In this document: positions 1 through 33,207 of the stretch, one piece after another
How positions within the stretch are numbered: the stretch's first letter is position 1
How the letters are laid out: each line of letters opens with the position of its first letter
Assembly (NCBI GenBank): GCA_947570615.1
Contig: CANOVJ010000049.1
Coordinates: 1 to 33,207 of the forward strand
DNA from: an uncultured Lachnospiraceae bacterium
GTDB taxonomy: Bacteria; Bacillota; Clostridia; Lachnospirales; Lachnospiraceae
Direction of reading: 5' to 3'
DNA length: 33,207 bases
The notes under the pieces: generated by a model
The model's input: only the letters and a program-made list of their open reading frames with translations
The model's database searches: none
Told to the model about the DNA's origin: nothing
Made by a program: the position numbers and the translations under genes

Positions 1-108
1 ACGCGCACTTGGGACTTTCACCCGTTAGATTTCGCCCGTGCCGGGCAAACAAAAAAGGCTCTGGACAAAAAACATCGTCCACAGCCTTATGCCTGTCTCT
101 CAGCACAC
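1..108 (-). other. Possible 5' fragment of a group II intron (edge of window)
   Basis: Read on the minus strand, this edge contains a stretch (about 43 down to 8) with TCTAACGGGTGAAAGTCCC, which resembles the domain I signature I recall from bacterial group II introns. A GTGTG at 108-104 on the same strand could be the GUGYG intron 5' end. Between them lies a 12-bp stem (55-66 with 77-88, one mismatch). The rest of the intron and any reverse transcriptase would lie beyond the left edge. This is pattern memory, not an alignment. The alternative is an ordinary terminator hairpin followed by unrelated sequence. Confidence 0.3.
50..88 (-). terminator. Hairpin with minus-strand T-rich tail
   Basis: A stem of 12 bp with one mismatch (AAGGCTCTGGAC with GTCCACAGCCTT) encloses a 10-nt A-rich loop. 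On the minus strand it is followed by TTTTTTGTTT, so it could end minus-strand transcription. The nearest minus-strand gene ends about 360 nt away at 452. It may instead be a stem within the possible group II intron fragment. Confidence 0.35.
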
Positions 109-451
109 GGAAAGCGCGCAGTATCCCCTCTGATGCAAGGATTTTCATCCCATCAGAAAGACAGCGAACGGGCCGCAACTTTCTTTGCAGCGTTCACTGT
201 AAGCGCCGACCATGCCAGCGCCCTCTCTCCTGCTATGCTTCCCGATGAAATCTCAACGCGCCGTCAATACGCAATACTCTGTACAATGTTTCACCGGTAT
301 GGATTGTACAGAGATCTGCCTGCGCGTAAGCCGGTCTGTCCTGAAAATACGCATGATTCTTCTCTTTCCTTACTAAACAGTGATTCTTCCGGAATTCTGA
401 TTCTAATCATACCCGTCCGCCGGATCGTTGTCAATGGAAATGTGATTCCTG
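89..451. other. Intergenic stretch without a convincing gene
   Basis: Open frames here have no good ribosome site and no recognisable protein motif. The only structure I see is an 11-bp perfect inverted repeat (277-287 CTCTGTACAAT with 303-313) around a 15-nt loop. No T-tract follows it on either strand, so it is not a typical terminator. Confidence 0.5.
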
Positions 452-1267
452 TCACGTTTTATACAATACCTGCTCATTGATCACCCAATAAAGCTCGTCA
501 TGCCACCCGGCATACCTGCGGCAGATCTCATCATCCCACTCGCAAGGCTGCCCGTTCAGAAACCGGGTTATAAAATCAAAAATCTCCTGATTCACCATGG
601 GCGGTTCATGCGTCAGATACAGATCGATCACCTTAAACTTATTAAATTCCGTAATCTGGTATTTCAAAGGAAGATACCGTTTCAGCGCAATCAGAGTAGA
701 ATTAACCATTGTCACCGCATTGCGGACAGGGCATGGCTGTGAATCCGCCCACTCCTGAAAATGCAGAATATCGTTCCTGAGCGCCTCCCTGTCCGGCATG
801 GGGATATCCCGCGTGTCAAACGCCCCGAATACAGGCCTGCTCTGGCATTTGAGACGGAGGATTTCCTGTACCAGCTCTTCCTCCTTCACATAGGGCGGAT
901 AGAGCTGCTCCCTTGCAAACACCACAGCGCCGAATCCTTTCGGGACATGATACCGCTTATGATAGCTGTCTGCGATTTTTTCAATTTTCTCTGTAACGGC
1001 CGCAATATCCTTACGGGAAAATCCGGTAATCACAGCGGTATCAATATCGCTCTGTCCGGGACGATAATAATCGCTTCCCAGCGATCCGATGGCAAATACG
1101 GCTGCAATTTTACCCGGAAACAGGGCCTCCACTTCCCTGCCAAACTGCGCGGCAATCTTCAGGGCTTCCACATATGAGATAACGGCCGGCATATCCTCCT
1201 CTTTCAGCCCGCATGACTCCCTGATATATGTCTCCGTTAATTCCTGTCTCTTTCCTTTATCGTCCAT
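452..1267 (-). CDS. Nucleotidyltransferase-domain protein
   Basis: This 271-residue protein carries a DNA polymerase beta-type nucleotidyltransferase signature near residues 59-79: FAIGSLGSDYY followed by SDIDTAVI. This is the GS...D-x-D metal-binding pattern of the superfamily that includes aminoglycoside adenylyltransferases (AadA/ANT types). The C-terminal half is helical with many aromatic residues, as in the substrate-binding halves of such enzymes, but I cannot assign a substrate. Family members transfer a nucleotide to small molecules, RNA or protein. The start is supported by GGGAGG about 6 nt upstream of ATG. The gene stands alone: the upstream neighbour is divergent and the downstream region is empty. 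Resistance function is possible but unproven. Confidence 0.75.
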   Translation of the reverse strand: MDDKGKRQELTETYIRESCGLKEEDMPAVISYVEALKIAAQFGREVEALFPGKIAAVFAIGSLGSDYYRPGQSDIDTAVITGFSRKDIAAVTEKIEKIADSYHKRYHVPKGFGAVVFAREQLYPPYVKEEELVQEILRLKCQSRPVFGAFDTRDIPMPDREALRNDILHFQEWADSQPCPVRNAVTMVNSTLIALKRYLPLKYQITEFNKFKVIDLYLTHEPPMVNQEIFDFITRFLNGQPCEWDDEICRRYAGWHDELYWVINEQVLYKT

Positions 1268-1432
1268 AAAAACCTCCCTGCCTCTGTACTAAACCTATCC
1301 TATCATATTGAGAAGAAAACCGGAAAGAAAAATTGTCTTTCCTCACGTTCCCCACGGCGCACATAATATTGACCAGCTTGATCAACCACTATTAATTTTC
1401 TCCTAAGCTTCCCCTGAAATCGCCAATCTGTA

Positions 1433-1461
1433 TTGCTTTTCCACAGCAGATATTGTATGAT
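1433..1461 (+). promoter_or_regulatory. Candidate sigma-A promoter of the four-repeat secreted protein
   Basis: TTGCTT (1433-1438) and TATGAT (1456-1461) are separated by 17 nt, about 50 nt ahead of the start codon. Just downstream lies a short inverted repeat TGACC-ggaaa-GGTCA (1466-1480) near the expected transcription start, which could be an operator. Confidence 0.4.
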
Positions 1462-1514
1462 AAATTGACCGGAAAGGTCATATAAAGGGTATTTTTAAGA
1501 GGAGGTATACATAT

Positions 1515-2573
1515 ATGAAAAATAACGGAATTGCCGGAAAAATCATGGCTCTCTGCCTTACCCTCGGGATGCTTTTTTCTCCCATAAGCCGTTTCGAGGC
1601 GGTAGCGGCGGAGGTCATCGCAACTGTGGAGGGAACGGTACAGTCCGGAACCACGTCGGAGCTGTTAAAGCTCTCCACCAAAGAGGGGGACATGGAAATC
1701 AAGCTGGATTCAGGGACAGACACCAGCGCCTGCAAGATTCTGCTTCCGGGCAAAAAAATCACCGTATCCGTATCCCATGGCTCGGACGGATACCTCCATG
1801 CGGTGAAGATTGGCGGCGAGGCCCAGGCATCCTCTCCCACCATCGACTCCTCCACCACCACGGTGACCGGAAAGATCAACAGCAAGACAAAAGACGATAT
1901 CCTGTACTTTGACACAGCTCAGGGAGAGATGCAGATCAAGCTGGATCCCACAACGAACATGAGCGGATGCAGCGTCCTTGTTGCGGACAAGACCTACAGC
2001 ATCGCCTGCGCAAGAGGTTCCGACGCCTACATGCATGCCATAAGCATCACGGACGGCGTGAGCGCCAGCGCTGTAGGGGCCGTATCCTCCCTGACTCCCG
2101 CTCCCGCTTCTCCCGTAACCGCTTCGACTACATCAGTCAACGGAACAGTGGCGGACAAGACGAAAGAGGATCTGCTCTATCTCTCCACCAGCGGCGGGGA
2201 GATGCAGATTAAGATTGACGCAAACACCGACTCCAGAGGCGGCCTGGTTCTCACTCCGGGCAGAAAGCTGACGGTAACCGTTTACAACGGCTCCGACGCC
2301 TACCTGCACGCGGCCAGCATCGTCGCCGCCAGGGAAGCCACCTGGGCGGTGGAGCTTGATTCCTCCACTTCCACAGTAACCGGAACCGTGGAAAGCAAGT
2401 CCACAGAAAATATGCTCTATCTGGACACCCCCCAGGGGCAGATGGAATTAAAGCTGGACGCGGTTAAGAGCGTCACAGGCTGTAAGGTATTTGTCAGCGG
2501 CAAAAAGCTCTCGGTAGCCTGCGCGAGAGGCTCCGACGCCTATATGCATGCGGTTGATATTGCGGCGCAATAA
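1515..2573 (+). CDS. Secreted protein with four tandem beta-rich repeats
   Basis: I do not recognise a named family. Residues 1-32 form a signal peptide (basic start, hydrophobic core, AVAA before the likely cleavage). The mature protein is four repeats of about 63 residues at roughly 37-99, 116-178, 206-269 and 286-349. Each has the order G-x-V/I, L-L-Y/K-x-x-T, G-x-M-x-I/L-K-L-D, a short turn with one Cys, G-K-K-x-x-V, and RGSDAYxHA. The third repeat lacks the Cys (GGLVL instead of GCKVF). Linkers are Ser/Thr/Pro/Ala rich. Such short beta units suggest small barrel or OB-like folds facing the outside. Ribosome site GAGGAGG lies 9 nt before ATG, and a terminator follows. There is no anchor motif, so it is probably released or non-covalently attached. 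Confidence 0.8.
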   Translation: MKNNGIAGKIMALCLTLGMLFSPISRFEAVAAEVIATVEGTVQSGTTSELLKLSTKEGDMEIKLDSGTDTSACKILLPGKKITVSVSHGSDGYLHAVKIGGEAQASSPTIDSSTTTVTGKINSKTKDDILYFDTAQGEMQIKLDPTTNMSGCSVLVADKTYSIACARGSDAYMHAISITDGVSASAVGAVSSLTPAPASPVTASTTSVNGTVADKTKEDLLYLSTSGGEMQIKIDANTDSRGGLVLTPGRKLTVTVYNGSDAYLHAASIVAAREATWAVELDSSTSTVTGTVESKSTENMLYLDTPQGQMELKLDAVKSVTGCKVFVSGKKLSVACARGSDAYMHAVDIAAQ

Positions 2574-2605
2574 TATAACCTGTATAGTTAATGACTTATA
2601 TAGTC

Positions 2606-2640
2606 AACAGGGCTGTTATCAAAATGACAGTCCTGTTTTT
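2606..2640 (+). terminator. Rho-independent terminator
   Basis: An 11-bp stem (AACAGGGCTGT with ACAGTCCTGTT, one G-T pair) is followed by TTTTTAT. It lies 33 nt after the stop of the four-repeat secreted protein. Confidence 0.8.
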
Positions 2641-2689
2641 ATGTGCAGGTCTGTATATTGAGGTTTGCCGCTGAAATGTTCTGTCGATA

Positions 2690-2718
2690 TGGACTTTTTA
2701 TCACCGGAAGGTTAAAAT
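2690..2718 (+). promoter_or_regulatory. Candidate sigma-A promoter of the DUF3825 gene
   Basis: TGGACT (2690-2695), a 17-nt spacer and TAAAAT (2713-2718) lie about 100 nt before the start codon and downstream of the preceding terminator, so the gene is probably monocistronic. Confidence 0.35.
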
Positions 2719-2819
2719 ATAAGAATGAGTCGCGAGATACCACACAGGAATAATGAGCAGACCAAAGAACTTGATGCGCTGTGAAGCGTTGTCGTATTAT
2801 GAAAAAGGAGAACAGGACA

Positions 2820-4145
2820 ATGACGTATCAGGAAAAAACAGATTTATCTCAAAAAGTTATCTCCGTAATCCACACGCTGCAATGTGAGCCGGACGACTGG
2901 GTTGACCTTGCACGGATCGGCGCGCCTCTGGCCGCCTCCGGTATCCAGTATAAAATGTTGGGATTCCCAAAGCTGCGGCCTTTTCTGGAGGAATTCCGGG
3001 AAATACTTATGTTCAAAGAGGAAGCCGTAGAAGGAAAACCGCCTGTCGCTTACGTTCGTCCCAGGGACGGCTATGACAAAAATGTCACAGGCAAACCGGT
3101 CAGAGCGAAAGCGCCTGTGCAGGATGCGGCTCATTCCCATTCTCCCAGGACACAAAATCCCTCCCGTAAAGGAGAGCGGTATCCCACCGAAAAGTCGAGT
3201 CTGTTTAGCTGGGCTCACATTCCATATGCCAGGATCGAAGAATTATCCGAGCTGGCTCTGGAGGAAAAATGGTATTATGGGGAACCGCCGGCGCCGGGAC
3301 AGGAAAAATATCCCATCCTGCGCAACTATCTCAATCACACCTTCAGAAGACTGGTTTCTGAGAAGAAAGTGCGGTATGAAACCGATCCGGAACACGGGGA
3401 ATACGCCGCCTTTAACACAGGACTGGTTGACAGGAAATATGAGAATATTTACGCACTGTTTAAACAGAATACCCGCGAGCTAAACTTCTACTGGTATCTG
3501 GTGGCTTTTGTCGTGAATGGAGAGGAGATGGGAGGTAAAACTCTTGTAAATCTGTTCAATCCCCTGCCGGAACGGGCAAACTATTTTGAAAATAAGATTG
3601 AAAATATGCTCTATGATACATCCACAGGGGAGTTGAGCTGTGATTATACCCATATTCTGACAGAACGCACTTACCGTCTTCCTCTGGACTTTCTCAAAGA
3701 GCACTGCTCCGAGATACTGGAAGCGGACATTGACGAGATGTATCATCGTCCTCTGAATAAGGCAAAAAAGGATTACTTCGCCGCTCTTGGGGAACAGATC
3801 AGAAATAATCCCCGCATTCTGAACCGTTTGAAAAACCGCATGAAAGACGCCGTGGATCTGGCTAAGAAACGAGTGGAATGGAATTATAAGACCGCCATTC
3901 CCATGTACTTCCCCACCAAAAAGAGAGGCTCTCTTCTGCTTCCGCTGGCTCTGGCGGACGAGGATCATGTCGATCTGGCTCTGGTGGTAGAACGCACATC
4001 CTCCGGCGCTTATCAGGGACAGACCATTTTAACCCTCGACCTTGCTTATAACAACAGCAGGCTGGTGGCCCGCCCGGACAGCGACTGGCTGAAAACGGAC
4101 CTGATCCCGACAGCGGATGCAAATGACCTGGATGACAACGAATGA
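2820..4145 (+). CDS. DUF3825 protein with LOTUS-like N-terminal domain
   Basis: This 441-residue protein starts at the ATG preceded by AAGGAG at 9 nt; two earlier in-frame ATGs (2781, 2799) lack such a site. Residues about 3-80 (QKVISVIHTL, WVDLARIGAPL, FPKLRPFLEEF) look like an OST-HTH/LOTUS-type winged helix, a fold that elsewhere binds RNA. A charged linker of about 50 residues follows. From about residue 120 the protein matches DUF3825 as I know it: LFSWAHIPYARIEELSELAL, then LRNYLNHTFRRL, AAFNTGLVDRKYENIYALF, and a C-terminal region with LLLPLAL and LTLDLAYNNSRLVA. DUF3825 has no established activity; pairing with LOTUS-type domains suggests RNA-linked work, which is inference. The gene is flanked by terminators and faces a minus-strand gene. 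Confidence 0.8.
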   Translation: MTYQEKTDLSQKVISVIHTLQCEPDDWVDLARIGAPLAASGIQYKMLGFPKLRPFLEEFREILMFKEEAVEGKPPVAYVRPRDGYDKNVTGKPVRAKAPVQDAAHSHSPRTQNPSRKGERYPTEKSSLFSWAHIPYARIEELSELALEEKWYYGEPPAPGQEKYPILRNYLNHTFRRLVSEKKVRYETDPEHGEYAAFNTGLVDRKYENIYALFKQNTRELNFYWYLVAFVVNGEEMGGKTLVNLFNPLPERANYFENKIENMLYDTSTGELSCDYTHILTERTYRLPLDFLKEHCSEILEADIDEMYHRPLNKAKKDYFAALGEQIRNNPRILNRLKNRMKDAVDLAKKRVEWNYKTAIPMYFPTKKRGSLLLPLALADEDHVDLALVVERTSSGAYQGQTILTLDLAYNNSRLVARPDSDWLKTDLIPTADANDLDDNE

Positions 4146-4196
4146 CCAAAGCCGGCGGATAACAGGCTTCGTAAACCACCCTCATGTTAACGACAC

Positions 4197-4232
4197 AGGA
4201 GCTGTCGCAGTTCAATGCGACAGCTCCTTCTC
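4197..4232. terminator. Long perfect hairpin between convergent genes
   Basis: A perfect 13-bp stem (AGGAGCTGTCGCA with TGCGACAGCTCCT) closes a 6-nt loop 52 nt after the DUF3825 stop. The T-tract is weak (CCTTCTCT), but the stem is strong and can act on both strands. Confidence 0.65.
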
Positions 4233-4238
4233 TATGCG

Positions 4239-4310
4239 CAGGCCCGCATGCTGCCGGTGCAGCATGCGGGCCGCGCAGCGAGCAGGGGAAAAGCCCCCCT
4301 GCTCGATTTT
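4239..4310. repeat. Dispersed hairpin repeat, copy A (compact form)
   Basis: Two hairpins in series: a perfect 14-bp stem (4241-4254 with 4259-4272, arm GGCCCGCATGCTGC) and a 10-bp stem (4279-4288 with 4296-4305, arm CGAGCAGGGG) followed by ATTTTA. The arms match the modules at 9398-9632, 18683-18846 and 24498-24574, but this copy is inverted relative to them and lacks the unpaired strand of the bulged module. It lies between convergent genes and the second hairpin may also terminate plus-strand transcription. Confidence 0.7.
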
Positions 4311-7300
4311 ACCTCTCACTCTTTCTCCTGATAATCAGATATCCCCCAATCCCGATCGCGGCGCTTCCAAGCAGGATCAATGCGATGATCCCCGCCGCCT
4401 TTTTCGGTTCCTCGGCGGGAAGCTCCTCTCTGGCCTGCGCCAGAGCTTCTCTCTCCCGTTCTCCGGCCTCCTGCAGAGCCTGCGCTCTCTGTGCGGGAAG
4501 ACCTTCCTTCGTCTCCCCGCTGATGATAATCACATAATCGGACGCGTGACTGAATGTAAAAGCCGCTTTCCCCGTACTGCTCACCGGGGCGGCGCACATG
4601 AATTCGAACGCCCCCGTCTCCCCGTTATAGTAAAACAGGCTGGCATACTCATCCGGCTCTGCCTCCTCAAGTGTCACCGTGAGAAGCATGTCGAATCCAA
4701 ATTCGCCCTCATGGGCCAGCGACATCTCCATATATCTCTCATCCCCGGCAAAGATTTCCAGCCTGTCCCGGGGAATCCCGCTCTCACCCAGAGATACCTT
4801 CAGATTAATATCCTCGAAGGAATCCCCCTCCATGGCGCTTCCGTCAATGGTCCAGCTTACATCCCCGCTCATGTTCAGGATGACTTCCATTCCCTGTTCC
4901 TTAATCTGCTGCAGGGTCTGGGCATAGACCATGTCCGTCCTGCTCATATCCATAGTGACGATATCCTTCTCCTCTGCTGCCGTGTGGGGTCTGGGCGTGG
5001 CCGCGCTCACCGTCACCCCTGACGATCCGGCTGCCGCACCGGTTGCCGTATCGGCATTTCCACCGCCTCCTGTGTTGCTTCCATCTCCCGGTTCCCCGGA
5101 TTCAGAGGAAGAGGGCGCTGCCGGACTCGGCGTCTGTACGGCCCCGGCGTTCGATGCAGGAGTCTGCACGGCGGCATTTGAGCCCTGATCCCCATTCGCG
5201 TCTGTGGAGGGTGTTTCTCCCTGCCCTGTCTGAGGCTTGTCCGTCGCGCCGGGCTTTACTCCGCCGCTTCCTCCTGAACCCGGTGCGGCTGATGGAACAA
5301 CCGAAGGAGCTACGCTGGCAACAGCTGTGGGGCTGGCCCCTGGCGTTGTCGCGGCAGTGGCCGTGGGGCTGACCCTGGGCGTTGCGGTCGCCGTAACGGC
5401 GGGGCTGGCCTGAGGCGTCGCGGTGGCGATTGCCGAAGGCGTTGCGGTGGCGATTGCCGAAGGCGTTGCTGTCGTCGCGGCTGTGGGCTTTACGCCGGGC
5501 GTGGCCGTTGCCGCAGGTGTCGCCGAAGGGCTGGCGCCAGGCGTCCCCTGCGGTGTTGCTGTCGTCTGTGGCCGAATGGTGGCGGTGGGCTTTACCGCAG
5601 GTGTCGTATTGACCGCATCGGTCGGTCTGCTGTCCGGTCTGGATGATCCCGTCGCCGCAGGGCCCGGGCTGGACGTCGGCTTCGTGCCAGGACTTGTCGT
5701 GGCTTCTGATCCCGGACCGGCAGTCTTCTCCGGCGTGGCCGACTCCACAGGTCTGGCGCTGGAGGTCGGCTTTCCACCGGGCGTTGCTGTGGCCGTGGGA
5801 CTCGGACTCGCCGTCGGCCTTTCGCCTGTACCTGCCGTCGCCGAAGGACTCGGGCTTACCGTCGGCCTTCCAACAGGTGTTGCCGTCGCCGAAGGACTCG
5901 GGCTCACCGTCGGCTTTACACCAGGCGTGGCCGTTGCCGAAGGACTCGGGCTCGACGTCGGCTTTACACTGGGCGTCGCTGTTGGCGTCGGGCAGGGCAG
6001 CTCCGGCATATTGTTGTAAACCGGAATCTTGAACACAAAGGGATTCTCCAGCGCCCCCGTGTTGCCGTAGGCCTTCTTTACCATGGAAGACTCCGACCAT
6101 GGAGCCATCACATTCTGCATGTACTGGTGGGTATAAAGAGTGCCGTCGCTGGCGTCCACGTCAAATTTCTGCAGATACAGCGTATCCTGTCCCCGTCTGA
6201 TATAATTCCGGGATACGATCTCCGCTCCGCCCATGAGGGACTTATAGGGCGTGTTCCAGCCCTGCTCACAGGCCTTTGCCAGGCCGCTCTCCACCACCTG
6301 TTTGTCCGTGGTCCCGTGTGCGCTGATATTAAAATAATTGTAATACCCTTTATATTTGGGAACCGCATCGTAGGTTCCCGAGATCAGCGGCGAGGTCCCC
6401 TTTCCCTGCTCCTGATAAACCCGGCAGGCCAGATGAAAAGGGCTCACCTTAAGGGAAACGCCGATCTGGAAAAAGGCCTCCGCATAGGTCATCCCCGCTC
6501 CCGGCAGGGAGCCTTTCATAAAGGTGTTGGAAAGAATATTCTGCACCGCCTTTGAGGAATGATAAGACGGATTATAGGTGAGCTGTTCAAACTGGAAAAC
6601 TCTGGTATCATCCAGAAAGTTCCGTGGATCCAGATAATACTTCACGGCTCCCTCCGAGGCGTAGTACCAGCCCTGGCCGTACTTCTCTCCCCGCCAGGCC
6701 GCCCCCTGGCTTTCGCTGATCAGGTTCCTGTCCCTGTAGCACTCCTCGCTTACCACCTTTTTCCATTCCAGGTTTGTATTCTGCCGGACAAAGATCCAGT
6801 TGGGATGAGCCTGCTTAAGCCGCATCAGCCGGTCCTGATAGGATGCCGGGAACTGCTCCACATCGGGATAGCCTCCGATTTCTGCGGAGAACATGACCAT
6901 ATTCGGAAAATAGGTATCCTCCCATTCCAGAAAACGCTCGTTGGAATACGCCAGGTAAGTCCTTTCTATGAATCCGCTGTAGACAGTCCCCTGATATTCC
7001 GCGCTCACCCGATACCAGATATTGTAATCGCCGTCGAAGTCCACGCCCTCCAGGACAACGGTGGAGCCGGAGGGAAGATTCACCACCGCAGCGCTTTCTG
7101 AATCCGCCGTCTTCTTCACGGGATACTTATCGCAGAGGTAGACCAGCGCCATCACGCTCTCCTGCCCTGTCACCCTGGCGAGGGCCTCCCTGGCCTGCCT
7201 TATGTACTCCTCCAGCTCCTGATCCTCCTCATCGGAGCCTTTCGGATCCTGTCCCTCCAGGTCCATCCCGTCCGACTTTTCCTGATCCGGATTTTCTGTC

Positions 7301-7512
7301 CGGGAATCCTCATCCTGCGTTTTTTCATCTCCCGAATCCCCGGTGCTTTCCTCCTCCCCGCGGAAAACGTTCTCCTGAACCGTATCCTTCTCTGTCGTCT
7401 CCTCCTGCCCGGTCTGCGCCGCAAATGCGCCCGGCGCGGGAGCAAGGAACACGGCCGCACTGAGAATCCATGCCAGAAATTTTCTGTAATTTTTTCCTGA
7501 AGTGTTTTTCAT
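4309..7512 (-). CDS. Secreted SH3b/glucosaminidase-like surface protein with Pro-Thr-rich stalk and C-terminal anchor
   Basis: Residues 1-32 are a signal peptide ending AFAA. Residues 33-105 are acidic and disordered. Residues about 122-190 form a bacterial SH3-like (SH3b) wall-binding domain (VNLPSGSTVVLEG, WYRVSAEYQG). Residues about 220-485 resemble Clostridial glucosaminidase-type peptidoglycan hydrolases (RLKQAHPNWIF, YNPSYHSSKAVQNI); Glu368 in VYQEQGKGTSPLISG is the likely catalytic acid. Residues about 508-800 are a Thr/Pro/Ser/Ala stalk of degenerate repeats (SPSPSATATPGVKPT type). Residues about 851-1000 form a module shared with the giant surface protein at the right edge. Residues about 1040-1062 are a membrane helix with tail RRKSER. 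No LPXTG is present. AGGAG lies 6 nt before ATG. Expected role: cell-wall remodelling from a membrane-anchored position. It follows sigF but has its own promoter candidate. Confidence 0.8.
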   Translation of the reverse strand: MKNTSGKNYRKFLAWILSAAVFLAPAPGAFAAQTGQEETTEKDTVQENVFRGEEESTGDSGDEKTQDEDSRTENPDQEKSDGMDLEGQDPKGSDEEDQELEEYIRQAREALARVTGQESVMALVYLCDKYPVKKTADSESAAVVNLPSGSTVVLEGVDFDGDYNIWYRVSAEYQGTVYSGFIERTYLAYSNERFLEWEDTYFPNMVMFSAEIGGYPDVEQFPASYQDRLMRLKQAHPNWIFVRQNTNLEWKKVVSEECYRDRNLISESQGAAWRGEKYGQGWYYASEGAVKYYLDPRNFLDDTRVFQFEQLTYNPSYHSSKAVQNILSNTFMKGSLPGAGMTYAEAFFQIGVSLKVSPFHLACRVYQEQGKGTSPLISGTYDAVPKYKGYYNYFNISAHGTTDKQVVESGLAKACEQGWNTPYKSLMGGAEIVSRNYIRRGQDTLYLQKFDVDASDGTLYTHQYMQNVMAPWSESSMVKKAYGNTGALENPFVFKIPVYNNMPELPCPTPTATPSVKPTSSPSPSATATPGVKPTVSPSPSATATPVGRPTVSPSPSATAGTGERPTASPSPTATATPGGKPTSSARPVESATPEKTAGPGSEATTSPGTKPTSSPGPAATGSSRPDSRPTDAVNTTPAVKPTATIRPQTTATPQGTPGASPSATPAATATPGVKPTAATTATPSAIATATPSAIATATPQASPAVTATATPRVSPTATAATTPGASPTAVASVAPSVVPSAAPGSGGSGGVKPGATDKPQTGQGETPSTDANGDQGSNAAVQTPASNAGAVQTPSPAAPSSSESGEPGDGSNTGGGGNADTATGAAAGSSGVTVSAATPRPHTAAEEKDIVTMDMSRTDMVYAQTLQQIKEQGMEVILNMSGDVSWTIDGSAMEGDSFEDINLKVSLGESGIPRDRLEIFAGDERYMEMSLAHEGEFGFDMLLTVTLEEAEPDEYASLFYYNGETGAFEFMCAAPVSSTGKAAFTFSHASDYVIIISGETKEGLPAQRAQALQEAGEREREALAQAREELPAEEPKKAAGIIALILLGSAAIGIGGYLIIRRKSER
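5115..5991 (-). repeat. Minisatellite-like coding repeats in the Pro/Thr stalk
   Basis: The stalk of the glucosaminidase-like protein is encoded by degenerate tandem units, roughly 42-48 nt, seen as recurrent GCCGAAGGACTCGGGCT and GTCGGCTTTACACCAGG on the plus strand. An exact 24-nt duplication (GGCGTTGCGGTGGCGATTGC and its continuation) lies near 5416-5475. This part is prone to length change. Long opposite-strand open frames here are by-products of the codon bias. Confidence 0.75.
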
Positions 7513-7614
7513 TTGTACTCCTGTTATCTGTTTTTTCCGGAAGGCCGGACCGCAAAGGTATCCCGTCCCACGCTCTTTCCGAAATTACATGTCTTATTTT
7601 TGCGTACATCCAAT

Positions 7615-7643
7615 ACTTTACCTGAAAGCAGATACTTTTTCAA
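7615..7643 (-). promoter_or_regulatory. Candidate promoter of the glucosaminidase-like surface protein gene
   Basis: On the minus strand TTGAAA (7643-7638), a 17-nt spacer and TAAAGT (7620-7615) lie about 100 nt upstream of the start codon, in the 154-nt gap after sigF. It would let the surface protein be expressed without the sporulation operon. Confidence 0.45.
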
Positions 7644-7666
7644 GAGAATTCTTTCGTTTCGACGCC

Positions 7667-8398
7667 TTACTGCCCCTCCGCCATCATCTTCTGCCGCATG
7701 TCCAGCAGGATCTTTTTCTCCAGACGGCTCACCTGCACCTGGCTGATTCCAAGCACCCTGGCCACCTCGGTCTGGGTCTTGTTCTGGTAGTAGCGCAGGC
7801 AGATCAGCGTCTGCTCCTTCCTGGGCAGGTCGTCGATGAGCTGGGTGAGCACCATGTGGTTGAGCACCGACTCGTGCTCGTCCTGCTTTTCGTCCGCGAG
7901 CTGATCCACCATGAAGATCTCGTTACCGTCGCTCTGGTAAACCGATTTGTAGATGGATTCCACCTGCACGTTTGCCTCCATGGCCATTACTACCTCGTCC
8001 ACGGTAAGGGCCGCCTCCATGGCCACCTCCGTGGCGGTGGGCTCCCGGTTCAGTCTCCCGCTCAGCCGTTCCCTGGCGTACTTTACCTTTATACCGTTTT
8101 CCTTTAAGGTCCGCGATACCTTCACCATCCCGTCGTCCCGGATAAATCTCCTTATCTCCCCGGTAATCAGGGGAACCGCGTAGGTGGAAAATTTTACATC
8201 GTAGCTGGTGTCAAACTTATCGATAGACTTGATCAGCCCGATCACGCCGATCTGGAACAGATCCTCCGCCTCGTAGCCTCTTCCCAGAAAGCGCTTCACG
8301 ATATGGCGCACCAGCCCCAGATTCTGCTCTATCAGTACCTCACGCGCCTGCTTTTCTCCCGCCTGTGCCCGCTCAATCAGTACCGCATTTTCCGCCAT
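7667..8398 (-). CDS. sigF: RNA polymerase sporulation sigma factor SigF
   Basis: This 243-residue protein is sigma-F (SpoIIAC), the first forespore-specific sigma factor. Region 2 is clear (NLGLVRHIVKRFLGRGYEAE, DLFQIGVIGLIKSIDKFD, FSTYAVPLITGEIRRFIRDD), region 3 follows (VSRTLKENGIKVKYARERLS), and region 4 carries the helix-turn-helix (QTEVARVLGISQVQVSRLEK). Length is normal for the family. The ATG lies 3 nt after the spoIIAB stop, with GGATGAGGAA inside the end of spoIIAB acting as ribosome site, so translation is probably coupled. SpoIIAB holds SigF inactive until SpoIIAA is dephosphorylated. Confidence 0.95.
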   Translation of the reverse strand: MAENAVLIERAQAGEKQAREVLIEQNLGLVRHIVKRFLGRGYEAEDLFQIGVIGLIKSIDKFDTSYDVKFSTYAVPLITGEIRRFIRDDGMVKVSRTLKENGIKVKYARERLSGRLNREPTATEVAMEAALTVDEVVMAMEANVQVESIYKSVYQSDGNEIFMVDQLADEKQDEHESVLNHMVLTQLIDDLPRKEQTLICLRYYQNKTQTEVARVLGISQVQVSRLEKKILLDMRQKMMAEGQ

Positions 8399-8401
8399 AG
8401 A

Positions 8402-8980
8402 TCATTCCTCATCCTCCCACCGCAAAACGCCAAGCTTCTTTTCCATCATCACCACCGTGCCGCATCCCGGACGGGACGCCACCTCCAGCCGGTCCATGAA
8501 GGCCTCCATAAAGGAAAACCCCATACCCGAGCGCTCCTCCTGAGGCTTGGTGGTAAACATGGGCTCCATGGCCTGGCTGATATCCGTGATCCCCTTTCCC
8601 TCGTCCCGGATCTCCAGACAAAGCACATCCCCCTGCGTCACGCAGCGCATATGTATCCTTCCTACCCCGTCGGCCTGGCTGATCTGCCGGTACTCCTCGT
8701 CATAGCCATGTATGATGCAGTTGGTCACCGCCTCCGAGACGGAGGTCTTGATATCCGAGAGCTCCTCCACCGTGGGATCCAGGGGCATTACAAAGGCGGC
8801 CACCGCCATCCTGGCAAAGGCCTCGTTCTCCGAGACAGCGTCAAAGGTCATCTCCATCTCATTTTTCATTCCTTCATCCACTCCCCCCGCAGCCCCGGAC
8901 AGCGCCGTATGCAGAGCGCCGTCGATCTCTGCCCCCGACTGATCCTTCCGCTCATATATGATCTTCTGTTTTGTCTCCAT
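8402..8980 (-). CDS. spoIIAB: Anti-sigma F factor SpoIIAB
   Basis: This is the serine kinase/anti-sigma factor of the GHKL ATPase fold that binds SigF and phosphorylates SpoIIAA. The family start is at MKNEMEMTF (ATG at 8869), giving about 155 residues. It is followed by SVSEAVTNCIIHGYD (N box), IRDEGKGI (G1 box) and ERSGMGFSFMEAFMD (G2 region). I annotated from the upstream in-frame ATG at 8980 because it has a textbook AGGAG at 8 nt and continuous coding-like sequence, which adds 37 residues of no known domain. The start at 8869 has GGGGGAG about 11 nt away and fits family length better. The choice is unresolved. The gene sits between spoIIAA and sigF as in other endospore formers. Confidence 0.9.
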   Translation of the reverse strand: METKQKIIYERKDQSGAEIDGALHTALSGAAGGVDEGMKNEMEMTFDAVSENEAFARMAVAAFVMPLDPTVEELSDIKTSVSEAVTNCIIHGYDEEYRQISQADGVGRIHMRCVTQGDVLCLEIRDEGKGITDISQAMEPMFTTKPQEERSGMGFSFMEAFMDRLEVASRPGCGTVVMMEKKLGVLRWEDEE

Positions 8981-9071
8981 ATTCCACTCCTGTCCGTGCC
9001 TGGAAATATTTCCCGCACTTATTTTCTGTATTTTTTCATCACATCGATTTTGGGTATCTGTCTTTCCGGTT

Positions 9072-9380
9072 TTACTCCATGATCTCAATCACCTTGTGCA
9101 GGCCGCAGATCATCAGGGTTTTCCTGATCCTTGCGTCCGTGTTGATGGCAAAGACCCTGCCGCCAAAATAGGAGATCTTCTTATATCTCCCTATGATAAT
9201 GCCAATCCCCGAGCTGTCCATAAACCGGGTGTCCTCAAAGTCGAAGACAATATTCCCGACTCCCTCCTTCATGATGTAATCGTCGGCTGTCTTACTGATA
9301 TAGCCCGACTTGTGATGATCCACCTCCTCCGGCATCCTGACCATCAGATAATTCTCAATCACCTTAAAATTCTCTTCCAT
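9072..9380 (-). CDS. spoIIAA: Anti-sigma F factor antagonist SpoIIAA
   Basis: This 102-residue protein is a STAS-domain anti-anti-sigma factor. The motif FMDSSGIGIIIGRYKKI contains the conserved serine that SpoIIAB phosphorylates and SpoIIE dephosphorylates. Unphosphorylated SpoIIAA pulls SpoIIAB off SigF. The start at 9380 is chosen because GGAAAGGGGAA precedes that ATG and family length fits; the open frame continues upstream only through the non-coding hairpin repeat. It is the first gene of the spoIIA operon. I could not identify a convincing sigma-H or sigma-A promoter in the leader, which is filled by repeat copy B. Confidence 0.95.
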   Translation of the reverse strand: MEENFKVIENYLMVRMPEEVDHHKSGYISKTADDYIMKEGVGNIVFDFEDTRFMDSSGIGIIIGRYKKISYFGGRVFAINTDARIRKTLMICGLHKVIEIME

Positions 9381-9397
9381 AAAATTCCCCTTTCCCA

Positions 9398-9438
9398 AAA
9401 CGGGCAAAGCCCGTTTGCAGGTTCGCGGCGCGAACCTG
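9398..9438. repeat. Two short perfect hairpins in the spoIIA leader
   Basis: An 8-bp stem (AAACGGGC-aaa-GCCCGTTT, 9398-9416) and a 9-bp stem (CAGGTTCGC-ggc-GCGAACCTG, 9418-9438) lie 18 nt and more upstream of the spoIIAA start. Both have 3-nt loops and no T-tract. They adjoin repeat copy B but are not seen in the other copies. Confidence 0.65.
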
Positions 9439-9466
9439 TAAGAATCCCCCTTTTCGCCCCTGCAAT

Positions 9467-9632
9467 CGAGCAGGGGAAGATAAATCTTCCCTGCTCGCCG
9501 CGCGCCCCATGCGCCGCTTTGGCGACACACTTCCTCTGCATGGGGCTGCGTAATCGAGTAGGGGAGATTTTCCCTCTACTCGCCGCACCGGGCACCCGTC
9601 AGTTTTGCTGACATATTTCATTTGGGTGCCCG
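9467..9632. repeat. Dispersed hairpin repeat, copy B (four modules)
   Basis: In plus-strand order: simple hairpin 9467-9497 (arm CGAGCAGGG); bulged hairpin with outer stem 9504-9512/9538-9546 (GCCCCATGC), inner hairpin 9513-9526 and unpaired ACACTTCCTCT; simple hairpin 9555-9582 (arm CGAGTAGGG); bulged hairpin with outer stem 9589-9597/9624-9632 (CGGGCACCC), inner hairpin 9598-9612 (GTCAG/CTGAC) and unpaired ATATTTCATTT. The block lies upstream of spoIIAA. It shares module order with the copy at 18683-18846. Confidence 0.8.
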
Positions 9633-9640
9633 TGTGCATA

Positions 9641-9674
9641 AAAAGAGAGAACAAACCTTCGTCTGTCCTCTTTC
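9641..9674 (-). terminator. Terminator of the TPR protein gene
   Basis: On the minus strand an 8-bp stem (AGAGGACA with TGTTCTCT, one G-T pair) is followed by CTTTTTATG. It lies 27 nt after the TPR gene stop and separates that operon from spoIIA. Confidence 0.6.
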
Positions 9675-9700
9675 GTCTTTCCGTTATGCAGTTTAAAAGC

Positions 9701-11131
9701 CTACTGCTGCTCCATATTGTTGATCTCCGCCAGATAGGTCTCCGACTGGCTGGCGCTGTTGGTTCCGGGGAAATCGTCGATCACCTTCGCAAAGGTCTCC
9801 TTCGCATTGTCATAGTCCTCTGCCCGGTAGTAGCTGATCCCCAGGAAAAACAGGGCGTTTACGTTGGTCTCGTCGTACTGGCACACCCTGGCCAGATCCG
9901 GTATCGCCGCCTCGAAGTTGCGGGCGCGGTAGTTTTCATAGCCGGTATTGTAATAGTATTCCACCAGCCGGGGCCTCACCGTATCCACGAATCCGTTATA
10001 CAAAGCCAGATAGGACTGGGTCTGATACTGGCTGTTCTCCTCCCTGGCCGCCTCCGTATCCAGGGTCTCCAGATATCCGGCCACGGCCTCCAGATCGTCC
10101 GGATCCGCCAGATAGGCGCTGACCGCCATCATCAGGCTGTCGGTGGCTTTCAGGGTATCGTCGCTGATCTGGTAGGAGGCGACCTCCTCCTCAAGCGCCT
10201 TCTTCTCCTCCTCCAGCTTCTGGGCCTGCTGCTCCAGCTCGTCGATGGTTGCGGTCTTCGCGTCGGACTGCTCGCTGACCACCCGGAGCTGTTCGTTGAT
10301 ATCCGTCCTGGCGCTCTGAATCTGTCCCGGCAGGATCAGGAAACAGGCGATGGCCACCCCGATCAGCACCCCGATCCCCAGGTTCACCAGAGTGGAGATC
10401 CCTCTGGTCTCCTTCACACTGGCGGGCTGGATGATGATTTCATTTCCGCTCTGATAACGCACGGAATTGCCGTTTCCCTTCTTTTTGGACGTCCCCCTGG
10501 ACGGGGCCGCCTCGGGCATCAGCATCCGCTCCACCTCCTTCTGATAACGGAGAGTGGTGGTATTGTTGGTGTCCACCTGGCTGCACTTGATCAGCTCCCG
10601 CCTGGCCTTCTCCCATTCCTCTGAATTGATGTACAAAAGAGCCAGAAGCTGATGGGCCCGCACATACCGGGGACTGTTGGAAAGTACCTTCTTGAGCTGT
10701 ATCACCGCCAGATCCTTACTGTCCTGATGACAGTAGAGCAGGGCCTGGTTGTATTTTTTGATGGTTTCGTTGATGGTGCTGAGCCTGACCTGATTGGCCT
10801 GGATCATCTCGATATAGTCCGCCGCAATGTTCTTCTTGGGACGGATATTGTCGCTGATCACCCACTCCTTTAAGGCGGCCACCGCCTCGCCCATCTCAAA
10901 ATAGACAAGCCCAAGGAGATTACGGGCGTCAATATTATTCTTATTAAATTTTAAGCTCTGCCGCAAGCTGATGATCGCTCCGGATAAATCCCGCACCGAA
11001 GCCTTTTCCAGCCCGTCATTATAGAAACGGTTGGATGCGGCCAGAATCCTCTTGTAAAGGGATACGTCCGCACCACAGCCCGTACAATAATCATGCTCTG
11101 ACAAACGGCACCCACATTTATAACAAATCAT
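9701..11131 (-). CDS. Zinc-ribbon, TPR-repeat single-pass membrane protein
   Basis: The 476-residue protein opens with a zinc ribbon (Cys3, Cys6, Cys16, Cys19 in CYKCGCRLSEHDYCTGCG). Helical TPR units follow at about 24-205 (AIISLRQSLKFNKNNIDARN, AVIQLKKVLSNSPRYVRAHQ). A basic linker KKKGNGNS leads to one membrane helix at about 247-268 (GIGVLIGVAIACFLIL). Residues 275-320 are a coiled coil, and more TPR units close the protein (FEAAIPDLARVCQYDETNVN, YDNAKETFAKVIDDFPGTNS). The N-terminal part should be cytoplasmic, the C-terminal TPRs outside. Function unknown; such proteins act as scaffolds. AAGGAG overlaps the stop of the upstream 51-residue gene, so they are co-translated. Confidence 0.8.
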   Translation of the reverse strand: MICYKCGCRLSEHDYCTGCGADVSLYKRILAASNRFYNDGLEKASVRDLSGAIISLRQSLKFNKNNIDARNLLGLVYFEMGEAVAALKEWVISDNIRPKKNIAADYIEMIQANQVRLSTINETIKKYNQALLYCHQDSKDLAVIQLKKVLSNSPRYVRAHQLLALLYINSEEWEKARRELIKCSQVDTNNTTTLRYQKEVERMLMPEAAPSRGTSKKKGNGNSVRYQSGNEIIIQPASVKETRGISTLVNLGIGVLIGVAIACFLILPGQIQSARTDINEQLRVVSEQSDAKTATIDELEQQAQKLEEEKKALEEEVASYQISDDTLKATDSLMMAVSAYLADPDDLEAVAGYLETLDTEAAREENSQYQTQSYLALYNGFVDTVRPRLVEYYYNTGYENYRARNFEAAIPDLARVCQYDETNVNALFFLGISYYRAEDYDNAKETFAKVIDDFPGTNSASQSETYLAEINNMEQQ

Positions 11132-11143
11132 GCCGTACTCCTT

Positions 11144-11299
11144 CTACTCTTCTTCCTCTTCCTTATCTGTCTTTTCCATCATCTTAAGCAGAATATCCGC
11201 CAGATCCACTTCCTGCGAGAGGGAGTTGATGGCCTCCTCCGCATCCTCAACCTCAAGGCTGAACTGAAATTTTTTTAATTCTTCCTCAAAATCAATCAT
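11144..11299 (-). CDS. Small acidic protein of 51 residues
   Basis: The reading frame begins MIDFEEELKKF and ends MEKTDKEEEEE. It is strongly acidic and probably helical, with no Cys and no membrane segment. Its ATG follows the folC stop directly (TAAATG), with AGAGGT inside the folC end as ribosome site. Its stop lies 12 nt before the TPR gene start and adjoins that gene's AAGGAG. The coupled spacing on both sides and sustained codon pattern argue that it is a real gene. I know no family for it. A role tied to the TPR protein is inference from position. Confidence 0.7.
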   Translation of the reverse strand: MIDFEEELKKFQFSLEVEDAEEAINSLSQEVDLADILLKMMEKTDKEEEEE

Positions 11300-12703
11300 T
11301 TATATACCTCTGATTTTCTGTTTTCCGTCAGTCGTAATTTTTTGAACCACCGTTCTCATCTGTCCGATCAGATACAGAGACCCTGTAATGTAAACCACAT
11401 CTTCGTCTCCTCTCTCCGCCATAAGCTTCTCGTATGCCTCATGGGCGTCCTCGTAAAAGCCCAGCGTGAAAGCGCGAAAACCCTTCGGGCCATCCTGCCC
11501 GTTTTCCGGCGCCGGATCTGCCTGGCCGGATTCTTCTGCACAAAGCTCCGCTCTGCACTGTTCCCAGATCTCCCTCTCCCGCTCAAGCGAAAGGCCTCTC
11601 TCCGAGTCAGGCACGCTTACCGCGATCTGTGAAAAAAGCCCGGAGCGCACGATCCTGCGTATCATCTCCTCATAGCGCTTGTCCCTCACCACACCGAAGA
11701 GAAGAAGCCTTCTTCCCTCCCTGCATGTATTTTCTGCCGCGGCGAGAAACGCCTCGATTCCATCCTCATTGTGCGCACCGTCCAGATAGACGCCCGGACG
11801 GATCTCCTCCATCCTTCCCGGCCATCTGGCCAGACGCAGCCCTTCCCTTATCACGCTTTGCGTAATTCTTTCATCCGAAAGCGCCTGCGCCGCCGCCGCC
11901 GCAAGGGAGGCGTTCTCAATCTGATAGGGCGCCGCTGTGGAAAGGGAAAGATTAACATATTTATAATAACCAGTATAAAGCGAAAAATCAATGGTTTTAT
12001 GATTTATATTCACATCCGAAATATTATTTTTTCCGATCATAATCGCCGGACTCTGCGCTTTTGCGGCACACTCGGTCAAAACCTGCGTGCTCTCCGTCCT
12101 CTTGTCGACAAAAACCACCGGCACGCCCGGCCTCAAAATCCCGGCCTTTTCCGCGGCGATCTCCGAAATGGTGTTTCCCAGGTACTGCATATGATCGTAT
12201 CCGATCTCCGTGATCACACACAGATCCTTGCGGCGAAGGCAGTTGGTGGCGTCCAGCCTCCCCCCCAGCCCCGTCTCCAGGATCAGATAGTCCGGCTGTT
12301 TTTCCTCAAAATACACCATCGCCATGAGAAAGAGAAACTCAAAAAAGGACGGATGGCTTCCTCCCGCCTCCTGCTCCTGCCGGGCCGCAGACCGCACCCT
12401 GTCAAAAATCCGCAGAAATTCCTGCTCGGGGATCATCTCCGTCCCCAGGCAGATTCTCTCCCGCATGGTCTGAAGATGGGGGGAGATGAACATTCCCACG
12501 CTGCGCCCGCCCTCAAGCAGGATGGAACGCAAATAAGCACAAACGGAGCCTTTTCCGTTTGTGCCTGCGATATGGATTATTTTACCTCTGATCCCGGCCG
12601 CCCCCATACGCTTGAGCAGCCCTTCGGTATCCTTAAGGCTATGCTTTCCCCCAAACCGGGGGATGGAAAGAATATAGGATTCCGCTTCCTGAAAGGTCGT
12701 CAT
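11300..12703 (-). CDS. folC: Bifunctional folylpolyglutamate/dihydrofolate synthase
   Basis: FolC adds glutamate to folates (and often to dihydropteroate) with ATP in the cytoplasm, which retains folates in the cell. The 467-residue protein shows the P-loop HIAGTNGKGSVCAYL at about residues 43-57, SPHLQTMRERI, the Mur-ligase-like LILETGLGGRLDATNC and ITEIGYDHMQYLGNT, and late YLDGAHNEDGIEAF and FGVVRDKRYEEM. Length is slightly above the usual 420-440. I chose ATG at 12703 because GGTGGGGAT precedes it; an ATG at 12733 would overlap the FapA-like gene. It starts 13 nt after that gene's stop and its own stop touches the next ATG, so it belongs to a tight operon. Confidence 0.93.
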   Translation of the reverse strand: MTTFQEAESYILSIPRFGGKHSLKDTEGLLKRMGAAGIRGKIIHIAGTNGKGSVCAYLRSILLEGGRSVGMFISPHLQTMRERICLGTEMIPEQEFLRIFDRVRSAARQEQEAGGSHPSFFEFLFLMAMVYFEEKQPDYLILETGLGGRLDATNCLRRKDLCVITEIGYDHMQYLGNTISEIAAEKAGILRPGVPVVFVDKRTESTQVLTECAAKAQSPAIMIGKNNISDVNINHKTIDFSLYTGYYKYVNLSLSTAAPYQIENASLAAAAAQALSDERITQSVIREGLRLARWPGRMEEIRPGVYLDGAHNEDGIEAFLAAAENTCREGRRLLLFGVVRDKRYEEMIRRIVRSGLFSQIAVSVPDSERGLSLEREREIWEQCRAELCAEESGQADPAPENGQDGPKGFRAFTLGFYEDAHEAYEKLMAERGDEDVVYITGSLYLIGQMRTVVQKITTDGKQKIRGI

Positions 12704-12716
12704 ATCCCCACCGCCT

Positions 12717-14276
12717 TTACGAGGAGTAGGCAATCACATTGCTCTCGATCATGCCCCTGGTCTGATAGTATTTCATGAAGCAGGTATCCCGCTCTATGGG
12801 CATCTGCACCTGGGCCAGACACACCACCGTCCCCCGGTAGACATTGCCGTTGACCACGATCTCGGAGCCCTGTCCTCTGGCGATCTGCTCCTCCAGCTTG
12901 CGAAGCTCCTTTTTGGTGGCCTCCAGCTCCTTTTTGGCGTCATTGTAGCGGGACTCCAGGGTCTGGAGCTTGATCTCCAGCGCGTCGGAGAGCTTCCCCG
13001 CCTTTTTCTTCCTCTGGGCCAGCTCCATGAACTCCTCCCTGGCCTCGCTCAGTGCATCCTCCTGGGTGGCGTCGGTGATCCGAAGCTGCTGTACCTTCTG
13101 GTAGACCTCCTTCTCACAGCCCACATGAACCACTGTCCTGATCTCGGCGGAATTGCCGATCTCCGTGGCCGTGATCCCCATCATGGCATGGTTGTAGCCG
13201 CCGATGATGGCCCCCTTCTTTCCGGTAAGAATGATCTGTCCGTCCGCTGAAACCCTGGAGTTGAGGATCGTATTGGCCTGCACGTTTCCGCCGGCCACCG
13301 CCACCGTGTGCTCCAGGAAATCCGCGTAGATATCCCCTCTGGCAATGATCTTGGCCCTCTGGGCGCCCTGGATTCCCCTTCCCAGGATGATATCGCCTCC
13401 GGCGTAGAGGCTCACCGCCTCCACGTTTCCTCTGATCTCGATGTTTCTGCCCGCCCGGATGACCACGCCGGACTCCACGCTGCCGCTTATCACCACATCT
13501 CCGAAGAATTCCACCTTTCCGGTGATCAGGGTAACGTCTCCGTTGATCTCATGAAGGGCCTGGATGTCGATCTTACCGTTCTTCATTCCGATCTTTCCAT
13601 CCTGCAGGGCGATGTAAACGTCGGGATTCTCCCCCGGCCCGATGGACTTTCCCGTCAGGGGCGGGATCTCCTTCACGCCCTTTACCGTCTGGACCCGCCC
13701 CTTTATGTCGAAGCCGTCCTTGCCCTCCTTCGCGTGATGATAAATCGCCACCACATCCCCCTCGTGAACATTCTCCAGGGAGCTCATATTGGTATAGTCC
13801 ACCCGGCCGTTCTCCAGGACCTTGGGCGATCTGCGCTGGTTTACCTCAAATTTATACTCATAATATCCGTTGTTTCCCTCGATGGCAGGCTGGCCCTGGG
13901 CCACCACGATCTCTCTCTCGTACACCTTCTTTTTAATCATGGCCGCAAGATTGGAGTGATGGAATCCCGTCACCACCCCTTCCTTTTTGAGGAAGTCCAT
14001 GAGTTCATCCATGGTGTAGTTCTCTCTCTCGATGCCGGGATCCGTCAGATAGAGCCACGCCGTCATGTTGTCGCCTGCCACCTTCACGTAGGAGCCGTTT
14101 TCCTCCAGGGTCAGAAGCTTCGAATTGGTCTCGTCGATGATCTCGCTTAAAATCTGCCCCTCCGGGGCTTTTTCCTGATCCGTGCTCTCCTTCAGCGGCT
14201 TTTTGCCAAGCCCCTCTATTTCCCTGCGAAGCTCCTTCAACTCATCCTCTGTCAAAAACTCATTGTTGCTGCCCAT
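12717..14276 (-). CDS. FapA-family (DUF342) protein
   Basis: This 519-residue protein matches the FapA/DUF342 family. An N-terminal region (to about 190) contains GFHHSNLAAMIKKKVYEREI and VVAQGQPAIEGNNGYYEYKF. A central beta-helix-like region follows (ITGKVEFFGDVVISGSVESG, VIRAGRNIEIRGNVEAVSLY, AGGDIILGRGIQGAQRAKII). Residues about 400-470 form a coiled coil, and a short C-terminal beta part closes it. Family members in Firmicutes are cytoplasmic and poorly understood; some have been linked to signalling or polymer assembly, but the task here cannot be assigned. AAGGAGG precedes ATG. It lies 45 nt after valS and 13 nt before folC. Confidence 0.85.
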   Translation of the reverse strand: MGSNNEFLTEDELKELRREIEGLGKKPLKESTDQEKAPEGQILSEIIDETNSKLLTLEENGSYVKVAGDNMTAWLYLTDPGIERENYTMDELMDFLKKEGVVTGFHHSNLAAMIKKKVYEREIVVAQGQPAIEGNNGYYEYKFEVNQRRSPKVLENGRVDYTNMSSLENVHEGDVVAIYHHAKEGKDGFDIKGRVQTVKGVKEIPPLTGKSIGPGENPDVYIALQDGKIGMKNGKIDIQALHEINGDVTLITGKVEFFGDVVISGSVESGVVIRAGRNIEIRGNVEAVSLYAGGDIILGRGIQGAQRAKIIARGDIYADFLEHTVAVAGGNVQANTILNSRVSADGQIILTGKKGAIIGGYNHAMMGITATEIGNSAEIRTVVHVGCEKEVYQKVQQLRITDATQEDALSEAREEFMELAQRKKKAGKLSDALEIKLQTLESRYNDAKKELEATKKELRKLEEQIARGQGSEIVVNGNVYRGTVVCLAQVQMPIERDTCFMKYYQTRGMIESNVIAYSS

Positions 14277-14321
14277 TCTGCCCTCCTTCTGTGGGGAAAA
14301 GACACCCGGCCTCTCCCTCTT

Positions 14322-17051
14322 CTATCCTTTAAGCTGCGACAGCCGCATTTTTACCTGCTCCATCATCCGGGTGTATTTCTCCAGTTTTTCCTTCTCCTCG
14401 TCGATCTTGGCCTGCGGCGCTTTGGAGAGGAACCGCTCGTTACCCAGCATCGACTCCGACCGCTTCAGCTCACCCGCAAGACGCTTTTCCTCCTTCTCAA
14501 GGCGCTCGATCTCCTGCCCTGCGTCCACCAGATCCTCGAAGGGGATATAGATGGAGGCGTCCGGGATCACCACCGACACCGCGTCGGCGCTGATTCCCTC
14601 CTTATCCTTCTTAAGCGTTACCTCCGACGCCCCGGCCAGGGACTGGAAGAAAAGCTTCCCCTCCGTAAACGCAGAGAGAATCTCATCCTTATCGCTGACC
14701 ACATACACGCCGGCCCGCCTGGAGGGCGGAACGTTCATCTCCGTGCGCAGGTTGCGGATACCCCGCACGGCCTCCTTGATGATCTGAATCTCCTTTTCCT
14801 CCTTCACAAAGCTCCTTCGCTCCTCAAACTGAGGCCAGCGGGAGACCATGATGGATTCCTCCTGCCCCTGCAGACTTAAGAAGATTTCCTCGGTGATAAA
14901 AGGCATATAGGGATGCAGAAGCTTAAGGGCGTCGATCAGCACATACCTTAACGTCCACAGAGCCGCCTTCCTGCTCTGCGCGTCGTCGGAATTATAGAGT
15001 CTGGGCTTGACCATCTCAATATACCAGTCGCAGAACTCATCCCAGATAAAGTCGTACACCTTCTGCACGGCGATCCCGAGCTCAAAGCTCTCCATGTTGT
15101 CGGTGACCTCCCCCGCCAGCGTGTTGAGCCTGGAGATAATCCACCTGTCTGCCGGCTCCAGTAAAAGCGCGCTGTTTTCCCCGGCGAATACCTGGTCCGG
15201 CGAAATGTCGTCCAGCCAGCGGCCCGGATTTTCAGTATCGCCGGATTTATCCGTGGATTTATCCATATTCATCATGATGAACCGGGAGGCGTTCCAGATC
15301 TTGTTGGCAAAATTCCTGCTGGCCTCCACTCTCTCATAGTAGAAACGCATATCGTTGCCCGGCGCGTTCCCCGTAATCAGGGTCAGGCGCAGAGCGTCCG
15401 CCCCGTACCGGTCGATGATCTCCAGGGGGTCGATGCCGTTGCCCAGAGACTTGCTCATCTTCCGTCCCTGGGAATCCCTCACCAGGCCGTGGAAGAGCAC
15501 TGTCTTAAAGGGCTTTTCCCCCATCTGCTCATAGCCCGAGAAGATCATCCGGATCACCCAGAAAAAGATGATATCGTAGCCTGTCACCAGCACGTCCGTA
15601 GGATAAAAGTAGGAGAGCTCCTCCGTCCTCTCCGGCCATCCCAGAGTGGAGAAGGGCCACAGAGCAGAGGAAAACCAGGTATCCAGGGTGTCCTCATCCT
15701 GCCGCAGATGCACACATCCGCAGGCCGGGCACTTTTCGGGCGCGGCAGGGCTTACCACGATCTCCCCACACGCATCACAGTAGTACGCGGGAATCCGGTG
15801 TCCCCACCAGAGCTGTCTGGAGATACACCAGTCCCGGATATTGTCCGTCCAGTTAAAATATATCTTTTCCATACGGGGCGGGATCAGACGGATCTCTCCG
15901 TTTCTGACCGCCTCCACCGCGGGCCTGATAAGCTCCTCCATCTTCACAAACCACTGCTGTTTGATCATGGGCTCAATGGTGGTTCCGCACCGGTCGTGGG
16001 TTCCCACGTTGTGGGAGTAATCCTCGATCTTAACCAAAAGCCCCATCTGATCAAGCTCCTTCACGATGGCCGCACGGGCCTCGTAGCGGTCCATGCCGCA
16101 GAACCTTCCGCCGTTTTCGTTGATGGTGGCATCGTCGTTTAAGATATTCACCTGGGGCAGGTTATGACGTTTCCCGACCTCAAAGTCGTTGGGGTCGTGG
16201 GCCGGCGTAATCTTCACCACACCGGTTCCAAACTCCATATCCACGTAGGAGTCCGCCACCACGGGAATCTCCCTGTTCACGATGGGAAGCATGAGCTTTT
16301 TCCCGATGAGATCCTGATATCTCTCATCCTCCGGGTTCACGGCCACCGCCGTATCACCCAGCATGGTCTCCGGCCTGGTGGTAGCGAACTCCACAAATCT
16401 TGTGGCGCTCACGCTCCCGTCCTCCTCAATGAGAGGATATCTGATATGCCAGAAGTGGCCCGCCTGTTCGGTATATTCCACCTCCGCATCGGAGATGGAG
16501 GTGTTGCACACAGGGCACCAGTTGATGATCCGGCTCCCCTTGTAGATCCACCCTTTTTCGTGCATCTTGCAGAACACTTCCGTGACCGCCTTATTGCAGC
16601 CCTCGTCCATGGTGAAGCGCTCTCTCCCCCAGTCGCAGGAGGAGCCCAGCTTCTTAAGCTGGCCGATGATGCGCCCGCCGTACTCTCTTTTCCATTCCCA
16701 GGCGCGCTTAAGAAAGCCCTCCCGGCCCAGATCCTCCTTGGAGACGCCCTCCTCCTTCAGCTTCTCAATGATCTTCACCTCGGTGGCGATGCTGGCGTGA
16801 TCCGTCCCCGGCTGCCAGAGGGCATTGTACCCCTGCATCCGCTTAAAACGGATCAGAATATCCTGCATGGTATTGTCCAGCGCATGCCCCATGTGAAGCT
16901 GTCCGGTGATATTCGGAGGGGGGATTACGATGGTAAAGGGCGTCTTCGAGTGATCCACCCCGGCGTGGAAATACCCCTTTTCCATCCAGTTCTGATAAAT
17001 TCTGTCCTCAATTCCTTTCGGATCGTATGTTTTGGCAAGCTCTCTGCTCAT
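14322..17051 (-). CDS. valS: Valyl-tRNA synthetase
   Basis: ValRS charges tRNA-Val in the cytoplasm. The 909-residue class I enzyme carries the HIGH-type motif in [17 protein letters not shown] (about residues 44-60), an editing domain with [19 protein letters not shown], a zinc-type segment [25 protein letters not shown] at residues 531-535 ([17 protein letters not shown]), an anticodon-binding helical domain, and the C-terminal coiled coil typical of bacterial ValRS. Length is normal. AAGGAG precedes the ATG. The upstream gene ends only 38 nt away, leaving no room for a T-box leader directly in front; any tRNA-responsive control would have to lie farther upstream. Confidence 0.97.
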
Positions 17052-17089
17052 TTTCTACCGTCTCCTTCTAATGACTCAGATAAAAATCT

Positions 17090-17962
17090 CTATCCAACCG
17101 TGATCCGGTAAGAGGCCTCAAAGGTCTCTCCCGGAGCTGCCTCATTGCCCCACTCCCGCTCCTTCAATTCTCCCGAGAAGCCCTCCCTGTCGCATCTTCC
17201 AAACCAGGGCTCAAGGCAGACAAAGGGGGCCCTGGGGGAGGGCGTCCACACGCCCCACACCGGGCATTCCATGGACACCGTCACATAGGGCGTCTTATCC
17301 GGCCCGCAAAGCGAGATTTCCTTCACCTGATAATCCTCCGGCAGGAGTGTGTCGCAGTCAAAGAGCTCATCCGTGATGGCCAGACAGCCCCCGTCCAGCC
17401 GGAAGGTTTCCTTCTGCCCTGTCACAAGTCCGGCTCCTACCTTCGAGCTGTCAAAGTTCTCCAGGTCGCCGAACTTAAGGTAGCACTCGTTCTTCTTCGT
17501 CCCGTCCTTCAGCGGACAGTTAAAGGCCGGATGTCCCCCGATGGAGAAGCAGAGCGTCTCCTGCCCGGGATTTTCCACCTGCCATTTCACCTCCACGCCC
17601 TGCAAAAACAGCCGATAGCCCAGCCGCAGCGCAAAGGCAAAGGGGTATACCTCTCTGGTCCGGGAATCATCCCGCAGCTCGAACCAGATCTCATCCTGTG
17701 TCCGGCTGACCAGGGTAAACTCCATGTCCCTTGCAAACCCATGCTGTCCCATGGGATAGGTTTTTCCTCCCGTGCGGTACTGCTTCCGGTTCACTGATCC
17801 CACGAAGGGAAAGAGGATTGGCGAGGTCCTTCCCCAGAATGCGGGATCCGCCTGCCACATATACTCCGCTCCCGTATCCAGCCTTCTCAGAGACTTCAGC
17901 TCCGCTCCCAGAGAGTCGATTTTAATTGCGATCTGATCGTTTTTCAGTTCATATACTGCCAT
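17090..17962 (-). CDS. Aldose 1-epimerase-like protein (LacX type)
   Basis: The 290-residue protein has the galactose-mutarotase beta-sandwich pattern: LGAELKSLRRLDTGAEYMWQ near the N-terminus, ILFPFVGSV, YPMGQHGFARD, FSIGGHPAFNCPL (likely substrate-contacting His) and VCLEPWFGRCD (likely catalytic Glu). It fits the LacX-like subgroup better than classical GalM, which is longer. Members are thought to interconvert sugar anomers; the actual sugar is unknown. AAGGAG lies before ATG. It precedes valS by 38 nt and follows an orphan gene by 38 nt, suggesting one transcript, with no metabolic link to its neighbours. Confidence 0.87.
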   Translation of the reverse strand: MAVYELKNDQIAIKIDSLGAELKSLRRLDTGAEYMWQADPAFWGRTSPILFPFVGSVNRKQYRTGGKTYPMGQHGFARDMEFTLVSRTQDEIWFELRDDSRTREVYPFAFALRLGYRLFLQGVEVKWQVENPGQETLCFSIGGHPAFNCPLKDGTKKNECYLKFGDLENFDSSKVGAGLVTGQKETFRLDGGCLAITDELFDCDTLLPEDYQVKEISLCGPDKTPYVTVSMECPVWGVWTPSPRAPFVCLEPWFGRCDREGFSGELKEREWGNEAAPGETFEASYRITVG

Positions 17963-18000
17963 ATTCCGCTCCTTATCCGCACGGGCCCTTTCGCCTGTGC

Positions 18001-18642
18001 TCAGTCTGTGTGGTCGTAGAGAGGACAGCCTGTCTTTTTCTCAAAACGCTTTGCCCAGAACTTTGTACAGTAAAAAATAATGCATTCCTGATACCCGTCG
18101 CTCATGAAAAACAGCCGTTTGGGATTTCCCGTCAGCACCAGCGCTTCGTTCAGGTAATCCAGCATCCCCATATCAAACCAGTCATAATTTCCCCTGGCCG
18201 TGTAAAGACACTCCCGTCCGTCCAGCAGAAAACGCACGATCCTTGTCTCCCGCCCTGTGGGGTACTCCACCCCGCCGGCCTCCTCGCTGACCTGGGTGAT
18301 CTCGAACTCCTCCTCGCTGACCTGGGTGATCTCGAACTCCTCCCCGCTGATGGCCTGCACGCCCTTCAGAAAAAGGGTATACATCCTGTCAATATCGGAC
18401 ACCTCTGTGTCGAAGCTGTACACCACGTCCGAGGTAGGCGTCCATTCGTGGCTCCGGTAATCGTAATGCCCCACGCCAAGGGCCGACAAAAGCATCGCCG
18501 TCACATTCAGCGAATCCAGCGTCTCATGGGGCATACTCTTAAAGGAACGCTCAAATTCCGCCACGATGCCTTTGGAGACAGGAATCCCCACCTCCTCCAG
18601 CGCGGCGGCGGCTCCTCTTATATTTCTCCAGTTGTTATCCAT
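18001..18642 (-). CDS. Uncharacterised protein with exact 10-residue tandem duplication
   Basis: I do not recognise this 213-residue protein. It is probably soluble and cytoplasmic: no signal peptide and no membrane helix. It begins MDNNWRNIRGAAAALEEVGI, has a conserved-looking YRSHEWTPTSDVVYSFDTEV, and ends with FFMSDGYQECIIFYCTKFWA. An acidic segment at about residues 102-121 consists of EEFEITQVSE twice in a row, from a perfect 30-nt tandem duplication. The ribosome site is weak (AAAGGGG about 12 nt away). Repeat copy C lies directly upstream, and the aldose-epimerase-like gene follows after 38 nt. Confidence 0.7.
   Translation of the reverse strand: MDNNWRNIRGAAAALEEVGIPVSKGIVAEFERSFKSMPHETLDSLNVTAMLLSALGVGHYDYRSHEWTPTSDVVYSFDTEVSDIDRMYTLFLKGVQAISGEEFEITQVSEEEFEITQVSEEAGGVEYPTGRETRIVRFLLDGRECLYTARGNYDWFDMGMLDYLNEALVLTGNPKRLFFMSDGYQECIIFYCTKFWAKRFEKKTGCPLYDHTD
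18279..18338. repeat. Perfect 30-bp tandem duplication inside a coding region
   Basis: Two identical, adjacent 30-nt units (18279-18308 and 18309-18338) begin CCTCCTCGCTGACCTGGGTG and encode EEFEITQVSE on the minus strand. A third partial match (CCTCC-CGCTGA) follows. The lack of any mismatch points to a recent slippage event that kept the frame. Confidence 0.9.
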
Positions 18643-18682
18643 ATGTCTGTCGTCCCCTTTTCCCGAGCCAGCTTATGTAAAT

Positions 18683-18846
18683 CGGGCAGGGAAGATTTAT
18701 CTTCCCCTGCTCGCCGCGCGCCCCATGCGCCGCTTTAGCGGCATACTTCCTCTGCATGGGGCTGCGCAATCGAGTAGGGGAGGATTTTTCCCCTACTCGC
18801 GCGCGGCCCACACGCCGCCTGAGCGGCATATTCCTCTGTGTGGGCC
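18683..18846. repeat. Dispersed hairpin repeat, copy C (four modules)
   Basis: In plus-strand order: simple hairpin 18683-18713; bulged hairpin with outer stem 18720-18728/18754-18762 (GCCCCATGC), inner hairpin 18729-18742 (GCCGC/GCGGC) and unpaired ATACTTCCTCT; simple hairpin 18771-18799 (CGAGTAGGGG); bulged hairpin with outer stem 18805-18813/18838-18846 (GGCCCACAC), inner hairpin 18814-18827 and unpaired ATATTCCTCT. It lies between two minus-strand genes, 41 nt upstream of the 213-residue gene. Confidence 0.85.
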
Positions 18847-18854
18847 TGCGCATA

Positions 18855-18883
18855 AAAGGGCTGCTTAATCTCCTTAAGCAGCC
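18855..18883 (-). terminator. Terminator of the 123-residue orphan gene
   Basis: On the minus strand a 10-bp stem (GGCTGCTTAA with TTAAGCAGCC, 5-nt loop) is followed by CTTTTATG. It lies 6 nt after the gene stop, before repeat copy C. Confidence 0.75.
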
Positions 18884-18889
18884 TTCTCT

Positions 18890-19261
18890 CTACGCAAACA
18901 TATTCATCTGATACGCTTCTGCTGCCCGTTGCATGTGAAATAGATTTCTGTCATACTGCATATCATTCTCCCTGACGTTCTGCCGGGGCTCCCCTGCCGC
19001 ATTCGCCTCCTGCGAGGGCCGCAGCAGTCTTGAGGCGCTCAGCCTCCCGGTCTGCATCTGCATGGCCAGAACATCCGCAAAGCCCACGGTCTGCCCTTTC
19101 CTGAGCGGATTTATGTTTTCGCTCTCTTCGCTCAGGGCCGAAAAGTCCGTCTTCCCGGCGGTCAGATCCTCCCCGATGGAGGAGATCCGGGAAAGGCTTC
19201 CCCGGTTTAAGGTGTTTGTATTAAATAAGTAAGGTCTGAAACTTATGGCTCCCAGATACAT
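18890..19261 (-). CDS. Uncharacterised small protein (123 residues)
   Basis: No family recognised. The start is set by AAGGAG 7 nt before the ATG of MYLGAISFRPYLFNTNTLN; two ATGs farther upstream (19294, 19282) have poorer sites. The protein is Gln/Met/Asn-rich toward the C-terminus (GFADVLAMQMQTGRLSAS, MQYDRNLFHMQRAAEAYQMN) and has no signal peptide. The C-terminal helix loosely recalls flagellar rod or hook-type termini, but no flagellar genes are nearby, so I do not assign that. It is followed directly by a terminator, so it is probably transcribed alone. Confidence 0.65.
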   Translation of the reverse strand: MYLGAISFRPYLFNTNTLNRGSLSRISSIGEDLTAGKTDFSALSEESENINPLRKGQTVGFADVLAMQMQTGRLSASRLLRPSQEANAAGEPRQNVRENDMQYDRNLFHMQRAAEAYQMNMFA

Positions 19262-19387
19262 GACGCTCTCCTTTTCGTCCATTTCTTCCTGCACCTATTA
19301 TAATGGAACAGGCGCACAAAAGCAACAGTTTTAAGTCGCCGCCCCTCGCCGCGCTGCGGAAAAAACAGTGCGGAACCATTTCTTCCC

Positions 19388-19417
19388 TTGCCTTTTACAA
19401 TGTCCCCATCCTATAAT
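19388..19417 (+). promoter_or_regulatory. Candidate promoter of the 341-residue/CD3324-family gene pair
   Basis: TTGCCT (19388-19393), an 18-nt spacer and a perfect TATAAT (19412-19417) lie about 85 nt before the start codon at 19504. Confidence 0.5.
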
Positions 19418-19503
19418 ATGGCAAACGGCTTCTGCCCGGGCGGCGGATCAGGCGGATCCGCCCCGGAGAGGAGCTTTCGGATGCGGGAGGAGAATCGCCA
19501 TAC

Positions 19504-20529
19504 ATGAAAGATACATTTATCACAAACTGGGTAATCGATACTGTAAAAGAAAAATATGCAGACGACATTGCGCTGGTGGTCTCCCACACCACCCTGCGGA
19601 TTGATCCGGACAGGCCGGCCGTCAGTTATTTCGTCCCCATAACCCGGCGGGGGGAGGAATTTGCCCGCACCTTTATTCTCGAGGGGATCGGGTACGATAT
19701 CTGGGGCATTCCCTGGGAGCGGCTGGAGCGGTTCGCCGGGCTGAAGGAGTACAATATTACCGTTCTGGCAGACTCCGAAATCCTCTACGCCAGGACAGAT
19801 GCGGACAGGGCGCGGTTCGAGGAGTTGAAAAAGCGACAGGCGGATCATCTGGCCGACAGGGCACTGATGCGTGTACACGCCCTGGAAGCCTACGGACAGG
19901 CCAAAAATATTTATCTGGAAATGCTTTTTGCCTCGGGCGGCGACGTTAAGGTGGGGGCCGGATACGTGCTGGATTACCTGGCCCGGGCGGTTGCCTTTTC
20001 CAACAACAGCTACTTCAGAAAGTCCCAGACCGATCAGCTCCGGGAGCTTGCGGATATGCCGGATGTGCCCGAAGGCTTTGCGGCGCTTTACTCGGATATC
20101 TTTTTTGAAAAAGACCAGGAGAGACAGAAAAGAGACTGCCACCGGCTGATCTGTCTCACCCGGGACTATCTTGATCAGAGGGCTCCCGCCAGAAAAGACG
20201 CATCTCCCGCCGAACAGAATTATCAGGATCTGGCGGACTGGTACGGCGAGCTTTCCTATACCTTCCTGCGGATCCGGCACTATACAGACGCCGGGGATCC
20301 CGTGAGGGTTTATATGTGGGGAATCTATCTCCAGAGCGAGCTGAATCAGGTGTGCATGGATTTCGGGATCGAAAAAATGGATCTGATGAGCTGTTTTGAC
20401 GCGCAGAACCTTTCCCTGATTGCAGAAAGGGCCAACGAGGCCGAGAGGCTGATCCGGACCGCCATCACCCGGGGCGGCGGCATTATTCACGAGTATGCCT
20501 CCAGAGAGGAATTCCTCAATGAAGTATAA
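19504..20529 (+). CDS. Uncharacterised 341-residue protein
   Basis: I do not recognise a named domain with confidence. The N-terminal third (FITNWVIDTVKEKYADDIAL, YFVPITRRGEEFARTFILEG, DIWGIPWERLERFAGLKEYN, DSEILYARTDADRARFEEL) has the beta-alpha rhythm of a minimal nucleotidyltransferase fold but no clear GS and DxD signature. The rest is helical with many charged residues. It is cytoplasmic by composition. GGAGGAG lies 9 nt before ATG. Its last 11 nt overlap the start of the CD3324-family gene, so the two are translationally coupled and probably work together. Confidence 0.7.
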   Translation: MKDTFITNWVIDTVKEKYADDIALVVSHTTLRIDPDRPAVSYFVPITRRGEEFARTFILEGIGYDIWGIPWERLERFAGLKEYNITVLADSEILYARTDADRARFEELKKRQADHLADRALMRVHALEAYGQAKNIYLEMLFASGGDVKVGAGYVLDYLARAVAFSNNSYFRKSQTDQLRELADMPDVPEGFAALYSDIFFEKDQERQKRDCHRLICLTRDYLDQRAPARKDASPAEQNYQDLADWYGELSYTFLRIRHYTDAGDPVRVYMWGIYLQSELNQVCMDFGIEKMDLMSCFDAQNLSLIAERANEAERLIRTAITRGGGIIHEYASREEFLNEV

Positions 20530-20773
20530 AAATGCCCAGGACATTCTCCCGGATCATCTGCTGAAGGAGCTTCAGCAGTATGTATCCGGCGAGACGCTCT
20601 ACATTCCCAATATCCGGGAGAAAAAATCCTGGGGAGAGTCCTCCGGGGCCAGAGCATATTACAAACAGAGAAACGAACAGATACGCGCCAGATACGGGGA
20701 AGGAGTTCCCATGGAAAATCTGGCGGCGCAGTATCATCTCTCGGTGGATTCCATTCGGAAGATTGTTGGATGA
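20519..20773 (+). CDS. CD3324-family small HTH-like protein
   Basis: The 84-residue protein matches the CD3324-type family I know from Clostridia: MKYKNAQDILPDHLLKELQQ, YVSGETLYIPN, the Trp-Gly-Glu of KKSWGESSGARAYYKQRNEQ, and a C-terminal helix-turn-helix-like LAAQYHLSVDSIRKIVG. It is probably a DNA-binding regulator; its target is unknown. Start at 20519 is chosen from family length and GAGAGGAATT upstream; an earlier in-frame ATG at 20495 lies deep in the preceding gene. Confidence 0.82.
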   Translation: MKYKNAQDILPDHLLKELQQYVSGETLYIPNIREKKSWGESSGARAYYKQRNEQIRARYGEGVPMENLAAQYHLSVDSIRKIVG

Positions 20774-20920
20774 GAAGACGCCGGATGTCAGCCACCGCAT
20801 GGGGCAAAATACAGGTACAGGGTGCGGCGGCGGGATCTATGCGAAGCTTCTCCTGCACGATCCCGTACAGGCCTTCGCTGGAGCGGCATTCCAGTATCAG
20901 GCGATATTGTTACTTTGCTT
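20774..20920. other. Gap between convergent genes at the islet edge
   Basis: GC-rich sequence without stop-free protein-like frames that I trust; one minus-strand frame reads LILECRSSEGLYGIVQEKLR, possibly a gene remnant. Base composition shifts sharply to AT-rich at about 20900. Confidence 0.3.
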
Positions 20921-21937
20921 CTAACTTTCCTCTTCTTCTAAAATATCTTTGACTAACCTTTCCAGTTCTTTTCGGTTGGGTAAATATAACTCATATTTAG
21001 ATACAAATAAATTGCTGTCCATTCCATACGTTGCATACTCCACCAATAATTCATCCTTATTTTTACTTAGTATGATTCCAATCGGCGGATTATCATCCGG
21101 CATATTTTCTTCTATTGCGAAATACCCCATATACATATTCATTTGTCCCATATCTTCATGTTGAACAGAATTTTTCTTTAAGTCTATCAGAACAAAACAC
21201 TTCAAAATCCTATGATAAAATACCAAATCTACACGGTAATGCACATTATTGATTGTTAATGGATATTGTCGTTTTACAAATGTAAAGCCTTTGCCCAATT
21301 CCAACAAAAACTTTTGCAAATTGTCTATAATTTTTTGCTCCAAATCATTTTCACTATATTTCTCCTGCTCCGGAATATTTAAAAATTCCAGTGTATATGT
21401 GCTCTTTACAATATCTTCAGGTCCTTGATATTCGATGCCATTTTGCGCTAACTTTAAAATTCCTTCCTTATCCCTGCTGGAAGCTAATCTCAAAAACAAC
21501 GCTGAATCCATCTGTCTTCGCAATGTTCTGACATTCCAGTTTTCCACAATACATTCTTTTTCATAAAAACTACGCTCTAATTCATCATCAATCTTTATCA
21601 ATTCACATATATGCGACCATGATAATTTGTCAGACACTGTCTGACAATTTGAATATTTCAAATAAAACTTTCTCATATTATTTAGGTTTGGACGACTATA
21701 TCCTTTTCCCAAACGTAATGTCAGCTCCTTTGATATTGAGGAGAGCAAATTTTTTCCATACGCTGCTTTCGCATTTCCATCCTGTTCAAATTCAACAATA
21801 TATTTTCCAATGCTCCAGTAAGTCACCGTCATCACTTTATTTATTGATGTCGCCAATTCATTTTTTGATGCATTTACCAATGCTTCAATATCCGAAATTA
21901 TTTTTTCAAAACCCGAATTTTTTACCAATTCATCCAT
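20921..21937 (-). CDS. YhcG-type PD-(D/E)XK nuclease-domain protein (DUF1016)
   Basis: The 338-residue protein fits the YhcG family. The N-terminal DUF1016 part has YWSIGKYIVEFEQDG, LSSISKELTLRLGKGYSRPN, LNNMRKFYLKY and LSWSHICELIKIDD. The C-terminal PD-(D/E)XK-type domain has FTFVKRQYPLTINNVHYRVD followed by LVFYHRILKCFVLIDLK; the D...(x)DLK pattern supplies the catalytic-type residues. Members are often linked to mobile DNA and restriction loci; the substrate is unproven. AAAGGAAA precedes ATG. The gene is much more AT-rich than its neighbours, indicating transfer. A 21-bp palindrome lies inside the gene (21627-21647), encoding CQTVSDK, and again just upstream of the start. Confidence 0.85.
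   Translation of the reverse strand: MDELVKNSGFEKIISDIEALVNASKNELATSINKVMTVTYWSIGKYIVEFEQDGNAKAAYGKNLLSSISKELTLRLGKGYSRPNLNNMRKFYLKYSNCQTVSDKLSWSHICELIKIDDELERSFYEKECIVENWNVRTLRRQMDSALFLRLASSRDKEGILKLAQNGIEYQGPEDIVKSTYTLEFLNIPEQEKYSENDLEQKIIDNLQKFLLELGKGFTFVKRQYPLTINNVHYRVDLVFYHRILKCFVLIDLKKNSVQHEDMGQMNMYMGYFAIEENMPDDNPPIGIILSKNKDELLVEYATYGMDSNLFVSKYELYLPNRKELERLVKDILEEEES
21627..21647. repeat. Palindrome inside the YhcG-type gene
   Basis: Arms TTGTCAGACA and TGTCTGACAA flank a central C. It is identical over 21 bp to the copy at 21956-21976 and is translated as part of CQTVSDK. Confidence 0.95.
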
Positions 21938-21953
21938 AGCATTTCCTTTCTAA

Positions 21954-21978
21954 ATTTGTCAGACACTGTCTGACAAAT
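21954..21978. promoter_or_regulatory. Operator-like palindrome upstream of the YhcG-type gene
   Basis: A perfect 25-bp palindrome (21-bp core 21956-21976 plus two more base pairs each side) lies 17 nt before the start codon, where a bound protein would block transcription or where an RNA hairpin would precede the ribosome site. The 21-bp core recurs inside the gene. Confidence 0.6.
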
Positions 21979-21996
21979 CACACATTATTTTTTCAT

Positions 21997-22077
21997 TCAT
22001 GCCGTATACCGGGCCAGCTCCTCCTGCGTAATTTTCAATTCTTTCCTGATATGTTTAATTATCTCACTAATATACAT
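21997..22077 (-). pseudogene. Truncated XRE-type helix-turn-helix regulator
   Basis: A 26-residue frame starts MYISEIIKHIRKELKITQEE and continues LARYTA before a stop. The IRKELKITQEELAR segment is the beginning of an XRE-family HTH; the recognition helix and everything after are missing. GGAGGA lies 9 nt before ATG and a promoter candidate lies upstream, so it reads as a gene start cut off by a rearrangement. XRE-type HTH proteins are common partners of YhcG-type genes. It could instead be a short leader peptide. Confidence 0.55.
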
Positions 22078-22331
22078 ATGTCCATTCCTCCATAACAAAA
22101 TATAACGTATGCTATAGCATTTTTCAATATCTTATGTCATATGTTTACGTCTTTTTCATTATAATATCCTTAGATTTCATAGTGAAAAAGCAGCCTTTCA
22201 ATACATTGATTTCCATTCCGAGCCAGTCAGATTTATACACCATTTTCGGTGCCAATTTTTCTTCAAACTACACCATTCTGCGATAAGTTATGATACTTTC
22301 TTTTCCCTGTTTCACATTTGTTTCAGTAACC
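22078..22331. other. AT-rich intergenic stretch
   Basis: No intact gene seen. A minus-strand frame reads MVYKSDWLGMEINVLKG over 32 residues without a ribosome site, possibly a remnant. The stretch contains the promoter candidate at 22158-22186. Confidence 0.4.
22158..22186 (-). promoter_or_regulatory. Candidate promoter of the islet genes
   Basis: On the minus strand TTCACT (22186-22181), a 17-nt spacer and a perfect TATAAT (22163-22158) lie about 80 nt before the truncated XRE start and may also serve the YhcG-type gene. Confidence 0.5.
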
Positions 22332-23579
22332 TTAATTTGTGGTATGCCCGCAGTAAGAACGAACAGCCAGGAACGCAAATAGCGGTATCTCAATGACACA
22401 GGCTCCGATCATGGCATAAGGCGTCCAGATCGCCAGATCGCCCAGGTTCAGAAACCGGAAGTCAGTGACAGCGTAGAGGACGCTTGTCTGGATACTTGTT
22501 CCGCTGGCCGGAAGAATACTGCACAGCCAGGCAGAGAGCGTACCCGGTACTGTCATGGAGATTACCAGTGGCGCAATGCAAAACACCAGCGCCGAGGCGA
22601 GAGAGGCCACCGTGCTTTTGCATTTCGAGGAGAGAAACAGGGTAAAGCTCACCGAGGCCAGAACAGAGAGCAGTCCGGCAACAGCAAAAAGAAATTGCAG
22701 TTCACCTGTGTTTATGTCAATCAGAGTTACAATGGAGTACAGCATTTGAATGGAGGTCCTGGTACATTCCCAGCCAAACAGACTGTCTGCCGCCAAAATA
22801 AACACAGCGGCGCAGATGATAAATGCCAGTCCACTGATGAAAAGGGCTGCCAGTATTTTTGCGACGCCCAGCCTGGCCCTGCCGTAACGGGTGCAGCGTA
22901 GAATATCGTCCGCTCCTGACTGATAATCGGCAGAGAATACCGGGGCGGCAATCACTATGCGGAACAGCAATACCAGAAACCCCATAATATTCTGATAGTC
23001 CGTGATTGTGGAACTCATGCCGGGGTAGACCTCAAAGGGTTTCTCTACTTTCTGATACATTTCCACAGCCTTGCGCCGGGCGGCGGGGCTGTCCGGCTGC
23101 TCCATCGCCATCAGGGAGGCAATCCGGTCCTCGCAGACACGGTAGTAGTTGTCGATCTGTTCCGGGTCTATTTCCATGATGGCAGGGGCCATGCCGGTGT
23201 CCGGGTCGGCAAAGGCTTCTTTGCCCCCGTGAAGCAGGGGGACGACAGGAAGTATCTTCTTCTCATAGACGCCCTCCGGCAAATCATAGGACTCCGTAAC
23301 CCCCCAGGCCGCAAGGCAGGCCTGATAGCTTTCGACAGCTTCCCGCACCCGCTTTGGAGTGACAATGCCGCCAGCGTGCGCCTGACGCTCCTTTTCGTAG
23401 GCGATGGAGGCCAGCCCGGTCAGGTTGACCTCGTTTCCGTCCTCGTCCGTGTAATTGCTGTAACAAAAGGTGGTCGGCAGCCAGGCCAGCAGAACGGAGA
23501 ACAGCAGGGCCAGCGCCAGTAAAATCCAGGTAAGCTTTGATTTCAAAACTCGTTTCAATTCCAGCCGAAAAATCCTCAT
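22332..23579 (-). CDS. ABC transporter permease (ABC-2 type)
   Basis: The 415-residue protein begins MRIFRLELKRVLKSKLTWIL with a first membrane helix at about 15-36. A large extracytoplasmic loop follows (about 37-200, containing the YSNYTDEDGNEVNLTGLASI region), then about five more hydrophobic segments (IMGFLVLLFRIVIAAPVF, ILAALFISGLAFIICAAVFI, LLSVLASVSFTLFLSS, LASALVFCIAPLVISM, MIGACVIEIPLFAFLA). This layout suits ABC-2 exporters of peptides or drugs. The ATG abuts the ATPase stop, with GAGGAGG just upstream, so the two subunits are made together. Substrate unknown; the neighbouring VanRS-like remnant suggests a response to cell-envelope stress or peptides. Confidence 0.85.
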   Translation of the reverse strand: MRIFRLELKRVLKSKLTWILLALALLFSVLLAWLPTTFCYSNYTDEDGNEVNLTGLASIAYEKERQAHAGGIVTPKRVREAVESYQACLAAWGVTESYDLPEGVYEKKILPVVPLLHGGKEAFADPDTGMAPAIMEIDPEQIDNYYRVCEDRIASLMAMEQPDSPAARRKAVEMYQKVEKPFEVYPGMSSTITDYQNIMGFLVLLFRIVIAAPVFSADYQSGADDILRCTRYGRARLGVAKILAALFISGLAFIICAAVFILAADSLFGWECTRTSIQMLYSIVTLIDINTGELQFLFAVAGLLSVLASVSFTLFLSSKCKSTVASLASALVFCIAPLVISMTVPGTLSAWLCSILPASGTSIQTSVLYAVTDFRFLNLGDLAIWTPYAMIGACVIEIPLFAFLAVRSYCGHTTN

Positions 23580-24473
23580 TTAGCGATTCCTCCTCTCACT
23601 CTCGCCGCTGCTTTCCGGAAACAGCCACAGATACAGATCCTCCAGGCGGGGAGCAACGGCAACAGAATGTGCGTTGCAGGGCTTTTTACCCAGATAACGG
23701 ACAGAAACGCTGCCGTCATTCTCATTTCGCAGACTGATGATCTGGAGCCTGCTTTCGTATTCGGGCACAGCGTCCGCCGGGATCGTGCAGCTCCACACCC
23801 TGCCCTCCACCAGCCTGACGAGTTCTTCCGTTGTTCCGCTCGCCAACAGCCTGCCGCCCTTGATGAGAGCGTGGCAGGCAGCGATATACTCCACATCGGG
23901 GACGATGTGGGTGGAAATCAGGACAATCCGGTCATGGGCAAACTCCGAAAGCAAATTGCGGAAACGTACCCTCTCACCAGGGTCAAGTCCCCCGGTTGGT
24001 TCGTCCAGAATCAAAACCTCCGGGTCATTAAGCAACGCCTGGGCAATCCCTACCCGACGCCTCATTCCGCCGGATAGCCTGGAGATTTTCCTGTTGCAGA
24101 CATCCAGCAAAGAAACCCGTTCCAGCAATTCATGTATTTTCTGCCAGCTCTGCCGTTTGGGGAGTCCTTTCAACGCGGCAACGTATGTCAGATAGTCTTT
24201 CACTGTAAACTCCTGATGAAAGCCGAACTCCTGGGGCAGATAGCCGAAAATATCCCGATACTGCTCCCCCAGCGTCTGAATGGGGACTCCGTCATACGCC
24301 ACCTGGCCGGAGGTGGGCCGCATAATTCCGGCAATCATCCGCATCAGGGTAGTCTTACCCGCGCCGTTGGCTCCCAGCAGTCCCCACACTCCCGGCGTCA
24401 GCTCCAGGGTGATGTCGTTGACGGCTTTTTTGTCCTTAAACTGTTTGGAAACATGGTCGATCAGCAATTCCAT
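23580..24473 (-). CDS. ABC transporter ATP-binding protein
   Basis: This 297-residue ATPase drives the adjacent permease. Walker A is GLLGANGAGKTTLMRMIAG (about residues 31-49), the Q loop is FGYLPQEFGFHQEFTVKDYL, the signature is ISRLSGGMRRRVGIAQALL, Walker B is VLILDEPTGGLDPGERVRF, and the switch His is in VLISTHIVPDVEYIAA. A C-terminal extension of about 80 residues is usual for ABC-2 drug/peptide exporters. The start at 24473 (MELLIDHV) follows AAAGGAG; the open frame upstream only reads through repeat copy D. Confidence 0.93.
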   Translation of the reverse strand: MELLIDHVSKQFKDKKAVNDITLELTPGVWGLLGANGAGKTTLMRMIAGIMRPTSGQVAYDGVPIQTLGEQYRDIFGYLPQEFGFHQEFTVKDYLTYVAALKGLPKRQSWQKIHELLERVSLLDVCNRKISRLSGGMRRRVGIAQALLNDPEVLILDEPTGGLDPGERVRFRNLLSEFAHDRIVLISTHIVPDVEYIAACHALIKGGRLLASGTTEELVRLVEGRVWSCTIPADAVPEYESRLQIISLRNENDGSVSVRYLGKKPCNAHSVAVAPRLEDLYLWLFPESSGESERRNR

Positions 24474-24497
24474 ATAAAAACTCCTTTCCCATTTGAT

Positions 24498-24574
24498 CGG
24501 ACAGGGAAGGTTTCTTCCCCTGTCCGCCGCGCGGCCCGCATGCTGCGTCGGCAGTAAACTTCCTTTTGCGGGCC
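24498..24574. repeat. Dispersed hairpin repeat, copy D (two modules)
   Basis: A simple hairpin 24498-24526 (arm CGGACAGGG) is followed by a bulged hairpin: outer stem 24533-24540/24567-24574 (GGCCCGCA), inner hairpin 24541-24556 (TGCTGC/GCAGTA) and unpaired AACTTCCTTT. It lies 25 nt upstream of the ABC ATPase start. Confidence 0.8.
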
Positions 24575-24619
24575 TGCGCCAGACAACGGACAGCACGCTC
24601 CACGAGCCGGCTTATTGTA

Positions 24620-24674
24620 AAACGGCGCTCCTGCCCTGGCAATAATCATTCTACCAGAAGCAAAAGCGCCGTTT
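24620..24674 (-). terminator. Long-loop hairpin after the histidine kinase remnant
   Basis: A perfect 10-bp stem (AAACGGCGCT with AGCGCCGTTT) encloses a 35-nt loop. On the minus strand it is followed by a short T-run (CGTTTTAC). It lies 57 nt after the kinase stop and would separate the two-component remnant from the ABC genes. Confidence 0.5.
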
Positions 24675-24730
24675 CCCTGTTCGCTCACACGATATTCAAC
24701 TGTTTTCCTGTGGACTTTCTTACGATTTTC

Positions 24731-25007
24731 CTACAAAGCAGGAAGCGTTACAGTAAAAACCGTCAGGCCGTCCCCGCTCTTTGCCGTGATTGTTCCATTG
24801 TGGAGCGTGATGATCTGCCTGGCAATCGCAAGGCCCAGCCCGGCCCCGTCTGTACTGCGTCCTGTGTCAAGCCTGTAAAACTGTTCAAAGATATGCTCCA
24901 ATTTTTCTTTCGGAATTGTCCCGCCGTGATTGGAGAATTGTAATATGACCTCGCCCTCGCCGCTTGTGGCCTCAAACGACGATCCCCTGCCGTTCGCAGA
25001 GATATCA
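24731..25007 (-). pseudogene. Histidine kinase, C-terminal remnant (VanS-like)
   Basis: On the minus strand the frame from the GAT at 25006 reads DISANGRGSSFEATSGEGEV, then VILQFSNHGGTIPKEKLEHI, FEQFYRLDTGRSTDGAGLGL and AIARQIITLHNGTITAK, ending VTLPAL. These are the G1/F/G2 segments of a HATPase_c domain of VanS-type sensor kinases. The sensor, membrane, dimerisation and N-box parts are absent, and there is no start codon or ribosome site. The fragment begins exactly where the truncated response regulator ends, so one deletion removed the regulator's 3' end and about two thirds of the kinase. Not functional as a kinase. Confidence 0.85.
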
Positions 25008-25436
25008 GAGGATGGAAAACTCGATAGGGGTCAGCTGCAATTCTCTCCCGAACAGAAAGCATTTGTGATTGACCCTGTTGATGACAAGCCCTCGAATATC
25101 GTATTCATGGGCCGGTTCTTCCGGCTTTGTCGAAGGATTGTTGTAGTGCATATACCGCCGCAGCTGCGTTTTTACTCTTGCGACAACCTCCAGGGGATTA
25201 AAGGGTTTTGTGATGTAATCGTCGGCCCCGATGGTCAGCCCCATAATCTTATCCCCATCCGCATCCGGAAGCATCACATCCAGAATTGCAAGGTCTAAAT
25301 GGGTATGCTCGATACAGTCCAGAGCTTCCTGGCCGGTGTAACATTTATGGACGGTATAGCCGTCGTTGGTGAGGTAAAGCTCTATCACATCAGCCAGTTC
25401 TTTTTCATCATCTGCCACTAAAATATTGACGCTCAT
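25005..25436 (-). pseudogene. Response regulator, doubly truncated (VanR/OmpR-like)
   Basis: The 143-residue frame begins MSVNILVADDEKELADVIEL with the acidic pair and reaches the phosphoacceptor aspartate in LAILDVMLPDADG. It then jumps straight to DKIMGLTIGADDYITKPFNP. VanR-type receivers have about 20-25 more residues between these points (alpha-3 and the beta-4 strand with the conserved Thr), so there is an in-frame internal deletion near 25252-25265. The DNA-binding winged helix starts (FLFGRELQLTPIEFSIL) and stops at once at the junction with the kinase remnant. The conserved Lys is present but the fold should be broken. GGGAG precedes ATG and a promoter candidate remains. Confidence 0.85.
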
Positions 25437-25472
25437 TTTGCTGCTCCCTGCTCCGAAAACGAATTTACATTT

Positions 25473-25478
25473 ATTATA
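25473..25478 (-). promoter_or_regulatory. Extended -10 element of the response regulator remnant
   Basis: On the minus strand TGGTATAAT forms an extended -10 (TG-N-TATAAT). No good -35 is present, as expected for an activated promoter. Upstream (about 25485-25530) are spaced GAAAA-containing direct repeats that look like response-regulator boxes. Confidence 0.45.
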
Positions 25479-25582
25479 CCAGCAATTTTCTCAAATTTCC
25501 CTGCAATTTTTCTTAAGATTTTCCTACAGGGCAGAAGCGGAGTTTTGCGCCTTAAAATTTATTTGAAAAATCTTCTTTTCCG

Positions 25583-25611
25583 CAACCTTTTTCCTGCTCG
25601 TTACCCTATAC
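25583..25611 (+). promoter_or_regulatory. Candidate ECF-type promoter of the sigma/anti-sigma pair
   Basis: CAACCTTT (25583-25590) and CCCTATAC (25604-25611) have the AAC-rich -35 and short -10 style of ECF sigma promoters, and lie about 180 nt before the sigma gene. Self-regulation is typical of ECF genes. The motif match is by eye. Confidence 0.3.
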
Positions 25612-25790
25612 TTATGCAGAGGCAAATACAGCAGACGCATGGCGCTGCCAGGCATCCTTCTGTGAGCGGCGGCGGCAGACTCCAAAAACCGCCCCGTATC
25701 GAAAATCCCTGCATCACTCAGGATATCCTCTGTTTCCGCCGTCTTCATGAGGGCGCCGGAACAATCGTAACAGGAAGGTATAACATTCAT

Positions 25791-26318
25791 ATGAGCCAGG
25801 AAGAACTTGAAAACTACATCTACGCTTACGGCAGGGATCTGCTTTCCTTCTGCCGTTCTGTGACCGGCAGCCGGCAGGAGGCGGAGGATCTGTATCAGGA
25901 TACCTTTTTAAAGCTCTGCGAGTCCAGGAACAGTCTGCGCATCGAGAAAAACCCCAAAAGCTTTCTGATGGGCGTCTCTGTCTATCTTTACAGGAACCAC
26001 AGACGAAAGGGCTCCATCCGCCGCCGGATCCTGGGGGCGGAGGTTTCCGTCGAGGAGTCCGCCGACACGCTCCCTTCCCGGGAGGAAATGACGGAGGATC
26101 AGATCCTTCACAGGGAGGAATGCGAGCTGTTGCGCAGAGAAGTACAGACGCTCCCGGACAGATACCGGATCCCGGTTCTGCTCTTTTATATGGAGGAGCT
26201 CTCCCTGGAGGAGATCGCGGCCATGCTGCACACGCCGGAGGGCACCATAAAGAGCAGGCTGCATCGGGCGAAACGGCTTCTGAGACAGAGATTGGAGGAA
26301 AGTCACTATGAGAAATGA
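25791..26318 (+). CDS. ECF-type RNA polymerase sigma factor
   Basis: This 175-residue protein has the two-domain ECF layout. Region 2 covers about residues 5-75 (YAYGRDLLSFCRSVTGSRQE, AEDLYQDTFLKLCESR, KNPKSFLMGVSVYLYRNHRR). Region 4 covers about 115-170 (LRREVQTLPDRYRIPVLLFY, MEELSLEEIAAMLHTPEGTI, KSRLHRAKRLLRQRLEE). It would redirect RNA polymerase to stress or envelope genes. The start at 25791 fits family length and has AGGAAGG 12 nt upstream; the frame is open farther upstream but without domain content. Its last 11 nt overlap the anti-sigma gene. Confidence 0.92.
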   Translation: MSQEELENYIYAYGRDLLSFCRSVTGSRQEAEDLYQDTFLKLCESRNSLRIEKNPKSFLMGVSVYLYRNHRRKGSIRRRILGAEVSVEESADTLPSREEMTEDQILHREECELLRREVQTLPDRYRIPVLLFYMEELSLEEIAAMLHTPEGTIKSRLHRAKRLLRQRLEESHYEK

Positions 26319-27474
26319 AATGGACGAGCTGTTAAGAGAAGCGCTCACTCCAATGGATTCGCCGGACGAGCGTCTCAACCGTCAGGTTCTTCGAAAAGTA
26401 AAGGAGAGAGAAAAGATGCGCAGAAAAACAAGAATCCCGGCGGCCGCCATTGTCGCCGCCTGTACCCTGACATTTGGTTCCGCCACCGTGTTTGCGGCAT
26501 ATCACTATTTGACTCCCGCCCAGGCGGCCGCCGAGACGGGAGACGAGGCGCTGGAAAAGGCATTTCTTGGCCAGGACGCCATCCTGGTAAACGAGACCCA
26601 GGAAACCGGCGGCTTCCGGATCACCCTTTTGGGAAGCGTGGCCGGCAAAAATATCAGCGATTTCCTCGCCTGGGACGACCAAGGGCTCAGGGACGAGCGC
26701 ATCTACACTCTAGTGGCCATCGAGAAGGCGGACGGCTCCCCCATGCCGGACACCGGCTCCGGGGATTACGGAAAGGAAGCCTTTTTTACCTCCCTTTATG
26801 TCCGTGGGCTGGAGCCCTGGAAATACAACGGGGCGTCCATGGGGGGCGGTTATTCCGCCTTTGTGAAGGACGGCATCGAGTACCGGATCATGGAGATGGA
26901 CAATGTCCAGATATTTGCCGATCAGGGGATCTACGTGGGGGTAAATTCCGGCGCCCTTTATGACCAGGACGCCTTTCTCTTCGACGAATCCACCGGGGAG
27001 CTCACCCGTAATCCGGATTATACCGGTGTAAACGCCCTCTTTACCCTTCCCGTGGACAAATCCAAAGCCGACCCGCAGGCGGCGGCCCGTTGTCTGCAGG
27101 AGCTGGAGCGATCCTTCAATACGCCCTCCCAGCCTCTCGAGATGGCCGAAAACGACCTGGCGGTGGAGGATTTCATGTCAGGACTCACCGGGGAAAATAT
27201 TGACCGCCGCGCCAGGGCCGTGGAGGCCACCCGGCAGATCTGCACTCCGGACGCGGACGGTTGGTTTTCCTGGTCCTACGCGCTGGAAAACGGGGACAGC
27301 GCCAGCGGTTCGGCCTGTGTCAGGGATCTGTTCCCGTCCGGCCAGACGGGCGAGCCTGCAATTGTCGGGAGCAGCTACTCGGAGAGCGGAGTGGACGGCC
27401 TGACCATGGACGTGTGCATTTTAAACGAGGACGGAACCGTTACCTTTGCCATGTATGAGGCTGTGACGCAGTAA
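26308..27474 (+). CDS. Membrane anti-sigma factor, DUF4179-like
   Basis: The 388-residue protein starts with a cytoplasmic segment of about 42 residues (MDELLREALTPMDSPDERLN, then a basic KVKEREKMRRKTR). One membrane helix follows at about 43-65 (PAAAIVAACTLTFGSATVFA). The outer part, about 320 residues, begins like DUF4179 anti-sigma factors (VNETQETGGFRITLLGSVAG, YTLVAIEKADGSPM). The layout suggests that the cytoplasmic part binds the ECF sigma while the outer domain senses a signal. GGAGG lies upstream of ATG inside the sigma gene, so the two are coupled. It has a longer outer domain than a minimal anti-sigma. The signal is unknown. Confidence 0.85.
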   Translation: MRNEMDELLREALTPMDSPDERLNRQVLRKVKEREKMRRKTRIPAAAIVAACTLTFGSATVFAAYHYLTPAQAAAETGDEALEKAFLGQDAILVNETQETGGFRITLLGSVAGKNISDFLAWDDQGLRDERIYTLVAIEKADGSPMPDTGSGDYGKEAFFTSLYVRGLEPWKYNGASMGGGYSAFVKDGIEYRIMEMDNVQIFADQGIYVGVNSGALYDQDAFLFDESTGELTRNPDYTGVNALFTLPVDKSKADPQAAARCLQELERSFNTPSQPLEMAENDLAVEDFMSGLTGENIDRRARAVEATRQICTPDADGWFSWSYALENGDSASGSACVRDLFPSGQTGEPAIVGSSYSESGVDGLTMDVCILNEDGTVTFAMYEAVTQ

Positions 27475-27477
27475 CCT

Positions 27478-27519
27478 GACGCGGGGAAGCGTTCCGTAAA
27501 ACAAACGCTTCCCCGCGTC
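27478..27519. terminator. Strong hairpin between convergent genes
   Basis: A perfect 16-bp stem (GACGCGGGGAAGCGTT with its complement) lies 3 nt after the anti-sigma stop. There is no T-tract on either strand, but position and strength suit a bidirectional terminator. Confidence 0.65.
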
Positions 27520-27562
27520 GCGATTCAGTTTCGCTGCACCGATTACCGTATAGCCCTTCCGG

Positions 27563-30500
27563 TCACTGTCTGCCCTTTTCATCTTTCTTCTTTACTGCCA
27601 CGAACACGCCTGCACCGATGGCGGCCGCCAGCAGGAAAATCACAATGATCCGCCATGCCCCGCCTGTCTGCCCGGCGCTCGGGTTTCCCGGTATGCCGTC
27701 GCCGTCCTGCTCCGTTCCGCTCCCGGCTGCCTGATCGGTATTTTCCGGCTGTACGGATTCCACAGCGTCGTCTCCTTCTTCCTCATCCCCGTCTATCGCG
27801 ATCACATAATCCGATGCGTGGGTAAAGGCAAGGGATACGGTGCCGTCCTGTGCGACTTTATCCGCACAGATAAATTCAAGCTCCCCTGTGCTTTCGTTGT
27901 AATAATACAGGCTTGCCGTATATCCGGCGTTCTCTTTGCCAAGCCCTATGGAAAGCACCGCCGTAAAGCCGAACTCCCCCTCATATGCCAGGCTGATCTG
28001 AATGCTGTAGCTCTCCCCGGTGACATTGTTCACGATGTCAACCGGCACGGTGTTCACGCCCGTCTGAATGGAAAAGTCTATGTCGCCCGCCTTATCCAGG
28101 GATGCATCCCCTGTGATGCTTTTTCCATCCACGCTCCAGAAGATTCCATTCCCCATGTCGAAAGTGATGGTGATGTCCTTTCCCTTAAGACGGTCAAAAA
28201 TATCCCCCGGAACCACGGTGGAGCCGTTCATATCCACGTTGATGGTGCTTCCTTCCTGCGCCTTTTCTTCCTCGGCACGGATCACGTCCCAGCCGATTTT
28301 GCCGTCCTCACCCTTGATAAAAGGCTGCTTTGCTCCCTGTGCGGATGTTCCTGCGCCGCTGCTCCGGCTGGTTCCCGGCCTTACTGCATTTCCATTCCCT
28401 GAATTTGCCGGTGTAATTCCTGTCCCCGGCGCGGCTCCGTTCCCCGAAGCAATGTCTGTACCGGCAGATGGATTCACGGATATCTGCGGCGCAGTGGTTC
28501 CATTGCCCGGACTGGTGCTGCCGCTGTCCTGTCCGCCGTTGTCCCCGTTACCGGGTTCTGTGCCGCCGTTTTCTCCGGTAGTTCCGTTATCTTCATTACC
28601 GCCGGAATTTCCCCCGGTGCCGCCGTTACCGCCGGAACCGGAACCGCCGCTGCTTTTCTTCGTATAGGACGCCGTTACAACAGCGCTGTCCGTCAGGCCG
28701 TCCTTTACGGCTATTGCCTTAACCGTTGCCGGGGTTGTCACCGTAAACGCCCCCGTATATCGCGTGGAGCCGCGTCCCGGCGTGCTGCCGTCTGTGGTGT
28801 AATAAATCTCCGCTCCCGGCGACGCACAGGTGATGGCCACGCTGACGCTCCCCGTATAGCTTCCCCCTGCCGGGGAAATCACGGGCGTTTTTACCGTAAA
28901 CTTCTCCATTGTTTTGGAAGCGGATACCGCACTGCCGGCATTGTAATCATCGGTTTCCTTATACCGCTTATAGCCGGTCACGGTCTCCCCGGGTTGTACG
29001 CCGGTCCTTACATTCACGTCCGACCATGTCTTGCCGTCAAAGCTGTACTCGCACCCTTCCGTGGCCGGTATGGTGACGGTATAGTCCGTCTCCCCGTTTG
29101 CCTCCACTTTAAGGCTGAATGCGGGCGGTGCTTCCCTGTCCTTTTTCGCAAGGTTCACCGTCACGGTCTGCACCGGTGACTGGTTATGGGTGTCCGTCTC
29201 TTTCAGCCGGATGGCAAGAACCACAGTCTGGGAAGTGGTAAATCCGCCCTGTTCATTGCTCTCCGTCCATGTTTTCCCGCCGTCAAAGCTGTACTCCGCC
29301 CCGCTTACCGGGGTGATGGTAACCTTTACATCCGCCGGATTGGTGCGGTCCGCCTTATAGGTGAGCGCGGGCGCTGCCGGGGTGAGCTTCGGGAAGTCCA
29401 CCGTGATGTACTTTGGCGTCCCTTCCTCATGGTTCTTATCCTCCGGCATCATTGCATAAAAGGTCACGCTCGTTCCCGGTGTTATGCCCTCAAATGCATT
29501 TTCCTCCTGCCATTTGCCGTCATTTCCCATACGGTAGACTGCTCCTTCCGTAGGCGTCACCGTGTAGGTATAGGTCTGCCCGTTATCGGCATAGCCCCCG
29601 CTTACGTCAGGCACTTCACGTCCGGACGCTTTCCCTATGGTAAATGTCCTTGTCACCGAGCCGGTATAATTCCCTTTCCCGGTGATGGTGACGGATGCTG
29701 TCCCTGCGTCCTTATGATTACTGTATGATACCGTGAAGTCATTTGCGGTAAGGGCGGCCCCGCTGTCGGAAATGTAAATCCCTGCCGCCGGCGTCCCGGT
29801 ATCCACCGCCACCGGCGGCCTGATCTCGGAGCCGGTATAAGTATAAGTCCCTGCCACCTCCGATACCGTTACACCTTCCGCATTCAGGTTCCTGCGCCCC
29901 ACTGCCGGGGTAATCTCCACGGATACGCTGTCAAAGCTGTCTCTGTCCGGCGTAAAGATGACGGTCACTTTTTCCGCTGTCCCTGCGGACGGCTTTTTAT
30001 TCCTGTCCGCGCTGCTGACTTCCCATGCGCCTGTCACAGCCGTTCCCTTATTGTCCGCTGCCGCACCGTCCGTCATTGTCATTTCCCCTAGTGCCTGCCC
30101 GTAGATTCCAGATATGGCAGGGTTCTTTGTAATAACAGGCAGGGTTTTCTTTGTGGTAAAATCTATCTGCGCCACATTCCCTATATTCCCGGCAGGCGTT
30201 CCACTTGCTGAGTTTGAAATATCCACCGCCCTGTCAACCGTCGTCACATAAACCGTGTATGCCGTATTGGGCGACAGGTTTTCAGCCTCCACAGACACGC
30301 TTGCCGGGAGTGTATCCGCTGATACCGCACCGCTGCCCTTCGGGAACGTGCCGGAAATGGCGGTTCCCGTGCCCTCCGGCAGTGTTCCCCCGCAGGTCAC
30401 AATGATATCCTCTGCGGACGGGGCGGCGCTGCTTTCCGGCAGAACCACATAGTAATAGTCCGCCGCCTCGCTTACCGTGAAGGTAAAGCCTGCCGTCACA

Positions 30501-33207
30501 TCTTTTCTCGTATCCTCGGGTACGGAAAGGCTCCCCACCGTGGGAGGCGTATTGTCTAAAAGGATGCCGTCCGTGCTGATATAGGTCACATTTCCGACGT
30601 TGTCCGTCAGTCTGGCATAGACCACATACTGGCTGTTACTTACAGGAACAGTGGGTTGACTGCCGCTATTATATTCCTTCCAGCTTAAGTTTGCCGCTTT
30701 CAGTGTGTCCGCATCGGTGTACTGGCTGCCCCCTGTTACAATGGCATACTCTATTTTGCTGATGCCGCTCCCTTTTTTATCCTCCGCTTTTATGGTCACG
30801 GTGTATTCCTTCGCCGCATAATTCCCAAAACTGATGAAATGCAGGACATTCTGCCACCATTTCGCTCCTACGGCAATCTCCCCCGTGGGAGGCGTCAGGT
30901 CGAATTTCACCATTACCTCCACACCGCCCGACATATGCCCGGCTGCATCCTTAAAGTACAGTGTCTTTGTCACCGTACCCTCCTGTGCGGATATGATATA
31001 GGAATCCTTATAATCCCTGCCCAATGTATCGGAAACCGTATAACCGTCTGCGGTAATCACCACGTCTCCGTTGTACCATCCTTTCGCTGCCTCACCATTA
31101 TAAAGGATGACAGCCGGGGAATCCATGTAAGAAATGGTCAGCTTTCCCGTCTCATAGACAATATCGTAGTTGGCAGTCACATCTTCATTGCTGCCATTCT
31201 TAATTTGGGCGGCGGAAGGCGTAATATCGCCGCCAGAGACTTCCCCGGTGCTGGCGGTAAGGGTAATACCGCTCAAGATATCGCCGGTGCAAAGCCCTGT
31301 GACTGTTGTCTGCCCTGTCCCCTGGGCGATGCTCCCGCCGTAGGTGATGGCCTGGTCATTGGCCTTGATGGTCAGCGAGGCCGGGGTGACGGTGACTTTG
31401 CCTACTACATTGAAACGTTTAACAATGGTATTATCTCCCTGATAAGAAAGGCGGGGGGACGCATTATACCAGTATTCTCCAGCTGGCAGATCAGCTGGCA
31501 GTTTGACTTCAAGCTCGCGCCCAAGATTCCAGGATTTGCCGTCAGACAGTGCCATCAGAACCCAGCAATTGTCCGCACTATCCGCCGGCTCAAGGCTGTA
31601 GCCATCCGCCAGCTCCGCCGTGCAGACCAGCGTTGCGCTCCCTGTCTTCCCGTAGGTCACAGAAAAATCGGGCGTTATGGAGACGGTCCCCACGACTGTC
31701 TCAATTTCGCATTTGTCGCAGGAACGGCGGATGATACCTGTTGCCGAGGTACACTGGTGTACCCAGTTGTGGGCCTCCGTCTTCTTCCCGCCGCACAGGG
31801 TACAGGTCTGCCAGTGATTTGTTTCATCGTGCCCGTAGTCATCAGAGTATGCGCAGTCCGCCGCAGCTTCCGCCAACCCGCAGGCCAGGCAGGTCTGCTG
31901 GTGGGTGGTGGCGTTTTCGTTGTGGACATAAGCACAAACGCCCTCGCCAGTATGCTGGCACTCCCGCACCGTCACTGTGCCAGTCAGCGACTTATTACTC
32001 AGCACACCCGTAAAGGGATTGGTGCCGCTTTCGTCAAAATAGGCGTACCGGGTGTCGCCGCTGTGACCCAGCAGGCCGCCAAGGGTGAGGGGGGAGGATT
32101 GGCTCGTTATGACAATCGCCCCCGCCGTCCCGGAGTATTTTCCACCTGAGAGCTGAACAGACTGTGCATTGCTGACGGCCAATCCATAACCGCCGCCTGT
32201 GTTCTGTATGGTCACATTTTCGGTGACGGATAGAGATCCGCTCCCATCATTGACATTTACACTAGCAGATTGCAATCCTCCACTGGTAAAGGTTCCACCT
32301 TTCAGCGTGACATTTCCCCCCACATCAAGAGCGGTGCCGCTTGCAGAAACAACCTCGCCCGCACCCTGAATGGTCACATTTGCTTGGCCGAAAGTGCTGA
32401 CAGCTGTGCCGCCTGTGCAGGTGATGGTATGCCCGCCCAGGTCCAGAATGCAGTTGATGTCAATAGAAAGGTACTCTGTCCTCTCCACATCCTTCAGTAG
32501 CGTAATGGTCGCACCGCTGTTGCCACCGTTCTTTGCAAACGCGGCGTCAAGGCCGCTTTCGCCCACATAACCGATGATTTGTTTGTCCCGCTCGATCTTC
32601 GCCGCGGCGGTGATATTGACCGTTACCGTCCCCTCGCCGTCCGCCATGTTGTCATTCCCTACGAATCTTGCAGTCAGGGTGACAGGGCCGCCGTTTGGTT
32701 CCACATTGCCCATCCTCAGCACATCGCCGGCTTTTATTTCCATCGTGTAGCTGCCGTCCGCATCCGCGTTCACCGCCCCGGACACCTGATTATCACCCAC
32801 AAACACCGCCATTTGGCCGTTGGTGGGCGCACTTCTCAGACGTGCCGCCGCTTTTGTCGGAGCCTGCCCGGTTGCGGTGGGCGTGGCCTTGACGGTGATG
32901 GTGTCATCGGCGGTGAAGTCGCTGCACTCTGTGCCGTCTTTATAGGTTTTCACAGTGCCGTCCCCGGTAAACTCGGTGCCGGACTGCGCTACGGTGAATT
33001 TCTTGCTGATTTCCTTATCGTCTTTCTTGAAAGTGGCGGTATATTCTTTGGCTTCTCTTACTTCGCCTAAGTCTTGCAATACCCAGCCGTCCGCGCTGGC
33101 TTTCACCTGGAAAGTTTGCCCGAAATAGGTTGCTGTCCCGGTCTTGCTGTCATCAATCCTAATTTCAGAAGTATCCAGTATCTCGCCGGTATACACCAAT
33201 TCTGGCA
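27563..33207 (-). CDS. Giant multidomain surface protein, partial at N-terminus
   Basis: The frame is open to the right edge and begins mid-domain (PELVYTGEI), so the start is missing; about 1880 residues are visible. From the first in-frame codon at 33199: residues about 228-368 look like a parallel beta-helix (TITLLKDVERTEYLSIDINC, NVTLKGGTFTSGG); 410-500 is Cys/His-rich with CLACG and CTLCGG pairs; 601-690 is an MBG domain (LTIKANDQAITYGGS); Ig-like and further MBG/sugar-binding-like units follow; about 1441-1515 is a chitobiase/beta-hexosaminidase C-terminal-type repeat (AEIYYTTDGSTP); about 1515-1633 is a Gly/Asn/Ser stalk; about 1636-1806 is the module shared with the glucosaminidase-like protein; about 1848-1870 is a membrane helix followed by KKKDEKGRQ. 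No LPXTG. Likely an adhesin or matrix protein. Confidence 0.85.
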   Translation of the reverse strand, partial: PELVYTGEILDTSEIRIDDSKTGTATYFGQTFQVKASADGWVLQDLGEVREAKEYTATFKKDDKEISKKFTVAQSGTEFTGDGTVKTYKDGTECSDFTADDTITVKATPTATGQAPTKAAARLRSAPTNGQMAVFVGDNQVSGAVNADADGSYTMEIKAGDVLRMGNVEPNGGPVTLTARFVGNDNMADGEGTVTVNITAAAKIERDKQIIGYVGESGLDAAFAKNGGNSGATITLLKDVERTEYLSIDINCILDLGGHTITCTGGTAVSTFGQANVTIQGAGEVVSASGTALDVGGNVTLKGGTFTSGGLQSASVNVNDGSGSLSVTENVTIQNTGGGYGLAVSNAQSVQLSGGKYSGTAGAIVITSQSSPLTLGGLLGHSGDTRYAYFDESGTNPFTGVLSNKSLTGTVTVRECQHTGEGVCAYVHNENATTHQQTCLACGLAEAAADCAYSDDYGHDETNHWQTCTLCGGKKTEAHNWVHQCTSATGIIRRSCDKCEIETVVGTVSITPDFSVTYGKTGSATLVCTAELADGYSLEPADSADNCWVLMALSDGKSWNLGRELEVKLPADLPAGEYWYNASPRLSYQGDNTIVKRFNVVGKVTVTPASLTIKANDQAITYGGSIAQGTGQTTVTGLCTGDILSGITLTASTGEVSGGDITPSAAQIKNGSNEDVTANYDIVYETGKLTISYMDSPAVILYNGEAAKGWYNGDVVITADGYTVSDTLGRDYKDSYIISAQEGTVTKTLYFKDAAGHMSGGVEVMVKFDLTPPTGEIAVGAKWWQNVLHFISFGNYAAKEYTVTIKAEDKKGSGISKIEYAIVTGGSQYTDADTLKAANLSWKEYNSGSQPTVPVSNSQYVVYARLTDNVGNVTYISTDGILLDNTPPTVGSLSVPEDTRKDVTAGFTFTVSEAADYYYVVLPESSAAPSAEDIIVTCGGTLPEGTGTAISGTFPKGSGAVSADTLPASVSVEAENLSPNTAYTVYVTTVDRAVDISNSASGTPAGNIGNVAQIDFTTKKTLPVITKNPAISGIYGQALGEMTMTDGAAADNKGTAVTGAWEVSSADRNKKPSAGTAEKVTVIFTPDRDSFDSVSVEITPAVGRRNLNAEGVTVSEVAGTYTYTGSEIRPPVAVDTGTPAAGIYISDSGAALTANDFTVSYSNHKDAGTASVTITGKGNYTGSVTRTFTIGKASGREVPDVSGGYADNGQTYTYTVTPTEGAVYRMGNDGKWQEENAFEGITPGTSVTFYAMMPEDKNHEEGTPKYITVDFPKLTPAAPALTYKADRTNPADVKVTITPVSGAEYSFDGGKTWTESNEQGGFTTSQTVVLAIRLKETDTHNQSPVQTVTVNLAKKDREAPPAFSLKVEANGETDYTVTIPATEGCEYSFDGKTWSDVNVRTGVQPGETVTGYKRYKETDDYNAGSAVSASKTMEKFTVKTPVISPAGGSYTGSVSVAITCASPGAEIYYTTDGSTPGRGSTRYTGAFTVTTPATVKAIAVKDGLTDSAVVTASYTKKSSGGSGSGGNGGTGGNSGGNEDNGTTGENGGTEPGNGDNGGQDSGSTSPGNGTTAPQISVNPSAGTDIASGNGAAPGTGITPANSGNGNAVRPGTSRSSGAGTSAQGAKQPFIKGEDGKIGWDVIRAEEEKAQEGSTINVDMNGSTVVPGDIFDRLKGKDITITFDMGNGIFWSVDGKSITGDASLDKAGDIDFSIQTGVNTVPVDIVNNVTGESYSIQISLAYEGEFGFTAVLSIGLGKENAGYTASLYYYNESTGELEFICADKVAQDGTVSLAFTHASDYVIAIDGDEEEGDDAVESVQPENTDQAAGSGTEQDGDGIPGNPSAGQTGGAWRIIVIFLLAAAIGAGVFVAVKKKDEKGRQ

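Follow-up and report, generated by a model that had tools for sequence, protein, structure and literature searches.

A repeat of about 90 bp, found in the genome of an uncultured Lachnospiraceae bacterium and its relatives, probably represents a family of non-autonomous mobile elements that insert just 3' of intrinsic terminators, in the orientation of the terminator, with the folded strand recognised in trans. The DNA analysed, here called the window, is a contig stretch of 33,207 nucleotides. Recent copying, the choice of target, the orientation, the 3' end at CTCGATT and the covarying fold are shown by the results below, and the 5' end of the element is fixed within a few nucleotides. That the repeat is a mobile element with terminators as its target is highly probable. 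A single-stranded-DNA route in trans falls a little short of an even chance, and an RNA route is unlikely. Insertion directly behind intrinsic terminators is the decisive context, and it was absent from the account given in an earlier note on this DNA.

The window holds six units of one composite of about 90 nt (79-93 nt each) at four intergenic sites. The conserved reading direction is the minus strand at three of the four sites and the plus strand at 4231-4309. In its own direction, a unit consists of TGCGCA, a bulged hairpin, and a simple hairpin that ends near CTCGATT. The bulged hairpin comprises an outer arm, an unpaired strand of 10-11 nt close to AGAGGAAGTAT, an inner hairpin whose loop is often TAAA, and the partner of the outer arm. 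The 3' part comprises GCGCGGC, the simple hairpin CGAG(C/T)AGGGG..CCCCT(A/G)CTCG, and ATT. The earlier note had described five bulged modules of shared design together with simple hairpins; all are present where it placed them, and the outer arms pair as claimed. The repeat unit, however, is the bulged and the simple hairpin together, which the note had split in two, and a sixth unit at 4231-4309(+) had been overlooked. The finding site was described accurately, but on the strand opposite to the conserved reading direction (minus). The stem pairs as proposed but extends further than proposed: TGCGC and GCGCG are paired as well, with a single A bulged out. CGCGC and TGCGCA(A/T), taken in the note for linkers, both belong to the fold and the unit boundary. 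When folded as single-stranded DNA, all six units were much more stable than their dinucleotide shuffles (z -5.2 to -9.1), and for each unit 0/200 shuffles folded as well.

At the finding site, a head-to-tail pair of units (9463-9642) lies behind the terminator of a TPR-protein gene, assigned by Pfam to 9701-11131(-). The T-tract of this intrinsic terminator (9640..9673(-), recognised in the sequence and passing the terminator test given below) abuts the first unit (9551..9642(-)), which has TGCACA, a bulged hairpin with arms CGGGCACCC/GGGTGCCCG, and a simple hairpin. It scored 84.0 bits with R1, a covariance model built from 34 units, and its fold has z -7.8. The second, tandem unit (9463..9554(-); 81.7 bits, z -5.4) has arms GCCCCATGC/GCATGGGGC and the bulge AGAGGAAGTGT. 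The second site likewise has a first unit with arms GGCCCACAC/GTGTGGGCC (18767..18856(-); 102.1 bits, z -8.1) and a tandem second unit (18679..18771(-); 93.6 bits, z -5.2). Its first unit is abutted by an intrinsic terminator (GGCTGCTTAA..TTAAGCAGCC followed by TTTT, 18854..18884(-)) located behind ORF 18890-19294(-), which was also recognised in the sequence and passes the terminator test. The third site carries a single unit with arms GGCCCGCA/TGCGGGCC (24494..24584(-); 82.1 bits, z -5.2). A probable intrinsic terminator (AAACGGCGC..GCGCCGTTTT, 24619..24676(-), identified by eye) lies upstream, and a different short hairpin repeat (CAATAAGCCGGCTCG.., 24583..24619(-)) is situated between its T-tract and the unit; this repeat may be the reason that the unit passes the terminator test. 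In the sixth unit (4231..4309(+); 74.8 bits, z -9.1), deletion of the bulge has turned the bulged hairpin into a perfect one, and the simple hairpin is intact. It is abutted by an intrinsic terminator (GGAGCTGTCGCA..TGCGACAGCTCC followed by TTCTCT, 4198..4233(+)), again seen in the sequence and passing the test, behind a DUF3825 gene (2781-4145(+), Pfam).

Several other features of the window were recorded. The DUF3825 gene 2781-4145 has an OST-HTH/LOTUS-like N-terminus below the Pfam cut-off (21.1 vs 23.8 bits). An uup RNA motif (Rfam RF03060) lies at 276-323(-), and a 30-bp tandem duplication (18279-18350, 2.4 copies, 97% match) lies inside ORF 18001-18642(-). The near-perfect palindrome ATTTGTCAGACACTGTCTGACAAATT occurs in two copies 302 nt apart (21625-21650 and 21953-21978), which could be the operator pair of a regulator.

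In the 34 host units, aligned freely with MAFFT (A2), 95.8% of cells pair and both sides have changed in 17/29 pairs. The second alignment, A5, contains 33 units hand-picked across genomes and genera (1-3 per genome); 94.6% of its cells pair. Having been aligned to R1, A5 as a whole is biased towards that model. The conserved bulge with covarying stems that the earlier note had described is borne out in A5, where 28/29 pairs show double changes across genera. The covariation score of A5 was 0.646, against 0.200 for shuffled alignments (0/500 as high) and ≤0.116 for slid ones. Covariation thus strongly backs the fold. Across A5, the least variable parts are GCGCA and the bulge, which is rich in purines; in many units the loop, TAAA or TGAA, is constant as well.

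Whether the fold acts as sense RNA was approached by strand bias, on the premise that selection on sense RNA should make G-U exceed A-C in stems. The G-U:A-C counts in the bulged hairpin were 13:12 (A2), 41:41 (A3) and 13:26 (A4), with no sense-RNA bias, and those in the simple hairpin were 28:20, 84:38 and 28:12, respectively, leaning to G-U. For the bulged part, these counts lean towards folding as DNA without settling it. The earlier note had also likened the bulge to a Shine-Dalgarno sequence. A start-like codon does frequently follow the bulge (30/34 units in A2; 26/33 in A5, 17 of these 26 being TTG), but the reading frames from these codons span 1 to at least 61 codons, the longest being truncated by the 120-nt excerpts, and have no common stop. 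The Shine-Dalgarno or small-peptide reading is therefore weak.

The flanks of 135 model matches were examined, of which the host genome and G002 together supplied 109 and other genomes 26; 34 regions of G002 were covered for its 71 matches, and most other genomes gave 1-2. The TGCGCA end comes after a hairpin and T-tract, in the direction of the terminator. With a hairpin of -6 kcal/mol or better plus a T-rich end as the test, 114/125 first or single units passed (median -17.2 kcal/mol), orthologous sites in different genomes, such as metK, being counted separately. The controls gave 163/3125 for random same-strand positions and 4/124 for the 3' side of the unit. The TTTA in the first columns of R1 slightly favours T-tract counts, and the random positions are probably mostly genic; for these two reasons, two extra controls were used. 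The hairpin alone, which is absent from the model, was present at -12 kcal/mol or better in 107/125 units versus 110/1000 random positions. In the TTTTA-matched control, hairpins of the same strength preceded 54/64 units versus 69/612 of the remaining TTTTA places in these loci. The T-run alone is not the target, because TTTTA-matched units carry hairpins far more often than other TTTTA places do; an exact TTTTA lies upstream in 64/125 units only.

The terminators concerned belong to unrelated genes. Rfam-confirmed leaders among them are those of SAM riboswitches (L010, L047), a T-box (L034) and a ZTP riboswitch (L054), and in these leaders the unit sits between the regulated terminator and the gene. 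Eleven of the 125 units fail the terminator test. By eye, at least three of these (L150, L153 and L151 minus) resemble inner or compound units, and L035, L060, L061, L115 and L145 have no evident terminator. The idea that the TAAA loop guides insertion by pairing with a TTTA target was rejected, as units with CGAT or TGAC loops have the same target (by eye).

Empty sites in relatives, which the earlier note had suggested looking for, were found. Among 23 named sigF loci from named relatives, including Parablautia intestinalis and P. muri, R1 matches two at E ≤ 1e-3 (L166 and L167), behind the same terminator as at the finding site. Judged by these relatives, the host probably belongs to Parablautia or a genus close to it. 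Of 15 sigF loci displayed, eight have the spoIIA/TPR-gene terminator (AAAGAGAACA..TGTTCTCTTTTT) without a unit; the other seven are the filled L166 and L167, three that end inside the terminator, and two without a visible terminator. The L041 site is filled in G004 and empty in G009, with flanks 94-95% identical. The L311 site is filled in G004 and G009 and empty in G014 (flanks 87-91%), and the metK leader is filled in G009 and empty in G014. No target duplication was seen in the L041, L311 and metK comparisons. TTTTA is present at the insertion point in 2/3 empty sites; the metK empty site reads TTTTTTGTTA and has no TTTTA. Two 3' junctions are not clean. A few bases are lost or altered at metK, and four extra bases follow GATT at L311, resembling the beginning of a next unit that has been cut short. 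G004 differs at metK (L287/L068, contig C18): its unit there has an upstream terminator unlike that of its near relative G009 and no SAM riboswitch in about 250 nt of upstream sequence. The unit lies near a contig end, so misassembly, or recombination at the repeat, may account for this difference.

Recent copying is clearest in G388, a genome of a different genus in the same family, where ten regions reduce to eight distinct loci, two pairs of regions being contig ends that overlap. The 90-bp element is the same letter for letter in four of the eight loci; compared with these copies, identity is 99% in a fifth locus and 75-92% in the remaining three. The flanks are unrelated (8-50% identity). 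The hairpin and T-rich stretch ahead of the copy differ at every locus (by eye), and six tRNA genes precede the copy at L394. A clean CTCGATT end with unrelated sequence beyond it is present in 6/8 loci, and a partial next unit in 2/8. Identical 90-bp copies behind unrelated terminators mean that the element moved recently; the G388 copies demonstrate recent copying and fix the ends of the element.

Units also occur in arrays. In G002, 88-bp copies form an array 4.1 copies long. Host locus L108/L114 shows one unit at one contig end and about three at another, pointing to either variation in copy number or an effect of assembly. Among GAT-ending units, a TGCGCAG-like start (≤2 mismatches) lies at the 3' junction in 44/118, full tandem units included, compared with 4.7% in the control. 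New units may arise by insertion behind the simple hairpin of a unit already present, or by expansion from that hairpin. This hairpin resembles a terminator hairpin, and insertion or expansion there would produce head-to-tail arrays.

Two other short hairpin repeats were noticed in the loci. The second repeat, like CAATAAGCTGGCTCGCGGAGCGTGACAGCGTTTG, occurs at window 24583-24619 and in L115, L159, L017, L310 and L294; in the loci examined it has 11 distinct places, six with a T-tract ≤30 nt upstream, and it may also favour the space behind terminators. The third, like AACATAAGGATGNCTGGCGAAGCCTGGCATCCGTTGTT (L118, L152, L319), lies behind a T-tract (2/3 places) or adjoins a unit.

The R1 search of the host genome (G000) gave 68 matches at E ≤ 1e-3. 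BLASTN with the two-unit array gave 52 matches at E ≤ 10 and 41 at E ≤ 1e-3 in the same genome, some of which are the opposite strand of palindromic parts. In a search of relatives covering 60 genomes, the host's included, 23 had matches, namely 22/36 of the same genus and 1/24 others, and 14/36 same-genus genomes had none. The highest counts were 71 in G002, 67 in G000, 31 in G028 and 29 in G013. Across the order Lachnospirales, matches were found in 24/392 genomes and 21/174 genera (the host's included); at most 10 candidates per genome were scored in this survey, which makes its copy counts lower bounds. No Rfam 15 family reached gathering score over the units, whether in the window or in 14 loci. 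Viral contigs gave 0 matches to one exact pattern, and plasmids and phages gave 0 matches each by BLASTN. No account of this repeat was recognised in the literature, a weak negative from titles and abstract openings with thin coverage of subscription journals. The earlier note had called for a covariance-model search and named a lack of further genome copies, or a match to an Rfam family, as grounds against its reading. With 68 host-genome matches, copies in relatives and no Rfam family, that reading stands on both points, and its dispersed, perhaps mobile, structured element is supported by the additional copies together with the empty sites.

The form of the unit differs in some other genera. 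In L382, L384, L386, L387, L390 and L392, an additional AT-rich hairpin and a stretch resembling AAAACGCTCCG..GGA come before the fold; these units lie behind a terminator where read by eye, and their simple hairpin has a different sequence. In L382, L384, L386 and L392, additional hairpin sequence separates the terminator from the unit (by eye). It was also seen by eye that an AT-rich hairpin (..ATAGGAAATT..) and CGCTCCG precede the fold in L382, L384 and L386-L392. The other-genus forms may be an older, larger or longer ancestral version of the element.

In the proposed mechanism, the target would be the position just 3' of a hairpin and T-tract, with neither target duplication nor terminal inverted repeats. 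The element would act as a folded single strand, with DNA a likelier form than sense RNA, and would be recognised in trans by an enzyme supplied by the host or by an element. The bulged hairpin, in which the strand AGAGGAANTAT is conserved and the loop is frequently CTAAAG, is the putative recognition part. A candidate gene was sought in the host genome, and no Y1_Tnp (PF01797), GIIM or RVT_1 match was found at E ≤ 1e-3 in this draft (94.78% complete); such absence carries little weight, since draft assemblies frequently lack multi-copy genes. RVT_1 is present in 23/37 same-genus genomes, and its occurrence does not track copies: G000, G001, G005, G006, G010, G023, G027 and G031 have copies but no RVT_1 match. 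Copying by a reverse transcriptase (RT) was rejected on these grounds. Two RTs of G002 (L265, L270) adjoin what we take, from ORF neighbours, to be DGR-like and CRISPR-like genes, and R1 gave two weak matches only on eight RT loci, both in L270 (E 0.0026 and 0.29).

The element could instead be a miniature derivative of IS200/IS605 or a REP mobilised by a RAYT, which we consider unlikely. IS200/IS605 elements have a fixed short target at the left end, cause no duplication and carry subterminal hairpins. The repeat agrees with such elements in the absence of target duplication and inverted ends, in its fixed orientation behind a T-rich target and in a hairpin near each end. As a fixed target of this type, TTTTA would account for two empty sites and the 64 units that it precedes, but not for metK, and here a hairpin is part of the target. 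The REP/BIME elements share with it short imperfect palindromes, tens of copies, and intergenic and clustered occurrence. They are described with a GTAG-like foot (PMC2817692). The foot here is TGCGCA, the bulge is larger, the tandem units run head to tail in the same direction instead of alternating, and terminators are the target; moreover, the host genome, the only one searched for it, has no Y1 transposase match.

An enzyme-free origin by template switching is also rather improbable. A 3' end in a terminator T-tract would jump to the T-tract beside a copy, copy it 5' to 3' and return, and hairpin correction would then make the arms appear compensated. Such switching fits the nearly constant 5' junction, the 3' side that often enters a whole or partial next unit, and L108/L114 with its one and about three units. 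It is opposed by the clean CTCGATT ends in G388 and by a preference for hairpins well above that of TTTTA places.

It is quite improbable that the unit is a functional RNA with a structure, or a regulatory element, under selection at the ends of genes, such as a post-terminator mRNA-stability or read-through module acting as sense RNA. Strong covariation, the conserved bulge and loop, the placement in leaders of SAM-, T-box- and ZTP-controlled genes, and the Shine-Dalgarno-like bulge with its start-like codon would suit such a role, as would the excess of G-U over A-C across all A3 stems (125:79, p 0.0016, the cells not being independent). This excess, however, comes from the simple hairpin. 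Occurrence is patchy within the genus, identical copies lie behind unrelated genes, orthologous sites are empty though the terminator is intact, and post-terminator units fall outside the terminated transcript.

Group IIC introns insert behind intrinsic terminators, with a terminator-type DNA hairpin as a key recognition determinant in addition to short IBS1/IBS3 sequences (PMC3898094, which cites Robart 2007). Like them, the unit is found immediately behind an intrinsic terminator and in the sense orientation (114/125 first units). Unlike them, it is about 90 nt long, has no ribozyme domains (DI-DVI) by Rfam, and occurs in a host genome without an RT/maturase match. Group II introns gave no gathering-score match in the window or 14 loci and none at E ≤ 10 over window 18640-18900. 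A relic or hitchhiker of these introns would explain the shared target and a start, (A/G)TGCG, similar to the group II intron start GUGCG, but is improbable for a sequence of only 90 nt with no group II Rfam match, a host genome without RVT_1 or GIIM, and eight copy-bearing genomes without RVT_1.

Integron attC sites are bulged folded hairpins whose shape is conserved more than their sequence. The unit resembles them in both respects, but has no cassette or integrase context in the loci read. It shares with classical MITEs many near-identical dispersed copies, yet has no terminal inverted repeats (its ends are TGCGCA/TCGCAG and CTCGATT) and no target site duplication (L041, L311). By the tests run, the element is not a group II intron, a classical MITE or a RAYT-type REP. 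The BOX, RUP and SPRITE repeats of Streptococcus pneumoniae are likewise small, structured and clustered, and insert into one another; post-terminator placement is not described for them in the portion of the source consulted (PMC10969869). The element is a small structured mobile repeat, and the new point is its terminator target.

It is possible, though doubtful, that the family forms a new class of Lachnospirales miniature mobile element, a bacterial counterpart of SINEs that uses terminators as its landing site and is moved by a novel hairpin-recognising enzyme. If so, its insertion could separate a riboswitch or T-box terminator from the gene under its control. Group IIC introns, equipped with a ribozyme and an RT of their own, are known to use terminators as a safe harbour. 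That an element of 90 bp without evident genes can use the same strategy points to a hairpin-recognising mobilising activity in common gut bacteria. The number of matches within one genus varies between 0 and 71 per genome, so that comparing these genomes should reveal the host factor. A folding sequence placed in riboswitch and T-box leaders could change read-through expression.
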